From contig NZ_QDAH01000002.1 in the NCBI RefSeq assembly GCF_003075415.1, positions 124,001-188,000 on the forward strand: DNA of 64,000 bases, in the 5' to 3' direction. Of the stretch, positions 1 to 64,000 are shown one piece after another. Position 1 is the stretch's first letter. Each line of letters starts with the position of its first letter. Both the position numbers and the translations under genes were made by a program. The stretch is from Microvirga sp. KLBC 81. Lineage in GTDB: Bacteria > Pseudomonadota > Alphaproteobacteria > Rhizobiales > Beijerinckiaceae. The notes under the pieces were generated by a model. It was not told the origin of the DNA and made no database searches. It was given only the letters and a program-made list of their open reading frames with translations.

Positions 1-103
1 TTGGCACCACGATCTGGCGAACTTCCGCCGGGCCGGACAGGCGATCATCGGCCACGTGCAAAAATTCCCAAGTCCCGTCCAGACTGATGCGATTGTCCTG
101 CAT
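1..103 (-). CDS. Glycoside hydrolase family 2 protein, N-terminal fragment
   Basis: Only the first 34 codons lie in the window; the gene runs off the left edge. The minus strand reads ATG at 103, preceded by an AAGGAG ribosome binding site, then MQDNRISLDGTWEF and HVADD. The ISLDGTWEF stretch is the usual opening of the sugar-binding (jelly-roll) domain of GH2 enzymes such as beta-galactosidase, beta-glucuronidase and beta-mannosidase. The catalytic domain is outside the window, so substrate cannot be told. No signal peptide is visible, which suggests a cytoplasmic enzyme. Family call rests on a short motif only. Confidence 0.6.
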   Translation of the reverse strand, partial: MQDNRISLDGTWEFLHVADDRLSGPAEVRQIVVP

Positions 104-432
104 GATTTCTCCTTGAATCAGAGATTACCCAAGGGCACCCAAGACGGCGAAAAAATGGCTTCGGGCCGGGAGACGAAAGCCATGTCGGGGGGTGCGACAA
201 TCGATGCTTCCAACGCCTGCCCGAACCATCGACCCCTCGTCCCTGATACTGGTTAGTGGCCCGTCTCGAACAACGGCGAAACGCTGCATTGGATCCAGGG
301 GGAGGGTCTCTGAATGCGCGCTGGCGAAGTGCAGATGCTTGGCAGGAACCGCCCCCCGCATCTGGCGTTGCCCTGATAACGCCGAGCCTTGCTGCTCGCC
401 CTGAAAACCCATGCTTTCCAAAGAGGCTTGAG
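104..432. other. Intergenic region holding a stress-type promoter
   Basis: This 329-base gap separates the divergent GH2 gene and the 433 gene. Open frames here are short and lack ribosome binding sites. The one clear signal is the GGAAC-N16-CGTT promoter at 345-369, listed separately. Confidence 0.6.
345..369 (+). promoter_or_regulatory. EcfG-type general stress promoter (exact match)
   Basis: GGAAC at 345-349 and CGTT at 366-369 are separated by exactly 16 bases. This is the published consensus of EcfG-family sigma factors in the PhyR-NepR-EcfG general stress response of Alphaproteobacteria. It lies 63 bases before the ATG at 433. Function is inferred from the motif. Confidence 0.62.
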
Positions 433-723
433 ATGGCTCAACAAATTCCAGACGATCGTGCCCGCCAGGGTGCCTCCGGCCGCCCGGTTCTGGGCGTCTT
501 GCTCGGCTCGCTCCTGCTGCTCGCCGTCGCCGTGGGCGGATATCTGATTTGGGCAGGCGCGCAATCGCCCGATGATCCCGGTACGGACGCCGCTCGTTCG
601 GCCACAACCGGTTCGACCACCGGCTCTTCTGATGCCAACCCCACAAACCGGATCACGCCTGCAAACCCGGCTTATCCCGTGCCGGAGGCCAAGCCCTCGG
701 CCAACGAGCCGGCGCAGCGGTAA
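433..723 (+). CDS. Small single-pass membrane protein, putative stress-induced
   Basis: 96 residues, no recognised domain. Residues 1-17 are polar, about 18-42 form one hydrophobic helix (LGVLLGSLLLLAVAVGGYL), and the remaining half is a Ser/Thr/Pro/Ala-rich low-complexity tail, probably periplasmic. The ATG at 433 is chosen over an upstream in-frame start because it has an AAGAGG ribosome binding site and starts the conserved-looking MAQQIPDD. It stands alone between an EcfG-type promoter (345-369) and an intrinsic terminator (742-778), so it is probably a monocistronic general-stress gene. Function unknown. Confidence 0.7.
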   Translation: MAQQIPDDRARQGASGRPVLGVLLGSLLLLAVAVGGYLIWAGAQSPDDPGTDAARSATTGSTTGSSDANPTNRITPANPAYPVPEAKPSANEPAQR

Positions 724-741
724 AGGACAACATTCTTCGAG

Positions 742-778
742 AAAGCCTGGATGGCACCCGGTCACCCAGGCTTTTTTG
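742..778 (+). terminator. Intrinsic terminator
   Basis: AAGCCTGG (743-750) pairs with CCAGGCTT (766-773) and is followed by a run of T. It ends the 433 transcript and separates it from the channel gene at 865. Confidence 0.75.
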
Positions 779-864
779 TTGCGCTTCGGCTGCCCGGCGG
801 CGAGTTTTCGCCTTATTGATTCGCAAGTAACCAGCCCGCAAGGGAATGCGATAGGGCAGACTGA

Positions 865-3438
865 ATGACAGGGATTGGACTGAAGCGGCTCTTTTCCGCC
901 GTGATCATGGCGTGCGGCCTGACCACGGGAGGCCTGGCTCTGGCCCAGCAGGCGCAAACGCCACCCCGGGCTCAACCCCAGGCTCAAGCCCCTGCCGCAC
1001 CTCAGGCCCCCGCGCCTCAGCAACCGGCGCCGCCTCCGGCCGCAGCCCCTGATGCGCCCGCAGCAAGCGTCTCGGCTGAAACGAAAGCGGCCCGTGCCAA
1101 GCTCGATGGCTTCAAGGCGGATCTCGACCAGAAGGAGCTGGCGCTCCAGGGGCGCGTGCTGTCCGATGCGGAGCTGCAGAACCTGCGCCAGCAGATCGAG
1201 CCGATCATCTCCGACATCCGCACCGTCATCGACGAGCAGGCACCGAGGCTCGAGGCAAGCCGTCAGCGCCTCTCCCAGCTCGGGCCGAAGCCTGCCAGTG
1301 GCCAGCCCGAGGAAAGCGCCGATGTCGCCAGGGATCGCGCCGACCGTGAGGCCGCCGTTGCGGAGCTCGATGAAACCCAACGTCTCGGGCGCGCGCTTCT
1401 GGTCCAGGCCGAGCAGCTCAGTGCTCAGATCGGCGACTTGCGCCGCGCCGGGTTCGCGCGCGCCCTCTTCGAACAGAGTGATGGCCTCCTCAGCCCCAAC
1501 CTCTGGATGAACGTGATCCAGGCGATCCCGCGGGAGCTCAGAGCTCAGCGGATCGTGCTGTCCGACGCCTTCGACCAATTGCGGCGCAATGCGACCCTCG
1601 GCGTCCTTTTCTTCCTTGGACTGGCCATCGGCGCTGCCGTCGCGCTTTATATTGGCCGTCGTTCGATCGCCCCGCGTCTCGTCCGGCGCGATCCGGCGGT
1701 CACGGATCCTTTACGTCGGAGCCGCCTGATGGCTGCCGTCGGCGTTCTCGTGCTGGGCGCAGGTCCCGCCATTGCCGGAAGCTGGATCGTCTGGGTGGCC
1801 TTCGACTCTGCGGACATCGTCCCGCCGCGTCTGGAGCAGGTGGTGAGATCGCTGCTCGGCGGCCTCGCCTTCATTGCCTTCGTGCGTGCGCTCATCGATG
1901 CGATCCTTGCGCCGGATCATCCGTCGTGGCGCCTCATCCCGGTCCGGGACGCTTCCGCTGCGCGCATCATGCGCTTCTCCGTCACGCTCGCCACCGTCAT
2001 GGTCGTTGGCAAGGTGATCGAAGCCTTCAACAAGGCCATCGCCGCGGCCCTGCCGATCACGGTGATCACCAGAGCGGTTTTTGCACTGGCCATGGCTCTG
2101 CTCTTCGCGGAGTTGCTGCGCCGGTTTGCGTCTCGCGAAAGCCAGGATGAAGCTTGCCTCGGCCCTTATGTTCCGCAAGAGGTCGATATCGGCGGTCCGG
2201 TGCGAAGCCTCGGCTGGTTCGTCGTGGCTGTCGTCATCGGCAGCGTGCTGGGCGGCTACACGGCTCTTGCTTCCTTCATCGTCGAGCAGGCGGTCTCGAT
2301 CTCCACCATCATCGCCATGCTGATCCTCGGCATTGCGCTGGCCGATGAGTTCATCGGCGGGTCGCTACGTGGACAGAGCAGGCTTGCCACGACATTGCAG
2401 GCCAACACGGGTATCCGCCGCCGCTCCCTGGAACAGATTGGCGTGCTGGCGAGCGGCATCGCGCGGCTCGCGCTCATCGTCATCGCCATCCTGTTGGTCC
2501 TGCTGCCCTGGGGCATCGAATCCACGGATGTCATGAGTTCGCTGCGGGCCCTGTTCTTCGGCTTCAATGTCGGCGATGTCACGATCTCCCTGTCATCGAT
2601 CCTGATCGCGGCGCTGCTTTTCGCGGCTGGTTTCACGATCACGCGCATCATTCAGCGTTGGCTCGACAACACTTTCCTGCCGGCCACCGACCTCGATGCA
2701 GGCTTGCGCAACTCGATCCGCACGGCGGCGGGCTATGTGGGCGTCATCACGGCGGGCGTCGTTGCCTTCACCTATCTGGGCCTCAGCCTTGAGCGGCTGA
2801 CCATCGTCGCCGGCGCCCTGTCGGTCGGTATCGGTTTCGGTCTGCAATCCATCGTCAACAACTTCATCTCAGGCCTGATCCTGCTCTGGGAACGCCCGAT
2901 CCGTGTGGGCGATCTCGTGGTCGTAGGCGATGGCGAGGGCTATGTGCGCCGGATCAATGTCCGGTCCACGGAGATCCAGACCTTCGACCGCTCGACACTG
3001 ATCGTGCCGAATTCGAACCTGATCTCGGGCGTTGTGCGCAACCGCGTGCGCAACGACCGCGTCGGGCGCGTGCTCGTTTCGGTTCCCGTGCCACGCGCAA
3101 CCGATCCTGATTTGATGGCGGACATCATGCGCCGCGCGGCCCTGGCGCATCGCGAGGTGATGAGCGAACCCAATCCGCGCGTCCTCTTCAAGAAGGCGAC
3201 GGAGAACACGATCGACTTCGATCTCGTCTGCTTCGTGGACGACATCGACGCGGCAGCCCGCGTGTCGAGCGATATCTATTTCGAAATCTTCCGGGGCCTT
3301 CGGAAGGCGGGCATTGGCGTGCCTGCACCGAGCACGCCTGAGCCTGAGGAAGATGAGGCACCGAAGGCAGATGCATCCAAAAAGGGTGGGGAAGAGGATG
3401 AAACCTTAACCCTTCTCAAGGATAAATCGCCGGCATGA
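865..3438 (+). CDS. MscS-type mechanosensitive channel with DUF3772-like N-terminal domain
   Basis: 857 residues, much longer than E. coli MscS and comparable to the large MscK/MscM class. A signal peptide (about 1-27, ending ALAQ) is followed by a Pro/Ala/Gln-rich linker (28-70), a periplasmic alpha-helical region resembling DUF3772 (about 75-205), a series of membrane helices (about 245-600) and the MscS pore and beta domain (about 615-800). The pore helix carries the Gly/Ala-rich segment AGALSVGIGFGLQSIVNNF, followed by ERPIRVGD and VPNSNLIS, all typical of MscS. The acidic, Lys-rich tail is cytoplasmic. It overlaps the next gene by 4 bases, so the two are translationally coupled. Expected role: release of solutes on hypo-osmotic shock. 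Confidence 0.9.
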   Translation: MTGIGLKRLFSAVIMACGLTTGGLALAQQAQTPPRAQPQAQAPAAPQAPAPQQPAPPPAAAPDAPAASVSAETKAARAKLDGFKADLDQKELALQGRVLSDAELQNLRQQIEPIISDIRTVIDEQAPRLEASRQRLSQLGPKPASGQPEESADVARDRADREAAVAELDETQRLGRALLVQAEQLSAQIGDLRRAGFARALFEQSDGLLSPNLWMNVIQAIPRELRAQRIVLSDAFDQLRRNATLGVLFFLGLAIGAAVALYIGRRSIAPRLVRRDPAVTDPLRRSRLMAAVGVLVLGAGPAIAGSWIVWVAFDSADIVPPRLEQVVRSLLGGLAFIAFVRALIDAILAPDHPSWRLIPVRDASAARIMRFSVTLATVMVVGKVIEAFNKAIAAALPITVITRAVFALAMALLFAELLRRFASRESQDEACLGPYVPQEVDIGGPVRSLGWFVVAVVIGSVLGGYTALASFIVEQAVSISTIIAMLILGIALADEFIGGSLRGQSRLATTLQANTGIRRRSLEQIGVLASGIARLALIVIAILLVLLPWGIESTDVMSSLRALFFGFNVGDVTISLSSILIAALLFAAGFTITRIIQRWLDNTFLPATDLDAGLRNSIRTAAGYVGVITAGVVAFTYLGLSLERLTIVAGALSVGIGFGLQSIVNNFISGLILLWERPIRVGDLVVVGDGEGYVRRINVRSTEIQTFDRSTLIVPNSNLISGVVRNRVRNDRVGRVLVSVPVPRATDPDLMADIMRRAALAHREVMSEPNPRVLFKKATENTIDFDLVCFVDDIDAAARVSSDIYFEIFRGLRKAGIGVPAPSTPEPEEDEAPKADASKKGGEEDETLTLLKDKSPA

Positions 3439-3932
3439 AAAGCCTCATCTGTTCAAGCCTTGCCGCGCTCGTCCTGGCGGGATGCCAGTCCGATCAGCGC
3501 CAAGCCCGCTCGCAGACGCCGAGCTTCTATGCCTCCATGGCCAATTCAGGCGCTGTCGTGGATGCAGCCATGGCGCGGGACATGATCGGAGCCTATCGCC
3601 GCAACAATGGTCTGGGGCCGCTGGTTCTCGATCCCGAGTTGCAGGCGGCTGCGCAGGCAGAGGCAGACGCGATGGCGGCTGCCGACAGGCCGATTTCCGC
3701 CGATGCCTTCAAGAGCCGCCTGTCTTCGGCGGGCTATGTCGCACCGGCGGCCAATCTCTCGGCGGGTTACCACACGCTTGCCGAAGCCTTCTCCGGGTGG
3801 CGCGAGAGCCCGCAGCACAACCGGGTGCTGTTGGATTCCAAGGCTACGAAGATCGGCATCGCCACGGCCTATACGCCCAATTCCAAGTACAAGGTCTATT
3901 GGGCGCTCGTGGTCGCGGCGGACAGGCGCTGA
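3435..3932 (+). CDS. CAP (SCP/PR1-like) domain lipoprotein
   Basis: 165 residues. A lipobox (LVLAGC, Cys about residue 17) marks it as a lipoprotein. The rest is a compact bacterial CAP/SCP domain: helix with MIGAYRRNNGLGPLVLD, then FSGWRESPQHNRVLLD and a C-terminal strand YKVYWALVVA. The ATG overlaps the stop of the upstream channel (ATGA), so it is the second gene of a two-gene unit. CAP proteins are secreted or envelope proteins of diverse function; none can be assigned here. Confidence 0.85.
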   Translation: MKSLICSSLAALVLAGCQSDQRQARSQTPSFYASMANSGAVVDAAMARDMIGAYRRNNGLGPLVLDPELQAAAQAEADAMAAADRPISADAFKSRLSSAGYVAPAANLSAGYHTLAEAFSGWRESPQHNRVLLDSKATKIGIATAYTPNSKYKVYWALVVAADRR

Positions 3933-4054
3933 TCCGAGGTTTCGCCTGATTGAAAGGCCTAGCCGTTCTGTCGCGGTTCGGAACTTAAACAGAAGCGTAG
4001 CTCTTTAGTTTCCAGCACCAGTATCGGCGCGGAAAGAGTACGCTTTTAGGGACC

Positions 4055-6025
4055 ATGCCGGACTTTGATCCCAAATTGGGCAAACAAATGCCCCCGCCTC
4101 CCGCAACAGGGGGCGATCAGGAGGTCGGTCCCGGTCAGGAGAAGACTCTGGCGAAGGAGGCGGCTCACGCTGCTGCCCATCAGCCGGAGGTGCATCAAGG
4201 CCCTGAACCTGCACATGAGCATCGTCCCAGCATTAGACGAGAGCTGTTTCTGTTATTTCGAGACATGTTCCGGAACCGGAAGGGCTGGCCGATGCTGCGG
4301 CTCGCCATCGCCATTGTCGTCGTTCTGATCGGCAACATGATTGGACAGGTGCGCCTGAACCAGTGGAACGGCGCCTTCTTCGATGCAGTGGAGAAGCGCG
4401 ATGCATCCGCTTTCTTTCACCAGCTTCTCGTTTTTCTCGTCATCGTCGCCGCGCTGCTTGCGTTGGTTGTGGGGCAGACATGGCTGCAGGAGCGGCTGAA
4501 GATCCGCTTAAGGCAGCGCCTCACACAGGTTCTGCTCGATCTCTGGCTCAAGCCCAACCGCGCCTATCAGCTCGGCTTCATGGGAGAGGCGAGCCGCCAG
4601 CCCGATCAGCGCCTGCAGGAGGATTGTCGCCTGTTCTCCGAGCTGTCGACGGAGCTTGGCGTTGGCATGCTTCAGGCCTTTCTCCTGCTCGTCAGCTTCA
4701 TCGGCGTCTTGTGGGCGCTCTCTGGCACGACGACCTTCGTCATCAGCGGCAACGAGATCTCGATCCCCGGTTACATGGTGTGGGTTGCGATCGGCTATGC
4801 GGGCATCGGCTCCGGACTCACCTGGCTCGTCGGGCGTCCATTGATCCGCCTCAACACGCTGCGCTATGCGCGCGAAGCCGACCTGCGCTTCGCGCTCGTG
4901 CGGGTGAATGAGAGTTCGGAGAGCGTTTCCCTGTACAACGGCGAGAATGACGAGCGGCGCAGCCTCGATGAATTCGTAGAGGCGGTTCTCAAGGCAACAC
5001 GCCGCCTCTCGGGGGCTCTTGCCCGCCTTACCTGGATCACATCGGGCTACGGATGGGTCGCGATCGTGGTTCCGATCATCGCCGCCGCGCCGGGCTATTT
5101 CAGTGGGCGGTTGTCTTTCGGCGGCATGATGATGGTGGTCGGGGCGTTCAATCAGGTGCAGGCAGCGCTGCGTTACTTCGTCGATAACTTCCCGAAGATT
5201 GCCGATTGGCGCTCGGCGGTGCTGCGCGTCGCCACCTTCCGCCAAGCGGCCATCGACTTGGAAGAGGTCACGGCCCAGAACGGCAAGATCGATATTCAGC
5301 CGCACCCGAAAGGTTGGCTCAGCTTCGAGGGAGTGTCCATTGCCTTGAGTGACGGCAGCATTCTCATCGAGGATGCGACGGCGGAGATCCAGCCCGGCGA
5401 GCGGGTTCTGATCATGGGAGAATCCGGGGCCGGCAAAAGCACGCTCTTTAGAGCGATCTCCGGTCTCTGGCCCTGGGGTTCGGGCACGATCCGCATCCCT
5501 CCCGGCAACGAGATGATGTTCCTGCCGCAGCGTCCCTATCTGCCGCTCGGAACGCTCAGGGCCGCGCTCAGCTATCCGGCCTCGCCCGAGACCTTCGGCG
5601 ATGCGGATATCCGCGGCGCCCTGGAGCGCTGCGGCCTGGGCGAATTTTTGGACATGCTCGACAAGCACGAGCGCTGGGATAAGACCCTCTCTCTCGGCCA
5701 GCAGCAGCGCGTCGCCTTCGCCCGCGTTCTGCTGCACAAGCCGCGATGGGTGTTCATGGACGAGGCCACCTCCGCCCTCGATGAGGAGAACCAGGCCTCC
5801 ATGCTGTCCCTGTTCGATGAAGAACTGAAGGGCGCGACCGTCATGTCCATAGGGCACCGTCCGGGCCTTGAGGAGTTCCATACGCGGACCCTCCACATCC
5901 GGAAGACGGAGGAGGGCGCTATCCTCCTGCCCAAGCCTCGGCTTCATCGGGCGGGGCATCCACGCAAGAAGTGGCTGGGTGGATTCCGCAGACGTTTCAG
6001 GAAGCTCAAGCCGGAGAATGCATGA
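4055..6025 (+). CDS. ABC transporter, fused permease and ATPase, SbmA/BacA-related (YddA/BclA-like)
   Basis: 656 residues. A charged, Pro-rich leader (about 1-65) precedes a permease domain of the SbmA/BacA type (about 80-400) and a C-terminal ATPase (about 415-620). The ATPase has Walker A GESGAGKST, signature LSLGQQQRVAFARVL and Walker [14 protein letters not shown]. This arrangement is that of YddA and of rhizobial BclA, which carries peptides across the inner membrane; the substrate here is unknown. The leader lacks a signal peptide. It reads in the same direction as the flanking genes, with 122 bases before it. Confidence 0.85.
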   Translation: MPDFDPKLGKQMPPPPATGGDQEVGPGQEKTLAKEAAHAAAHQPEVHQGPEPAHEHRPSIRRELFLLFRDMFRNRKGWPMLRLAIAIVVVLIGNMIGQVRLNQWNGAFFDAVEKRDASAFFHQLLVFLVIVAALLALVVGQTWLQERLKIRLRQRLTQVLLDLWLKPNRAYQLGFMGEASRQPDQRLQEDCRLFSELSTELGVGMLQAFLLLVSFIGVLWALSGTTTFVISGNEISIPGYMVWVAIGYAGIGSGLTWLVGRPLIRLNTLRYAREADLRFALVRVNESSESVSLYNGENDERRSLDEFVEAVLKATRRLSGALARLTWITSGYGWVAIVVPIIAAAPGYFSGRLSFGGMMMVVGAFNQVQAALRYFVDNFPKIADWRSAVLRVATFRQAAIDLEEVTAQNGKIDIQPHPKGWLSFEGVSIALSDGSILIEDATAEIQPGERVLIMGESGAGKSTLFRAISGLWPWGSGTIRIPPGNEMMFLPQRPYLPLGTLRAALSYPASPETFGDADIRGALERCGLGEFLDMLDKHERWDKTLSLGQQQRVAFARVLLHKPRWVFMDEATSALDEENQASMLSLFDEELKGATVMSIGHRPGLEEFHTRTLHIRKTEEGAILLPKPRLHRAGHPRKKWLGGFRRRFRKLKPENA

Positions 6026-6134
6026 GGTGCACCATGCAGGCCCACCTTGGCATTGTGAAAAAACAAGGCTACGAAACTCTCTATCAGGAGCGGAGTTCTC
6101 CCTATGAGCTTCGCCATGGTTGCAGGTCGATCCC

Positions 6135-7937
6135 ATGCGGCTGATCAGGCTATATGTGCGCGTTCTGGGCCAACTCGGGTCTGACCTGAAGGTTGGCGCC
6201 CTCTTGGCTCTGGCCAACGTCGCCTTGGCGATTTCGGCCTTTGCCGAGCCGATCCTGTTCGGCCGTATCATCGACGTTCTCACCCGCGCACAGATCCCGG
6301 GCTCACCTCCCGTCACGTTTTCGGTGCTCATGCCCTTGATCGTCGCTTGGGTGGCCTTCGGTCTTTTCTCCATCGGTGCGGGCGCCCTCGTCGCACTTCA
6401 CGCAGACCGGCTGGCCCATCGCCGTCGTCTTGCCGTTATCGCCGATTACTTCGAGCACGTCCTCGAATTGCCACTTGCCTTTCACACCTCGACCCATTCG
6501 GGCCGTGTTCTGAAGGTGATGCTTGAAGGCTCGAGCGGCATGTCCTGGCTCTGGCTCGGCTTCTTCCGGGAGCATCTGTCGGCACTCATCGCCCTTGTGG
6601 TGTTGTTGCCCCTCACCGTGTTTCTCAACTGGCGCCTTGGGCTTCTGCTCGTCGCACTCGTGACTGTCTTCGCAGTGCTCACCGCCATCGTGTTGCGCAA
6701 GACCGAAACCCTGCAGGGATCCGTCGAGCGTTACCATTCGAGCCTAGCCGAACACGCTTCTGACGCTCTTGGCAACGTGCCGGTCATCCAGTCTTTCACG
6801 CGCATCGAGGCGGAGAGCCGTTCGCTGCGGACGATCATCCATCAATTGCTGCAGGCGCAGAACCCGGTTCTGTCTTGGTGGGCGCTGGCTTCCGTGGCGT
6901 CTCGTGCGTCGGCTACCATCACGGTGACCGCCATCTTCCTGCTCGGAACATGGCTGCATCTCAACGGTTTGGCGACCATCGGCGAGATCGTCATGTTCAT
7001 GAGCATGGCCACGATGCTCATCGGACGCCTGGAACAGGCCGTGAGCTTCATCAATCAGCTCTTCATGCAGGCACCGAAGCTGCAGGAATTCTTCGAGATT
7101 CTCGATACGACGCCTGCCGTGCACGACCGTGCCAACGCCAAAGCGGTTGCTCGCTTCAAGGGCGAAGTCGCGTTCGACAATGTAAGCTTCTCCTACGACG
7201 GCAAGCGGGCCGCCGTGCAGGACGTGACCTTCGCGATCCATCCGGGCGAGAGCGTGGCGCTGGTGGGTGCAACAGGCTCCGGCAAGTCGACGACACTTGG
7301 ATTGTTGCACCGGGCCTTCGATCCGCAATCCGGCAGCATCCGCATCGATGGTGACGACATCCGCGATCTGACTCTCGCTTCGCTTCGCCGCAATATCGGC
7401 GTCGTGTTCCAAGAGCCGATGCTCTTTGCCCGCACGATCCGCGAGAATCTGCAGGTCGGCCGCCCCAATGCCACGGACGCGGAAATGATCGAAGCGCTGG
7501 AGCGCGCACAAGCCATTGAGTTCATCTCCCGTCAGGCGGAAGGGCTCGATACGGTGATCGGCGAGCGCGGGCGCTCGCTCTCCGGCGGCGAACGCCAGCG
7601 CCTGTCGATTGCACGTGCGCTGTTGAAGAACCCGCCGATCCTCATTCTCGACGAGGCGACGAGCGCGCTGGATGCTGCCACCGAGCGGAAGCTGCAGCGG
7701 GCGCTCGATGAGGTGATGAAAGGTCGCACGACCTTCGTGATCGCGCATCGCCTTGCCACGATCCGCAACGCCAACCGCATTCTCGTCTTCGATCACGGGC
7801 GCGTGATCGAAACCGGCACCTTCGATGAACTCGTGGCAAAGGGCGGGCGCTTTGCCGAGCTCGCCCGTGCGCAGTTCATGGCGACGGACGAATCCACCGT
7901 ACAGGTGGTGCGAGAAGCCGTCGCTGCTGAGGCCTGA
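6135..7937 (+). CDS. ndvA: Cyclic beta-1,2-glucan ABC exporter, NdvA-like
   Basis: 600 residues from the ATG at 6135; a TTG five codons earlier is possible but does not fit the family N-terminus. The N-terminal half is a six-helix ABC exporter membrane domain containing [12 protein letters not shown] and [10 protein letters not shown], both characteristic of NdvA/ChvA. The C-terminal half has Walker [10 protein letters not shown], signature LSGGERQR, Walker [13 protein letters not shown] and the switch histidine in VIAHRLAT. NdvA exports cyclic beta-1,2-glucan to the periplasm, where it acts in hypo-osmotic adaptation and, in rhizobia, host interaction. The synthase gene ndvB is not in the window. 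Family assignment is good; the substrate is inferred. Confidence 0.82.
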
Positions 7938-7951
7938 GTTCGACGCGGATC

Positions 7952-8824
7952 ATGGCGCAGGCCACCGACCCTCGCACCACCGGCATACACCTTCAGGCCA
8001 ACGGCATCACGCTTCACTGCATCGAGACCGGACCGAAGGATGGGCCTCTTGTCATTCTGCTGCATGGGTTCCCGGAATTCTGGTGGGGTTGGCGCCATCA
8101 AATCGAACCGCTGGCGAATGCGGGCTTTCGCGTCCTCGTGCCGGATCAGCGCGGCTATAATCTCAGCGACAAGCCGGAAGGCCGCTGGGCTTATGATCTC
8201 GATACGCTGGCGAAGGATGTCGTGGCTTTAAGCGAGACGCTCGGATACAGCCAATGTTCGCTCGTCGGCCACGATTGGGGCGGCCTTGTCGCCTGGTGGG
8301 CGGCGTCGCGGCATCCGGAGCGGATCGAGCGGCTCATCGCCATCAACGCCCCGCATCCCGCTGTTGCGGGCGCTTACATGCGCCGTCATCCCAGCCAGAT
8401 GCTGCGAAGCTCGTATATCGGGTTCTTTCAGCTGCCTTATCTTCCTGAGGCTCTCTTCTCGGCCAACGAGTACCGTGCATTGAAGCGTGCGCTCCTGCGC
8501 ACGAGCCGGACCGGCACGTTCTCGGAAAAGGATTTGGTAGAATACAAGAGAGCGTGGTCGCAGTCCGGTGCGCTCACAGGCATGCTGAACTGGTATCGTG
8601 CGTTGCCACTCAAGCCTCCTCGTGCCTTCTCGGAGAAGCTCTCCATGCCAGTGCTCGCGATCTGGGGCATGCAGGACTGGTCTCTGGAGTTCGGTCTCTG
8701 CGAGGAAAGCCTGGCCCTGTGCACCCGCGGCGAAGCGCTGCGTTTCGAGAAGGCCACTCATTGGGTGCACCTGGAAGAGGCGGACGCCGTCAATCGGGCG
8801 CTCTTCGGCTTCCTGAAAGCTTGA
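7952..8824 (+). CDS. Alpha/beta hydrolase, epoxide-hydrolase-like
   Basis: 290 residues, full length for the family. The oxyanion motif HGFPEFWWGW (about residues 33-42), the nucleophile elbow VGHDWGG with an Asp nucleophile (about residue 107), and the late histidine in ATHWVHLEEAD (about 270) match epoxide hydrolases and haloalkane dehalogenases. An Asp rather than Ser nucleophile favours epoxide or C-halogen hydrolysis. It starts 14 bases after ndvA and probably shares its transcript. Natural substrate unknown. Confidence 0.85.
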   Translation: MAQATDPRTTGIHLQANGITLHCIETGPKDGPLVILLHGFPEFWWGWRHQIEPLANAGFRVLVPDQRGYNLSDKPEGRWAYDLDTLAKDVVALSETLGYSQCSLVGHDWGGLVAWWAASRHPERIERLIAINAPHPAVAGAYMRRHPSQMLRSSYIGFFQLPYLPEALFSANEYRALKRALLRTSRTGTFSEKDLVEYKRAWSQSGALTGMLNWYRALPLKPPRAFSEKLSMPVLAIWGMQDWSLEFGLCEESLALCTRGEALRFEKATHWVHLEEADAVNRALFGFLKA

Positions 8825-8828
8825 CCGC

Positions 8829-10130
8829 TCAACTCTCTCTGCCGCGCATGGGCTGAAGCGGCATGATCCTGAGCGCGGTGATGCGGTTGCGCGATTTGCG
8901 GAGCACCTGGAAGCGGCAGCCGTGGAAGGTGAAGATCTGGCCCGTATCCGGAATGGTCTGAGCCTCATGAATGACGAGGCCCGCAATGGTGGTGGCTTCC
9001 TCGTCCGGCAGGTTCCAGTCCATGGCGCGGTTGAGATCGCGGATCGGCACCGAGCCGTCCACATTCACCGATCCGTTGGGCTGAGGCCGTACGCCCTGCA
9101 CCGAGAGATCGTGCTCGTCCTTGATGTCGCCGACGATCTCTTCGAGGATATCCTCGAGGGTAACGAGGCCCATCACCTCGCCGTACTCGTCGACGACGAG
9201 TGCGAAGTGGGTCTTCTTGGCGAGAAATGCCTTGAGCTGATCGCGCAGGGATGTGGTGTCCGGCACGAACCAGCTCTCCAGCGCAATCGCTTCCACCTTC
9301 AGCTTGCTCGCATCGCCGCCCACCGCATCGAGCGCGCGCAGCAGGTCCTTGGCGTGCAGAACGCCAACGATGTTTTCCTGGCTCCCGCGCCAGAGCGGCA
9401 TGCGCGTATAAGGTGAGGAGAGCACCTCGCGCACGATCTCTTCCGAGGAGAGGTCCGCATTGATGGTGCGCATCTTCGTGCGGTGAACCATCACTTCCGA
9501 GACGGTGAGATCCTCGAGATCGAGAAGGCCACCGAGCATGTCGCGTTCCACCTTCGCGACGCCGCCTTCCTTGTGCAGGAGATTCACTTGGCCGCGGATC
9601 TCCTCCGATGCCGAGAGGATCGGCGTGTTCTCGCCGATCCGAATGCCGAAGGGACGCAGCATGAGGCGCACGATGCGCTCGATGGTGATAGCAAGCGGAC
9701 CGAGCAGGGCCACGATCCAGGACATCGGCCGCGAGAGAAAGAGCGAGACGCTGTCAGGCGATGTGATGGCGATGGTTTTCGGGAGAACCTCGGCAAATAC
9801 GATCACCAGCACCGACATGATGGCGGTGGCATAGAGCGCACCACCGTCGCCGAAGATCGCAACGAGCACGCTGGTGGCGAAGGCCGAGACGCCGATATTG
9901 ACGATGTTGTTGCCGATCAGAACGGTGCCGATGAAGCGCTCACGCATTTCGAGCAGCCGGTTCACCAGCCGGGCACGCTTGTCGCCGCCCTTTTCCAGCA
10001 TGAGCATGCGGGCACGCGAAGCGCCCGTGAAGGCTGTCTCGCCAGCCGAGAAGAAGGCCGAGCACAGGAGACAAACAACGACGACCAGAGCTGCAAGCCA
10101 GAGGTCGCCGGAAGAGGATTCCTCGATCAT
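8829..10130 (-). CDS. CorC/HlyC (CNNM) family membrane protein with CBS domains
   Basis: 433 residues. An N-terminal DUF21/CNNM membrane domain (about 1-190, starting with a strong helix LWLAALVVVVCLLCSAFF), a tandem CBS pair (about 210-330, with LVVDEYGEVMGLVTLEDILEE) and a C-terminal CorC_HlyC domain (about 345-425). Members act in Mg2+ or Co2+ efflux and resistance; the older name hemolysin is misleading. It overlaps the end of aroB by 4 bases and is last in the aroK-aroB-corC unit, an order common in Hyphomicrobiales. It converges with the hydrolase gene, 4 bases apart. Confidence 0.88.
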   Translation of the reverse strand: MIEESSSGDLWLAALVVVVCLLCSAFFSAGETAFTGASRARMLMLEKGGDKRARLVNRLLEMRERFIGTVLIGNNIVNIGVSAFATSVLVAIFGDGGALYATAIMSVLVIVFAEVLPKTIAITSPDSVSLFLSRPMSWIVALLGPLAITIERIVRLMLRPFGIRIGENTPILSASEEIRGQVNLLHKEGGVAKVERDMLGGLLDLEDLTVSEVMVHRTKMRTINADLSSEEIVREVLSSPYTRMPLWRGSQENIVGVLHAKDLLRALDAVGGDASKLKVEAIALESWFVPDTTSLRDQLKAFLAKKTHFALVVDEYGEVMGLVTLEDILEEIVGDIKDEHDLSVQGVRPQPNGSVNVDGSVPIRDLNRAMDWNLPDEEATTIAGLVIHEAQTIPDTGQIFTFHGCRFQVLRKSRNRITALRIMPLQPMRGRES

Positions 10131-11275
10131 GATCGCGATGCGTTGATTTCACCTCTCAGGAAGGTGCGGACCTTCTCGGCCTCGATGCCGGGAGCGATGA
10201 AGCTCTGCCCGATGCCTTTGGCCAGAATGAACGTGAGCGATCCGCCCTTCACCTTCTTGTCCTGCGCCATGGCGTCGAGCAATTCGTCGACCGTGCTGCA
10301 CCCACCCGGTACATGGGACAGGCGCGTGGGAAGTCCAACAGCCGCAAGATGCGCCTCGATGCGCTCCGCGTGCGAGATCGGGCAAAGCCCGAGCGCGGCG
10401 GAGAAGCGGAACGCGAGATTGAGGCCGATGGCGACACCCTCGCCATGAACGAGGCGCGCGGAATCGTATCGCGTGATCCGCTCCAGCGCATGACCGAAGG
10501 TATGGCCGAGGTTGAGAAGCGCGCGATCGCCGGTTTCGTGCTCGTCGCGCACCACGACAGCAGCCTTGGAGCGGCAGCTTTGTGCGACAGCCTCGTCGCG
10601 CTCCGGCCCACCCTCAAAGATGCCCTTCCAGTTCGCCTCGCACCAGGCGAAGAAACGCGCATCGTCGATGAGGCCGTATTTCACCACCTCCGCATAGCCC
10701 GCACGCATTTCGCGAAGGGGCAGCGTATCGAGCAGCGCGGTATCGGCCAGCACGAGGCTCGGCTGATGGAAGGCGCCGACAAGATTCTTGCCGTGGCGGG
10801 AATTGATGCCGGTCTTGCCGCCGACGGAAGAATCGACCTGTGAGAGCAGGGTGGTCGGCACCTGCACGAAGCGCACGCCGCGACGCACGATGGCGGCCAC
10901 GAAACCGGCGAGATCGCCGATCACGCCGCCGCCCAAGGCGACGACAAGATCGCCGCGCTCGATCCTGGCCTCCAGAACGGCGTCGCAGACCCGCTCGAGG
11001 CTGGCATAGGACTTCGTGGCCTCGCCCGGGGGCAGAGTGATCACGCAGCTGCGAAGGCCATTGGCTTGGAGGGACTGGCTGAGGGCCTGTGCGTAGAGCG
11101 GCCCCACATGCTCGTCCGTCACGATAGCCGCGGCGCGGGCGCTTAAGCCTGCGATACGGGAGCCGGCCGTCTCGATGAGGCCACGCCCGACGAGGATGTC
11201 ATAGGCTCTGTCGCCGAGGGGAACCGGAACCGTGATCACGGATGCGTTCTGGACCTGAGCGGCTGCGCTGCTCAT
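10127..11275 (-). CDS. aroB: 3-dehydroquinate synthase
   Basis: 382 residues, normal length. Catalyses DAHP to 3-dehydroquinate, step two of the shikimate pathway, in the cytoplasm with NAD and a divalent metal. Diagnostic stretches are GGGVIGDLAGFVAAIVRRG (NAD and substrate binding), DSSVGGKTGIN, the metal ligand Glu in AGYAEVVKYGLI, and the metal-binding histidines in LNLGHTFGHALE and VHGEGVAIG. It overlaps aroK upstream and the CorC gene downstream by 4 bases each, so all three are coupled. Confidence 0.96.
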   Translation of the reverse strand: MSSAAAQVQNASVITVPVPLGDRAYDILVGRGLIETAGSRIAGLSARAAAIVTDEHVGPLYAQALSQSLQANGLRSCVITLPPGEATKSYASLERVCDAVLEARIERGDLVVALGGGVIGDLAGFVAAIVRRGVRFVQVPTTLLSQVDSSVGGKTGINSRHGKNLVGAFHQPSLVLADTALLDTLPLREMRAGYAEVVKYGLIDDARFFAWCEANWKGIFEGGPERDEAVAQSCRSKAAVVVRDEHETGDRALLNLGHTFGHALERITRYDSARLVHGEGVAIGLNLAFRFSAALGLCPISHAERIEAHLAAVGLPTRLSHVPGGCSTVDELLDAMAQDKKVKGGSLTFILAKGIGQSFIAPGIEAEKVRTFLRGEINASRS

Positions 11276-11901
11276 TCGGCGCTCCCCTGTTTTTCCTTTT
11301 CGAACCAGCTTCCTAAGGCCTTGATGGTGTCGGCCACCACGCGGTCGTGGGGTGCCTCGTGCGAATCGATGGTGAGGTCCGCCAGGGCATAGACCGGGTA
11401 GCGGATTTCCATGAGCCGGCGCATGGTGCCCTCCGGATCGGGATTGCGCAGCAAGGGCCTCGTGTCGCGCTTGCGGACGCGGCGCATGAGCACGTCGAGA
11501 TCGGCTTTCAGCCAGACCGAGATGCCCTGTTCGGCGATGTTCCGGCGGGTTTCCTCGTTCATGAAGGCTCCACCGCCGGTGGCCAGCACCATCGGGCCTT
11601 CCTGGAGGAGGCGCGCGATGACCCGGCGCTCCCCGTCCCGGAAATGCTCCTCGCCGTGGATAGCGAAGATGTCGGGAATCGTCATGCCGGCGGCCGCCTC
11701 GATCTCGTGATCGGCGTCGCGGAAAGGCAGTTTGAGCGTCTGGGCCAGCCTGCGACCCACCGTGCTTTTTCCGGCGCCCATGAGCCCGACGAGCACGATC
11801 GAGCGTCTGCCGAGCTGGCGGCTGATGGGATGGCCGCGCCGGCGACTTTCAGTCTGCTCGCCAGCTTCATCGAGCGGATTGAAGCGGCTGATATTGTTCA
11901 T
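11272..11901 (-). CDS. aroK: Shikimate kinase
   Basis: 209 residues; a polar extension of about 30 residues precedes the kinase core. Walker A is GLMGAGKSTVGRRLA, the shikimate-binding GGGAFMNEETR follows, and the LID region has RDTRPLL. It phosphorylates shikimate with ATP. First gene of the aroK-aroB-corC unit. The start at 11901 is the longest; a later start would remove part of the extension but there is no better ribosome binding site. Confidence 0.95.
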   Translation of the reverse strand: MNNISRFNPLDEAGEQTESRRRGHPISRQLGRRSIVLVGLMGAGKSTVGRRLAQTLKLPFRDADHEIEAAAGMTIPDIFAIHGEEHFRDGERRVIARLLQEGPMVLATGGGAFMNEETRRNIAEQGISVWLKADLDVLMRRVRKRDTRPLLRNPDPEGTMRRLMEIRYPVYALADLTIDSHEAPHDRVVADTIKALGSWFEKEKQGSAE

Positions 11902-12036
11902 GGCCCTGTCCTAGCACGGGGCTCCGGCTCTGGCATAGGGCGCTTATGGTGGGGCGTGTGGAATGTAACCCAAGGTTAGGTCTTGCCTTTGCGGCTTTTG
12001 CATGGTTCTAGCGGAGGATCGCTCAAAGAGGCTCCC

Positions 12037-12186
12037 GTGCCCACACTGTTCCGGTTTCTCCTCGTTATTGCCGTTCTCGCGGGCCTAGGCTTCGCCGCCA
12101 TGTTCGCGCTGGCGACCTTCGTCAATCCCGATCCGCGCGAGATCACGGTACCGGTTCCCACCCAGCGGGCGCCCTCGTCCTCATGA
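12037..12186 (+). CDS. Small single-helix membrane protein upstream of xerD
   Basis: 49 residues from a GTG at 12037 with AAGAGG 6 bases upstream; an upstream ATG at 11983 would add residues not typical of a membrane protein start. The sequence is one hydrophobic helix (LFRFLLVIAVLAGLGFAAMFALATF) followed by a polar tail NPDPREITVPVP. Its stop overlaps the xerD ATG (ATGA), so translation is coupled. Small proteins of this form sit in front of xerD in related genomes as far as I recall; function unknown. Confidence 0.72.
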   Translation: MPTLFRFLLVIAVLAGLGFAAMFALATFVNPDPREITVPVPTQRAPSSS

Positions 12187-13112
12187 ACGGTGCCCGTCAG
12201 GCCAGCCTTTTCCTGGACATGCTCGTCGCCGAGCGCGGCGCCTCCAAGAACACACTCGATGCCTATCGGCGCGATCTCGACGATTACCTCGCCTATCTCA
12301 ACGAAGCGGGCGCCCGGCCCGACGCCGCCACCGCCGCCACCATTCGCGGCTTCATGGCAAGCCTCGACGAGCGCGGCCTGAAGGCCACCTCGGCCGCCCG
12401 CAGGCTCTCGGCCGTCCGCCAGTTCCACAAATTTCTCTACGTAGAGGGCTATGCCCCTGCCGATCCCACGGCGGCCGTATCAGCGCCGAAGCGGGGCAGG
12501 GCGCTGCCCAAGGTTCTCTCGGTCGATCAGGTCGACCGTCTGCTGCAAGTCGCTCATGAGGGTGTGGCCCGGCCTGAGGCTTCCCCCGCCGAGCGCCTGC
12601 GGGCGGCCCGCATGGCCTGCCTTCTGGAGCTTCTCTACGCCACGGGCCTGCGTGTCTCCGAACTGGTCTCGCTCCCCAGCAGCGCGGCCAAGACCCGCGA
12701 CCGCTTCCTCGTGGTCCGGGGCAAGGGTGCGAAGGAGCGCCTTGTCCCTCTGACGGATGCCGCGCGGGACGCGGCCCGCGCCTATCTTGCCTTGCTTGAA
12801 GAGCAGGGGAAGGCAGTCGGCCCCTGGCTGTTTCCGGCAGACAGCGAGACCGGCTATCTCACCCGCCAGGCTTTCGCCCGCGACCTGAAGGCCGTCGCCG
12901 CGGGAGCGGGATTGCGGGGTGACAAGATCAGCCCCCACGTGCTGCGCCATGCCTTCGCGAGCCATCTGCTCCAGAATGGTGCGGACCTGCGCGTGGTGCA
13001 GGAGCTCTTGGGTCACTCCGACATCTCGACCACGCAGATCTACACGCATGTTCTGGACGAGCGTCTGAAGAGCATGGTCCGCGACCTGCACCCGCTGTCG
13101 TCGGGGGAATAA
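12183..13112 (+). CDS. xerD: Site-specific tyrosine recombinase XerD
   Basis: 309 residues. An N-terminal SAM-like DNA-binding domain (about 5-95, LDMLVAERGASKNTLDAYRRDL) and a C-terminal catalytic domain. The tetrad is visible: Arg in LLYATGLRVSEL, HxxR in HVLRHAFASHLL, His in LLGHSDIST and Tyr in TQIYTHV. With XerC it resolves chromosome dimers at dif. It is located opposite aroK as in many Hyphomicrobiales, so it is the housekeeping enzyme, not a mobile-element integrase. Confidence 0.94.
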   Translation: MNGARQASLFLDMLVAERGASKNTLDAYRRDLDDYLAYLNEAGARPDAATAATIRGFMASLDERGLKATSAARRLSAVRQFHKFLYVEGYAPADPTAAVSAPKRGRALPKVLSVDQVDRLLQVAHEGVARPEASPAERLRAARMACLLELLYATGLRVSELVSLPSSAAKTRDRFLVVRGKGAKERLVPLTDAARDAARAYLALLEEQGKAVGPWLFPADSETGYLTRQAFARDLKAVAAGAGLRGDKISPHVLRHAFASHLLQNGADLRVVQELLGHSDISTTQIYTHVLDERLKSMVRDLHPLSSGE

Positions 13113-13122
13113 GGCGGCAGTC

Positions 13123-13770
13123 TCACCGCCGCTTGAGCAGGAACACGCCCTGGTCGCCGAGCAGGTTCCACACCCACCAGGGCAGGCTCACCTGCATGGG
13201 CCTGCCGCCGGCATTAAGCGCCACGGCTTTTTCCATCTGCGCACCGACCTCGCGGCAGAGCTCCACGAAATCGCGGATCGTGCAGAAGTGGATGTTCGGC
13301 GTGTCGTACCAGGAATAGGGCAGGTTCTCCGTCACCGGCATCCGGCCTTTGAGGGCCAGATCCACGCGCACGCGCCAGTGTCCGAAATTGGGGAAGGAGA
13401 CGATCGCCCGCCTGCCGATGCGCAGCAGGTGCTCCAGCACGACACGCGGTTGGCGAGTCGCCTGGATCGTCTGTGAAAGGATCACGTAATCGAAGGCGTC
13501 ATCCGGGTAGTCGGCAAGGTCCGTATCCGCGTCGCCCTGGATGACGGGCAGACCCTTGGCGAGGCAGGCATTCACGCCCTCGCGGGAAATCTCGATGCCG
13601 CGTCCGTCGACGTTCTTGCGCTCGCGCAGGAGCGACAGCAGGGCGCCATCGCCGCAGCCGATATCGAGCACGCGGGAGCCGGGTTCGACCATTTCGGCGA
13701 CGAGCAGGAAATCGAGGCGGTGGCCGGTGACATGGTCGGTCGCCGGAAGGGCGAGACTCGATGTGCTCAT
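13123..13770 (-). CDS. metW: Methionine biosynthesis protein MetW
   Basis: 215 residues. Class I methyltransferase fold with the SAM-binding [15 protein letters not shown] (about residues 35-49) and [16 protein letters not shown], the MetW signature. It overlaps metX by 4 bases. In Proteobacteria MetW partners MetX, and the pair together gives full homoserine acyltransferase activity. Ends 10 bases from xerD on the opposite strand. Confidence 0.93.
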
Positions 13771-14936
13771 GCGATCCCCCGCACGCGTGCCGCCGCATCG
13801 ATGAAGCCGCTTGCGGCCGCGAACATGGCGGGCTCGTCGAGCAGGAAGGCGTCATGCCCCTTGTCGCTCTCCACTTCCACGAAACCGACGGAAGCCGCAG
13901 CAGCGTTGAGCGCGTGCACGATGGCGCGCGAGTCCGATGTCGGGAACAGCCAGTCGGAGGTGAAAGAGATCACGCAAAAGCGCGTCGCCGAACCTTTGAA
14001 CGTTCTGGCGAGCGAGCCGCCATGCCCCGCCGCGAGATCGAAATAATCCATCGCGCGCGTCACATAGAGATAAGAATTGGCGTCGAAACGCTCGACGAAA
14101 GAGATGCCCTGGTAACGCAGGTAACTCTCGATCTGGAAATCGGCGTCGAAGGAGAAGGTCGGCGCGTTGCGGTCCTGGAAATTGCGGCCGAACTTCCGGT
14201 GCAGGGCCATCTCGGACAGATAGGTGATATGCGCGCCCATGCGGGCGACGGCGAGGCCCTTCGAGGGGCGCGTGCCCTCGAGCAGATAGCGCCCGCCCCG
14301 CCAGTCGGGATCGGCCATCACGGCTTGGCGGCCGACCTCGTGGAAGGCGATGTTCTGGGCCGAATGGCGCGCGGCCGTCGCGATGGGCAGCGCTGCGAAG
14401 ACGCGGTGAGAGTAGCTCGCCGCCCATTGCAGCACCTGCATGCCGCCCATGGAGCCGCCGATCACGCAGAACAGGGTTTCGATGCCGAGCCTGTCGATCA
14501 GGGCTGCCTGGGCGCGAACCATGTCGCGGATGGTCACCACCGGAAAGTTCAGGGCATAGGGCTGGCCGGTCACCGGATCGGTCGAGGCCGGGCCCGTGGT
14601 GCCCATGCAGCCGCCGATCACATTGGCGCAGATCACGAAGAATCGGTTGGTGTCTACCGGCTTGCCCGGGCCGACCATGGTCAGCCACCAGCCGGGCTTG
14701 CCCGTGACCGGATTGTCGTTCGCCACATGCTGGTCGCCGGTCAGCGCATGGCAGATCAGCACCGCGTTCGACTTATCGGCATTGAGGGTGCCGTAGGTCT
14801 GATAGGCGATCTGCCAGGGAGCCAGCGCCACCCCTGAGTCCATCATCAGAGGCTCATCCGCGCCAAAGCGCATGACCAGGCTCGACGGGTCGTCGGCTTG
14901 GCTTCGCGCTTCCAGGGAGAGAGGAGACGATGTCAT
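13767..14936 (-). CDS. metX: Homoserine O-acetyltransferase (MetX family)
   Basis: 389 residues, alpha/beta hydrolase fold. The nucleophile elbow is [13 protein letters not shown], the catalytic Asp lies in [11 protein letters not shown] and the His in [10 protein letters not shown]. It acylates homoserine as the first committed step to methionine; MetX enzymes paired with MetW may use acetyl- or succinyl-CoA and the sequence alone does not decide. It is the promoter-proximal gene of the metXW operon and has an unusually long upstream leader (see 15000-15327). Confidence 0.93.
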
Positions 14937-14999
14937 GGATTGGCAGCTGCGTTCGGTCTTCCGAACAAGCCGTAATTCGGATAGGTCCGGCCGTCAACG

Positions 15000-15327
15000 A
15001 ACATGAGGTCCGACGCTGTGCTTTCGGGCTCGGAGCGGTGGGTGCAGAATGTCAAAGAGCCGAGCGGAAGCATCCTCTGGGCTGGCGAGCCTTCCGAGGG
15101 TGAGGGTCGAGGGGTCGCGCGAGGAGCGGTCCGGCTCGATGTCTGATGGTAGCGTGGAACCCGACGGCTCCTCGCGCACGGCTTCTTTAGGCGGACACCG
15201 CAGCGGTCGCTCGGGACCTGCGGGCGGCCTCCTGCCGGTGGGCTGGCGTTCAGCCTCCTCCGCAGGACCGTGCCCCGGCTCCACAGTCACGACGCCTCGC
15301 GAGCGCGCCCCTCGCTGAGCCGGGACA
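15000..15327 (-). ncRNA. Candidate structured metX leader or small RNA
   Basis: The segment would be transcribed on the minus strand from the promoter at 15334-15362. Three strong stems follow in order: GAGCCGGG/CCCGGCTC (15317-15324 with 15274-15281), CCGCAGG/CCTGCGG (15260-15266 with 15217-15223), and an 11-base stem GCGCGAGGAGC/GCTCCTCGCGC (15117-15127 with 15167-15177). It does not match SAM-II, RNase P, SRP or tmRNA motifs that I know. It may be a cis-regulatory leader of metXW or an independent RNA. The 3' end is not defined. Confidence 0.35.
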
Positions 15328-15333
15328 AGACAC

Positions 15334-15362
15334 GATATAGCCGAGCTTAGGACAGAAGTCAA
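15334..15362 (-). promoter_or_regulatory. Housekeeping-type promoter directed at metX
   Basis: Minus strand TTGACT (15357-15362) and TATATC (15334-15339) with a 17-base spacer, close to the sigma-70 consensus. The predicted start is near 15327, about 390 bases before the metX ATG. Confidence 0.55.
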
Positions 15363-15397
15363 GAACGAACAGGGAACATTCGCCTATTGCCCTCGTG

Positions 15398-15540
15398 CCG
15401 TCATTCCGGGGCGCCGAAAGGCGAACCCGGGACCCATAAACATGACATTTCAAGGACGGACGATCAGCGGTGCGCCCTCTCTGCAACGTTGGCGGCTCTG
15501 GGTTCCGGGCTCGGCTCTAGGAGCCGCCCCGGAATGACGG
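15398..15540. repeat. 143-base element with perfect 16-base terminal inverted repeats
   Basis: CCGTCATTCCGGGGCG at 15398-15413 is matched exactly in inverted form at 15525-15540. The interior has no coding sequence. It resembles the REP/MITE-like palindromes dispersed in Methylobacteriaceae-type genomes and is related to the shorter copies at 15930, 27553, 41396 and 42349. Confidence 0.75.
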
Positions 15541-15558
15541 GGGTGGGATTTCTGAGAC

Positions 15559-15846
15559 CTACATGTTCAGCGACGCGTAGAGATCTGACCAATCGGGGTT
15601 CATGTCCTCGATCAAACGGATCTTCCAATCGCGCCGCCATTTCTTAAGGCTCTCTTCGCGTGTGATGGCCTCGTCGATGCGTTCGTAGGTCTCATGCCAG
15701 ACGAGACGCGTCACGTCGTAAGCCGCTGAGAAGCCGGGGACGACGTTGGATTTGTGCTGCTCCACTCTGCGCGGCAGATCGTTCGTGACACCAAGATAAA
15801 GTGTGCCGTGGCGGCGGCTGGCCAGCAGGTAGACGTAGTATGTCAT
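15559..15846 (-). CDS. GIY-YIG domain nuclease family protein (small, UPF0213-like)
   Basis: 95 residues from the ATG at 15846. It begins MTYYVYLLASRRHGTLYLGV, i.e. the GIY-YIG motif in its YVY/YLG form, followed by the conserved Arg in DLPRRVEQHK and Glu in EESLKKWRRDWK. Family members of this size (YhbQ-like) are stand-alone putative nucleases, in some cases involved in DNA repair. Repeats flank it on both sides (15398-15540 and 15930-15970), and it interrupts the metX to chorismate mutase interval, so it may have arrived as an insertion. Confidence 0.85.
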   Translation of the reverse strand: MTYYVYLLASRRHGTLYLGVTNDLPRRVEQHKSNVVPGFSAAYDVTRLVWHETYERIDEAITREESLKKWRRDWKIRLIEDMNPDWSDLYASLNM

Positions 15847-15929
15847 CGCGCCATTCGAGCAGCTTCGGTTTGGCGGATTAAAGTCCTGCCGCCGATGGCC
15901 GATGTCAATCGACTGTGAAATGCTTCCCA

Positions 15930-15970
15930 CTGATCTTCCCGGGCGCCGAAGGCGAGCCCCGGAAGATCAG
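15930..15970. repeat. Short palindromic repeat upstream of chorismate mutase
   Basis: CTGATCTTCC (15930-15939) and GGAAGATCAG (15961-15970) form a perfect 10-base inverted repeat around a core (GGGCGCCGAAGGCGAGCCCC) that also occurs in the 15398-15540 element. It is 82 bases before the gene start. Confidence 0.65.
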
Positions 15971-16052
15971 AGGAACGCTTGCCGTTATTGTCGGGGATGA
16001 CAAGCGGCTGCAAACCGGCCAAAGAAGAGCGCTCTGTTCCAGGATTGAAGCC

Positions 16053-16892
16053 ATGTCCACCGAGAAGCCCGTTCCCTCCCTTGCCGAGCTGCGCCAGGAG
16101 ATCGACCGCATCGACGAGGCGATGCATCGGCTGCTCATGGAGCGCGGCACCATCATCGACCGGCTGATCGAGTCCAAGAAGGCCTCCGAGACGGGCCTGA
16201 GCTCGGCCTTCCGTCCGGGCCGCGAGGCCTCGATGATGCGCTCGCTCGCCGAGCGCCACCAGGGCCTGCTCCCGCTCGATACGGTGGAGAGCATCTGGCG
16301 GGTGATCATCGGCACCTTCACCTATGTGCAGTCGAACTACTCGGTCCATGCCGACGTATCGGGGGGCGATGCGCCCATGCGCGATTCGGCCCGGTTTCAT
16401 TTTGGCTTCACGGTGCCCTACGTCACCCACCCGAGCGCGGCGGCGGTCATCGAGGCCGTGGCGAACTCCAGGGGCGATCTCGGCATCTTCCGCCTCGACC
16501 AGGGCGCGACGAGCGGCGCGTGGTGGCGCACGCTCGCCGAGAGGGACCGCCCGAAGATCATCGCGCGCCTGCCCTTCATCGAGCGCCCGGATCATCCGGC
16601 AGGCACCCCGGTCTTCGTGATCTCCAAGCCCCTGACGGATGCCGCCGTGCGCGACGTGGTGCTCTATGCGGCCCAGTTCGAGCGCTGGCACAGGGGCGCG
16701 AACGAGGCACTGACGCGGCTCGGCGGCGAGGTGGTGGCGAGCGCCGCCGATGCCAACGGCCTCTCCGAGCTCATTGCCGTCCCCGGCCTCGTGGAGGCCT
16801 CCCGCCTCCATCAGGAGCTGACGGAAGCAGGCGCGAGCCTCGCCCAGCTGGCGGAGGTCGGCAGCCACGCCGAACGTTTCCACGTGAAATGA
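16053..16892 (+). CDS. Chorismate mutase (AroQ type) with C-terminal extension
   Basis: 279 residues. The first 90 residues are an AroQ-alpha chorismate mutase: LAELRQEIDRIDEAMHRLL, then RLIESKK and FRPGREASMMRSL, with the Arg/Lys residues that bind the substrate. It converts chorismate to prephenate. The remaining 190 residues are not part of AroQ; stretches such as ANSRGDLGIFRLDQGATSG and RPKIIARLPFIERP recall the prephenate dehydratase fold, but no clear catalytic TRF motif is seen. The ATG at 16053 is chosen because it begins the mutase domain. It leads a mutase-hisC-tyrC cluster. Confidence 0.82.
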   Translation: MSTEKPVPSLAELRQEIDRIDEAMHRLLMERGTIIDRLIESKKASETGLSSAFRPGREASMMRSLAERHQGLLPLDTVESIWRVIIGTFTYVQSNYSVHADVSGGDAPMRDSARFHFGFTVPYVTHPSAAAVIEAVANSRGDLGIFRLDQGATSGAWWRTLAERDRPKIIARLPFIERPDHPAGTPVFVISKPLTDAAVRDVVLYAAQFERWHRGANEALTRLGGEVVASAADANGLSELIAVPGLVEASRLHQELTEAGASLAQLAEVGSHAERFHVK

Positions 16893-16949
16893 TTGCAAAG
16901 CTGCGCTAGAGCCTCATCCCAAGTTTTTGTTTTTCAGGAACCCTTTGAT

Positions 16950-18053
16950 ATGTCCGTTCGTCCCGAACCCCGTCCCGGCGTGATGAAGATCGACGCCTAT
17001 GTGCCTGGCAAGAGCAAGGCCGCAGGGGGATCGAAGGTCTATAAGCTCTCTTCGAACGAGACGCCGCTCGGCCCCTCGCCGAAGGCGGTCGAGGCCGTGC
17101 GGAACGCGGACCATTTCGAGCTTTATCCGGACGGCTCGGCCACCAAGCTGCGCGAGGCGATTGCCGCGAAGTACGGGCTCGATCCCAACCGCATCGTCTG
17201 CGGAGCGGGTTCGGACGAGCTTCTCTCGTACATCACCAGCGCCTATGTGGGCCCGGGCGACGAGGGCATCTACAGCGAGCACGGATTCCTCGTCTATCGC
17301 ATTGCGATCCTCGCTGCCGGCGGCACGCCCGTGGTGGCCGCGGAAAAGAACTACCGCGCGGATGTGGATGCCATCCTCGCCAAGGTGACGGACAAGACGA
17401 AGATCGTCTTCCTCGCCAACCCCAACAATCCGACCGGCACCTACATTCCCTTCGACGAGGTGAAGCGCCTGCATGCGGGTTTGCCGCCGCATGTGGTGCT
17501 GGTGCTCGATGCGGCTTATGCGGAATACGTGCGCCGCAACGATTACGAGTCCGGTCTCGAACTCGTCGCCACCGCCGAGAACGTGGTGATGACGCGCACC
17601 TTCTCGAAGATCTACGGCCTGGCGAACCTGCGCATCGGCTGGATGGTCGCGCCGGCGCATATCGTCGATGCGGTGAACCGCATTCGCGGGCCTTTCAACA
17701 TGAACGGGCCGGCGATGGCCGCAGGCATCGCAGCGGTTCAGGACGAGGCGCATGTGGCGAAAGCCGCCGAGCACAATGCGCAATGGCTCGACTGGCTCAC
17801 GAAGGAAATCGAGGCGCTTGGCCTGAAGGTCACGCCGAGCGTTGCGAACTTCCTGATGATCAACTTCCCTGACGAGCCGGGGAAGACCGCAAAGGACGCT
17901 GACGAATTCCTCTCGAGCCGCGGCCTGATCCTGCGCCGGATCGATGCTTATGGTCTGCCGCACGCTCTTCGTCTGACGGTGGGCAGCGAGGAGGCGAACC
18001 GTCTCGTCGTCGAGGTGCTGCGTGAATTCATGAATGGAGCCCGGAATGCCTGA
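16950..18053 (+). CDS. hisC: Histidinol-phosphate aminotransferase family (possible aromatic aminotransferase)
   Basis: 367 residues, class II PLP aminotransferase. The Schiff-base lysine is residue 220 in [17 protein letters not shown]; other landmarks are [20 protein letters not shown] and DAAYAEY. HisC converts imidazole acetol phosphate to histidinol phosphate, and some paralogues act on aromatic keto acids. Its position between chorismate mutase and arogenate/prephenate dehydrogenase, not in a his operon, favours a role in Tyr/Phe synthesis, possibly in addition to His. It overlaps the next gene by 8 bases. Confidence 0.9.
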
Positions 18054-18996
18054 GCGTCTTGGGCCTCCCTTCGAGAAGCCGCTGTTCAACCGCATCGCCC
18101 TGATCGGCCTCGGCCTGATCGGCTCGTCGATCGCACGGGCGACGAAGCATCTCAATCTCGCCGGGGCCGTCGTCGCGATCGATCGCAGCGAGGAGGTGGT
18201 GGCGCGCGTGCGCGAGCTGCAGATCGCGGACGAAGCGACGACCGATTTCGTCTCCGGCGTGAAGGATGCGGATCTCGTCATCCTCTGCGTGCCGGTGGGC
18301 GTGTGCGGCGCCGTGGCCGAAGCCATGAAGCCCGGCTTGAAGCCGGGCTGCATCGTATCCGATGTGGGTTCGGTGAAGGCCTCCGTCATCGCGCAGGTGC
18401 AGCCGCATCTGCCGGAAGGCGTGCATTTCGTGCCGGCGCATCCGGTGGCGGGCACGGAGCATTCAGGCCCGGATGCGGGGTTTGCGACGCTCTTCCATAA
18501 CCGCTGGTGCATCCTGACGCCGCCGGAGGGGACGGACGAGCAGGCGATCGAGCGCGTGCGCGCCTTCTGGGCCGCCATGGGCTCGAACGTGGAGATCATG
18601 ACGGCGCAGCACCATGATCTCGTGCTCGCCATCACGAGCCACGTGCCGCATCTGATCGCCTACAACATCGTGGGAACGGCGGCGGATCTGGAAACCGTCA
18701 CGCAAGGCGAGGTGATCAAGTTCTCCGCCGGCGGCTTCCGCGATTTCACGCGCATCGCCGCATCCGATCCCACCATGTGGCGCGACATCTTCCTGCACAA
18801 CAAGGAAGCGGTGCTCGAAATGCTGGGTCGCCTCAACGAGGACATCGCGCTCCTCGCGCGCGCCATCCGCTGGGGCGAGGGCGACAAGCTGTTCGATCTC
18901 TTCACCCGCACCCGCGCCATCCGCCGCGGCATCATCTCGTCAGGCCAGGAAACGCCGGAGCCCGATTTCGGGCGCAGGCGCGAGGACAAGGCTTGA
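18046..18996 (+). CDS. tyrC: Prephenate/arogenate dehydrogenase family protein
   Basis: 316 residues. A Rossmann NAD(P) site [12 protein letters not shown] (about residues 20-31), then [18 protein letters not shown] and the helical C-terminal dimer domain with [16 protein letters not shown], all typical of TyrA/TyrC cyclohexadienyl dehydrogenases. It makes 4-hydroxyphenylpyruvate or tyrosine from prephenate or arogenate. Start at 18046 is supported by GGAG just upstream; an ATG at 18034 is possible. Overlap with hisC implies coupled translation. Confidence 0.92.
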
Positions 18997-19119
18997 ACGC
19001 CGTGTTTCTTCCCTCCCCACGGATCTCGGGAACACCCGACTTGCGGCGGGAGGGAGCGAGGGCGTGAGGCGTAAAGTCAAAGCGTTGCGGCATTCCAGAA
19101 AACACAACAATCATACAAC

Positions 19120-19209
19120 GTCATGGCCGGCCTCGTGCCGGCCATCTCGCTTCTGATGAGCGCCGCGCTTCAGAACTCGGGATCACCGGCACAAGGCCGG
19201 TGATGACGG
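19120..19209. repeat. About 90-base dispersed repeat, copy 1
   Basis: Begins GTCATGGCCGG and ends with GGCCGGTGATGACGGG. The same unit occurs at 55704-55809 and, in the opposite orientation, at 37700-37794; all three share ATCACCGGCACAAGGCCGG or its complement and an AGCGCC..GCG middle. Non-coding. Confidence 0.75.
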
Positions 19210-19224
19210 GAGAGCAGTTGGGTT

Positions 19225-19274
19225 CCCTCTCACCCGGTCGCACCACCCCTACCTCTCTCCACAAGGGGGAGGGA
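19225..19274. repeat. C-rich dispersed repeat, copy 1
   Basis: Contains TCACCCGGTCGCACCACCCC followed by CAAGGGGGAGGG. Related copies are at 44712-44775 (minus strand), 44845-44885, 55618-55665 and 55850-55890. It directly follows the 19120 repeat. Confidence 0.7.
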
Positions 19275-19291
19275 ATTAAGCAGCGGTGCAC

Positions 19292-20332
19292 TCAATAAAG
19301 CGGCTGCAGCCTGACATTCGGGATCACGAAGGGACCCATCGCGAGAAAGCCGTTGTTGAGGGTCAGCGGCGGCAGGGGGGCAAGCTGCGGGTTCTTTCCC
19401 TGAGCCCGCGAGTTCTGTCCCAAAAGCGCACCAAGCAGCGCGCCGCCCGTGCGGTTGCCCGTGACATTGCCGATGAGGCCGTCGAGGCCTGCGGCGGCCA
19501 CGTTGAGCTGCCCTGCGGGCCTATGCTCCTCGTCGAGATTGAGCTTGCCCTTCGCCTCGATGCGGCGCGGGCCTTTGGCGCCGGACAGCATCAGGATGTC
19601 GAGCGTGCCGCCCGCCGTCCGCCAGCGCTCGAGTTCCTCGGCAACCGGACGGCCTTGAAAGCCGACGACCTGCGTTGCCGTGACATCCGCATTCAGATCC
19701 GTAGGCTCCGTGCCGCCGATGAGCGCATCGAGCAGCGGAATGCTCGCCTGCTTCACGGAAAGCGCCGCATCATAAGCCTTCTCGGATGCGCGCGAGGGAT
19801 TGGGACGCAAATGCAGTTCGAGACGCTCGCCCGATGTTGCAATCTCCTGCGGCAGAAGTCCCGTCACATTGAACCTGGGGGCGTTTGCCGCGATCGAGAG
19901 GCGCTGCAGGCCTGTTGGCGAGGCATGGATGCTCGCCTGCATCAGAGTCCACTGGCCCTGTACATTCACCTTGCCGTCGCTCACGCGCAGAGGCCCTGCG
20001 ATCTCGGCGATCACGAGGCGCGGCTGATACACCTGCGCGATGGCTTCCGTGCGTCCGAAGGAGGCGGTCACCGCGCCCTGCTTCAAATCGAGCGTGTTGC
20101 AGACGATCTCGATGCGGAACGGATAGCCCGCGATGGTGCGGTCCGTGCAGGTCCATTGCCGGCCCTTTTGTGCTTCCGCCTCAAGCCATGCGTCGAGCGC
20201 CTCGGTAGCGCGGTTGCGGATGAAGAACCAGACGACGCTCCAGGCGATTGCGACGAGAAGCAGCAGGACGAAGGGCGTATAGAGCCAGAAGCGGCTACGG
20301 CGCTTGTCTTCCGAGAGGATGGCCTCGGCCAT
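19292..20332 (-). CDS. DUF2125 domain protein
   Basis: 346 residues from ATG at 20332 (MAEAILSEDKRR). A short cytoplasmic start, one membrane helix (about 16-38, LYTPFVLLLLVAIAWSVVWFF) and a long periplasmic domain matching DUF2125, with a CTDRTIAGYPFRIEIVCN segment near residue 60-80 whose two cysteines may pair. The fold is thought to be beta-rich and similar to lipid-handling AsmA-like proteins, but no function is established. Found next to tyrC and the ChaC-like gene in related genomes. Confidence 0.85.
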   Translation of the reverse strand: MAEAILSEDKRRSRFWLYTPFVLLLLVAIAWSVVWFFIRNRATEALDAWLEAEAQKGRQWTCTDRTIAGYPFRIEIVCNTLDLKQGAVTASFGRTEAIAQVYQPRLVIAEIAGPLRVSDGKVNVQGQWTLMQASIHASPTGLQRLSIAANAPRFNVTGLLPQEIATSGERLELHLRPNPSRASEKAYDAALSVKQASIPLLDALIGGTEPTDLNADVTATQVVGFQGRPVAEELERWRTAGGTLDILMLSGAKGPRRIEAKGKLNLDEEHRPAGQLNVAAAGLDGLIGNVTGNRTGGALLGALLGQNSRAQGKNPQLAPLPPLTLNNGFLAMGPFVIPNVRLQPLY

Positions 20333-20375
20333 GCAGGATCTCCTGTTGTGCTGCTGCTTCGTAACTGGTAGCGCC

Positions 20376-20412
20376 CGTGAGGAAAAGTGGAGAGCACTTT
20401 TTGCGTGAATGC
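20376..20412. repeat. AAAAGTGG-type short palindrome (degenerate)
   Basis: GAAAAGTGGAGAGCACTTTTT forms a small inverted repeat, related to those at 22338, 30946 and 57411. Confidence 0.45.
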
Positions 20413-20457
20413 AGCGCTTCTTAAAAAGCAAAGCAGGCAAGGTTCGGGCACGAAACG

Positions 20458-20994
20458 ATGATGGACGGGTCTGGCGATCTGTGGGTTTTCGGCTACGGCT
20501 CCCTCATGTGGAGGCCAGGCTTTCCCTTTGTCGAGCGACGCCACGCGCATCTTCACGGCTATCGCCGCGCCCTTTGCGTGCTCTCCCATGTCCATCGCGG
20601 CACGCCCGAGAATCCGGGGCTCGTTCTCGGCCTCGATCGCGGTGGTCGCTGCCACGGCGTCGCCTTTCGCGTGACGAGGGAAGAGGCTGAATCCACGGTG
20701 CACTACCTGCGCGAGCGCGAGCAGGTGACGAGCGTCTACCTGGAGCGTTCTCTGCCCGTGCGGCTCGATGACGGCAGGGCCGTCACGGCCATCGGCTACG
20801 TGGCCGACCGCAGGCATGAGCAATATGCGGGCAATCTCTCCTTCGAGGAGGTGCTGGCTCTGGTGCGGCAGGGGAAGGGGATCTCGGGCGCCAATCCGGA
20901 TTACGTGCGCTCGACCCACGAGCATCTTCTCGGCATGGGTGTCGTCGATCCGCTGATGCGGCGGCTCGTCGAGGCGCTCGATCAGGAGGCGTGA
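20458..20994 (+). CDS. Gamma-glutamylcyclotransferase, ChaC-like
   Basis: 178 residues. Starts with the substrate-binding motif VFGYGSLMWRPGF (about residues 9-21), characteristic of ChaC-type enzymes, followed by HGYRRALCVLSHVHRGTPENPGL in family position and REQVTSVYLER. ChaC enzymes split glutathione to 5-oxoproline and Cys-Gly in the cytoplasm. Divergent from DUF2125; its last 13 bases overlap the convergent gene at 20982. Confidence 0.88.
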   Translation: MMDGSGDLWVFGYGSLMWRPGFPFVERRHAHLHGYRRALCVLSHVHRGTPENPGLVLGLDRGGRCHGVAFRVTREEAESTVHYLREREQVTSVYLERSLPVRLDDGRAVTAIGYVADRRHEQYAGNLSFEEVLALVRQGKGISGANPDYVRSTHEHLLGMGVVDPLMRRLVEALDQEA

Positions 20995-21380
20995 TCGGCG
21001 TTCTCGCGCAGATCGGCCAGGATCTCGCGGCGGCGCGCTTCCGTATCGGCGAGGCGGTGGATGTGGAGTTCCGAGGCGCCGCGCTCCTGCACCCTTTCGA
21101 GCCAGCGTGTCCGCGTTTCCGTGCTGGGCTCAGCGCCCGCGAGCACGGAATCGACCACGTGACCGGTGCCGCCTTCGTCACGGTGGACTGCCAGGATCAC
21201 CGCATCGGTGACTTCCAGGAGTTCGTTCAACTCAAGGGGATGCACGCCGACGATGTAGCGGCGGCCGGATAGGCCGCGCCATGAGCTCAAGGTCGAGGAA
21301 GAGCGAAGCCCCGCCGTTGCCCGTAAGCGTTCCTCGCGCACGCCAGCCCTCCGCATTCGGTCGTTGCGGAGATCCCGCAT
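20982..21380 (-). CDS. Hypothetical protein
   Basis: 132 residues from the ATG at 21380, which has GGAA at the right distance; an in-frame ATG at 21416 lies almost on the predicted transcription start and has no ribosome binding site. A basic N-terminus is followed by a compact region LSGRRYIVGVHPLELNELLE and DAVILAVHRDEGG, then a helical, charged C-terminal half (RTRWLERVQERGASELHIH). No known domain, no signal peptide. It converges with and overlaps the ChaC-like gene by 13 bases. Confidence 0.55.
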   Translation of the reverse strand: MRDLRNDRMRRAGVREERLRATAGLRSSSTLSSWRGLSGRRYIVGVHPLELNELLEVTDAVILAVHRDEGGTGHVVDSVLAGAEPSTETRTRWLERVQERGASELHIHRLADTEARRREILADLRENADHAS

Positions 21381-21425
21381 GGCCGTATTCCAGGATATGG
21401 TACGTTTGTTCGCCATATGTTCTTA

Positions 21426-21454
21426 TATGTAGGAAGAGCGAGGCGAACCGTCAA
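21426..21454 (-). promoter_or_regulatory. Candidate sigma-70 promoter for the 20982-21380 gene
   Basis: Minus strand TTGACG (21449-21454), 17-base spacer, TACATA (21426-21431). Predicted start near 21419, giving a leader of about 39 bases to the ATG at 21380. Confidence 0.35.
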
Positions 21455-21476
21455 GATGCTGTAAAGCTTAGCAATA

Positions 21477-22247
21477 TCAAACTTTTGAGGCTGATACGGC
21501 AGCTTCCTGGGCCGAATCGCTCATGCCCAGCTCCCGTCGTCCCTCGGCAAGCAGCCGGCTGGACGTTTCCTCGATCCGCTCCTGGACGAGCTTGAAGAAC
21601 GCTTCACGCGACAGGCCGGGAGCAATGGGGTCGAGAACTTCCACGCGAATCGTGCCGGGGCGGCGGATGAACCGACGGCGAGGCCAGTAGAGACCCGAAT
21701 TCAGCGCCACCGGAATGCAAGGGAACCCAAGGTTATTGTAAAGATGCGCCACGCCGTACTTGTAGGCGGGCGGCGCCCCTGGCGGGCGGCGCGTGCCCTC
21801 CGGAAAGATGATGATCTGGCGGCCATGCTGCGCCTCTTCCCTGGCCCGGGCCGTCATCTGCATCAGGGCCGACGATCCCGCCTTGCGGTTCACCGGAACG
21901 CAGCCCGCCTTCCAGAGATACCAGCCGAAGAAGGGAATCCACATCAGCTCCCGCTTCAGGATGAAGGTCGGGTCGTCGAAAAGGGTGACCAGCGCGAAGG
22001 TTTCCCAAAGGGACTGATGCTTGGCGGCAACCAGAGCCCCGCCAGCCGGGATCTTCTCCCGCCCGCGAACCTCGATCCTGATCCCGGCCAGAACCCTCAG
22101 GAGCCAGAGAGACGAGTGTGCCCAGGCTTGAGCGAACCTGATGAACACCCGACGCGGCACCAGCAGGCCCGGGAGGAGCATGACCAGCCACAGGACGAGA
22201 TTGGCGTAGAAGGCGGTGTTGAACAGCAGGGAGCGAACGAACAGCAT
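21477..22247 (-). CDS. plsC: Lysophospholipid acyltransferase (1-acylglycerol-3-phosphate acyltransferase family)
   Basis: 256 residues from ATG at 22247. An N-terminal membrane anchor (about 10-35) is followed by acyltransferase motif I as KHQSLWET (HX4E in place of the usual HX4D, a variant I recall from other alphaproteobacterial members), motif II around VPVNRKAG, and motif III FPEGTRRPPG. It would convert lysophosphatidate to phosphatidate at the inner membrane. A terminator-like hairpin sits between ydcF and this start (22264-22287), so it may be transcribed separately. Confidence 0.88.
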   Translation of the reverse strand: MLFVRSLLFNTAFYANLVLWLVMLLPGLLVPRRVFIRFAQAWAHSSLWLLRVLAGIRIEVRGREKIPAGGALVAAKHQSLWETFALVTLFDDPTFILKRELMWIPFFGWYLWKAGCVPVNRKAGSSALMQMTARAREEAQHGRQIIIFPEGTRRPPGAPPAYKYGVAHLYNNLGFPCIPVALNSGLYWPRRRFIRRPGTIRVEVLDPIAPGLSREAFFKLVQERIEETSSRLLAEGRRELGMSDSAQEAAVSASKV

Positions 22248-22263
22248 GGCTTCGTGAAAGCGT

Positions 22264-22287
22264 AAAAAGCGGAGCCTACGGCTCCGC
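22264..22287 (-). terminator. Intrinsic terminator after ydcF
   Basis: Minus strand GCGGAGCC (22287-22280), loop of three, GGCTCCGC (22276-22269), followed by five T. It ends only about 17 bases before the plsC ATG. Confidence 0.65.
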
Positions 22288-22337
22288 GGGTGGCGCACCT
22301 TAATCGGTTTTAGCTGAGGTCTCTAGGCATCAAGCCC

Positions 22338-22366
22338 GAAAGTAGAGTGCACTTTTTGCACGACGT
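22338..22366. repeat. AAAGTGCACTTTT-type short palindrome
   Basis: GAAAGTAGAGTGCACTTTTTGC lies directly after the ydcF stop on the other side; related to the repeats at 20376, 30946 and 57411. Confidence 0.4.
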
Positions 22367-22367
22367 T

Positions 22368-23144
22368 CTAGCGCAAGGTCGTTTTGACGTTCGCCTGTTG
22401 GCTCGGAGCGCCGCCGCTGATGATGTGGGCGACCGAGGAACTCTCCGGATCTTCTTCGAAGCGGGTGCGAATCCAGACGGCGAGGAACTTCAGGTATTCC
22501 GTCACGAGGATCTTGGCCGTCGCGGGATTGCGCCACCACTCGTGCGGATCGATGGTGGCCGCGACCGGGTAGGGGATTTTCTGCAGATTCGGCAGGGCGT
22601 GGTCGAGTTCCACCAGCATGCGGGGCATGTGGTAGTTCGAGGTCACGACGATGATGGTGTTGAAGCCGTTCGCTTCAGCCCAGCGCCGTGTCTCGATGGC
22701 GTTGCCGATGGTGTTGCGGGCCCGGTAATCCAGATCCACGCAGCAATCGAAGAGCTGCCGCTGGCCGGGATTGAGGCGGGAGATCTGATCGCGGTTGGTC
22801 TTCTCGTTGACGCCGGAGATCAGGAGCCGCTTGGCGTAGCCTTTCGCCAGAAGGTCGATGGCATCACCGATGCGCTGCGCGCCGCCGGTCATCGCCACGA
22901 TGCCGTCCGCGCGCGTCTCGGGCGGCTGCTCGATACGGTCGATGCTGTAGACGAAGGCGAGGAATCCGAGAAGGCCGATCAGACAGAAAGCGGCAAAGCC
23001 CCAGGCGCCGACGCTCAGGAGCCGTCGGGTCAAGGACCTCTTGGTCAGATGCGTCGGAGCGCCCAGCATCGTCCAGCCCCAGCCCAAGGCTTCAGCGGGT
23101 TCCATGGCGCTCGGCGCTACCCAACTCTGCGTTCGCGAGGTCAT
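22368..23144 (-). CDS. YdcF/ElyC family protein (DUF218)
   Basis: 258 residues from ATG at 23144; a second ATG 13 codons later is possible. One membrane helix (about 40-62, GAWGFAAFCLIGLLGFLAFVY) precedes a DUF218 domain: DGIVAMTGGAQRIGDAIDLL, KRLLISGV, NTIGNAIETRRWA and IVVTSNYHMPRMLVE. DUF218 proteins such as ElyC and SanA act in envelope or lipid-carrier homeostasis. It is downstream of ftsEX on the same strand, an arrangement seen across Hyphomicrobiales. Confidence 0.88.
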   Translation of the reverse strand: MTSRTQSWVAPSAMEPAEALGWGWTMLGAPTHLTKRSLTRRLLSVGAWGFAAFCLIGLLGFLAFVYSIDRIEQPPETRADGIVAMTGGAQRIGDAIDLLAKGYAKRLLISGVNEKTNRDQISRLNPGQRQLFDCCVDLDYRARNTIGNAIETRRWAEANGFNTIIVVTSNYHMPRMLVELDHALPNLQKIPYPVAATIDPHEWWRNPATAKILVTEYLKFLAVWIRTRFEEDPESSSVAHIISGGAPSQQANVKTTLR

Positions 23145-23255
23145 CTTGGGCGATGATAGTGGAGAATGCGGCAATGGAGAGGCAGCCCTCTTTTTCCACG
23201 GGTAAGCTAGCGCATCGTCAGGCACGGAGCCGGAGGTCCGCACGATGCCCGAGGA

Positions 23256-24236
23256 TCAACCATTTCCGTTAAGAAAACGTCTCACCGTCAGGCGCGACAC
23301 GATGCCCGTGATCAGCGCCACGAGGAGCGCGATGAGGATCACGACCAGATAACCTGTCCAGCTGATGCTGAACGCCCCGAACAGGGCCTCGATCTGGTCG
23401 CCCGCCGGGCTTGCCCGCCAGGAGCGGGTGATCAGCCCCAGGATGATGATGAGAGCGAGAGCGCCGCCCGCGCCGATGGCACTGCCTCGAAGGCCTAAGC
23501 GGAAGAAGCGGTGCTGGAATTCCTTGGCGATGAAGTCGTCGTTGGCACCGACGAAATGCAGCACCTCGACCACTTCCTTGTTGCCGGCCATGGCACCGCG
23601 CGTGGCGAAGATGACGGCCAATCCCGCCGCGATGAGAACGAGGGCCACGAGAAACAAGCCCGTGGCAATGATCGTATTGGCCATGGTCGAGAGGCGCGAG
23701 ACCCAGAGCGCATGATCGTCGAGCGTCGCGCCGGGCACTTCGTTCTGAAGGCTTTGCTTGAGGGGGGCGAAATCGGGCCGCTCGTCTTCCTTGAGCTTGA
23801 TCACGATCAGGCGCGGCACCGGAAGATCCTTGAAATCGAGGCCGGTTCCGAGCCACGGCTCCAGGAGACGCTCGGATTCTTCTTTCGTGAAGGGCTGCGC
23901 CTGTTCCACCCCCGGTGTCCGGCGCGCCAGCGCCACCGCGCGCGCCACGTCATCGTCGATGGAGCGCTGGGGGTTGGGGCGAATCTGGATGGTGACCTCG
24001 CGGGCGATTTCCGAGCGCCACTGCGCGGAACTGGCGGAGATCAATTCCGCGCCACCCGCGCACAGAGCAGCAAGGAAGGTGAGAATCGCGATGACGGCGG
24101 CAAGCGCTTGACCGCCCGCGGAATCGACCGGCACGAGCGGCGCGTTGCGGCTCAAGGAGGCGGGAAGCGAGCGCTTCTCTCCTGCCTGCGGCTTGTGCGA
24201 TGCGGCCTTCCTGAGGCGGGGTTGGGGCGCGTTCAT
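23256..24236 (-). CDS. ftsX: Cell division protein FtsX
   Basis: 326 residues. A basic cytoplasmic leader (about 1-45), a first membrane helix ([18 protein letters not shown]), a periplasmic loop (about 65-175) and three more helices in the FtsX permease domain (about 185-320). FtsX with FtsE forms a type VII ABC complex that regulates cell wall hydrolases at the septum. Five bases after ftsE. Confidence 0.92.
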
Positions 24237-24241
24237 CCGGC

Positions 24242-24949
24242 TTACTCGTCGATATGCAGCCGGCCGTCGCCGAGCACGAGGCGGCGAACGTTGAGCTGAT
24301 CCATGAGGCTGAAATCGTGAGTGGCGATGACCACCGAAGTTCCGAGCCGGTTGAGTTCGATGAAGAGGCGCAGCAGCCGCCGGGCGAGCGAGGGGTCCAC
24401 GTTGCCGGTGGGCTCGTCGGCGAGCAGCAGGTCCGGCCGCACGATGAGCGCGCGTGCGATGGCGGCGCGCTGCTTCTCACCGCCCGAGAGCACAGGCGGC
24501 AGCATGTGCATGCGGTCCCCTAAGCCGACCCAGCGCAGCAGCTCGACCACCTCGGCGCGATAGCTCGCCTCGTCCTTGCCCTGAACGCGGAGGGGCAGGG
24601 CGACATTCTCGTAGGTCGTGAGATGATCGAGCAGGCGGAAGTCCTGGAACACCACGCCCATGCGGCGGCGAAGGCCGGTCAGCTCGTTCTTCGAGATCCT
24701 GGAGACATCCTCTCCGAAGAGCGAGATCAGCCCGCGCGTCGGCTTCACCGAGAGCAGGATGAGGCGCAGCAGCGTGGTCTTGCCCGCGCCTGAGGGACCC
24801 GTGAGGAACTGAAAGGAATTCGGCTCGATCGAGAAGGTCAGGTCGCGCAGAACCTCGGGCCCCATGCCGTAGCGCACGCCCACATTCTCGAAACGCACGG
24901 CCGGAACGGCCACGTCCTCATCGAATTCCTCGTCGTAATAGGCTCTCAC
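24242..24949 (-). CDS. ftsE: Cell division ATP-binding protein FtsE
   Basis: 235 residues. Complete ABC ATPase: Walker [15 protein letters not shown]-loop [12 protein letters not shown], signature [15 protein letters not shown], Walker [13 protein letters not shown], switch His in IATHDF. An acidic N-terminal extension ([12 protein letters not shown]) of about 15 residues precedes the core. Cytoplasmic partner of FtsX; first gene of the ftsE-ftsX-ydcF string. Confidence 0.94.
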
Positions 24950-25237
24950 GCGCGCCCGAACCCTCTGGAACAGCTGGAAAAGTGACGGACCGGACAGGTC
25001 CAGCCACAGGCGATTCGTCTCAACTTATCGCTCCGCCATGGTTAGCAAGCCATAAACTTGCGGGGCACGGACGGAAAGCGAGGTGGTCGCGGAACATTGC
25101 CGCAGGATCATTCCTGAAGGGCTCGAGCGTCCTATTTTGCCGGGAGAATCGTGAAGTCCGTTTGACTTCCGCGCTCCGCCATGATCGTGAAAGAGGAAGC
25201 CCCAAGACGCTTCCATTTGTTTCTGGACAGACCGACG

Positions 25238-25807
25238 ATGACTGCTTCCCACCGTATCCGGGTTCTCTTCGACGAAGAGACCATCGCCAAGCGCAACGAG
25301 GCTCTGGCGCAGGAAATCGCGAATTCCAAGCCTGAGAACCTGCTGGTCGTCGCCGTTCTGAAGGGCAGCTTCATGTTTGCGGCGGATCTGATCCGTGCCC
25401 TGCACCGTGCAGGCCTCAGCCCCCAGGTGGAGTTCGTGCATCTCTCCAGCTATCTCGACGGCACGGTTTCTTCCGGCAACGTCACGATCCTGCGCGACGT
25501 GGAAAGCGACGTGCGCGGCCGCGACGTGCTGCTCGTGGACGATATCCTCGAATCCGGCCGCACGGTCACCTTCGCCAAGGACCTCCTGATGGCCCGTGGC
25601 GCCAAGAGCGTGAAGACTGCCGTTCTCCTGGAAAAGCCCGGCAAGCGCGCCGTGTCGATCCATCCGGATTATGTGGGTTTCACCTGCCCCGACGTGTTCG
25701 TGGTCGGCTACGGCATGGATGTCGCCCATTCCTACCGCCAGCTTCCGTTCGTCGGCGTTCTCGACCGCCACGATACGAACCCGGACCTCTTCGACAAGCC
25801 GGAATAA
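25238..25807 (+). CDS. hpt: Hypoxanthine phosphoribosyltransferase
   Basis: 189 residues from ATG at 25238. The PRPP-binding motif VLLVDDILESGRTV and the N-terminal RIRVLFDEETIAKRNEALA match bacterial hypoxanthine-guanine phosphoribosyltransferases; the C-terminal YVGFTCPDVFVVGYGMD contributes purine recognition. It salvages hypoxanthine and guanine to nucleotides. Its stop abuts that of tspO on the opposite strand, with no base between. Confidence 0.92.
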   Translation: MTASHRIRVLFDEETIAKRNEALAQEIANSKPENLLVVAVLKGSFMFAADLIRALHRAGLSPQVEFVHLSSYLDGTVSSGNVTILRDVESDVRGRDVLLVDDILESGRTVTFAKDLLMARGAKSVKTAVLLEKPGKRAVSIHPDYVGFTCPDVFVVGYGMDVAHSYRQLPFVGVLDRHDTNPDLFDKPE

Positions 25808-26317
25808 TCAGCTGTTGAGCTGCCAGACCGCGCCGTTCAGAAGGGTCGCATAGGAGACCCAGGCGAGATACGGCACGAGGAGAAGTGCGGCCACCCGGTC
25901 GAGCTTCCGGAACGCAATGATCGTGGCAAGGATCGCCACGACCAGGGCGGCGATGACGATAAGACCCCACAATGGGCTCTGCGCGCCGAAGAAGGCGAAG
26001 GACCAGAGCGAGTTCAGCGCGAGCTGCACGAAGAAGAGCGTGACCGCCGCTGTCCGCCCGGGCCGGTTCCTCGGCAGGGAGAGAATGCGCCAGAGTGCAT
26101 AGGCCATCAGCGCATAAAGGGTGGTCCAGACCGGTGCGAAGAGCCAGTTCGGCGGCGTAAAGCCGGGCTTTGCGAGGCTGGCGTACCAGGTCGGGATCTT
26201 GGCCCTCGTCACGAGGCCACCCGCGACGCTGACAGCCACGACCGGCAGGACGGCGATCAGGAACCGCCAAAGCGGCGGCGTTGCATGGCTGCCCGGCACG
26301 GTTTGGTCTGTATGCAT
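25808..26317 (-). CDS. tspO: TspO/MBR family protein
   Basis: 169 residues from the ATG at 26317, chosen for the AAAGGGA ribosome binding site. Five hydrophobic helices; family landmarks are WYASLAKPGFTPPNWLFAPVW, ALMAYALWRI and LALNSLWSFAFFGAQSP. TspO binds porphyrins and cholesterol-like ligands and modulates tetrapyrrole and stress responses. Divergent from the PLP enzyme at 26390. A GGAAC-N16-TGTT sequence at 26364-26388 is one base off an EcfG promoter but overlaps the neighbour's ribosome binding site, so I do not rely on it. Confidence 0.93.
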   Translation of the reverse strand: MHTDQTVPGSHATPPLWRFLIAVLPVVAVSVAGGLVTRAKIPTWYASLAKPGFTPPNWLFAPVWTTLYALMAYALWRILSLPRNRPGRTAAVTLFFVQLALNSLWSFAFFGAQSPLWGLIVIAALVVAILATIIAFRKLDRVAALLLVPYLAWVSYATLLNGAVWQLNS

Positions 26318-26389
26318 CGCCGAAATCCCTTTAAACATTGCGCGTCTTGAAACCCGTGACCCCAACAGTCACGCTTCTCGGAGGTTCCC

Positions 26390-27544
26390 ATGTCGTCATC
26401 GCGTCTCCCGTGGTCGAAGCGCAGCCTGACCGCCCAGGCCATGGGCCATGTGGATCCGATCACGAAAGCGGTGGTGCCGCCGATCCATGTGGCGACCACC
26501 TATATCCGCGACGAGGACAATGCTTATTCCTCCGGCTACGTCTATGGCCGCCCGGACAACGCGACGATTCGTGAGGCTGAAGGCGTGCTGGCCATGCTGG
26601 AAGAGGCCGAGGCCGGCGCTCTCCTGTTTTCCTCCGGCATGGCAGCAGCCACCGCCGTGTTCCAGGCGCTGAATCCCGGCGATCACATCGTGGCCTCCAA
26701 AGTCATGTACTGGGCGCTGCGCAACTGGCTCATGACGGAGGCCGTGCGCTGGGGCCTTGCGGTCGATTTCGTGGAGACGGATGATCTCGATGCCGTCGCT
26801 AAGGCGGTCGTGCCGGGCCGGACCAAGCTCGTCTGGGTCGAGACGCCTTCCAATCCTCTCTGGACCATCACCGATATCGCAGCCGTTGCCGAGATTGCCC
26901 ATGCGGCAGGGGCACGACTGGCGGTGGATTCCACCACGGCTTCGCCGGTCCATACCCGTCCGCTCAACCTCGGCGCCGACATCGTCATGCATGCCGCGAC
27001 CAAGGTGCTCAACGGTCATTCGGATGTGGTAGCCGGTGCGCTCGCGGGCGCCACGGCCGACGAGTTCTGGGCGAGGATCGCCTCCATCCGCAAGATGCAG
27101 GGCGCGATCCTCGGTCCCTTCGAGGCCTACCTGCTCATGCGCGGCATGCGCACGCTCCATGTGCGCACGGCGGCGCAGGCAAAGAGCGCGCTCGACCTCG
27201 CGCAGCGCCTCTCCGCGCATTCGAAGGTGGCGCGGGTGCTCTATCCCGGCCTCCCGCAGCATCCCGGCCACGATATCGCCGCGCGGCAGATGGAGGGCGG
27301 ATTCGGATACATGCTTTCGATCCAGGTTACGGGCGGGGAGGCGGCTGCCATCAGCACGGCCGCGAAGGTGCGCCTGTGGAAAAGGGCGACATCGCTCGGC
27401 GGGGTGGAAAGCCTCGTCGAGCATCGCGCCTCCATCGAAGGCCCGGGAACGCCTTGCCCGCCCGATCTCTTGCGCCTCTCCACCGGCATCGAGGACGTGG
27501 AAGACCTCTACCGTGACCTCGACGAGGCGCTGCGGGCGTCGTGA
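26390..27544 (+). CDS. Cys/Met metabolism PLP-dependent enzyme (cystathionine gamma-synthase family)
   Basis: 384 residues. The pattern SSGMAAATAVFQAL, the cofactor-binding Asp in AVDSTTASPVHTRPL and the Schiff-base Lys in MHAATKVLNGHSDVVAGAL place it in the trans-sulfuration family. VDSTTASP replaces the more common VDNTFASP, and AATKVLNGH replaces SATKYIGGH, so it is a divergent member; whether it is a synthase, a lyase or a sulfhydrylase is not decided by sequence. Stands alone, with a strong GGAGG ribosome binding site and a repeat-rich gap behind it. Confidence 0.88.
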   Translation: MSSSRLPWSKRSLTAQAMGHVDPITKAVVPPIHVATTYIRDEDNAYSSGYVYGRPDNATIREAEGVLAMLEEAEAGALLFSSGMAAATAVFQALNPGDHIVASKVMYWALRNWLMTEAVRWGLAVDFVETDDLDAVAKAVVPGRTKLVWVETPSNPLWTITDIAAVAEIAHAAGARLAVDSTTASPVHTRPLNLGADIVMHAATKVLNGHSDVVAGALAGATADEFWARIASIRKMQGAILGPFEAYLLMRGMRTLHVRTAAQAKSALDLAQRLSAHSKVARVLYPGLPQHPGHDIAARQMEGGFGYMLSIQVTGGEAAAISTAAKVRLWKRATSLGGVESLVEHRASIEGPGTPCPPDLLRLSTGIEDVEDLYRDLDEALRAS

Positions 27545-27881
27545 ATCCCTTGCAGGCTGTCATCCCGGACGGAGCGCAGCGAAGATCCGGGATCGTGGTC
27601 AGGACGGGCACAGCCACTTCGACACTGTCATTCCCGCGCAGGCGGGAAACCAGAACCACTGACGGAGCCAAAACTTGCTCGACCTGCGGTTCTGGATCGC
27701 GGCCTTCGCCGGGATGACAGTGCCTTATTCTGCCACCGATCCCGGGTTCTGCTCCGCAGCCCCGGGATGACACAGGCTGTCGACGGGCGGGGATTCGTTG
27801 AGCCGGCTATCTTGATCCTGTCATAAAAGTTGTGCTTCCCTCTGGTTAAGGAACAACGTTCCATCAGAGGGAAACTATCTC
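27545..27881. repeat. Repeat-filled intergenic region (337 bases)
   Basis: Three successive palindromic units occupy most of this gap: TGTCATCCCGGA...GATCCGGGATC (about 27558-27594), a larger one from CACTGTCATTCCCG to CGGGATGACAGTG (about 27622-27723), and GATCCCGGGTT...CCCCGGGATGACA (about 27739-27772). They belong to the same family as 15398-15540. The last 100 bases carry a near-palindrome GGAACAACGTTCC at 27850-27862 just before the next gene. Confidence 0.65.
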
Positions 27882-29825
27882 ATGACATCGTCGATTACCC
27901 GCCGCCGCGTCCTTCAGACCGGCGTGGCCGCTGCCGCTCTCGCGGGCCTGCCCAATCTCGCCTGGGCAGCCGGTCCGGTGGTGAAGCTCCGCATCATGGA
28001 GACCACCGACCTTCACGTGAACATCTTCCCGTATGATTACTATCGCGACGCGGCCGACGACACGGTGGGGCTCGCGCGCACGGCGACCCTCGTGAAGGCG
28101 GCGCGGGGCGAGGCGAAGAACAGCCTGCTCTTCGACAACGGCGACATGATCCAGGGCTCGCCGCTGGGTGATTTCATCGCCTATCGCCGCGGCATGAAGG
28201 CTGGCGACGTGCATCCCATGGTCGCCGCCATGAACGAGCTCTCTTACGATTGCGGCACGCTCGGCAATCACGAGTTCAACTATGGCCTCGAGTTCCTGCA
28301 GAACTCACTGGGTGCTGCGAAATTCCCGCTGGTCTGCGCCAACGTCGTCAAGGCGAACGGCGAGCTGCTGCAGAAGCCCTGGCTCATTCTCGACCGCGAG
28401 TTCGTGGACGAGGCCGGAGCCAAGCAGACAATCAAGGTGGGCGTCATTGGCTTCGTGCCGCCGCAGATCGTGCAGTGGGACAAGTCGCATCTTGACGGCA
28501 AGGCCACCACTGTCGACATCGTCGATGCGGCGAACAAGCACGTGCCCGACCTGAAGAAGGCGGGCGCTGACATCGTCGTGGCACTCTGCCATTCCGGCAT
28601 CGCGGGCGGCGAGCGTAAAGGTGGTGAAGAGAACGCGGCGCTGCATCTGGCGAAGGTCGACGGCATCGACGTCATCCTCACCGGCCACCAGCACTTCGTG
28701 TTCCCCGGCGGCAAGGAGTTCAACAACATCCCGGGCGTCGACGTGAAGGCGGGCACGCTCCATGGCAAGCCTGCCGTGATGGCCGGCTTCTGGGGCAGCC
28801 ATCTGGGCGTGATCGATCTCGACCTGACGAAGGAAGGCGATGCCTGGAAGGTCGCGAGCTTCCGCACCGAGGCGCGCCCGATCTATGATCGCGTCGACCG
28901 CAAGGTGGTGGCGAAGGTGGATTCCGATGCGGCCGTGCTTGCGGCAGCCCAGGCCGATCACGACGCCACGCTGAAATACGTGCGTGAGCCGGTCGGCACG
29001 ACGGCAGTCCCGATCCACTCCTACTTCTCGCTCGTCTCTGATGATGCTTCCGTGAAGCTCGTGGCCGAGGCACAGGCCTGGTATGTGGCGGACCAGCTCA
29101 AGGCGTCTGCCTTCAAGGATCTTCCGATCCTGTCCGCGGCCGCGCCCTTCAAGGCCGGCGGACGCGGCGGCCCGACCTACTTCACCGACATCAAGCCCGG
29201 TCCGCTCGCCATCAAGGACATGGCGGACATCTACATCTATCCGAACACGATCCGCGTCGTGAAGGTGACGGGCGCGCAGGTGCGCGAGTGGCTCGAGCGT
29301 TCGGCGGGCATCTACAACCAGATCGACCCGGCAAAGGGCGGCGAGCAGGACCTCATCAATTCCAAGTTCCCGGCCTACAACTTCGACGTCATCGCGGGCG
29401 TGCAGTACAAGATCGATCCGACCCAAGCCTCGCGCTACGACAACGACGGCAAGCTCGTCGCTCCCGATGCGCACCGCATCAGAGATCTCACCTATAACGG
29501 CAAGCCCGTGACGGACGATCAGCAGTTCATCGTCGTGACGAACAACTACCGCGCGGGCGGTGGCGGCAACTTCCCGGGCAACGACGGCACGACCATCGTG
29601 TTCGAGGCGCCCGATCTCACCCGCGATGCGATCATGCGCTACATCATCGAGAAGAAGAAAGTCGCGCCGAAGGCCGACGGCTCCTGGTCGCTCGCAGTGC
29701 CCACCAGCGTCACCATGACCTTCACGACGGGTCCGAATGCAGCGGCCTATCAGCCGGCCGGCATCAAGGTCGAGAAGATGGGTGATGCGCCGGAAGGCTT
29801 CGTGAAGTATCGCATCGTCGGCTGA
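27882..29825 (+). CDS. cpdB: Periplasmic 2',3'-cyclic-nucleotide 2'-phosphodiesterase/3'-nucleotidase
   Basis: 647 residues. A twin-arginine type signal (ITRRRVLQTGVAAAALAGLP, cut near LAWAA) sends it to the periplasm. The metallophosphoesterase domain (about 35-330) shows all metal motifs: TTDLHVN, DNGDMIQGSP, TLGNHEFNYG, CHSGI and TGHQH. The C-terminal 5'-nucleotidase domain (about 370-570) has the substrate-binding region RAGGGGNFPG. It hydrolyses cyclic nucleotides and 3'-nucleotides to release phosphate and nucleosides. A typical terminator follows. Confidence 0.92.
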   Translation: MTSSITRRRVLQTGVAAAALAGLPNLAWAAGPVVKLRIMETTDLHVNIFPYDYYRDAADDTVGLARTATLVKAARGEAKNSLLFDNGDMIQGSPLGDFIAYRRGMKAGDVHPMVAAMNELSYDCGTLGNHEFNYGLEFLQNSLGAAKFPLVCANVVKANGELLQKPWLILDREFVDEAGAKQTIKVGVIGFVPPQIVQWDKSHLDGKATTVDIVDAANKHVPDLKKAGADIVVALCHSGIAGGERKGGEENAALHLAKVDGIDVILTGHQHFVFPGGKEFNNIPGVDVKAGTLHGKPAVMAGFWGSHLGVIDLDLTKEGDAWKVASFRTEARPIYDRVDRKVVAKVDSDAAVLAAAQADHDATLKYVREPVGTTAVPIHSYFSLVSDDASVKLVAEAQAWYVADQLKASAFKDLPILSAAAPFKAGGRGGPTYFTDIKPGPLAIKDMADIYIYPNTIRVVKVTGAQVREWLERSAGIYNQIDPAKGGEQDLINSKFPAYNFDVIAGVQYKIDPTQASRYDNDGKLVAPDAHRIRDLTYNGKPVTDDQQFIVVTNNYRAGGGGNFPGNDGTTIVFEAPDLTRDAIMRYIIEKKKVAPKADGSWSLAVPTSVTMTFTTGPNAAAYQPAGIKVEKMGDAPEGFVKYRIVG

Positions 29826-29849
29826 GCGCTCAGCGCTTGAAGATCGAAG

Positions 29850-29880
29850 CGGCCAGGCGAAACTCCTGGCCGTTTTCGTT
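29850..29880 (+). terminator. Intrinsic terminator after cpdB
   Basis: CGGCCAGG (29850-29857), loop of seven, CCTGGCCG (29865-29872), then TTTTCGTTT. Confidence 0.8.
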
Positions 29881-29896
29881 TGCGCGGTTGTTTCGG

Positions 29897-30787
29897 TCAG
29901 GGAAACGTGATCACGTCGGTGAGTTCGGGCTGCCTCTCTTTCCCCAGCCGCCTTTGCTTGGCAGCCAGGATAGTGCCGTTCAATTCACCGCCGAAAAGGA
30001 AGATCGCGCCCAAGGTGTAGAGGAAGATCAGCGCCACCATGGCGGTCGCGAGGCCGCCATAGGTGGAGGCATAGGCGCCCGGATAGAACTCGAGATACCA
30101 GCTGAAGCCGAAGCCTCCGAGAAGCCACAGGAAAAGCGTCACGCCGACACCCGGCAGCACGGAGCGGAAGCTGCGCCGTCCGGCAGGGACGAGCTTGTGG
30201 GCCAATATTAGGCCCACCACGATGACGAGGGTGGCCACGCCGATGCGCAGGAAAGCGATCAAGCCGTCGAAGGGCTGTAGCGCCGGCACCCATCGCAGGA
30301 TGCCGCGCCAGATGAAAGGCCCCAGAACCACGAGCAGAGCCATCGCCATGAGCACGAAGGCGCCGCCGATGACGAAGGCGATGGATTCGAGGCGTGTCAG
30401 CCACCAGGCACGGGTCTCGCGCACGTTATAGGCGCGGTTCAGACCGACTCTCAGGCTCTCGACGCCGCTCGACGCAAAATAGAGGGTCAGCACCACGCCT
30501 AAGGTGAGCACGTCGCTGCGCCGCCCGGTGAGGATGTTGTGCACCTCCCCGGCAATCGGGCCTGCAATCTCTTTCGGCCATGCTTCGAGAATGAGGTTGG
30601 CTACCTCATCGGCCAAGGTGCCGGTGCCGAACACACCCGCCAGCGCCGTGACCAGGATGAGAAAGGGGAACAACGAGGTCAGCACCGACAGCGCGATATG
30701 GCTTGCGATCGCCCAGGCGTCATGGAGCACGAAGCGGTTCATCGTGATCGCGAGCAGTTCGACATAGAGGCGCAGGCGTTTCAACAA
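29897..30787 (-). CDS. YihY/BrkB family inner membrane protein
   Basis: 296 residues with six hydrophobic segments. Landmarks are WAIASHIALSVLTSLFPFLILVT, FASSGVESLRVGLNRAYNV (the conserved SS..LN.AY) and GGLATAMVALIFLYTLGAIFLFGGELN. The start is a TTG at 30787, supported by GGAG six bases upstream; the first ATG would cut 16 conserved residues. Function of the family is unsettled (the old RNase BN label is wrong). Confidence 0.88.
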   Translation of the reverse strand: MLKRLRLYVELLAITMNRFVLHDAWAIASHIALSVLTSLFPFLILVTALAGVFGTGTLADEVANLILEAWPKEIAGPIAGEVHNILTGRRSDVLTLGVVLTLYFASSGVESLRVGLNRAYNVRETRAWWLTRLESIAFVIGGAFVLMAMALLVVLGPFIWRGILRWVPALQPFDGLIAFLRIGVATLVIVVGLILAHKLVPAGRRSFRSVLPGVGVTLFLWLLGGFGFSWYLEFYPGAYASTYGGLATAMVALIFLYTLGAIFLFGGELNGTILAAKQRRLGKERQPELTDVITFP

Positions 30788-30912
30788 TCAGGCTCCAGGG
30801 GGCTGGAGATGGTGCAGCGACGAAGAACAGGCAAGCTCGACAGGCGTGTCGAGCTTAACCGGGTTCCTGCCCCCAATCAGCTTTAAACGGCTCTCCTGGC
30901 GAACGTTCCAGC

Positions 30913-30933
30913 AAAAAGCCTCCCGGAGGAGGC
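30913..30933 (-). terminator. Terminator-like hairpin
   Basis: Minus strand GCCTCC, loop TCCG, GGAGGC, then TTTTT. No minus-strand gene lies immediately upstream, so it may belong to the adjacent repeat or to an unseen RNA. Confidence 0.45.
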
Positions 30934-30945
30934 CTTTGCCTTAAA

Positions 30946-30988
30946 GCATCGGACGTGAAAAGTGGACCTGCACTTTTGGGACCGATGC
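30946..30988. repeat. Nested palindromic repeat (GCATCGG...CCGATGC)
   Basis: GCATCGG (30946-30952) pairs with CCGATGC (30982-30988); inside, AAAAGTG pairs with CACTTTT. Same family as the element at 57411-57462. Confidence 0.65.
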
Positions 30989-31100
30989 TGTAGACAGGCG
31001 TTCTTGAACTGCCGCTCGACAGAAGAGGCCCGGGAGTGGCAGAAGGTCCCCTTCCGGGAGGTGTAGGCTTCCCATCCTGTTGCCTTGGTCCCCGCCCGAT

Positions 31101-31967
31101 ATGACCTCATCCTCTCTCGCCCGCCTCGCGCCTCCGCTCTTCGTCGTCATCTGGGCGACCGGGTTCATCGTGGCGCGGACGGTTGCGCCCTATGCCGATC
31201 CCCTCACCTTCCTCCTGGTCCGGTATCTCCTGGCACTCCTGGTGCTGGGGCTGATCGTCCTTGCCGTCAGGGCGCCCTGGCCGCGCACGGGACAGGAATG
31301 GAGGAACGGTCTCCTCGCCGGCGCCCTGCTGCACGGGTGCTACCTCGGCGGGGTGTTCTGGTCGGTGAAGCATGGACTTCCGGCCGGCATCTCCGCTTTG
31401 GTGGCAGGGCTCCAGCCCCTGGTGACGGGGGCACTGGCCGGACCTCTGCTGGGCGAGAGGGTCTCGCAACGCCGCTGGGCGGGGATCGGCCTCGGGTTCC
31501 TGGGAGCCGCGCTCGTCGTGGCGCCGAAGCTGGGGGATGGCGGCGTGCCTGTCTTCCCGCTTGTGATCTGCGTGCTCGGCATGCTCTCGATCACCTTCGG
31601 CACGATCTGGCAGAAGCGGGCAGGCAGCGCGCAGGATCTGCGGGTCAACGCCTTCGTACAATATATCGGCGCGGCAATCGTGACCCTGCCGATGGTTCTG
31701 CTGACGGAACAGGGGCGGATGGAATGGACGCTGCCGCTGATCGGGGCTCTCGCGTGGGCGGTCCTGGGCCTTTCCATCGGCGCCATCGGCCTGCTGCTGT
31801 TCCTCATCCGGCAGGGTGCCGTCGTCGGTGTGGCGACGCTGCTCTACCTCGTGCCTCCGGTCGCGGCCATCATGGCCTTCCTGCTGTTCGGGGAATCCTT
31901 AAGCCTGATCCAGATGGCCGGCATGGCCTGCGCGGCGCTGGGCGTCGCGGTGGCAAGCCGCAGCTGA
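31101..31967 (+). CDS. EamA/DMT family transporter
   Basis: 288 residues from ATG at 31101. Ten hydrophobic helices in two EamA repeats; the first begins PPLFVVIWATGFIVARTVAPYADPLTFLLVRY, cut here as FVVIWATGFIVAR and DPLTFLLVRYLLA. The second repeat ends with VPPVAAIMAFLLFGESLSLIQ, the usual EamA closing motif. Drug/metabolite exporters of this type move amino acids or other small molecules; substrate unknown. Confidence 0.9.
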   Translation: MTSSSLARLAPPLFVVIWATGFIVARTVAPYADPLTFLLVRYLLALLVLGLIVLAVRAPWPRTGQEWRNGLLAGALLHGCYLGGVFWSVKHGLPAGISALVAGLQPLVTGALAGPLLGERVSQRRWAGIGLGFLGAALVVAPKLGDGGVPVFPLVICVLGMLSITFGTIWQKRAGSAQDLRVNAFVQYIGAAIVTLPMVLLTEQGRMEWTLPLIGALAWAVLGLSIGAIGLLLFLIRQGAVVGVATLLYLVPPVAAIMAFLLFGESLSLIQMAGMACAALGVAVASRS

Positions 31968-31969
31968 CA

Positions 31970-31999
31970 ACAAAAAGCCCCAGGCGTGAGACCTGGGGC
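31970..31999 (-). terminator. Intrinsic terminator of the small SFPASDP gene
   Basis: Minus strand GCCCCAGG (31999-31992), loop of seven, CCTGGGGC (31984-31977), followed by TTTTTG. It lies 21 bases past the stop at 32021. Confidence 0.72.
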
Positions 32000-32020
32000 A
32001 TGCGTCATGAAAAACGAACC

Positions 32021-32185
32021 TTACTTCGTGATCTTCACGGAAACCGGGTCGCTCGCGGGAAAAGACTCTTCCACGCCTTCATCCAGCTTCTCGTCGAGAG
32101 ATTTCCTGGAATTCTCCGGCAGCTTCCTGTCATCGTGTTCGGATTTGTCGGGCGATTTGTCTTGATTGCGCATCTTGTCGTTCAT
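32021..32185 (-). CDS. Small acidic protein with SFPASDP motif
   Basis: 54 residues, too short for common gene callers. ATG at 32185 with GGAG 10 bases upstream; the sequence is polar (MNDKMRNQDKSPDK start) and ends LDEGVEESFPASDPVSV plus four residues. The E-E-SFPASDP-VS motif defines a family of very small bacterial proteins of unknown function that I recognise as widespread in Alphaproteobacteria. A one-mismatch EcfG-type promoter (32227-32251) and a clear terminator (31970-31999) bracket it, so it is a stand-alone transcription unit. Confidence 0.78.
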   Translation of the reverse strand: MNDKMRNQDKSPDKSEHDDRKLPENSRKSLDEKLDEGVEESFPASDPVSVKITK

Positions 32186-32226
32186 GCCGTGTCTCCATGG
32201 TGCTCAGAGGGTTCTGTCACCACGAC

Positions 32227-32251
32227 AACGCGGCATGACGGGCATCGATCC
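32227..32251 (-). promoter_or_regulatory. EcfG-like promoter (one mismatch)
   Basis: Minus strand GGATC (32251-32247), 16 bases, CGTT (32230-32227). Consensus is GGAAC-N16/17-CGTT. 41 bases upstream of the SFPASDP gene start. Confidence 0.35.
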
Positions 32252-32296
32252 CGACACACGAGGAAAAGGCGACGCTTTCGCGCCGCCTTTTTGAAC

Positions 32297-33385
32297 TTAC
32301 CGCTGGCCCTGCTGCTGATTGACGAAGTAGTCGAAGGGCAGCTCGGCGATGCGGAACCAGGTCAGCTCCTTCTCGCGGAAGGCGTTCCAGGAATCGAACA
32401 CCTTCTTGAACTTCGCGTTGGAGGCCGCGATCTCGCCGTAGAGCTTGAAGGCTTCCTTGTAGCTCTGCTCCATCACGTCCCGCGGGAAGGGGCGCAGCTG
32501 CACGCCCTGACCCACGAGACGGCGGATGGCATCGGCGTTCTGGGCGTCGTACTTGGCGACGCACATGGCGTTGGCTTCCGCGCAGGCCGCTTCGAGAACG
32601 GCCTTGTAGTGGGCAGGGAGCTCGTTCCACTTGCCCATGTTCACATAGAGGGAGGGCTGCGCGCCGCCTTCCCAGAAACCGGGATAATAATAGTACTTCG
32701 CGACCTTCACGAAGCCGAGCTTCTCGTCGTCATGCGGGCCGGAGAACTCCACCGCATCGAGCGTACCGCGTTCCAGCGCAGGGTAGATGTCGCCCGCAGC
32801 CAGCACCTGCGGCACCACGCCGAGCTTGGCCATGATCTGGCCGCCCATGCCGGCGATGCGCATCTTGAGGCCCTGCAGATCCGCAATGGAGTTGATCTCC
32901 TTCCGGAACCAGCCGCCCATTTGCGCGCCCGTCTGGCCCGCGGGAATCGGGAACACGTTGTAGTCCTTCATGAACTCGCGCATCAGCTCGAGGCCGCCGC
33001 CGTAATGCATCCACGCATTGTGCTGGCGCACGTTCATGCCCCACGGCACCGAGGTGTCGAACATGAAGGTCGGGTCCTTGCCGATGAAGAAGCTCGACAG
33101 GGTATAGGAGCACTCGATGGTGCCGTTCTGCGTGGCGTCGAGGGTCTGGAGCGCACCGACGATCTCGCCGGCCGCGAAGACCTGGATCTGGAACTTGTTG
33201 TCCGTCGCGGCTGCCACGCGCTTGGCGATCATCTCGCCCGCGCCATAGAGGGTGTCGAGGCTCTTAGGATACGCCGAGGACATGCGCCAGCGAATCTCGG
33301 GGTTGGCCTGCGCGATGGCGGGCGAGGCCACAGTACCGGCAGCAGCCGCCAAGCCTGCGCCTTTGAGAACTTTTCTTCTATCCAT
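32297..33385 (-). CDS. TRAP transporter substrate-binding protein (DctP family)
   Basis: 362 residues from ATG at 33385, with AGGA before it. A twin-arginine style signal (MDRRKVLKGAGLAAAAGTVA, cut at AIAQ) exports it to the periplasm. The DctP fold is shown by MIAKRVAAATDNKFQIQVF, LQGLKMRIAGMGGQIMAKLG (the conserved Arg that clamps a carboxylate) and GTLDAVEFSGPHDD. It resembles the TakP-type group that binds alpha-keto acids or lactate. No DctQ or DctM membrane subunit gene is in the window, so its partners must be encoded elsewhere. Confidence 0.9.
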   Translation of the reverse strand: MDRRKVLKGAGLAAAAGTVASPAIAQANPEIRWRMSSAYPKSLDTLYGAGEMIAKRVAAATDNKFQIQVFAAGEIVGALQTLDATQNGTIECSYTLSSFFIGKDPTFMFDTSVPWGMNVRQHNAWMHYGGGLELMREFMKDYNVFPIPAGQTGAQMGGWFRKEINSIADLQGLKMRIAGMGGQIMAKLGVVPQVLAAGDIYPALERGTLDAVEFSGPHDDEKLGFVKVAKYYYYPGFWEGGAQPSLYVNMGKWNELPAHYKAVLEAACAEANAMCVAKYDAQNADAIRRLVGQGVQLRPFPRDVMEQSYKEAFKLYGEIAASNAKFKKVFDSWNAFREKELTWFRIAELPFDYFVNQQQGQR

Positions 33386-33509
33386 GGGAGTTTCCTCGGT
33401 CGCTTTATTTCGGAAAAGCCATTTGGGCTGAACGATCAATAAAGCGGGAGGCGGGATCGTGTCACTCCACCTTCCGTCTGAGGTGTCTCTTTGGAGTTGG
33501 ACGGGTCCC

Positions 33510-33548
33510 GAAAAAGGATCGCCCCGGACAGTTTGCGCTTCCGGGGCG
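33510..33548 (-). terminator. Intrinsic terminator after the 33569 gene
   Basis: Minus strand CGCCCCGGA (33548-33540), loop, TCCGGGGCG (33528-33520), then CCTTTTT. Confidence 0.72.
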
Positions 33549-33568
33549 AAAGGGGAGTGATCGGATTA

Positions 33569-34183
33569 TCAGCGCTCTTCGGAGCCTCCCTTGGAGAGGG
33601 GACGCCGGTGCTGTCCCTCGCCAGCGCGCGCGGAGCGCTTCGGAGGCTTCTCGTCACCCGTGGAGGATTGCGAGCGCCCGCCGGACTGGCTCGCTGTCGG
33701 ATGACCGCGCACGAGGGTTCCTTTCGGCACATCCACGGCAGTGCCGGGAGCCGGCACGCGCTTGCGCGAGGTTGCACCGCCGCTCATGCCGGTGGGGCCT
33801 GTTCCGGCGTTCGTCTGCGCTGAGCGAGGAGCAGGGCTCTTCTGCGCCGTCGTCGTCACGCCCTCCGCAATCTCCTCGTTGGACATCTGGAAGCCAGCGC
33901 CGTCATCCTCCTCTTCCGGCACTTCCTTGAAGGAGCGGATGCCGGCATTGGAGCCGCTCGTCACGCGCCCATCATCGACGTGATCGATGTCGAGATCGGG
34001 ATCGAGCTTCTTCGACGCGCCCATCACGCCAGTGGCTTTTGCCGCAGCACGCTTGGCATTGCCGACATCATTGCGCTGGGTCGGGCCTGCGACGAAATCA
34101 TCACCGCCCTCATTCTGGGCCAGCTCGTTCATCACCTCATCCACATCCGGTTCGGGGGGATTTCCGCGCTTGTCTCGCGCCAT
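33569..34183 (-). CDS. Disordered hydrophilic protein, putative general-stress product
   Basis: 204 residues, no known domain. Low in hydrophobic residues, rich in Gly, Ser, Asp, Glu, Lys and Arg; the acidic N-terminal half (EPDVDEVMNELAQNEGGDDF) changes to a basic Ser/Gly/Arg tail. No signal peptide or helix. AGAGGA ribosome binding site upstream of the ATG. It is a single-gene unit with an exact EcfG-type promoter (34244-34268) and a terminator (33510-33548). Function unknown; composition is like other stress-induced disordered proteins. Confidence 0.68.
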   Translation of the reverse strand: MARDKRGNPPEPDVDEVMNELAQNEGGDDFVAGPTQRNDVGNAKRAAAKATGVMGASKKLDPDLDIDHVDDGRVTSGSNAGIRSFKEVPEEEDDGAGFQMSNEEIAEGVTTTAQKSPAPRSAQTNAGTGPTGMSGGATSRKRVPAPGTAVDVPKGTLVRGHPTASQSGGRSQSSTGDEKPPKRSARAGEGQHRRPLSKGGSEER

Positions 34184-34243
34184 CGGATATTCCTCTTCTT
34201 AGGTTTAAGGTGGGCTGGAGAAAGCCCGCGAGTCTTGGAAAGC

Positions 34244-34268
34244 AACGACCTGTCGAAAGAGGGGTTCC
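34244..34268 (-). promoter_or_regulatory. EcfG-type general stress promoter (exact match)
   Basis: Minus strand GGAAC (34268-34264), 16 bases, CGTT (34247-34244), 61 bases before the ATG at 34183. It partly overlaps the hairpin that ends the DUF4142 gene. Confidence 0.62.
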
Positions 34269-34300
34269 GGCCCCGCATCATGCAAACAAGCGGGGCCGGA
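34265..34300 (-). terminator. Hairpin after the DUF4142 gene
   Basis: TTCCGGCCCCGC and GCGGGGCCGGAA form a 12-base stem three or more bases past the stop. The T run is weak on both strands, so efficiency is uncertain. Confidence 0.5.
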
Positions 34301-34305
34301 AATGT

Positions 34306-35031
34306 TTAGCGGCCAAGCTCCTGCTGAATGATCTCGAGCATGGCGAGATGCTCCCTGATCTGTCCGCGCGCGAGCTTGGCGATGTTGGTCATCTCGCGGC
34401 TGCCGGAACTCTTGAGCTGATCTTCCTGCAGCCTCAGCAGTTTCTGATGTCCTTGAATTTGCAGGGTGACATAGTCGCGGTCGAAGGCTGCGCCGGGTTG
34501 TGCTTTCGACAGGCGCTCCATGGCGGCGGAATCTTCCTGCGGCAACTCAGGAGCGGTCGATGCAGAGGCCTGAGCGCCTGAGGTGGTCGAGGCCGTCGCC
34601 GCGGGATCGGCGAAAGTGTGCAGAATATCCGTGAGGTTGTTCTGCTCGCCGATTTCAAATTCCGCGAACTGCTTCACGCGCGGATTCTGAGCCTTCGACA
34701 GGGCGAAGTTCGATTGCTGAAGCGAGACAGTGCTCAGCGCCAGCGCCTGCTGGATGTATTGGCGGTCCGCTTGCGATTGCTGCTGGCCCTGCGCTGCGGG
34801 CGCGCTGCCGGCCTGGCCCTGGCGCATGGGTGTTTGCGTATCCTGCGGCGCGCCGCCCTGTTGCGTGCGCTGCTGACGCTGCTCGGCTCCCTGGCCGAGC
34901 GCCTGATTGGGCTGCGTCTCGGTGGGTTGGGGGGAGACGGGGTAGGGGATTGCCTGGTTCTGCTGTTGGGCAAGAGCGGGAAGGGTGAAGGCAACAGCGA
35001 TGCCGGCAATCATGAGACGGCGAGAGGACAT
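34306..35031 (-). CDS. DUF4142 domain protein, periplasmic
   Basis: 241 residues. Signal peptide (MSSRRLMIAGIAVAFTLPALA) followed by a Gln/Pro/Gly-rich linker (about 22-80) and a ferritin-like helical DUF4142 domain (about 85-241) with YIQQALALSTVSLQQSNFAL, VKQFAEFEIGEQNNLTDIL and FDRDYVTLQIQGHQKLLRLQ. DUF4142 proteins are predicted metal-binding and are repeatedly found among stress-induced genes; biochemical role unknown. Divergent from the HtrA-like gene; both have EcfG-like promoters in the shared 134-base gap. Confidence 0.88.
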   Translation of the reverse strand: MSSRRLMIAGIAVAFTLPALAQQQNQAIPYPVSPQPTETQPNQALGQGAEQRQQRTQQGGAPQDTQTPMRQGQAGSAPAAQGQQQSQADRQYIQQALALSTVSLQQSNFALSKAQNPRVKQFAEFEIGEQNNLTDILHTFADPAATASTTSGAQASASTAPELPQEDSAAMERLSKAQPGAAFDRDYVTLQIQGHQKLLRLQEDQLKSSGSREMTNIAKLARGQIREHLAMLEIIQQELGR

Positions 35032-35061
35032 GGAATTCTCCTGCGAAGATCTTTCGTGGCG

Positions 35062-35086
35062 AACGTTTGCAGGAGGCTTTTGTTCG
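35062..35086 (-). promoter_or_regulatory. EcfG-like promoter for DUF4142 (one mismatch)
   Basis: Minus strand CGAAC (35086-35082), 16 bases, CGTT (35065-35062). 30 bases before the ATG at 35031. Confidence 0.4.
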
Positions 35087-35102
35087 AGACGTCAGGTTGG
35101 GA

Positions 35103-35127
35103 GGAACGAAGTGCGCACAGGTGCGTC
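35103..35127 (+). promoter_or_regulatory. EcfG-like promoter for the HtrA-like gene (one mismatch)
   Basis: GGAAC (35103-35107), 16 bases, CGTC (35124-35127). 38 bases before the ATG at 35166. It is back to back with the DUF4142 promoter. Confidence 0.4.
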
Positions 35128-35165
35128 CATTGTGAGGTGATCCAATCGATCGAGAAGGAGGCAAG

Positions 35166-36275
35166 ATGCAGGATCGCGCAACACGCATGATTATGCTGGC
35201 GGTCGCGGTGCTGCTCGCGATCCTCGTTCTTCAGCCTTACGTGAGTTCTTATCTGCTCTCCGCACGTCAGCCGCAGCCAGTCGTGGCGCGTGGCGATCTG
35301 TCCGATTTCGAGCGCTCGACGATTCGCGTGTTCGAGACTGTGGCGCCTTCCGTCGTGCAGGTGGTCAGCATGTCGGCGCGAGGAGGCCCTGCGACTGAAG
35401 CCGAGCCGTCCGGGTCGGGGACGGGCTTCGTCTGGGATGCCGCCGGTCATGTGGTGACCAACGATCATGTGGTGGCCAACGGCGCCGGCTTCGTGGTGCG
35501 CCTTGCCTCCGGCGAGGTGGTGCCTGCCGAAGTGGTCGGACAGGCACCGAACTACGATCTTGCCGTGCTGCGCCTTGGTCGCCGAGGCAGCTTGCCTGCG
35601 CCTGTGGCAGTCGGACGCTCGGCGGATCTGAAGGTGGGACAGACGGCCTATGCGATCGGCAATCCCTTCGGGCTCGATCAGTCGCTGACCACCGGCATCA
35701 TCAGCGCGCTCAAGCGGCGGCTGCCCACGAGCGGCGGGCGCGAGATCGCGGATGTCATCCAGACAGATGCCGCCATCAACCCCGGCAATTCCGGCGGGCC
35801 GCTGCTTGATTCCGCGGGACGGCTGATCGGCGTCAACACAGCCATCTTTTCACCATCGGGTGCGAATGCCGGCATCGGGTTCGCCATTCCGGTCGATGTG
35901 GTGAACCGTGTCGTGCCCGAACTCATTCGCAGCGGCCGCGTGCCCACGCCCGGCATTGGCATTCTCGCGGCCAATGAGACGCTTGCGGCCCAGCTTGGCG
36001 TGACAGGCGTGATCGTCGGCGACGTGGCGCCGGGCTCGCCTGCGGAGCAGGCAGGATTGCGCGGGGTCGATCCTGCCATGGGCGTCATTGGCGATATCAT
36101 CGTGGGCATCGGGGATGCGCCTGTGCGGCGCCTATCCGATCTCACGGATCACCTTGAACGGGTTGGAGTCGGTCAAAGTGTGGCGCTGAAGGTCATGCGG
36201 GACAATCGCACCCGTACGGTCGAGGTGCGGGTGATCGACGTGGGCGAAGTCGCCCAGCGGCGTCGCCGGCCTTGA
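35166..36275 (+). CDS. HtrA/DegP-like serine protease with one PDZ domain
   Basis: 369 residues. An N-terminal membrane anchor (about 8-28, IMLAVAVLLAILVLQPYV) replaces a cleaved signal. The trypsin-like domain (about 50-265) has the full triad: His101 in TNDHVV, Asp131 in NYDLAVLRL and Ser209 in NPGNSGGPLL. A single PDZ domain follows (about 270-360). One PDZ and an anchor make it DegS-like in layout. Likely a periplasmic quality-control or signalling protease. AAGGAGG ribosome binding site. Confidence 0.9.
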   Translation: MQDRATRMIMLAVAVLLAILVLQPYVSSYLLSARQPQPVVARGDLSDFERSTIRVFETVAPSVVQVVSMSARGGPATEAEPSGSGTGFVWDAAGHVVTNDHVVANGAGFVVRLASGEVVPAEVVGQAPNYDLAVLRLGRRGSLPAPVAVGRSADLKVGQTAYAIGNPFGLDQSLTTGIISALKRRLPTSGGREIADVIQTDAAINPGNSGGPLLDSAGRLIGVNTAIFSPSGANAGIGFAIPVDVVNRVVPELIRSGRVPTPGIGILAANETLAAQLGVTGVIVGDVAPGSPAEQAGLRGVDPAMGVIGDIIVGIGDAPVRRLSDLTDHLERVGVGQSVALKVMRDNRTRTVEVRVIDVGEVAQRRRRP

Positions 36276-36459
36276 CGCCGCTGCGTTCCCGCGGCCCTGA
36301 TCCTTCCAGATGCCGGCTCCGCTCGTGGCGGAAGAACCTGTTGCTGACTGACGAATCGTGTGCAAGGCTAACGCTCTCCTCCGCCAAAGGAGCTTTCCGA
36401 TTTTCGGGAGCTGAACCGTAAATAACCTTTGCCGAGAGGAATTTGTTTCCTAGCGTCCT

Positions 36460-36484
36460 GAAACCTTCTTGCACAACAGCCGTT
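36460..36484 (+). promoter_or_regulatory. EcfG-like promoter for the hibernation factor gene (one mismatch)
   Basis: GAAAC (36460-36464), 16 bases, CGTT (36481-36484), 31 bases before the ATG at 36516. Confidence 0.4.
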
Positions 36485-36515
36485 AGCCCTCGAACCTTCA
36501 CGAACGGAGGAACGA

Positions 36516-36920
36516 ATGAGTCTCGAAGGCGCCGAAAACTCTATCCTGGTGCAAAGCTCAACTGTCGATCTAGGCGAGGTGTTTCCCGAATACGCAAGAA
36601 CGAATATCCGCCAAGTGGCAGGAAAGTATTTTGGGCGCTTAAGTGCCGCCTCAGTGCATGTCACCCGCGAGGGCATCACCTATCGATGCACGGTGAATAT
36701 CCAGATGGGCGCTCTGAAGAAGATGACCGGCGAGGCCAAGAACAAGGACCTCTACGCCGCGTTCCGGCAGGCCTTGCAGAAGGCCGCCAAGCAGCTTCGC
36801 AGATCCAAGCGCGAGCTTCGTGAAGACAAGGCCGAGCGTGTCGACAAGGGCGCGCTGCTGCGTGAAAGCAACAGACCGCCGGCTCGCGATGAGGAAGAGT
36901 TTCGCGCAGCTGCGGAATAG
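36516..36920 (+). CDS. Short ribosome hibernation promoting factor-like protein (S30AE/HPF family)
   Basis: 134 residues. About residues 10-105 fit the S30AE/HPF fold: VDLGEVFPEYARTNIRQVAGKYFG is cut here as VDLGEVFPEYARTNIRQVAG, followed by ASVHVTREGITYRCTVNIQ and LYAAFRQALQKAAKQLRRSK, the Tyr-Ala-Ala-Phe helix with trailing basic residues. It lacks the C-terminal dimerisation domain of long HPF and instead has a charged tail of about 30 residues. HPF proteins bind the 30S decoding region and stop translation in stationary phase or stress. GGAGG precedes the start. Divergent from classical HPF, so medium confidence. Confidence 0.72.
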   Translation: MSLEGAENSILVQSSTVDLGEVFPEYARTNIRQVAGKYFGRLSAASVHVTREGITYRCTVNIQMGALKKMTGEAKNKDLYAAFRQALQKAAKQLRRSKRELREDKAERVDKGALLRESNRPPARDEEEFRAAAE

Positions 36921-37074
36921 GCACTTTCGCCTGAAGCCTCAAACCAATTGGCGGGGGCGGCCACCAGCGCCGCTGGTAGCTGTCTCCCCCAGACACTTGC
37001 CTGTTCCAGGTTTATAGGCAACTATTATAGTTGTTTTTGTAGCGATCACAGCACCGACTCGGAAGAGTGACCCC

Positions 37075-37299
37075 ATGGTCACGCCTTGCCAAGTCCGCGC
37101 TGCGCGCGCCCTGCTGAAATGGGATCAAGTCATGCTCGCGGACAAGGCTGTTGTTGCCCTTACGGCACTCCAACGATTCGAGCAGGGAAAGTCTGTTCGG
37201 GACTCAACCATCCAGGCCATCGAGAAAGCTCTCATAGAGGCCGGGATCGCATTCATATCCCGACACAATCAGGAAGGCGTCGTTCTCACGCGCGCCTGA
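37075..37299 (+). CDS. Small XRE-type helix-turn-helix protein
   Basis: 74 residues. TPCQVRAARALLKWDQVMLA opens like the short XRE regulators common in rhizobia (RAARALLGWSQ type); the recognition helix region VALTALQRFEQGK and the tail IEKALIEAGIAFI follow the same layout, ending VVLTRA. No other domain. Probable DNA-binding regulator of unknown targets. It precedes the 37338 gene by 38 bases and may share a transcript. Confidence 0.75.
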   Translation: MVTPCQVRAARALLKWDQVMLADKAVVALTALQRFEQGKSVRDSTIQAIEKALIEAGIAFISRHNQEGVVLTRA

Positions 37300-37337
37300 T
37301 CTTCAGTTCTCGGTTTCACTCGCTTTTGGACATAGCG

Positions 37338-37643
37338 ATGGATCAGCCGTATTCGTTCGGGGCCGACCTGCTCAGCAAGTTTCACACTGCGCCGGAATGG
37401 ATCCAGGCCCTGTGGCTGATTGCTCCGATGCTGACGGTGCTGGGCATCGCCTATCTCGCCGCGCAAGTTTCGCGCGAGGCGTTGCGCTTACACAAGGTCG
37501 AGAGCCAACTGGGTGCTCTGGAAGGGCGTCTGCTCTACGGCATCTACAAGAACGCGCATGGGGAGCTGATGCTCTACGTCCACGGCAAGACTGAGAGCCT
37601 CAGCGCCGAAGACCTGCCGCCCCGGCTCAAGCTGCTACAGTGA
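37338..37643 (+). CDS. Small membrane protein of unknown function
   Basis: 101 residues from ATG at 37338. One hydrophobic helix (about 23-42, LWLIAPMLTVLGIAYLAAQV) is followed by a coiled-coil-like segment (REALRLHKVESQLGALEGR) and a short domain YKNAHGELMLYVHGKTE. No recognised family. Downstream of the small HTH gene, same strand. Confidence 0.6.
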   Translation: MDQPYSFGADLLSKFHTAPEWIQALWLIAPMLTVLGIAYLAAQVSREALRLHKVESQLGALEGRLLYGIYKNAHGELMLYVHGKTESLSAEDLPPRLKLLQ

Positions 37644-37699
37644 TGAATGTGAGTATTATCGTATATCCCCGATGAGTCGAAGCCGAGGAAAGATCTGTA

Positions 37700-37794
37700 C
37701 CCGCGTCATCACGGGCCTTGTGCCGGTGATCCCGATCTGAAAAGCGCCGCGCTCTTCACAGCGAGATGGCCGGGACAAGCCCGGCCATGACGAT
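37700..37794. repeat. About 90-base dispersed repeat, copy 2 (inverted)
   Basis: Inverted relative to 19120-19209 and 55704-55809: GTCATCACGGGCCTTGTGCC at one end and GGCCGGGACAAGCCCGGCCA at the other, around AAAGCGCCGCGCTCTTCA. No coding sequence. Confidence 0.7.
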
Positions 37795-37875
37795 GGAGCG
37801 GATGTGTCCCCGGCGGCTGTGCAGCAGACGGGAAGGAGATCAGTTCCCGGTTTACGCCGATGAAAATGGAGTCGC

Positions 37876-37905
37876 ATGCTCCCGCACTTTAAGTGCGGGA
37901 GCATT
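37876..37905 (-). terminator. Hairpin terminator after clpB
   Basis: ATGCTCCCGCACTT and AAGTGCGGGAGCAT form a near-perfect 14-base stem ending within a few bases of the clpB stop. The following T content is low. Confidence 0.6.
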
Positions 37906-37908
37906 GCA

Positions 37909-40533
37909 TCAATTCAACCGCACGCCTTCCGGCGGACGCTCCGTGGTCTTGGGCACAGTGGCGTTGCCGATGGTCAGGCCCATGGGGCCTGCATGCACGG
38001 GCACTGTCTCGCCGTCCTTGATCTCGCCGGCGAGAATGGCTTCCGCCAGCGGGTCCTGCACATTCTTCTGGATCACGCGCTTCAGGGGGCGCGCACCATA
38101 GGCCGGATCGTAGCCCTTTTGGGCGAGCCACTCGCGAGCGTCGCCGTCGAGCTCGATGGTGATCTTGCGGTCGGCGAGCAGCTTCTGCAGACGCCCGAGC
38201 TGGATGTCGACGATGGCACCCATCTCCGAGCGCTTCAGCCGGTGGAACAGGATGATCTCGTCCACGCGGTTGAGGAACTCGGGACGGAAGTGCGAGCGCA
38301 CCATGCCCATGACTTCATCGCGCACCGCATCGGTGTCCTGACCCTCGGGCTGGTTCACCAGATACTCGGCGCCCAGGTTCGAGGTCATGATGATGAGCGT
38401 GTTGCGGAAGTCCACGGTGCGACCCTGACCGTCCGTGAGGCGTCCGTCGTCGAGCACCTGCAGCAGGACGTTGAACACGTCCGGATGCGCCTTCTCGATC
38501 TCGTCGAACAGCACCACCTGATAAGGCCTGCGGCGAACGGCTTCCGTCAGAGCGCCGCCTTCCTCATAGCCCACATAGCCCGGAGGCGCGCCGATGAGAC
38601 GGGCGACCGAGTGCTTCTCCATGTACTCCGACATGTCGATGCGCACGAGCGCGGTCTCGTCGTCGAACAGGAAGGCTGCGAGCGCCTTGGTGAGCTCGGT
38701 CTTGCCGACGCCCGTGGGGCCAAGGAACATGAACGAGCCGATGGGCCGGTTCGGGTCCTGCAGGCCTGCCCGCGCACGGCGCACGGCGGTCGAAACCGCT
38801 TCCACCGCCTCGCGCTGGCCGACCACCCGCTTCGCGAGATCCTGCTCCATGTGCAAGAGCTTCTCGCGCTCGCCTTCGAGCATCTTGTCGACAGGCACGC
38901 CGGTCCAGCGGGAGACGACCTGCGCCACATGATCGGGCGTCACGGCCTCTTCCATCAGGCCGCCGCCGTCGGCGTTCGCCTCGACATCGGCAAGCTGCTT
39001 CTCCAGGCCCGGAATGACGCCGTAGGAGAGTTCGCCCGCCTTCGCCCAGTCGCCGTTGCGCTGTGCCTGGCTCAGCTGGTTGCGGGCCTCATCGAGCTTC
39101 TTCTTCAGATCGGCAGCCGTGCCGAGCTTGTCCTTCTCCGCCTTCCAGCGCGCGGTGATGGCGGCCGACTGCTCTTCCAGATCGGCAAGCTCCTTCGTCA
39201 GGCGCTCGAGGCGATCCTTGGAAGCGGCATCCGTCTCCTTCTTCAGGGCCTCCTGCTCGATCTTGAGACGGACGATCTCGCGGTCGATGTTGTCGAGCTC
39301 TTCCGGCTTCGAATCGACCTGCATGCGCAGGCGGGACGAGGCTTCGTCGACCAGGTCGATCGCCTTGTCCGGCAGGAAACGGTCGGTGATGTAGCGGTTC
39401 GAGAGCGTGGCCGCGGCCACGAGCGCGCTGTCGGTGATGCGCACGCCGTGATGCTGCTCGTACTTCTCCTTCAGGCCGCGCAGGATCGACACCGTGTCTT
39501 CCACGGTGGGCTCGTCCACGAAGACCGGCTGGAATCTGCGGGCAAGCGCCGCGTCCTTCTCCACGTGCTTGCGGTACTCGTCGAGCGTGGTCGCGCCGAC
39601 GCAGTGCAACTCGCCGCGCGCAAGCGCAGGCTTGAGCAGGTTCGAGGCATCCATCGCGCCATCGGCCTTGCCCGCGCCGACGAGGGTGTGCATCTCGTCG
39701 ATGAAGAGGATGATGCCGCCTTCGGCTGCCGTGACTTCCTGCAGCACGGCTTTCAGGCGCTCCTCGAACTCGCCGCGATATTTCGCACCCGCGATCAGCG
39801 CACCCATGTCGAGGGCGAGCAGTTGCTTGTCCTTCAAGGATTCAGGCACGTCGCCGTTGACGATGCGCAGCGCGAGGCCTTCCACGATGGCGGTCTTGCC
39901 GACGCCGGGCTCGCCGATGAGCACCGGGTTGTTCTTGGTGCGGCGCGAGAGAACCTGGATCGTGCGGCGGATTTCCTCGTCGCGGCCGATCACCGGATCG
40001 AGCTTGCCCTCGCGGGCAGCCTCGGTGAGGTCGCGCGCGTATTTCTTCAGTGCATCATAAGCATTTTCCGCCGTCGCATTGTCGGCGGTGCGGCCCTTGC
40101 GCAAAGCGTTGATGGCCGTGTTGAGACCCTGAGCGGTCACGCCGGCCGATGCCAGAATCTTGCCCGCTTCGCTGTCCTTCTCGACAGCGAGCGCCAGCAG
40201 CATGCGCTCGACGGTGACGTAAGAATCGCCCGCCTTCTCGGCAGCCTTTTCGGCAGTGTCGAAGAAGCGCATCAGCTCGCGCGTCGCCTGCGGCTGCGCG
40301 GCGGAACCGGAGACCTTCGGCTGCTTGGCGAGCCATTGCTCGACGGCAGCATGGGCATCGCGCGAGCGACCGCCCGCGCGGTCGATGAGACCGGAGCACA
40401 AGCCTTCAGGATCGTCGAGCAGAACTTTCAGAACATGGCCCGGGGAGAGCTGCGGGTGTCCTTCCCGCATGGCCAGATTCTGCGCAGCCTGAACGAAACC
40501 CCGGGCGCGCTCGGTGTATTTTTCGAAATTCAT
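37909..40533 (-). CDS. clpB: ATP-dependent disaggregase ClpB
   Basis: 874 residues from ATG at 40533 ([14 protein letters not shown]), the normal family start; upstream in-frame codons are not conserved. Clp N-terminal repeats (about 1-145), AAA-1 with Walker [10 protein letters not shown] and Walker [14 protein letters not shown], a middle coiled-coil (about 410-525) and AAA-2 with [10 protein letters not shown] and [13 protein letters not shown]. With DnaK it rescues aggregated proteins after heat shock. A sigma-32-like promoter precedes it (40628-40656). Confidence 0.97.
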
Positions 40534-40627
40534 ATTGTCATCCCTCCTCAGGCCCGCCCGCCCTCTCAAGAGGCACAGGCCAGCCCTGCGATGTCGGACC
40601 CTCACATGGAGGCATCCGCTGCGCTTA

Positions 40628-40656
40628 AGGTGGGGACATTGATCCGGAACAACAAG
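40628..40656 (-). promoter_or_regulatory. Candidate heat-shock (RpoH, sigma-32) promoter of clpB
   Basis: Minus strand CTTGTTG (40656-40650), 14 bases, CCCCACCT (40635-40628), compared with the consensus CTTGAAA-N11-16-CCCCATNT. About 95 bases before the clpB ATG. It is back to back with the 40660 site for the divergent gene. Confidence 0.5.
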
Positions 40657-40659
40657 AGG

Positions 40660-40684
40660 GGAACCCCCTGGAAGCCCTCGCATT
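40660..40684 (+). promoter_or_regulatory. EcfG-like promoter for the 40724 operon (one mismatch)
   Basis: GGAAC (40660-40664), 16 bases, CATT (40681-40684); consensus ends CGTT. 39 bases before the ATG at 40724. Confidence 0.38.
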
Positions 40685-40723
40685 GACCCTGCACGTGATT
40701 TCAACGAATTCAAGGAGGCTTCC

Positions 40724-41050
40724 ATGACGCGCGATCCGCGCTCAGACGCCGAGAAAGCCCGCGCCGATCTGGCGCGCAACGCCGAGTTGGGGCTCGCCGT
40801 ACCGGAAAGCCCCCTGGAGGAGCAGCCCTCCGTGACTCCTCAGACCTTCGGCGACACGACGAAACGCGGACGGGTGCTCAGAGGTGGCGAAGGCGCCGGA
40901 GCTGTCACGGCCGAGGAGCAGGATATCGGCGATTCCACCGGCACCATGAAGACCTCCCGCGACATCCCTGAAAACCGTCAGAACGTCGAAACCCCGCCCA
41001 CCCATCGCAGCGACCGGAGCGATGGCGTGCTTTCGCGAGCAAAGGAGTAA
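40724..41050 (+). CDS. Disordered hydrophilic protein of unknown function
   Basis: 108 residues, almost no hydrophobic stretches, rich in Arg, Glu, Ser, Thr and Gly; begins [20 protein letters not shown]. No domain, signal or helix. AAGGAGG ribosome binding site. It forms a two-gene unit with the 41057 gene (6 bases apart) ended by a terminator at 41361. Divergent from clpB, whose promoter lies in the same gap. Confidence 0.65.
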
Positions 41051-41056
41051 TTCACT

Positions 41057-41326
41057 ATGGCATTTTCCGATTTTCTTGCCCGCCTCAACCCCAAGAAGCG
41101 CAAGGCCGAGAAGGCCCGCCAGGAGCTGATGGCCAATGCCGAGAAGGCGCTTCGCATGAAGCAGGAGGCAGGCCCCACCGCCAATATTCCTGAGCACCAG
41201 ACCTCCCACGAAGGGATGCAGAAGGACCCGAATATGGTGGAGTTCGACCGCACCAGCGGCCGCGAGGCCGGCTTCACGCCTCAGCTGAAGCGTTCGAAGG
41301 TCGCCCGCTCGGGGGATGCTTCTTAA
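41057..41326 (+). CDS. Small basic hydrophilic protein of unknown function
   Basis: 89 residues. An N-terminal amphipathic, Lys/Ala-rich helix (MAFSDFLARLNPKKRKAEKA, with RQELMANAEKALRMKQEA following) and a polar tail (HQTSHEGMQKDPNMVEFDR). No known domain. Second gene of the 40724 unit. Confidence 0.65.
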   Translation: MAFSDFLARLNPKKRKAEKARQELMANAEKALRMKQEAGPTANIPEHQTSHEGMQKDPNMVEFDRTSGREAGFTPQLKRSKVARSGDAS

Positions 41327-41360
41327 AGTCATTAATCTTGCTTGAGCCAGGAAGAGCCTC

Positions 41361-41385
41361 GCCCCCTCGGCGGGGCTTTTCTTTA
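41361..41385 (+). terminator. Intrinsic terminator
   Basis: GCCCC (41361-41365) with GGGGC (41372-41376), then TTTTCTTT. Ends the 40724-41326 unit. Confidence 0.75.
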
Positions 41386-41395
41386 GGCAATTTTC

Positions 41396-41496
41396 CGTCA
41401 TCCCCGGGCTTGTCCCGGGGATCCACGTCTTTGCGGCGACGAAGGCCCGATGGCCGGAACCGATCCCCGGATCGAGTCCGGGGACGGTCATGACGG
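41396..41496. repeat. Palindromic repeat pair
   Basis: CGTCATCCCCGGGCTTGTCC...GGGGATCCACG, followed by a second unit CCCCGGATCGAGTCCGGGG and closing CATGACGG. Same family as 15398, 27545 and 42349. No gene. Confidence 0.65.
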
Positions 41497-41558
41497 TGGA
41501 GCGGAACAATCTCCGGAGGTCCCTTGCTCCATACCCGCGCGCCTTTTATCGGTAGGGC

Positions 41559-42341
41559 ATGAGCATCCGCATCGCCTCCCTCCAACGCTATCCGGTCAAG
41601 GGTCTGTCGCCCGAGACACTGGAATCCGCCACCCTCACCAAGGGAGGGTATTTCCCCGGCGACCGGCTTTTCGCCATTGAGAACGGCCCTGCCGGGTTCG
41701 ATCCCGAAACTCCGCAGCATCAGCCCAAGATCAAGTTTCTCATGCTCATGCGCAATGAGAGCCTGGCGCGGCTGAAGACACGCTATCTCGACCGGATCAC
41801 GACGCTCTTTATCGAGGAAGGCGGGCGCGAGGTGGCACGCGGCGATCTGTCGACGCGCGAAGGGCGGCTTGCCATCGAGGCGTTCTTTCGCCGCTACATG
41901 CCGAAGGAGCTGCGCGGTCCGCCGAAGGTGCTGACAGCCCCGGATGGCTTCCGCTTCACGGATTCTCGGCGCGGCTTTGTCTCGCTTATCAACCTCGCCA
42001 GCGTGCGGCAGCTCGAGAACGTGGTCGGCTCAGCCGTCGATCCCTTGCGCTTCCGTGGCAATGTTCACATCGACGGATTGGCGCCTTGGGCGGAGTTCGA
42101 TCTCGTGGGGCAGGTGCTCACCACGGCGCCCGGCGTGCGGCTGAAGGTGACGAAGCGTATCGAGCGTTGTGCAGCCACCAATGTGGACCCGGACACCGGC
42201 ATCCGCGACCTGCAAATCCCGAAGAGCCTGATGGAGGCTTACGGGCATTTCGACTGCGGCATCTATGCGGAAGTTCTCAGCGGCGGGAGCATCGCGGTCG
42301 GCGACCACTTCGAGACTGAGCAGGCGACGCTCGCCTTGTAA
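41559..42341 (+). CDS. MOSC domain protein
   Basis: 260 residues. N-terminal MOSC beta-barrel (about 1-110; IASLQRYPVKGLSPETLESA) and a C-terminal MOSC domain with RFRGNVHIDGLAPWAEFD and the cysteine in KRIERCAATNVDPDTGIRD. MOSC proteins bind molybdenum cofactor and handle reduction of N-hydroxylated compounds (YcbX, mARC) or sulfur transfer. YcbX-like layout without a ferredoxin domain. Flanked by palindromic repeats on both sides. Confidence 0.88.
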   Translation: MSIRIASLQRYPVKGLSPETLESATLTKGGYFPGDRLFAIENGPAGFDPETPQHQPKIKFLMLMRNESLARLKTRYLDRITTLFIEEGGREVARGDLSTREGRLAIEAFFRRYMPKELRGPPKVLTAPDGFRFTDSRRGFVSLINLASVRQLENVVGSAVDPLRFRGNVHIDGLAPWAEFDLVGQVLTTAPGVRLKVTKRIERCAATNVDPDTGIRDLQIPKSLMEAYGHFDCGIYAEVLSGGSIAVGDHFETEQATLAL

Positions 42342-42348
42342 GAAACTC

Positions 42349-42453
42349 TGTCATCCCCGGCGCGCGAAGCGCGGGAAGGGGTTCCATAACCACAACAGTG
42401 CGTGAGCGTCATCCCCGGACTTGTTCCGGGGATCCACGCCCAGGGATGACGTG
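42349..42453. repeat. Palindromic repeat pair
   Basis: TGTCATCCCCGGCGCGCGAA...GGTTCCAT followed by CGTCATCCCCGGACTTGTTC...CAGGGATGACG. Same family as 41396. Confidence 0.62.
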
Positions 42454-42516
42454 GAGGGAATTCATCAAGCGCCCGGATCGGCTGACGCCGTCCGGGACGA
42501 TCGGGAACTCAGCACA

Positions 42517-42545
42517 ACAAAAAAGGGAGAGCATGGCTCTCCCTT
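42517..42545 (-). terminator. Intrinsic terminator after DUF4167 gene
   Basis: Minus strand AAGGGAGAGC (42545-42536), short loop, GCTCTCCCTT (42532-42523), then TTTTGTTG. Confidence 0.78.
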
Positions 42546-42573
42546 CTTCATTCTTATCGCATGTTCCCAGCCG

Positions 42574-43509
42574 TTACTCGGCGGCGGGGGTTTCCACGTC
42601 CGGTGTGAAGGTGCCCGCCTCGTCGCCCGCGCTCTCGACGACATCGCGGCGGGTGCGGCGAGTGCGGCGGCGCGGACGCTCATCGGCGGCGGGCTCGCCG
42701 CCGAAATCCAAGGTCGGAGCCGCCGGGCTCTGATCCTCAGCGGCCACGGGCGCGGAACGCACCGGGTTCGTCAGGAAGGCCGGCAGGCCGCCCGTTTCGG
42801 AGGCGTCAGCCTCTTCACGGCGGCGGTCGCGCTGGAAGCGCTCACGGCGGTCTCCGCGCTCCGGACGGTCCTGACGCTCGCCGCGCTCGGGGCGATCGCC
42901 ACGCTCGAAGCGGGACGGGCGCTGTTCGCGCTGTTCGCCTTCACCGCGGCCCTCGAACGGCTGATCGTCGCGCTGGAAGTCCTGACGGGGGCCGCGATCG
43001 CGCTGGAAGCGCTCACGACGGTCTCCGCGCTCCGGACGGTCCTGGCGGTCCCCGCGATCCTGGCGCTCGCCACGCTCGAAGCGGGGGGGACGCTGCTCGC
43101 CTTCGCCGCGCGTCTCATAGGGCTGCGGCTGGGAGCCGAGGTCCGTGTCCTCGCCATTGCCGGCACCGGCGCGCTCGAAGCTCGGGCGCTCCTGGGCGAA
43201 GCCCTCTTCGTCGCCTTCGTCGTCGAAGCGCTGCTGGTAGCCATATTGTTCACGCAGCTGCTCCTGGGCGGCAGCGATGATGCGGTAATAGTGCTCGGCG
43301 TGCTGGAAATAGTTTTCGGCCGCCACCGGGTCGCCGCTGGCCTGAGCGTCTCGGGCGAGCTGGCTGTATTTCTCGGCGATATGCTGAGCCGTGCCGCGGA
43401 TCTTCACGTCCGGGCCGTTCGACTCATAGCTCTTGGTCAAGGGATTGGGACCCTTGTTTCCGTTGTTGCGGTTGCGACCGCGCATACGCCTGTTCTGTCC
43501 TGGTCTCAT
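42574..43509 (-). CDS. DUF4167 domain protein with Arg/Asp/Glu-rich repeat tail
   Basis: 311 residues from ATG at 43509. The N-terminal 80 residues form the conserved DUF4167 (MRPGQNRRMRGRNRN, then IRGTAQHIAEKYSQLARDAQ and AENYFQHAEHYYRII). The rest is low-complexity and highly charged, with two near-identical copies of a GDRQDRPERGDRRERFQRDR-like unit, and ends in a polar Thr/Arg/Glu segment. RGG/RD-type tails like this suggest RNA binding; function not established. Located between clpB and prmC as in other Hyphomicrobiales. Confidence 0.88.
   Translation of the reverse strand: MRPGQNRRMRGRNRNNGNKGPNPLTKSYESNGPDVKIRGTAQHIAEKYSQLARDAQASGDPVAAENYFQHAEHYYRIIAAAQEQLREQYGYQQRFDDEGDEEGFAQERPSFERAGAGNGEDTDLGSQPQPYETRGEGEQRPPRFERGERQDRGDRQDRPERGDRRERFQRDRGPRQDFQRDDQPFEGRGEGEQREQRPSRFERGDRPERGERQDRPERGDRRERFQRDRRREEADASETGGLPAFLTNPVRSAPVAAEDQSPAAPTLDFGGEPAADERPRRRTRRTRRDVVESAGDEAGTFTPDVETPAAE
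42826..43075 (-). repeat. Internal tandem-like repeat in the DUF4167 gene
   Basis: Segments around 42828-42890 and 43000-43062 are nearly identical (GCGCTGGAAGCGCTCACG and TCTCCGCGCTCCGGACGGTC in both). They encode the repeated Arg/Asp/Glu-rich unit. Confidence 0.6.
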
Positions 43510-43864
43510 TTTTTGCTCTACGAGCCTCGCTGGTTCTTCAAGCCCACGCGATTTGCAAGCCAATGTTCACCGAACGGGCTCAACGCCCACCGTTCGCGTG
43601 GCAAACCTTCTGTCGTTCAGCCAGAGCCCGTTCAGCTCCTGGCTATCCTTCAGTATCGGGTTCAGATGATCGCGCCCGGCTGTTCAAAAGCCCCTGCCTG
43701 CGCGATGGATATCGTTTGGTCTTCCGGCATGTCCCCTCGGGACTACCGTTTTCTTACGACCGAGGACGATCTCTATGATCGAATCTAGCGGGTTCCTCCC
43801 GGTCCAACAAGCAATATTTCAGCTTTTACCCCCGCCTGAGACAAGAATGCCTCACCCTGCACGG
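43510..43864. other. Intergenic leader of the DUF4167 gene
   Basis: 355 bases between prmC and DUF4167, both on the minus strand. It holds one hairpin (CGAACGG 43571-43577 with CCGTTCG 43590-43596) and no convincing gene or repeat. Confidence 0.5.
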
Positions 43865-44791
43865 TCACGGATGCCTCATGGCAACGCATCGGGGGCTGTC
43901 AGATAGATCGTGCGCGACCCTTAGGATTTCAAGGCCGTGGGTTGCGGCCAAGCTCCTTAAATCTTGGGCCTGGTCAAAGCCGATCTCGACCACCAGAAGC
44001 CCGCCGGGAACCAGGAGGCGCTTTGCCTCGCCGAGCAGGATTCGATAGGGCTCCAGGCCGTCCGGGCCGCCGTCCAGGGCGAGGATCGGGTCATGTTCCC
44101 GCACCTCCCGGTCCAGCGTCGGAATGACCGGAGAGGCGATATAGGGCGGGTTGGAGACGATCAGGTCGAACCGGCCCGTAATCGCGTCGGCCCAGTGGGA
44201 GAGGGCGAAAAGGCTGCGTTGCCCCACGCCATTGGCCCAGGCGTTCCGTCGGGCGGTCTCGAGGGCGCCGAGCGAAAGATCCACACCAAGGCCGGTGGTC
44301 CGAGGCAGCTCGTGGAGGAGGGCGACCAGCAGGCAGCCGGAGCCGGTGCCGAAATCCGCCATCAGCAGCGGGGCTTGCCGGTCAGGCAGCAGGTCGAGCG
44401 CCGTCTCGACCACGGTTTCCGTATCCGGGCGCGGCACGAGGGTCTCGGGCGAGAGGGCGAAGGGCAGGCCCCAGAACTCCCGCTCCCCGACGATTCGCGC
44501 CACGGGCTCATGGGCGAGGCGGCGGCGGGTGACGGCCTCGAGACGGTCGGCTTCATCGGCGGTCAGCGGCACATCGGGATTGGTGATGAGCTCTGTCGCC
44601 GGAACGTGCAGGACCGACAGAAGGAGCAGCCGCGCGTCCAGGGCAGCCGTTTCGAAACCCGCTTCGGAGAGTGTCCGGCGTAAATTCTTCAGAGCAGTCG
44701 CACGGGTCGGTGCGCCTGTCCCCTCCCCCTTGCGGGGAGGGGTAGGGGTGGGGGTGGTGCGACCGGGTGAGCGTTTTGACGGATCAGGCAC
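43865..44791 (-). CDS. prmC: Peptide chain release factor N5-glutamine methyltransferase PrmC
   Basis: 308 residues. SAM site ADFGTGSGCLLVALLHE and the catalytic motif NPPYI identify PrmC/HemK, which methylates the GGQ glutamine of release factors RF1 and RF2. REFWGLPF and LVPRPDTE are also diagnostic. The N-terminal 27 residues (MPDPSKRSPGRTTPTPTPPR and following) are coded by a dispersed C-rich repeat (44712-44775); no other start exists in frame before the conserved region. It overlaps the DUF559 gene by 8 bases. Confidence 0.93.
   Translation of the reverse strand: MPDPSKRSPGRTTPTPTPPRKGEGTGAPTRATALKNLRRTLSEAGFETAALDARLLLLSVLHVPATELITNPDVPLTADEADRLEAVTRRRLAHEPVARIVGEREFWGLPFALSPETLVPRPDTETVVETALDLLPDRQAPLLMADFGTGSGCLLVALLHELPRTTGLGVDLSLGALETARRNAWANGVGQRSLFALSHWADAITGRFDLIVSNPPYIASPVIPTLDREVREHDPILALDGGPDGLEPYRILLGEAKRLLVPGGLLVVEIGFDQAQDLRSLAATHGLEILRVAHDLSDSPRCVAMRHP
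44712..44775 (-). repeat. C-rich dispersed repeat inside the prmC start
   Basis: Minus strand TCACCCGGTCGCACCACCCC then CAAGGGGGAGGGG, the same unit as at 19225-19274. It codes for the first residues of PrmC. Confidence 0.7.
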
Positions 44792-45263
44792 CGGTATCGA
44801 CCTTCGCGCTGTCTAGATTTCGCGTGGCGCTCTGACTTTCCGACCCCCACCCTTCATCCCTCCCCTCAGGGGGGAGGGAACACGCGCTCAAATGGGCAAG
44901 GATTGCGTCTAAAACGATATCAACTGGGGTCATCACTTCTCGATTCGTAAAACGAATAACCGTGAAGCCACGTTGATTCAGGTCATGGGTTCGCCGCTCG
45001 TCATGCACAGCATTGGCTTCATGACCATGCTGACTACCATCGACTTCGACAATCAGCTTGGATGACAGATGGCAGAAATCTGCGATGTAAGGACCAATGG
45101 GTACCTGACGTCTGAAATGACCCGTTTCAAGCGGTAAACGATGTCTCAAGTGCCACCAGAGCTTCTTCTCAGGCTCCGTCAAGTTTCGGCGGAGGGAGCG
45201 CGCGCGGTTTCTCTGCCTTGTCGAAGGCTGCCTGGAAGGATCGTCGCTCCAGTTCTTCACCAT
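44784..45263 (-). CDS. DUF559 endonuclease-domain protein
   Basis: 159 residues. The core (about 20-125) matches DUF559, a Vsr/PD-(D/E)XK-like fold: RRNLTEPEKKLWWHLRHRLP, FRRQVPIGPYIADFCHL, LIVEVDGSQHG, DLNQRGFTVIRFTNREV. The Asp in ADF and Glu in VEVDG fit the nuclease active site. The last 30 residues (PPEGRDEGWGSE region) derive from a dispersed repeat (44845-44885) and are unlikely to matter for function. Overlaps prmC by 8 bases and follows the FosX-like gene by 9. Confidence 0.87.
   Translation of the reverse strand: MVKNWSDDPSRQPSTRQRNRARSLRRNLTEPEKKLWWHLRHRLPLETGHFRRQVPIGPYIADFCHLSSKLIVEVDGSQHGHEANAVHDERRTHDLNQRGFTVIRFTNREVMTPVDIVLDAILAHLSACSLPPEGRDEGWGSESQSATRNLDSAKVDTGA
44845..44885. 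repeat. C-rich dispersed repeat inside the DUF559 gene
   Basis: CCCCACCCTTCATCCCTCCC followed by CTCAGGGGGGAGGG. Codes for the DUF559 C-terminus. Confidence 0.6.
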
Positions 45264-45272
45264 TGGTGCCGG

Positions 45273-45695
45273 TTAAAGCCTACCTTGCCGGTACCGGTCA
45301 AGCCGCTCTTCCAGCGTGCCGGCGTGCAGCTCGAACAGATGGTTGTCGTGATCGTAGAAATAGAGCGAATGGCCTTCGCCCTCGACGCGGGGGCGCGATT
45401 CGCGGAATTCCAGCCCGAGCTTTTCGATGCGTGCGCGATAATCGTCGATGGCCGAGGCCGGGATCTTGAAGGCGATGTGATTGTAGGTGCGCGAGGGCAG
45501 GCTCTCGCCCTCCATCACGGCGATCCAGTGCCCGCCGGCGATGAAGAACTTTTCACGTGAGAGCGAGAAGGTCTCATCGCCGGACGAGTAGATCTCCTTG
45601 CCGTCGAGAACCTGTTCAACAATCGCGGTCATGCGCGCGAGATCGCTGGTCATGAGCGTGATATGGCTCAATCCTTCGATCTTGCCCTCGATCAT
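45273..45695 (-). CDS. fosX: FosX-like fosfomycin resistance epoxide hydrolase (VOC family)
   Basis: 140 residues. Closely follows FosX over the whole length: [53 protein letters not shown] and [15 protein letters not shown]. By position the metal ligands are His11, His73 and Glu122 and the catalytic base Glu48, corresponding to H7, H69, E118 and E44 of Listeria FosX. FosX uses Mn2+ and water to open the fosfomycin epoxide; rhizobial homologues can be weak and have other roles. Its ATG overlaps the prfA stop (ATGA), an unexpected place for a resistance-type gene. Confidence 0.88.
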
Positions 45696-46780
45696 GCGGC
45701 CTGATCCTGATCGGCGAGCTGGGCCGCCTGGTGCTCGGTGATCAGCGCGTCGATCAATTCGTCGAGCGCATTGCCGGCCATCACTTCCTCGATCTTGTAG
45801 AGCGTGAGGTTGATCCGGTGATCCGTCACGCGGCCTTGCGGGAAGTTGTAGGTGCGGATGCGCTCGGAGCGGTCGCCGGAGCCGACCTGCGACTTGCGGT
45901 CGGCGGCGCGTGCCGCATCCTTTGCCGTGCGCTCGGCGTCGTAGAGACGCGAGCGCAGGAGCGCCATGGCACGCGCGCGGTTCTTGTGCTGCGAGCGCTC
46001 GTCCTGCACGAACACCACGGTGCCTGTCGGAATATGCGTGATGCGGATGGCGGATTCGGTCTTGTTCACGTGCTGACCGCCCGCGCCTTGCGCTCGCATC
46101 GTGTCGATCTTCAGATCCGCATCGTTGATGACGATATCGACATCTTCCGCCTCCGGCAGCACGGCGACGGTGGCGGCGGAGGTGTGAATGCGCCCTTGTG
46201 TTTCCGTGTCGGGGACACGCTGCACGCGATGCACGCCGCTCTCGAATTTGAGCCGCGCGAACACGCCGCGTCCTTTGACTTCGGCCACCACTTCCTTGTA
46301 GCCGCCTGCCGTGCCTTCGCTCTCGGAGACGATCTCGACCTTCCAACCTTTGAGGTCCGCATAGCGCGTATACATGCGCAGCAAATCGCCCGCGAACAGC
46401 GCGGCTTCGTCGCCGCCCGTGCCGGCGCGGATTTCGAGGATCGCGCTCTTTTCGTCAGCCTCGTCCTTCGGCAGCAGCATGATCCGCAGATCCTGCGCTG
46501 CCTTTTCCAGGTCGTCGCGCGCCTGCGGCAATTCTTCCTCGGCGAGCTTGCGCATCTCGGTATCGGTCGAGGGATCCTCGATCAGCGACTGAAGGCCATG
46601 CAGGTTGTCTTCCATCGCGCGATAGGCGCGGATCGCGCCCACGACGCCGTCGAGCTCCGCGAGCTCGCGCGACAACGCGACGAAGGTTTCCGGATCGGGG
46701 CCGGCATTGAGCGTCGCCGTGATGATGTCATGGCGGGCAAGAATAGCGTTCAAACGGTCGGAAGGAGGAGCAATCGTCAT
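45692..46780 (-). CDS. prfA: Peptide chain release factor 1
   Basis: 362 residues from ATG at 46780. The GGQ motif [18 protein letters not shown] is intact, as is the codon-recognition domain ahead of it. RF1 ends translation at UAA and UAG. One-base overlap with ptsP (TGATG) and 4-base overlap with fosX. Its modifying enzyme PrmC is encoded two genes downstream in the same operon. Confidence 0.97.
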
Positions 46781-49047
46781 CAGACCGGAATACCACGGCT
46801 TTCGGCAAATTGAGCAAGTTTCGGGCGCAGCGTATCGCCGCTTCCCGCATTTTCCAGTTCGTCCTGAAGGAAGGCGTTGAGCTCGGCGACATCGAGCGCG
46901 AGCAGCATGGCTTTCACCGGTCCGATGGAGGCCGGAGACATGGAGAGCGAGCGGAAGCCAAGGCCGAGCAGCGCCATGGCTTCGAGCGGACGGCCGCCGA
47001 TTTCGCCGCACAGGGTCGCCTGGCAGCCCGACGCCTGCGCCTGTTCCGCCACGAGCTTCAGGGCACGCAGCATCGGCGCGCTCAACGGGTCGAAGCGATC
47101 CGCCACGCGCCGGTTCTCGCGATCGATGGCGAAGAGGAACTGCATCAGGTCGTTCGAGCCGATGGAGACAAAATCGGCCCGCTCGCAGATTTCCTTGAGC
47201 TGGAACAGGAGCGAGGGCACCTCCAGCATCACGCCGAGCTTCAGATCCGAGGGCAGGGCGTGGCCGTGATGCGAGAGATAGCTCTTCTCGCGCTCCACGA
47301 TGGTCCTGGCGCGCTCGAACTCGTCGCAGGTCGCCACCATCGGGAACATGATCTTCAAGGGTCGCCCGCCGGCAGCTTTCAGGAGAGCGCGCACCTGCGC
47401 GCGCAGCAGGCCCGGCCGGTCGAGGCCGATGCGAATCGCGCGCCAGCCCAAGGCCGGGTTCTCTTCTTCGACCGCCTGCATGTAGGGCAGGATCTTGTCG
47501 CCGCCGATATCGAGGGTGCGGAAGGTGACGGGCCGGTCGCCGGCCTCTGCGAACACGGCGCTGTAGAGCGCCTGCTGGTCGGAGGCCGAGGGCATTCTCT
47601 CCGCAATCATGAACTGCAGCTCGGTGCGGAACAGTCCGACGCCAGCAGCCCCGGTCTCGGCAAGATGCGGCAGATCGACGAGAAGGCCCGCGTTCAGCTG
47701 CAGCGTGATCTCGACGCCGTCCCTGGTGACGGAGGGCACGTTGCGCAGCTTGAGATACTGCTCCTGGCGCTTGGCGCGGAGCCGTGCCTTTTCGGCATAG
47801 GCGGCTTCCACATCGGCATTGGGCCGGATCTGCACTTCGCCCGCCGCGCCATCGACGATGATGGCATCGCCCGGCTCGGTGAGCGAGGTTGCGTTCGACA
47901 CCTCGCCCACGGCGGGAATGCCGAGCGCGCGGGCCACGATGGCGATGTGGCTTGTCGGACCGCCTTCCTCCAGCACGAGGCCGCGCAGGCGCGAGCGGTC
48001 GTAATCGAGGAGCGCCGCCGGGCCCATGGAGCGGGCGACGATGATGGCGTTGTCGGGCAATGAGCTGCGCTCGGCCACCATGTCGCGTCCGACGAGGCGG
48101 AAAAGCAGGCGGTTGGCGAGATCGTCGAGATCGTGCAGACGCTCGCGGAGGTAGGGATCCGTCTGGCGCAGCATGCGGGCGCGGTTGTCGGACTGCACCC
48201 GCTCCACGGCCGCTTCGGCGGTGAGGCCCGAAGCCACGGCCTCGCGCATGCGGCGCAGCCAGCCCTGATCATGGGCGAACATGCGGAAGGTTTCCAGCAC
48301 CTCGCGATGCTCGCCGTGATGGGCCACGTCGCCCCGCTCGATCAGCTCGTCGATCGAGATGCGCACCTCGCCGATGGCCTTGTCCAGGCGCTGGAGCTCC
48401 GCATCGACGTTCTCGGCAATCAGGTTCTTGATGACGACGCGGGGCTCGTGCAGCACCACGTGGCCGAGACCGACCCCGTCGGCCAGCGACGTTCCCTTCT
48501 GGTAGACGGGACGGCGCAGGGCAATGCCCGTGTCCACGGGGGCGAGAGCCTGCAGCTCTCCCGCGGCCAGCATCTCGGCCACCACCATGGCGGTGGTCTG
48601 AAGCGCCTCGACCTCCTCCTCCGTATAGACCCGGTAGGTGCGGTTCTGGACGACGAGAACGCCCAGCGTGTTGCCGGCGCGCAGCAGCGGAACGCCAAGG
48701 AAGGCGTGGTAGATCTCTTCGCCTGTCTCGGGCTTGTAGGAGAAGGCCGGATGGCTCTGGGCATCTGAGAGGGCGAGCGGCTCGGCGGTGGACGCGATGA
48801 GGCCCACGAGGCCTTCGCCCGAGCGCATGACGGTAAGATGGACCGCTTCCCGGTTCAGGCCTTCGGTGGCGAACAGCTCAAGCACACCATCGCCGCGCAT
48901 CACATAGACGGAGCACACCTCCGCCACCATGTTGGCGGCGATTTGCCTGACGATCTTGTCGAGGCGGTCCTGCGCCCCCACCGGCTCCGCCATGATCTCG
49001 CGGAGGCGACGCAGCAGAAGGCGCGGACCGCCGGGAGCGCTTGGCAT
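46780..49047 (-). CDS. ptsP: Phosphoenolpyruvate-protein phosphotransferase of the nitrogen PTS (EI-Ntr)
   Basis: 755 residues. N-terminal GAF domain (about 20-155), PEP-utiliser N domain, mobile domain with the phosphorylated His in [20 protein letters not shown], and C-terminal TIM barrel with FRTELQFM and [10 protein letters not shown]. It starts the PTS-Ntr phosphorelay (EI-Ntr to NPr to EIIA-Ntr), which senses nitrogen and K+ status through glutamine at the GAF domain. Gene order lysC-ptsP-prfA is standard in Hyphomicrobiales. Confidence 0.95.
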
Positions 49048-49150
49048 GAGCTTTTAGGTTCCCGTCCTTCGGAGCCGGCGAAGCCAACCGGCGGTTGTCC
49101 AACGAGTGTTGCAGCCCGACTGACCCGGCGTCAATCAGGCCGAACCCCGA

Positions 49151-50389
49151 TTAGGCCTTATCCAGGCCGTATAGCGAGTGGAGCGTGCGTACGGCAAGCT
49201 CCGTGTAGGCCGAATCGATCAAAACGGAGAATTTGATCTCGGAGGTCGTAATGGCCCGGATGTTGATTCCCTTCTCCGCCAGGGCCCTGAAGGCTTTCGC
49301 CGCGACGCCGGCGTGGCTGCGCATGCCGACGCCGATGGCCGAAACCTTCACCACGTCGGTCGCGCCCTGAAGGTCGCGGAACTCGATCTCGTTCTTGTGG
49401 GCGTTCAGCACCGCGCAGGCCCGCTCGTACTCGGCGGAAGGGACCGTGAAGGTGAGATCCGTGGTGGTGGTGTCGTCCGAGACCACCTGGATGATCATGT
49501 CCACGTTGATGTTGGCTTCGGCCAGGGGCACGAAGATCGAGGCGGCGATGCCCGGCTTGTCGGCCACATTCCGCAACGTAATCTGGGCTTCGTCGCGCGA
49601 ATAGGCGATGCCCGTGACAACCTGCTGTTCCATGATGTCTTCCTCGTCGCAGATGAGGGTGCCGAGCTTGGGGTCGGCGGGATCGTCGAAGCTGGAGCGC
49701 ACATAGGTGGGGACCCGGTGCATCATGGCGAGCTCGACCGAGCGCACCTGGAGCACCTTGGCCCCCAGCGAGGCCATTTCCAGCATTTCCTCGTAAGAAA
49801 CCTTATCCAGGCGCTGGGCCTTCGGCACAATGCGCGGATCGGTGGTGTAGACGCCGTCCACATCCGTATAGATGTCGCAGCGCTCTGCCCCGATGGCGGC
49901 GGCCAGCGCTACGGCGCTGGTGTCCGAGCCGCCACGGCCGAGCGTCGTGACGCGCCGGGTCTCCTGGTGGACGCCCTGGAAGCCGGACACGACGGCGACT
50001 TCCTTGTTCTTTTCAAAGCCCTCGATGATGCCGGAGCCGTCGATGTCGGCAATGCGGGCCGAGCCGTGGGCGTCCGAGGTCATGATCGGGATCTGCCAGC
50101 CCTGCCAGGAGCGGGCCTTGAGCCCCATTTCCTGCAGGGCAATGGCCAGGAGACCCGACGTCACCTGCTCGCCGGAGGCGACGACCACGTCGTATTCCTT
50201 GGCATCGTAGAGGGCGTTGGCCTCTTTCACCCAGCCGACCAGCTCGTTGGTCTTGCCGGCCATGGCCGAGACCACCACGGCTACGTCGTAGCCGGCTTCG
50301 ACCTCGCGTTTGACATGCCGCGCCACGTTGCGGATGCGCTCTACGTTGGCGACGGATGTACCGCCGAACTTCATGACAAGACGGGGCAT
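49151..50389 (-). CDS. lysC: Aspartate kinase
   Basis: 412 residues. N-terminal kinase domain begins LVMKFGGTSVANVERI and contains GRGGSDTSAVALAAA and DVDGVYTTDPRIV. Two C-terminal ACT domains (about 265-405) provide feedback control by Lys/Thr. It makes aspartyl phosphate for Lys, Thr, Met and Ile. 103 bases before ptsP. A perfect TTGACA box in the upstream gap on the minus strand could be its -35. Confidence 0.96.
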   Translation of the reverse strand: MPRLVMKFGGTSVANVERIRNVARHVKREVEAGYDVAVVVSAMAGKTNELVGWVKEANALYDAKEYDVVVASGEQVTSGLLAIALQEMGLKARSWQGWQIPIMTSDAHGSARIADIDGSGIIEGFEKNKEVAVVSGFQGVHQETRRVTTLGRGGSDTSAVALAAAIGAERCDIYTDVDGVYTTDPRIVPKAQRLDKVSYEEMLEMASLGAKVLQVRSVELAMMHRVPTYVRSSFDDPADPKLGTLICDEEDIMEQQVVTGIAYSRDEAQITLRNVADKPGIAASIFVPLAEANINVDMIIQVVSDDTTTTDLTFTVPSAEYERACAVLNAHKNEIEFRDLQGATDVVKVSAIGVGMRSHAGVAAKAFRALAEKGINIRAITTSEIKFSVLIDSAYTELAVRTLHSLYGLDKA

Positions 50390-50518
50390 GCGAAGAAGGC
50401 CGTGGGTTAAGGGAAAATTTTTGCCCTTCGCGAGGCGAGAAGGCGCGTATACATGACGTTCAGGCCGCGCGCTGTCAACGCGCGGAATTCAATTCTTTCA
50501 CTCAAGGAATCGGATCTC

Positions 50519-51262
50519 ATGACAGACGCCGCCTCCACGACCATCGACCCGGCCGAAGTCGCCCGTTTCGAGAGGATCGCTGAAACCTGGTGGGACCCGA
50601 ACGGCCCTATGAAGGTCCTGCACAAGTTTAACCCCGTCCGCCTCGCCTATATCCGGGACGAGGCCTGCCGTCGGTTCGGACGCGATCCGCGCTCCGCCCG
50701 GTCCCTGGAGGGGCTGACGATCCTCGATGTGGGCTGCGGCGGCGGAGTGCTCTCGGAGCCTTTAGGCCGGCTTGGCGCCAGGGTGACGGGGCTCGATCCC
50801 GCCCCGACCAACATCTCGGTGGCCCGGCTCCATGCGGAGCGCGCGGGGTTGGCGATCGATTTTCGCAACGAGACCGTCGAGGCGATCGTGGCGCGGGGCG
50901 AGGCTTTCGACGTCGTGCTCGCCATGGAGGTGGTGGAGCATGTGGCGGACGTGCAGGCCTTCGTGAATGCCTGCGTCCAGGCCGTGAAGCCGGGCGGCGT
51001 CCTCGTCATGGCCACGATCAACCGGACCCTGCGCTCCTTCGCGTCCGCCATCGTGGGCGCCGAATACATCCTCGGCTGGCTGCCGAGAGGCACGCATGAA
51101 TGGGACAGGTTCGTCACCCCCGACGAGCTGACGGATGCCCTCCGGCAAGCGGACTTTGCCGTGAACGACATCACGGGCGTCGGCTACAATCCGTTGCGGG
51201 ACAGCTGGTCTCTCTCTCGGGATCTTTCCGTCAACTACATGCTCCTGGCTTCGCGGACCTGA
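50519..51262 (+). CDS. ubiG: Ubiquinone biosynthesis O-methyltransferase
   Basis: 247 residues from ATG at 50519. [19 protein letters not shown], the UbiG hallmark, is followed by SAM site [19 protein letters not shown], and [14 protein letters not shown] near the end. It does both O-methylations in ubiquinone synthesis. Divergent from lysC; the last 28 bases overlap the 3' end of nhaA. Confidence 0.95.
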
Positions 51263-52449
51263 ATTTTTTCGCGCGGGGCGAAGCTGAGCAGCACGTAGCC
51301 TGCGATGGCAGAGAGAGCCGAACCCATGAGCACGCCGATCTTGGTGGCATCACCCAGCTCCGGCTCGCCCGGGAAGGCGAGCGCGCCGATGAACAGGCTC
51401 ATGGTGAACCCGATGCCGCAGAGCAGGGCGACGCCGTAGCATTGCAGCCGTGACGCACCGGCGGGCATGTCGGCCCAGTCAAGCTTGATGGCGATCCATG
51501 AGAAGGCATAGACACCCACCTGCTTGCCGATGAAAAGGCCCATGGCGATGCCGAGCGGCAGGGGGCTGGTGAGCGCATCGAGCGAGAGACCCGACAGCGA
51601 CACGCCCGCATTGGCAAGACCGAAAATCGGGATGATGCCGTAGGCGACGGGGGCGTGGAGTGCATGCTCGAGGCGATGCAGCGGGGCATCCTCCGCGCGG
51701 GTCTTCTTCGGGTCAGGATGGAGCGGAATCGTGAGCGCCAGGGCAACGCCCGCCAGCGTGGCGTGAATGCCCGATTTCAGCACGAGGAACCACAGCACCG
51801 CGCCGACGAGCAGATAGGGCAGAAGGCTCGTGACGCTGAAGCGGTTGAAGGCAACGAGAATGAGAAGGCAGAGCACGGCCGCGCCGAGCATCGCGAGCGA
51901 GAGACCGCTCGTGTAGAACAGGGCGATGATGATGATCGCCCCGAGATCGTCCAGGATCGCGAGCGCCGTGAGAAAAATTTTCAAGGACGTTGGCACGCGC
52001 GAGCCGAGAACAGCCAGCACGCCAAGCGCAAAGGCAATGTCGGTGGCGGCCGGAATGGCCCAGCCGTGGTGGAGCTGCGGCTCGTTGCGCGTGATCGCGA
52101 GGTACACCAGGGCCGGCACGATCATGCCGCCCAAAGCGGCGATGCCCGGCAGGATTCGACGTGGCCAGGTGGAGAGCTGGCCGTCAAGCATCTCGCGCTT
52201 GATCTCGAGCCCCACCAGCAGGAAGAACACGGCCATCAGCGCATCGTTGATCCAGTGAAGAATGCTGAGACCGAAGACGTAGGTCTTCAGGACACCGAAA
52301 TAGGCATCGGCCAATGGAGAGTTGGCGAGAATGAGGGCGATCACCGTCACCCCCATGAGGATCATGCCGCCCGAGGCTTCGCTGTCGAAGAAATTGCGCA
52401 TCAACGAGATGCGTCGCTTCGGTTTCGCGCTGCTGCCGGGCTGATCCAT
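51235..52449 (-). CDS. nhaA: Na+/H+ antiporter NhaA
   Basis: 404 residues from ATG at 52449, with AGGAG ten bases before it. Ten to twelve membrane helices; family landmarks are [37 protein letters not shown] (the ion-binding Asp pair region continues with [13 protein letters not shown]). It exchanges Na+ for protons for pH and salt tolerance. Convergent with ubiG. Confidence 0.95.
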
Positions 52450-52553
52450 GCGTGTCTCCTCTTTCACCAAAACCAGTTATCAAGACGAAAGGTTCTGAGA
52501 TAAAGGGCGAATGGCCCAGCTTCTGGTAACGAAACCAGGAGCAACTCTGCTCC

Positions 52554-53072
52554 TCAGGCGTGAGCCGGCACGCGGCGTCGCTTGGTGCTGAGAATCGTGT
52601 CGAGCGTCACGGGCCGATAGTCCCACAGATCGACGCCCACATCGTATTGCCGCGTCTGAGGCTTGAGCTTGCCGTGCGAGTGGCCGTGGAGGTCGATCCA
52701 GCCGCGGCTCATGTTCTTCCAGGTGCGGAAGGCGTAGTGACACATGACGACGGCGCGGCCATCCACATTGAGCTCCGCATAGGCCTGCACACTCTCCCAG
52801 CCCTTCGCAGCGAGAGTGCCCTGGCCGTCATTGTTGCCGATGATCAGGTGCTTGCGCCCGTGAAGGAGGGACAGCAGCTCGTCGATGCGCTCCGGGCGCG
52901 CATGCAGGGCGAAATCGCCGAGATGCCAGACCTCGTCTTCGGGCGAGACGGTCTCGTTCCACCTGGCGATGAGCGCCTCGTCATGTTCGGGGATCGTCTT
53001 GAAGGGACGCTTGTCGATCCGCAGCACGCGTGAATCGCCGAAATGGGTGTCGCTCGTGAAGAAGATCGCCAA
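52554..53072 (-). CDS. Metallophosphoesterase family protein
   Basis: 172 residues. All motifs of calcineurin-like phosphoesterases are present: FTSDTHFGD, WHLGDFAL, IIGNNDG, CHYAF and LHGHSHG. Small cytoplasmic member without other domains, of the kind annotated as a phage-type or bis(5'-nucleosyl)-type phosphoesterase; substrate unknown. Confidence 0.86.
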   Translation of the reverse strand: MAIFFTSDTHFGDSRVLRIDKRPFKTIPEHDEALIARWNETVSPEDEVWHLGDFALHARPERIDELLSLLHGRKHLIIGNNDGQGTLAAKGWESVQAYAELNVDGRAVVMCHYAFRTWKNMSRGWIDLHGHSHGKLKPQTRQYDVGVDLWDYRPVTLDTILSTKRRRVPAHA

Positions 53073-53126
53073 GGAGAGATTTGCCTTTCAAAAGGTCAGA
53101 GGAGGCGCCATTCGCAGAGCTTGCGG

Positions 53127-53570
53127 CTAATTCCTGTCATCCGGCACGACGGGAATCGGCAGGACGTCGATTCCTTCTTCCAGGAGCGCCCGCGCTTCCG
53201 CAGGATCGGCCTCGCCGTAGATCGAGCGTTCCTCTGCTTCGCCGTAATGCATCTTGCGGGCCTCGTCGACGAAATCCTTGCCGACATTCTCCGCATTCTT
53301 CATCACGTGCTCACGCAGGGCGCGAAGGGCGGCGCGAAGTTCTCTCTCCTGGTCGGAGAGGACCGCAACGGGCTGCGCCCCCGGTTGCACGGCGGGTGCC
53401 TTGTCCGTGCGCGCAATGGAGGGCGCCATGATCTGCTTGTCCACTTTTGACGAGCTGCAGAACGGGCAGGTGACGAGACCGCGCTTGCGCTGCGTTTCGA
53501 ACGCCTCGCTCGACGGAAACCAGCTCTCGAATTCATGGGCCTGCTCGCAGGCCAGGGCGTATTTGATCAT
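53127..53570 (-). CDS. DUF1178 family zinc-ribbon protein
   Basis: 147 residues. Opens MIKYALACEQAHEFESWFPS and has a CPFCSS motif (about residues 35-40); with the first Cys this may form a metal site. The middle is Pro/Ala-rich, and the C-terminal helix HVMKNAENVGKDFVDEARKM is diagnostic for DUF1178. Function unknown. Lies 37 bases after the nitrilase-like gene on the same strand, as in many alphaproteobacteria. Confidence 0.88.
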   Translation of the reverse strand: MIKYALACEQAHEFESWFPSSEAFETQRKRGLVTCPFCSSSKVDKQIMAPSIARTDKAPAVQPGAQPVAVLSDQERELRAALRALREHVMKNAENVGKDFVDEARKMHYGEAEERSIYGEADPAEARALLEEGIDVLPIPVVPDDRN

Positions 53571-53607
53571 GTCCTTGTCAGGGTTTCACCAGACGCAACA
53601 AAGCCGG

Positions 53608-54474
53608 TCAGGCGGAAGCCGCCCGACCGGGAGTTTCAGAGTTCGAGACGACCTCCACCTTGAAGGGGCGCGCATTCTTGAGCGTCGGAATGCGCCCGCG
53701 CACTTCTGTCACGAGGGCAGGATCGATCTCGGCCAGGATCACGCCGGGCTCCGTGCCGGCTTCCGCCAGCACACGGCCCCACGGATCGATGATGATCGAA
53801 TGACCGAAGGTCTCGCGGCCGTCCTCATGCAACCCGCCTTGCGCGGCGGAGATCATGAAGGAGCCGGTCTCGATGGCGCGGGCGCGATGCAGGATCTGCC
53901 AATGTGCCTCGCCTGTCTGCCTGGTGAAGGCGGCGGGAGCCGAGAGGAACGACGCGCCGTTCTCAGCCAGCGCCTTGTAGAGCGCGGCGAAACGCACGTC
54001 GTAGCAGATCGTCATGCCGAGATAGCCCCAGGGCGTCTCGGCCAGAACCGCCCTGCTGCCGCCGGTATAGGTCGCCGATTCGCGCCAGCTCTCGCCGTTC
54101 GGCAGGTCCACGTCGTAGAGGTGGATCTTGTCGTAAGCAGCGACGATCTCGCCGTCCGTGTCGATGAGGAACGCGCGGTTGGCGACCTTGTCGCCCTCCT
54201 TCACGGCAATGGAGCCGATCTGGACCATGATGCCCTTCTCCCGCGCCACCTCGCGTAAGGAGGCGAGAACCGGATCCTGCGCCTGCGGGCCGACCTTTTC
54301 GAACATCTCCGCCCGCTCCCGGCAGACGAGGGAGGTCATCTCCGGCGTCTGGGCAAAATGCGCGCCTTTCTCGGCAGCCTCGCGCACAAGGGCGACGGCG
54401 GCATCGCGGTTTTTCAGAACGTCGCGGCCGGAGCGCATCTGGATGCAGGCGGCGGTAAAGCGGGTGGGATTCAT
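53608..54474 (-). CDS. Carbon-nitrogen hydrolase (Nit1/NIT2-like)
   Basis: 288 residues, single nitrilase domain. Triad: Glu in FAQTPEMTSL, Lys in YDKIHLYDVDLP and Cys in GMTICYDVRF. The sequence fits the Nit1 group that repairs deaminated glutathione; pairing with a glutaredoxin gene immediately upstream supports a thiol-related role, but this is inference. Confidence 0.88.
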   Translation of the reverse strand: MNPTRFTAACIQMRSGRDVLKNRDAAVALVREAAEKGAHFAQTPEMTSLVCRERAEMFEKVGPQAQDPVLASLREVAREKGIMVQIGSIAVKEGDKVANRAFLIDTDGEIVAAYDKIHLYDVDLPNGESWRESATYTGGSRAVLAETPWGYLGMTICYDVRFAALYKALAENGASFLSAPAAFTRQTGEAHWQILHRARAIETGSFMISAAQGGLHEDGRETFGHSIIIDPWGRVLAEAGTEPGVILAEIDPALVTEVRGRIPTLKNARPFKVEVVSNSETPGRAASA

Positions 54475-54489
54475 GAAAGGTTGTCTCCG

Positions 54490-54747
54490 TCAGGCCTGCA
54501 GAAGAGGCTCGAGCTGGCCCCGGTCGTCAAGAGCATAGAGGTCGTCGCAGCCGCCTACATGCTTTCCATCGATGAAGATCTGCGGCACGGTGGTGCGCCC
54601 GCCGGCCTTCTGGATCATCTCCGCCCGCGCTTCGGGTTTCTTTTCGATATCGATCTCGGTGAAGGCGGCTCCCTTCTCGTCGAGGAGCCTCTTTGCGGCC
54701 GAGCAATAGGGGCACCAGCCCTTGGTGTAGATCGTGATGGACGGCAT
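54490..54747 (-). CDS. grxC: Glutaredoxin 3
   Basis: 85 residues. Active site CPYC (about residues 11-14) followed by SAAKRLLDEKG, then TVPQIFIDGKHVGGCDDL with the cis-Pro and glutathione-binding GGCDD. Glutathione-dependent dithiol oxidoreductase in the cytoplasm. 15 bases ahead of the nitrilase-like gene, which probably shares its transcript. Confidence 0.95.
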   Translation of the reverse strand: MPSITIYTKGWCPYCSAAKRLLDEKGAAFTEIDIEKKPEARAEMIQKAGGRTTVPQIFIDGKHVGGCDDLYALDDRGQLEPLLQA

Positions 54748-54795
54748 GAATGTCTCCGAATGTTGCGCCTAGATATAGGAACAATCAGGTCTCTG

Positions 54796-55569
54796 TCACA
54801 ACTCCTGCACAACTCTCGCGAAGGCCAGAATATCCACCGAGGCCGCGCCGCCTCTCAAAAGGGCCCGCGAGGCGGCATTGGCCGTGGCGCCGGTGGTCAG
54901 CACGTCATCGACGAGAAGCACCCTTCTGCCCTTCAGACGCGCCTTGGCTTCCGGCGGCACGCGGAAGGCGCCCTGCAGGTTTTCCTGCCGCTGCGCCTTG
55001 GTGAGCCCCACCTGACGGCGGGTGCGCCTGATGCGGGCGAGAGCCAAGGGATCGCAGGGCACGCCGCTTTCCCGGGATACGACCTTCGCCAGAGCCATGG
55101 CCTGGTTGAAGCGCCGCCGCCACAACCGCCAGCGGTGAAGCGGTACGGGCACGATCACATCGGCCTCGCCTAAAAGCTCTGCGCCCGCCCGGGTCATCAT
55201 GACCCCTAAGGCGCGGGCCAGTTCCAGGCGGTCATCGTATTTGAGCCGGTGCACGAGCAGGCTCGCCGTCCCGTCATATTCCGCCACCGCCCGGGCGCGC
55301 CCGAAAACCGGCGGATCGGCGATGGCGGCAGGCGACAGGAGGGGCTGGCCGAGATCGACCTGAAACGGTGTGCCGAGCCGTTCGCAGAAGGGGCGCTCGA
55401 TGAAGCGGATGCCGGACCAGCAGGCGGCGCACAGGCCGTGGGCCTCGCCCGTCGCAGCCTGGCAGGCGATGCAGCTGGGCGGATAGAGGAGGCCGATCGC
55501 AGCCTTCGCCATCCGCGCGCTGAAAGACAGCGCGGGACTGAGCGGCAAGGGGCTGGGCCGGGGCTCCAT
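54796..55569 (-). CDS. comF: ComF family phosphoribosyltransferase-like protein
   Basis: 257 residues from ATG at 55569; an ATG two codons earlier is equally possible. A zinc-ribbon region (PPSCIACQ...LCAACW) is followed by a PRTase domain: VIVPVPLHRWRLWRRRFNQA, LTKAQRQENLQGAF and the PRPP loop VLLVDDVLTTGAT. ComF proteins act in DNA uptake and, more broadly, in double-strand DNA handling; the exact biochemical activity is not known. Followed by grxC after 48 bases. Confidence 0.88.
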   Translation of the reverse strand: MEPRPSPLPLSPALSFSARMAKAAIGLLYPPSCIACQAATGEAHGLCAACWSGIRFIERPFCERLGTPFQVDLGQPLLSPAAIADPPVFGRARAVAEYDGTASLLVHRLKYDDRLELARALGVMMTRAGAELLGEADVIVPVPLHRWRLWRRRFNQAMALAKVVSRESGVPCDPLALARIRRTRRQVGLTKAQRQENLQGAFRVPPEAKARLKGRRVLLVDDVLTTGATANAASRALLRGGAASVDILAFARVVQEL

Positions 55570-55944
55570 GGTCATGGATTTAAGCTTAGCCGATCGCCTG
55601 CTGAAGAGCGAGGTGGTCTTTCCCCTCTCCCTTGAGGGGCAGGGGTGGGGATGGATCGGCTGGGCGAGGGGCCGATCCGGTGCACCGCTTCGCAAGCCCT
55701 GCGCGTCATGGCCGTCCCCGGACTTGATCCGGGGATCAGTCCCGGCCATCCCGATGGAAAGAAGCGCCTCGCCGAAGCGGGATCACCGGCACAAGGCCGG
55801 CGATGACGGGCAGAGCTCCGGTGGATAGAGCCCAGCGGTTTGACGTTGCAACCCTCACCCGGACCCTCCTCCGCAAGGGAGAGGAAGATCGCATCTCTGA
55901 AATGTCTTGGCGCGGCGTCCGATCCACGCCATATCGAGCGCCTT
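55570..55944. repeat. Repeat-filled region between comF and the methyltransferase gene
   Basis: 375 bases holding a C-rich repeat (55618-55665; TCTTTCCCCTCTCCCTTGAG then GGGCAGGGGTGGGG), the third copy of the 90-base element (55704-55809; starts CGTCATGGCCGTCCCCGGAC) and another C-rich copy (55850-55890; CAACCCTCACCCGGACCCTC then CGCAAGGGAGAGG). No gene. Confidence 0.7.
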
Positions 55945-56829
55945 ATGAGCACACCTGAAGTCTTCGACCGCTCCCTCGTTCGCCAGCGCCTGTCACGGGC
56001 GCTGAAGGCCGGCTATGCCGATTTCCTCCTGGTTCGCGCCGCGGAGGATCTGCAGGAGCGTCTCTCGACAGTGTTGCGTTCCTTTCCGCTGGCTCTGGAT
56101 GTGGGAACGCCGACGCCGCTTGCCGCTAAGGCTCTGTTGCAAGGAGGTCTTGCGAAGGAGGTTGTGCGCCTCTCGCCCACGCCCGAGGCCGGGAGTGTCT
56201 GGGGTGATGAGGAGCGGTTGCCTTTTTCCGGCGAGCAATTCGATCTCGCGGTGTCGCTCCTGGCGCTCCAGGGCGTCAACGATCTGCCGGGTACGCTCAT
56301 CCAGATCCGCCGGGCTCTGAAAGCCGACGGCCTCTTCATCGGGGCGCTGCTCGGGGGCTCCACACTGACAGAGCTGCGCCAGGCCCTGACCCAGGCCGAG
56401 GCTGAAGTGGAAGGCGGCGTGAGCCCGCGCGTGGCGCCCTTTGCCGACTTACGGGATATCGGCGGCCTGCTCCAGCGGGCGGGCTTTGCCCTCCCGGTCA
56501 CGGATTCGGACATCGTCCGTGTGCGCTATGCCAATGCCTTCGCGCTCATGCGCGACCTGCGCGCCATGGGCCTGACCAATGCGCTCAACGACCGCCGCCG
56601 GACGCCGCTCAAGCGCGGCACCCTGATGCGGGCGGCTCAGGTTTATGCCGAGCGCTTCGCCGATCCGGACGGGCGCATTCCCGCCACCTTCGAGATCGTC
56701 TGGCTCTCCGGCTGGACGCCACATGAGAGCCAGCAGAAGCCGTTGCGGCCAGGCTCGGCCAGGATGCGGCTGGCCGATGCGCTCGGTGTGAAGGAAGGGC
56801 AGCCCGCTCCGCAACCAAAAAAGGAATGA
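55945..56829 (+). CDS. SAM-dependent methyltransferase-fold protein (NDUFAF5-like)
   Basis: 294 residues from ATG at 55945. EVFDRSLVRQRLSRAL at the N-terminus and FDLAVSLLALQGVNDLPGTL, GLFIGALLGGSTLTELRQAL and GFALPVTDSDIVRVRY later are hallmarks of the NDUFAF5 group, whose mitochondrial member is needed for complex I assembly. The glycine-rich SAM loop (LDVGTPTP) is degenerate, so it may hydroxylate or bind rather than methylate, as reported for NDUFAF5. Divergent from comF in the usual order. Confidence 0.85.
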   Translation: MSTPEVFDRSLVRQRLSRALKAGYADFLLVRAAEDLQERLSTVLRSFPLALDVGTPTPLAAKALLQGGLAKEVVRLSPTPEAGSVWGDEERLPFSGEQFDLAVSLLALQGVNDLPGTLIQIRRALKADGLFIGALLGGSTLTELRQALTQAEAEVEGGVSPRVAPFADLRDIGGLLQRAGFALPVTDSDIVRVRYANAFALMRDLRAMGLTNALNDRRRTPLKRGTLMRAAQVYAERFADPDGRIPATFEIVWLSGWTPHESQQKPLRPGSARMRLADALGVKEGQPAPQPKKE

Positions 56830-56909
56830 TCTTTCGTATCGGGACCTTCAGCTGAAACCGGGCTGCGCTATCTCAGTTGTCGAGACAGCCCCTTGGAGAG
56901 CCCTGCGCC

Positions 56910-57275
56910 ATGAGAGAGCCCGGTCCGGATCATCCGATTACGATCACGCAAAACCCGCACCGCATCCGGGTCATGCTCGGCGGCTTCATCGTCGCCGAAA
57001 CGACGCAGGCGCTGACCCTTCGGGAAGCGACGCTCCCGCCGGTGCACTACATTCCACGGCAGGACGTGCGCATGGACCTGCTCGATCCCACCGACCACAG
57101 GTCCCGTTGCCCTTATAAGGGCGATGCCTCCTACTTCACCGTGTCGGGCGGCGGGCTCGTGCGTGAGAATGCCGCCTGGAGCTACGAGGAGCCAGCGCCC
57201 TCCGTCGCCGCCATCAAGGAGCACATCGCCTTCTATCCGGAGAAGGTCGACGACATCGAGGAATTCCAGGACTGA
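56910..57275 (+). CDS. DUF427 domain protein
   Basis: 121 residues from ATG at 56910, with GGAG upstream. Single DUF427 domain with RIRVMLGGFIVAETTQAL, VHYIPRQDVRMDLL, CPYKGDASYF and IAFYPEKVD. Small beta-rich cytoplasmic proteins of unknown function, sometimes linked to nucleotidyltransferase-like activity. Followed by a repeat, so monocistronic or co-transcribed with the methyltransferase gene 80 bases upstream. Confidence 0.88.
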   Translation: MREPGPDHPITITQNPHRIRVMLGGFIVAETTQALTLREATLPPVHYIPRQDVRMDLLDPTDHRSRCPYKGDASYFTVSGGGLVRENAAWSYEEPAPSVAAIKEHIAFYPEKVDDIEEFQD

Positions 57276-57410
57276 GAAGCTTTCGCCTGCTCCGGCCCAT
57301 CCTCGGTGAGGCGGGCGAGGTCGCGCGGCTGGCGAATGGGCTTTTGGCGCATCGTGCGGAACAGTGGACCTGGTTTTCCGCTAAGAACGATGCGCTCTCT
57401 CTAGAAGGGA

Positions 57411-57462
57411 GCATCGGATGGATCCCAAAAGTGGATTCCACTTTTCACGTCCGAGGCTCTAG
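57411..57462. repeat. Nested palindromic repeat
   Basis: GCATCGGATGGATCCC then AAAAGTGGATTCCACTTTT and CACGTCCGAGGCTC. Same family as 30946-30988. A related half-element (AACAGTGGACCTGGTTTTCC) lies at 57360-57379. Confidence 0.65.
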
Positions 57463-57518
57463 TGGGGCTTGCTGACCCCGCGCCTCCGGGCCACTCTGCT
57501 GAAAAACCGAGTGACCCC

Positions 57519-58667
57519 ATGACGCCATTCACGTTCAACACAGCCCCATCCCTGATCTTCGGCTCCGGCAGCATCACCCGCATCGGCGAGATTGCGGCGC
57601 AGCATCTCGGACCCCGCGTCGCGCTCGTCACCGATGCCGGGCTGGTGAAGGCGGGTCTCCTTGAAAAGGCTCTGCACGCGCTGGAGGAAGCAGGCATCGC
57701 GGTCGACGTGTTCGATGGCGTCGTGGCCGATCCGCCCGAGGCGGTTGTGCTGGCGGCGGTCGAGAAGGCTTGTGCGTTCGACGCCCGGGCCGTGATCGGC
57801 TTCGGCGGCGGCTCGTCCATCGATGTGGCGAAGCTCGTCGCGCTGCTCGCTCGCAGCGGCGAGAGTCTTGCTGAAACCTACGGTGTCGGCGTTGCGAAGG
57901 GGCCGAGGCTTCCGCTTCTCGCTGTCCCAACCACAGCGGGCACGGGATCGGAGGTAACGCCGATTTCCATCGTCACCACCGGCGCGCACGAGAAGAAGGG
58001 CGTGGTCTCGCCTCTCATCATTCCCGATATCGCGCTGCTCGATCCCGACCTTACGCTCAACCTTCCGGCGCATGTGACGGCCGCGACCGGCATCGATGCG
58101 ATGGTTCACGCGATCGAGGCCTATACCTCGACAAGCGCCAACAACAATCCGGTCTCGAAAGCGCTCGCGAAAGAGGCGCTGCAACTGCTCGGGCGCAATA
58201 TCGAGCGCGCCGTGCATCACGGCCAGGACAGCGAGGCGAGGGCGGCGATGCTGCTCGGCTCGATGCTGGCAGGACAGGCTTTCGCCAATTCGCCGGTCGC
58301 TGCCGTGCATGCGCTCGCTTATCCCATCGGCGGGCATTTCGGTGTGCCGCATGGCCTGTCCAATGCGCTCGTGCTGCCGCATGTGCTGCGCTTCAATGCA
58401 AGCACCTGCGAGAGGGCTTATGGGGAGCTTGCGCCGCATGCCTTCCCTGAACTCGAAGGGCGCGCCAGCGCTGATGCTTTTGCCGAAGCTCTCGCCGAGT
58501 TGTGCACAAAAGTGGGTCTCCAGCCACGCCTGCGCGATGTGGGCATTCCGCAGGATGCGTTGTCGACGCTGGCGGAGGATGCGATGAAGCAGACGCGTCT
58601 TCTCGTGAACAATCCGCGCTCGCTCTCCTTGGATGATGCACGCGCGATCTACGAAGCTGCTTGGTGA
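57519..58667 (+). CDS. Iron-containing alcohol dehydrogenase
   Basis: 382 residues from ATG at 57519. N-terminal Rossmann domain with IGFGGGSSIDVAKLVALL and PTTAGTGSEVTPISIV; metal-binding domain with GIDAMVHAIEAYTS, HALAYPIGGHFGVPHGLSNA and further His. NAD-dependent oxidation of a short alcohol or reduction of an aldehyde; substrate not predictable from sequence. The thioesterase gene starts 8 bases after it. Confidence 0.92.
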   Translation: MTPFTFNTAPSLIFGSGSITRIGEIAAQHLGPRVALVTDAGLVKAGLLEKALHALEEAGIAVDVFDGVVADPPEAVVLAAVEKACAFDARAVIGFGGGSSIDVAKLVALLARSGESLAETYGVGVAKGPRLPLLAVPTTAGTGSEVTPISIVTTGAHEKKGVVSPLIIPDIALLDPDLTLNLPAHVTAATGIDAMVHAIEAYTSTSANNNPVSKALAKEALQLLGRNIERAVHHGQDSEARAAMLLGSMLAGQAFANSPVAAVHALAYPIGGHFGVPHGLSNALVLPHVLRFNASTCERAYGELAPHAFPELEGRASADAFAEALAELCTKVGLQPRLRDVGIPQDALSTLAEDAMKQTRLLVNNPRSLSLDDARAIYEAAW

Positions 58668-58675
58668 GAACCTCC

Positions 58676-59110
58676 ATGTCCGAACGTCCCGCGCGGCTTC
58701 CTCGCTCCGCCTTCAGGCTCTTTCGTCCCATTGCCACGCGCTGGATGGACAATGATGCCTATGGGCACGTGAACAACGTGCATTACTATTCCTATTTCGA
58801 TACTGCGGTGAACGGCTGGCTTGTCGAGGAGGGATTGCTCGACATCGCCCATAGCCCCGTGATCGGACTCGTGGTGGAAACCGGCTGCATCTATTTCGAG
58901 AGCGTAGCCTTCCCCGAAAAACTCCAGGCCGGCATCAGCGTGGCGCATCTCGGCCGTTCATCGGTGCGCTATGTGATCGGCATCTTCAAGGAAGGCGCTG
59001 AGCTTGCAGCAGCCCAGGGGCACTTCGTGCATGTGCATGTGGATCGGGCAACCCAGCGTCCCGTCGATATTCCGGCAAGAGCGCGCGAGGCTCTCAGCGC
59101 TCTCGCCTGA
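58676..59110 (+). CDS. Acyl-CoA thioesterase (4-hydroxybenzoyl-CoA thioesterase family)
   Basis: 144 residues from ATG at 58676; a TTG at 58661 lies inside the previous stop region. Hot-dog fold with the active-site stretch RWMDNDAYGHVNNVHYYSYF, i.e. the Asp-containing 4HBT motif. Cytoplasmic acyl-CoA hydrolase of unknown substrate. Probably co-transcribed with the Fe-ADH. Its end overlaps the convergent EamA gene by 17 bases. Confidence 0.9.
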   Translation: MSERPARLPRSAFRLFRPIATRWMDNDAYGHVNNVHYYSYFDTAVNGWLVEEGLLDIAHSPVIGLVVETGCIYFESVAFPEKLQAGISVAHLGRSSVRYVIGIFKEGAELAAAQGHFVHVHVDRATQRPVDIPARAREALSALA

Positions 59111-60011
59111 GCCTTCCGGTGAACGACACGAGAGCGACGCCCGAGAGCACCACCGCGCCGCCGAGCAATTCGCGCAATCCCACGCTCTCGTTCAGGAACA
59201 GAACCGCGAGCAGGATCGTCCAGACCGGCGCGAGATAGCCGACCATCGAAGCCCGCGTCGGTCCCGTGCGGCGGATCATGTGCATGAAGAGCAGGATCGG
59301 CAACGCCGTCGACATGGCACCAAGAGCGAGCAGCGGTGCAATGTGCAGCGGCACAGGCGCGAAGGCTGACGGTCCTGCGACCAGAAGCGCCAGCACGGTC
59401 GCGGCAGAACCGGAGCTGATCTGCTGGCCCAGCGCCATGCGTCCAGGGTCCATGGCCTTGACGGTGCGCACATAGATGTTCGCCGCCGCGTAGCTGCAGG
59501 CCACCAGCACCATGGCGATGATGCCGATGGGATTGATGCCGCTATCGGGCAGCGCCGCTGGCCCGATGAGAAGGCCCATGCCGATGAGGCCGACAAGAAC
59601 GCCGAACAGCCGCTGAAGGCTCAAGCGCTCGTCCGCGAACATCAGATGCGACATCACCGCGACGATGAGCGGGGAAGAGGCCTGGATCATCGCGGCAGGC
59701 GCGGTCGCGATCTGCGTGAGCGCGTAAGCCACGAGCACGTTCGGCAGCCAGCCGTTGAAGGTGCCGAGAAAGGCCCAGACCTTGAACTCATGGCGCCGCG
59801 GCAGGATGCTCTTGCCCCGGAGCATGAACCACGCCGCCAAGGTCGTGCCCCCGATCACGCCACGCATGGCAGCCAGGACGAAGGGATTGAGATCTCCGCT
59901 CAGCTTCACGAACAGAAAGGCGCTGCCCCACAGAAAGGAGCAGATGAGGAGATTGGACAGGATAAAGACGGGCGTCGGAGCGAAAGCCGCCCCGGCTGGT
60001 TGGGCTGACAT
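59094..60011 (-). CDS. EamA/DMT family transporter
   Basis: 305 residues, ten hydrophobic helices, two EamA repeats: LLICSFLWGSAFLFVKLSG, LAAMRGVIGGTTLAAWFML, LLIVAVMSHLMF-like region LIVAVMSHLMFADERLSL and VGYLAPVWTILLAVLFLNESV. Exporter of unknown substrate. Ten bases after mutT on the same strand. Confidence 0.9.
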   Translation of the reverse strand: MSAQPAGAAFAPTPVFILSNLLICSFLWGSAFLFVKLSGDLNPFVLAAMRGVIGGTTLAAWFMLRGKSILPRRHEFKVWAFLGTFNGWLPNVLVAYALTQIATAPAAMIQASSPLIVAVMSHLMFADERLSLQRLFGVLVGLIGMGLLIGPAALPDSGINPIGIIAMVLVACSYAAANIYVRTVKAMDPGRMALGQQISSGSAATVLALLVAGPSAFAPVPLHIAPLLALGAMSTALPILLFMHMIRRTGPTRASMVGYLAPVWTILLAVLFLNESVGLRELLGGAVVLSGVALVSFTGRLRRER

Positions 60012-60021
60012 TGGTGCAGCC

Positions 60022-60447
60022 CTAGGGGCCGAGAAGATCGAGAAGGAAGGGGATCAGCGGCTCGTCGGCCGGCGGCATGGGATAGCTGCGCAGCTCCTGC
60101 GGCTTCACCCATTTCAGGGCCTGCCCTTCCATGGATTGCACGAAGCCTTCCCAGCGGCGGCAGATGTAGAGCGGCATGAGAAGGTGGAAGCTCTCATAGG
60201 CATGGCTCGCGAAGGTGAGCGGCGCGAGGCAGGGCTCCTTCACCGTGATGCCGAGCTCCTCCCGCAGTTCACGGATGAGCGTCTCCTCCGGCCGTTCGCC
60301 GGGCTCCACCTTGCCGCCGGGAAACTCCCACAGGCCCGCGAGCTGCTTGCCCTCAGGGCGCTGCGCCAGAAGAATCCGGTTGTCCGCGTCGACGAGGGCG
60401 ACGGCAACGACGAGGGTGAGCTTGAGAGGGGGCGTGTTCGTGGTCAT
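60022..60447 (-). CDS. mutT: 8-oxo-dGTP diphosphatase MutT
   Basis: 141 residues. Complete Nudix box GKVEPGERPEETLIRELREE followed by LG. The N-terminal VAVALVDADNRILLAQRPEG and C-terminal LKWVKPQELRSYPMPPAD match MutT. It removes oxidised guanine nucleotides before incorporation into DNA. Located 42 bases after argJ, a frequent neighbour in Hyphomicrobiales. Confidence 0.93.
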   Translation of the reverse strand: MTTNTPPLKLTLVVAVALVDADNRILLAQRPEGKQLAGLWEFPGGKVEPGERPEETLIRELREELGITVKEPCLAPLTFASHAYESFHLLMPLYICRRWEGFVQSMEGQALKWVKPQELRSYPMPPADEPLIPFLLDLLGP

Positions 60448-60489
60448 GAGAGAGCGTAACGAAGAACTACCATCATCCCTAAGCTATGA

Positions 60490-61731
60490 TCAGCTGCGGT
60501 AATCGCCGTTGATTTCCACGTAAGCCTTGGTGAGGTCGCAGGTCCAGACCGTGGCCTCGCCGCGCCCCAGGCCCAGATCGACGCGGATCGTGATCTCGTC
60601 GCCCTTCATGTAGGCGGAGGTTTTCGCCTCGCTGTATTCCGGGTCGCGCGCGCCCTTCACGGCCACGCGGATATTGCCGAACCAGATGGCGAGCTTATCG
60701 CGCTCGGCAGGCTCGCCCGCCTTGCCGACGGCCATCACCACGCGGCCCCAGTTCGCATCCTCGCCCGCGACCGCCGTCTTGACGAGGGGCGAGTTGGCGA
60801 TCGCCATGGCGATGCGCTTGGCCGACGTCGCACCCGTCGCGCCCGTCACCTTCACGGTCAGGAACTTCCGTGCGCCTTCGCCGTCGCGGGCCACCTGCTG
60901 CGCGAGATCGCTGAGCAGGCTCTCGAGCGCCGCGCGGAATTCCTTGAGGCGGCGGTCGCTCGGCAGGGAGATGGCCGGGGCGCCACGATTCGCGGCCGCG
61001 CCCGTCGCGAAGAAGAGGAGCGTGTCGGAGGTGGAGGTGTCGCTGTCCACCGTCACGCAGTTGAAGCTCTTGTCGGCGCCCTTCTTGAGCAGGGCCTGCA
61101 GCACGGGTGCCGCGATCGGCGCATCGGTGAAGACGAAGGAGAGCATGGTCGCCATGTCGGGCGCGATCATGCCCGCGCCCTTGGCGATGCCGTTGATCGT
61201 CACCTCGACGCCGCCGATGGTTGCCGTGCGGGTCGCCACCTTCGGGAAGGTGTCGGTGGTCATGATGGCTTTTGCGGCATCGAGCCAGGCGCTGGGCTTC
61301 GCCTTCTTCTCGCAGGCTTCGAGCACGCCCTCGAACCTGGTGGCATCGAGCGGCTCGCCGATCACGCCGGTGGAGGCGATGAAGACCTGAGAGGCGCGGC
61401 AGCCTGCCGCTTCCGCCGCGATCTCGGCCGTGAGCTTCACGGCTTCCGCACCCTTCTTGCCGGTGAACGCATTGGCATTGCCGGAATTCACCACGAGCGC
61501 GCGCGCCGTGCCCTTGGCGAGATTCTTGCGGCACCAGTCGACCGGAGCCGACGGGCATTTGGAACGCGTGAACACACCCGCCACCGTGGTCTCCTTCGGG
61601 AGCGTCACATAGAGCACGTCCGTTCGGTTCTTGTATCGGATGCCGGCCTCCGCAGTCGCGAGCCTCACGCCTTCAATGGCGGGGAGGGTCGGGAATGTCT
61701 TGGGCGCGAGCGGAGACACGGTTTTGGACAT
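60490..61731 (-). CDS. argJ: Bifunctional ornithine acetyltransferase / N-acetylglutamate synthase
   Basis: 413 residues from ATG at 61731 ([20 protein letters not shown]). The self-cleavage site is visible in [16 protein letters not shown]; the Thr of ATML becomes the catalytic N-terminal residue of the beta chain. [14 protein letters not shown] and the oxyanion TT-type motif region SSTGVIG (here [11 protein letters not shown]) agree. It recycles the acetyl group in arginine synthesis. Divergent from the small gene at 61902. Confidence 0.96.
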
Positions 61732-61845
61732 GCTAAGGGTCTCAAGAAGTGAGCGGATGGAATACCGTTTAGGAAAGGCGACCTGTGGTTTTTTAAGGCT
61801 TCTTGTCAAGTCAAAGCTGCAGCAAACATGGCTTGCATAGGCCAA

Positions 61846-61870
61846 GGAACGTGCGTGCTGTGTCTTCGTT
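61846..61870 (+). promoter_or_regulatory. EcfG-type general stress promoter (exact match)
   Basis: GGAAC (61846-61850), 16 bases, CGTT (61867-61870), 31 bases before the ATG at 61902. Spacing to the start equals that of the 36460 site. Confidence 0.65.
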
Positions 61871-61901
61871 GACCCGGTCTGAAGAACCATGGAGGCCTCG
61901 C

Positions 61902-62114
61902 ATGACAGGCAAGCACCCCAAGACCAAGCCTCAGGAACGGCCGCGCAGCGATCTCGAGGTCGATCCAGGGATCGGACGGTCCAAAGGCTCCTACATGACC
62001 GGCGAGGATCCGCGCGATCTCGACGGCGGCTCGACCTTCCAGGGCGACGTGGAGAACCAGACGAACCGTGAGGGCGGCGTCGATCCGAACCGCATGGGGC
62101 GGACGAACAAGTAG
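61902..62114 (+). CDS. Small disordered protein, putative stress-induced
   Basis: 70 residues from ATG at 61902, preceded by GGAGG. Hydrophilic, Gly/Asp/Arg-rich ([20 protein letters not shown], later [18 protein letters not shown]). No domain or signal. Single-gene unit between an exact EcfG-type promoter (61846-61870) and a terminator (62134-62166). Function unknown; composition recalls small hydrophilic stress proteins. Confidence 0.72.
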
Positions 62115-62133
62115 CCGGCAACGACAATCGCAA

Positions 62134-62166
62134 ACGAAAAGGGCGGCCCTGAAGGCCGCCCTTTGA
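62134..62166. terminator. Bidirectional terminator
   Basis: AAAGGGCGGCC (62138-62148) pairs with GGCCGCCCTTT (62153-62163). It serves the 61902 gene on the plus strand and the convergent PPIase gene on the minus strand, where it is followed by TTTTCGTTT. Confidence 0.78.
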
Positions 62167-62181
62167 ACATGCGAAACGCGC

Positions 62182-63078
62182 TTATTGCTGCTTCTGCTCG
62201 ACGAGGTTGCCCTTGTCGTCCAGCTTCTCGATCTTGGCGTCCTTGCGCAGACTCATGATGAGATCCTGCTGCGCTTTGCGGCCGAGATAGGCTTCCACCT
62301 GATCCTTGGTCTCCTCGAAGGACGGCGCGGGCTTCGTGCGCTTTTCCTCGACCTTGATCACGTGCCAGCCGAACTGGCTCTGCACCGGATCGGAGATCTG
62401 GCCGGCCTCGAGCTTGAAGGCGGCTTCGGCGAAGGGCTCGACCATGCGGTCCTTGGTGAAGAAGCCGAGATCGCCGCCATCGGTCTTGGAGCCGGGGTCC
62501 TTGGAAACCTCGCCCGCCACCTTCGCGAAGTCCTCGCCGCCCTTCACGCGGCCGGCGACCTTCTTGGCGTCGTCCTCGTTCTCCACGAGGATATGGCGGG
62601 CGCGAACTTCCTGCTCGGCCGGGATGCTCTTGACGGTCTCGTCATAGAGCTTGCGGGCGGCTTCCGGCGTCACGGCCTTCTTGGCGGTCTGGTCGAGGTA
62701 TTCGTCCAGCAGGGTCTTGTCCCGGTTGTAGGCGAGCTTGCGGGCGAAATCCGCACCGCTGCCGATCTTCGCGGCCTCGGCGGCCTTGGAGCCGAGCTTC
62801 AGGTCGATCAGGTAGCCGGTCAGCATCTCGCGCTTCTGCTCGTCGGGCACGTTCGGCATCTGGAGAGCCGGGTCCTCGGCGGCGATGGCCAGATCCCCTT
62901 CCGTAATCTCGAAGCCGTTCACCCGGGCGACCACCTTGGCGGGATCGACGGCGGGGACCGTGGCCGGCGAAGTGGCCGGGGCCGAGGCCGGAGGCGTCTG
63001 GGCGAGGGCGGCGCCGGCCATCAGGGGCAGGGCGGCTCCAAGGGCGAGAAGGCTTTTACGAACCGTAAGATAAGACAT
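62182..63078 (-). CDS. Periplasmic parvulin-type peptidyl-prolyl isomerase
   Basis: 298 residues from ATG at 63078. Signal peptide (SYLTVRKSLLALGAALPLMA, cut at ALAQ), an Ala/Pro linker, an N-terminal SurA-like chaperone region (about 45-145) and a parvulin domain (about 150-255) with VRARHILVENEDDAKKVAGR, DGGDLGFFTKDRMVEPFAEA and QFGWHVIKVEEKR. Helps fold secreted and outer membrane proteins. Placed next to secA on the opposite strand, as in many rhizobia. Confidence 0.93.
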   Translation of the reverse strand: MSYLTVRKSLLALGAALPLMAGAALAQTPPASAPATSPATVPAVDPAKVVARVNGFEITEGDLAIAAEDPALQMPNVPDEQKREMLTGYLIDLKLGSKAAEAAKIGSGADFARKLAYNRDKTLLDEYLDQTAKKAVTPEAARKLYDETVKSIPAEQEVRARHILVENEDDAKKVAGRVKGGEDFAKVAGEVSKDPGSKTDGGDLGFFTKDRMVEPFAEAAFKLEAGQISDPVQSQFGWHVIKVEEKRTKPAPSFEETKDQVEAYLGRKAQQDLIMSLRKDAKIEKLDDKGNLVEQKQQ

Positions 63079-63333
63079 GGACGTTCCTCTGGTGGGCACT
63101 GATGGGCCCACGGACAGCAACGATGAGATGGCCCAACCGGTTTACGTTTGCAAGCGACGGCATATTTATGCCACAGCATCCCCCACAGCGTGGCCTTTAT
63201 GAGGCCCTGCCTGTGGAAGCTAAGGCTGCGCCATTCAGGCACAGCCTTTAAGATGCGCTTCCGCATAATTAGGTCTATAAGGCGGCCCAAGCGCCCCTTA
63301 TCTCCTGAATTCTGGAATTTTCGAAGGCTCTCG

Positions 63334-64000
63334 ATGTTCGGTTCTCTCGCGAAGAAAATCTTTGGCTCGGTCAACGATCGCCGGCTGAAGTCCTATCGGC
63401 CCAAGGTTGCGGCCATCAACGCGTTGGAGGGCGAGCTGGAGGCCCTGTCCGACGGTGAGCTGCGGGCCCGTACGGAGGAGTTCAGGGCCCAGCTCGCCGC
63501 CGGCAAGACCCTGGACGACATCCTGGTCCCCGCCTTTGCCATGGTCCGCGAGGCCGCCAAGCGTACCCTCGGCCAGCGCCACTTCGACGTGCAGCTCATC
63601 GGCGGCATGGTGCTCCACGAGGGCTCGATCGCCGAGATGCGCACCGGTGAAGGCAAGACCCTGGTCGCGACCTTGCCTGTCTACCTGAATGCGCTTGCCG
63701 GCAAGGGTGTCCACGTGGTCACGGTGAACGACTACCTCGCCAAGCGCGACGCCGAGTGGATGGGTCAGATCTATCGCTTCCTCGGCCTCTCCGTCGGCGT
63801 GATCGTCCACGGCCTCGACGATGTGGAGCGTGCCCAGGCCTATGCGGCCGACATCACCTACGGCACCAACAACGAGTACGGCTTCGACTACTTACGCGAC
63901 AACATGAAGTACGAGATGGCGCAGATGGTCCAGCGCGGGCACAACTTCGCCATCGTCGACGAGGTGGACTCGATCCTCATCGACGAGGCCCGCACGCCGC
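63334..64000 (+). CDS. secA: Protein translocase ATPase SecA, 5' part
   Basis: 222 codons before the window ends. [20 protein letters not shown], then [19 protein letters not shown], Walker [48 protein letters not shown] and the DEAD-type Walker [18 protein letters not shown] are all intact. SecA drives preprotein export through SecYEG. ATG at 63334 is the normal family start. Confidence 0.97.

Follow-up and report, generated by a model that had tools for sequence, protein, structure and literature searches.

The window analyzed here is a 64,000-nt stretch of the Microvirga sp. KLBC 81 genome (GCF_003075415.1, NZ_QDAH01000002.1:124,001-188,000, forward strand); Microvirga, a genus of bacteria from soil and plants, is a member of Hyphomicrobiales. 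Its minus strand carries metX and metW, preceded by a promoter and a block with the features of a structured RNA (Table 1). The ORF that follows metX matches MetW (Pfam, 1.3e-90), and the metX ORF is recognized by Pfam only as an alpha/beta hydrolase fold; the name metX rests on this fold, on the metW neighbor and on the initial annotation of the locus. That annotation drew attention to the minus-strand promoter TTGACT-N17-TATATC, to strong stems in the RNA that would follow it and to the length of the leader, which it read as a sign of riboswitch-like or attenuation control of metX, with a separate small RNA as the alternative. The description holds: the promoter is present, the strong stems exist (P1 with eight pairs, a 3′ hairpin with 11) and fold as described, and approximately 390 bases lie between the start of transcription, predicted shortly 3′ of the -10, and metX. 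The promoter was not listed by the automated promoter scan: its -10 ends in C, where the rules of the scan require T. The window site scan found no terminator-like site near the element.

The region from 15377 to 15048 is one copy of a dispersed structured RNA element, the 3′ end of which lies some 110 nt upstream of the metX start. The initial annotation mentioned neither the LexA box over the -35 nor the genome-wide repetition of the block. Just upstream of the element are a palindromic repeat (GTCATTCCGGGGC...GCCCCGGAATGAC) and an ORF for a small GIY-YIG nuclease (window 15387-15540 and 15559-15930); ORFs related to the latter also adjoin elements at L016, L304, L307 and L371.

Table 1. Features of the metX locus, in window coordinates
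Feature	Position	Strand	Basis or remark
LexA (SOS) box GTTC-N7-GTTC	15377-15363	-	Sequence and exact presence in other copies; second half adjoins the -35
Promoter TTGACT-N17-TATATC	15362-15334	-	Seen in sequence; TTGACT 15362-15357, TATATC 15339-15334
Predicted structured RNA gene, copy of the dispersed element	15333-15048	-	Own-genome DNA matches and covariance model R1
P1 stem CCCGGCTC/GAGCCGGG, 8 pairs, around the invariant loop	15324-15317 with 15281-15274	-	Covariation
Near-invariant loop GAGGGGCGCGCTCGCGAGGCGTCG	15313-15290	-	Alignments A1 and A3
P2 stem-loop CGGTCC ... GGAGGCC	15269-15226	-	Covariation
P4 3′ hairpin GCGCGAGGAGC ... GCTCCTCGCGC, 11 pairs	15177-15117	-	Inverted repeat and covariation
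Pseudoknot strand CCCCTCG	15114-15108	-	Partner CGAGGGG 15314-15308; position-wise permutation test
boxA-like word GCTCTTTGACATT, 3′ end of element	15060-15048	-	13 bases identical in three rrn leaders of G041
metX-proximal block, TTGACG-N17-TACGGC and inverted repeat GTTCGG-AAGA-CCGAAC	14997-14951	-	Separate from the element
metX	14936-13767	-	ORF; start at 14936
metW	13770-13123	-	ORF after metX; MetW match (Pfam)

Results

A family of similar copies dispersed in Microvirga

A DNA search of the own genome gave 18 matching places, pieces included, with five copies other than that of the window full-length at 91-92% identity. Across 101 genomes (the own genome and relatives) a DNA match was present in 44, all of the same genus; in at least three of them (G004, G036 and G040) it is the metX-proximal block that matches best, rather than the element. 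To the 5′ module of 30 copies, promoter excluded, we fitted a covariance model (R1); E-values of this and our other covariance searches are rough, the calibration having been short. R1 recognizes 11 copies in the own genome, the window copy included, and between 1 and 34 copies in 40 of 48 Microvirga genomes; the remaining eight gave no match in a scan with stricter filters, by which weak matches may be lost. A scan of named genomes with the loop pattern returned at least 115 stretches, and among the 80 titled matches listed all are from Microvirga except one (L170), from Rhizobiales bacterium YIM 77505, with sequence in common with G122. M. guangxiensis and M. lupini are among the species with copies. 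Measured from P1 to the word CCCTCGA, 64 copies form two size classes of approximately 210 and 280 nt, with the whole RNA at roughly 280 or 350 nt. The second class (L007, L008, L014, L019, L020 and others) is distinguished by an additional module, some 65 bases long, that separates P2 from the 3′ module.

The copies are chromosomal. Every one of 143 copies listed for seven low-contig assemblies is found on the largest contig (C1), and for five multi-contig genomes the count is 125 of 125 on the largest contig, with a log10 P of -17.7 under placement by length. Copies in G016 are evenly spaced on the chromosome (CV 0.52; none of 5,000 random sets is as regular); even spacing is borderline in G041 (P 0.06) and was not found in the other five low-contig assemblies. 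On the chromosomes of G019 and G042 (C1 of each) the copies form two opposite-strand blocks, with one exception in G019, as if oriented by replication; this is not so in G016. In G041 and G035 the GC skew, sampled at 20 points per genome, was too weak for the origins to be located, and we do not claim a strand bias with respect to replication.

A comparison of copies within and between genomes reveals a marked difference. Mean identity is 0.914 within G041 (20 of 27 copies) and 0.916 within G035 (18 of 27 copies), and 0.748 between the two. Six G041/G035 pairs have orthologous neighbors, three of them on both sides, and at 0.71-0.78 identity they are no closer than other pairs; because shared neighbors bring no greater similarity, it follows that copies are homogenized within genomes or replaced at favored sites. 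Opposite orientations of the element are seen at shared sites. One G041 copy (L105) is unrelated to the others on both flanks, and two (L091 and L094) on the 3′ flank, which suggests that the unit extends from the LexA box to a point beyond the terminal hairpin. Most of the 20 G041 copies L087-L106 are embedded between REP-like palindromes (GATCACCGGCACA-GGCCGGTGATGACG).

The element is not tied to metX

Consistent co-orientation upstream of one gene or gene class, as expected of a cis-acting leader, was not found. Forty copies were fetched (20 from G041, 18 from G035 and two from G016), 39 of which have a callable downstream ORF; this lies on the same strand in 20 cases and on the opposite strand in 19, as judged by a simple ORF caller that, for 5 of the 40 copies, also called an ORF running across the element. 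At 30 Microvirga metX loci, with the element counted as present when R1 matches within 730 bases upstream (16 loci), it is co-oriented with metX in five (the window genome, G029, G034, G015 and G018), points away in 11 and is missing from 14.

Immediately before metX the sequence TTGACG-N16..19-TAC is present in all 30 loci, and an inverted repeat GTTCG..CGAAC in 29. We regard this proximal block as the likelier seat of metX control. It is possibly the metX promoter together with an operator or hairpin of a methionine regulator; because the -10 is poor, we do not insist on a promoter. No riboswitch was found near metX: four Rfam matches at relaxed E-values of 1.1-7.4 are not credible and none is a riboswitch. 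A leader peptide, encoded by a small ORF over the metX start, was also considered. By eye, its ATG is absent in L058, L062 and L079, and the ORF runs in frame into metX in L060 and L069; this candidate was therefore dropped in favor of a conserved DNA or RNA block.

Compensatory changes and a pseudoknot

Judged by energy, the fold of the leader is unexceptional (z -0.88), and 18 of 100 shuffled sequences do equally well. Alignment of copies is more informative. Compensatory base changes in the stems among relatives, which the initial annotation had named as a check, are present: of the 27 pairs in the 5′ module, 12 have changed at both positions (5 of 7 in P1 and 7 of 13 in P2). Paired cells amount to 94.3% in this module, compared with 84.8% in shuffles (none of 500 as high) and 39-56% with the partner strand slid; with two other genera added the figures are 96.0%, 89.8% (none of 500) and 45-58%, all to be read with the qualification that the structures tested were predicted from the same alignments, which favors them on cells paired, and that shuffles ignore relatedness. 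The 3′ hairpin (P4) has fewer compensatory pairs, 3 of 13 being changed on both sides; by eye, its stem differs in sequence in other genera yet remains paired. As befits a structured noncoding RNA, compensatory changes exceed both the shuffled and the slid controls.

The word CGAGGGG, which runs into the invariant loop, is complementary to CCCCTCG downstream of P4. At the positions flanking the GGG/CCC core, 75 of 100 are paired in 25 sequences, compared with 61.9 on permutation (1 of 5,000 permutations as high), with covariants such as GGAGGG/CCCTCC and GAAGGG/CCCTTC; the 25 sequences were hand-picked from eight lineages, at loci with a readable 3′ strand. There are exceptions: L028 fails at all four positions of the register and L368 at three. 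A test by duplex energy is weak (141 of 2,000 permutations as good); the position-wise test was designed after this result, and both tests ignore relatedness.

A LexA box over the promoter

GTTC-N7-GTTC is the LexA motif of alphaproteobacteria, according to the available parts of PMC3323433 and PMC9578287, and GAAC-N7-GAAC stands upstream of lexA in six of six genomes of the genus. An operator of this type appears to overlie the promoter of the element. Among the matches listed for named genomes, 107 of 114 copies fetched by loop sequence alone have the exact box, and in 93 of 114 the box is combined with a -35 and a -10-like word; for comparison, 32 of 4,600 random windows drawn from these loci contain the box. 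Three of the seven copies without a box (L170, L255 and L268) have upstream sequence of the YIM 77505 type. Of 82 distinct copies at other loci, 80 have the exact box. These comprise all 38 retrieved with R1, which contains no promoter, all 11 from metX loci, and 31 of the 33 obtained with a DNA query that itself contains the box. Copies are related, so that none of these counts represents independent events; the promoter spacer and flanks vary around the fixed box. The promoter of nearly all Microvirga copies thus looks like one under a putative SOS (LexA) switch.

Relatives outside Microvirga

With R1, 24 of 298 genomes of the family have a match: 19 are Microvirga, and five belong to two other genera, for which 36 matches are listed at E up to 0.1. 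None of 30 copies fetched from these two genera has the exact LexA box; most have TTGACA-type promoters. A broader model, R3, applied to 397 genomes of the order (E up to 0.01), gave matches in 10, namely the own genome and nine genomes from five further families. Four of the nine have at least 5-9 matches each; per-genome counts are lower bounds, since no more than 10 candidates were scored in any genome. The exact LexA box is absent from all 25 copies fetched from other families. A search of 385 genomes of the class, with strict filters and few genomes of the order included, found a match in the own genome only. Because relatives outside Microvirga are without the box, the RNA does not depend on SOS control, and the family is, on the sequences compared, older than its putative SOS control.

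Other words are found upstream of the non-Microvirga copies. TTCCTA/TAGGAA words surround the TTGAC promoter in L282, L283, L286-L288, L291, L293, L299, L351, L353, L355, L363, L369, L374, L377 and L379; TTATCCCCGCC-like or AATCCCCGCC words occur upstream in L352, L354, L356-L358, L362, L364, L368, L370, L375 and L376. By eye, these are perhaps different operators on one RNA.

Comparison with rRNA operons and known RNA families

The word G[CT]TCTTTGA occurs downstream of the element in 46 of 105 copies, compared with none of 105 in the upstream control, and is also found in rrn leaders of the genus. The window copy contains GCTCTTTGA, a putative NusB/S10 boxA as in rrn leaders. Like rRNA operons, the element is multicopy, alike within a genome and provided with a strong promoter, and its boxA-like word is shared with rrn leaders of G041 (Table 1); unlike them, it has a LexA box in Microvirga, and the boxA-like word stands at its 3′ end, in the 46 copies noted. 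Multiple copies together with boxA suggested an rRNA operon leader. This candidate was rejected: 12 rrn leaders from four genomes have only the boxA word in common with the element, and no rRNA was found at eight own-genome loci within up to 1.5 kb of flanking sequence.

The window contains no Rfam match above threshold, in agreement with the initial annotation, which had found the SAM-II pattern absent. None of 4,227 Rfam families matches over the element in the window or at eight own-genome loci, and the same is true of 10 loci of Microvirga and sister genera and of 12 loci of other families; near some copies the matches are to tmRNA and SRP RNA genes only. OLE, GOLLD, ROOL and HEARO are large structured bacterial RNAs, which the element resembles in size and complexity of fold; it differs from them in having no Rfam match, and to our knowledge its copy number, within-genome homogenization and SOS box have not been reported for any of them. 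The SAM-II riboswitch is described in the available part of PMC1273637 as lying upstream of methionine genes in alphaproteobacteria; the element does not match it and is not tied to methionine genes. A closer parallel is suhB RNA (RF00519). According to the same source, genomes contain several copies of it, all preceded by a putative promoter, and it was first noted upstream of a gene, of which it was later judged not to be a cis element. Neither RF00519 nor any other Rfam family reaches its gathering score here, and the element differs from suhB RNAs in its pseudoknot and LexA box; suhB RNAs have an intrinsic terminator, and none is visible here. Other multicopy small RNAs of Rhizobiales are described in the available part of PMC3927594. 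A literature search found nothing that names this RNA, most of the subscription literature lying outside its reach.

Discussion

The unit that emerges is a LexA box overlapping a housekeeping-type promoter, followed by a covarying, pseudoknotted RNA. We are confident that the block is an RNA gene and not a leader, a judgment made from sequence comparison. The initial annotation as a whole is partly supported: its alternative of a separate small RNA gains support from a multicopy element with covarying stems, and its proposal of riboswitch or attenuation control of metX is not borne out, given the 11 copies in the genome, the 19 of 39 downstream ORFs on the opposite strand and the co-orientation at 5 of 30 metX loci.

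On balance we favor the reading that the element encodes an SOS-derepressed structured RNA, produced from many genes in the manner of rRNA and acting in trans. LexA bound over the -35 would block RNA polymerase and keep the promoters off; DNA damage would derepress all copies together, and copy number would turn this into a large dose of one structured RNA. Such an RNA would work in trans by its fold, with the invariant loop and pseudoknot probably held by a protein. In the window genome and four sister species, where the copy beside metX is directed toward that gene, SOS read-through into metXW would be possible but secondary. A fuller version of this reading we offer tentatively: that the element is a new class of pseudoknotted RNA, patchy in Hyphomicrobiales and made rRNA-style from many homogenized chromosomal genes, which in Microvirga is LexA-controlled, is released in a burst by damage and serves in trans in the survival of DNA damage, for example at the nucleoid, in replication or at the ribosome.

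A mobile element would likewise be compatible with the patchy occurrence and with the opposite orientations at shared sites, and the main alternative is accordingly a non-autonomous selfish or mobile element whose SOS control serves its own spread and whose RNA is part of the mobility (a guide, a template or intron-like), with a protein supplied in trans. Its copies are dispersed and intergenic; 8 of 48 Microvirga genomes have no match, and in the order 10 of 397 genomes have one. Mobile elements are commonly under LexA control, and GIY-YIG-type ORFs stand beside five element loci in four genomes (Pfam check on the ORF of the window). Several observations speak against it. The terminal inverted repeats of an insertion sequence or MITE, of 10 bases or more, are missing from the window copy, L105, L091 and L094. 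An all-against-all comparison of 488 flank ORFs, in which the larger groups are an ORF running through the element itself and ABC ATPases, revealed no partner or mobility gene that recurs across genomes except the GIY-YIG group, and no recurring transposase group. No copy lies off the largest contig in the five multi-contig genomes, the window copy has no match in plasmid or phage collections, and the loop pattern has none in viral contigs (a looser pattern gave a single match, in coding DNA). The compensatory changes indicate that the structure is selected in the RNA, though a mobile RNA could show them too. Taken together these data leave a mobile element as a rather unlikely explanation, if a serious one.

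Two further explanations fare considerably worse. The LexA box is intact in nearly all copies, and up to 34 extra LexA sites might act as decoys that buffer or sharpen the SOS response, with the RNA as a by-product; this leaves both the covarying structure and the box-less relatives without explanation, and we consider it very improbable. The last is a cis-acting metX leader, whether riboswitch or attenuator. Co-orientation at five of the 30 metX loci and an element that ends so shortly before metX in the window speak for it, but elsewhere the downstream neighbor is on the opposite strand about half the time, the element points away at 11 of the 16 metX loci that have it, metX has a proximal block of its own in 30 of 30 loci, and there is no riboswitch match. 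We regard such a leader as scarcely credible.

If the RNA is expressed, it would represent a large structured bacterial RNA family that Rfam 15 does not include, with as many as 34 genes in one genome and, across most of a genus, a connection to the SOS response. We consider it new as an RNA family; multicopy bacterial small RNAs are already known. We know of no SOS-controlled RNA gene that is multicopy or homogenized in this way. The case also counsels caution: long leaders ought not to be read as riboswitches before a check for other copies.

A minor observation concerns the neighborhood of the element: in two species an SRP RNA gene lies shortly downstream on the same strand (L003, 1158-1254; L028, 2074-2170).
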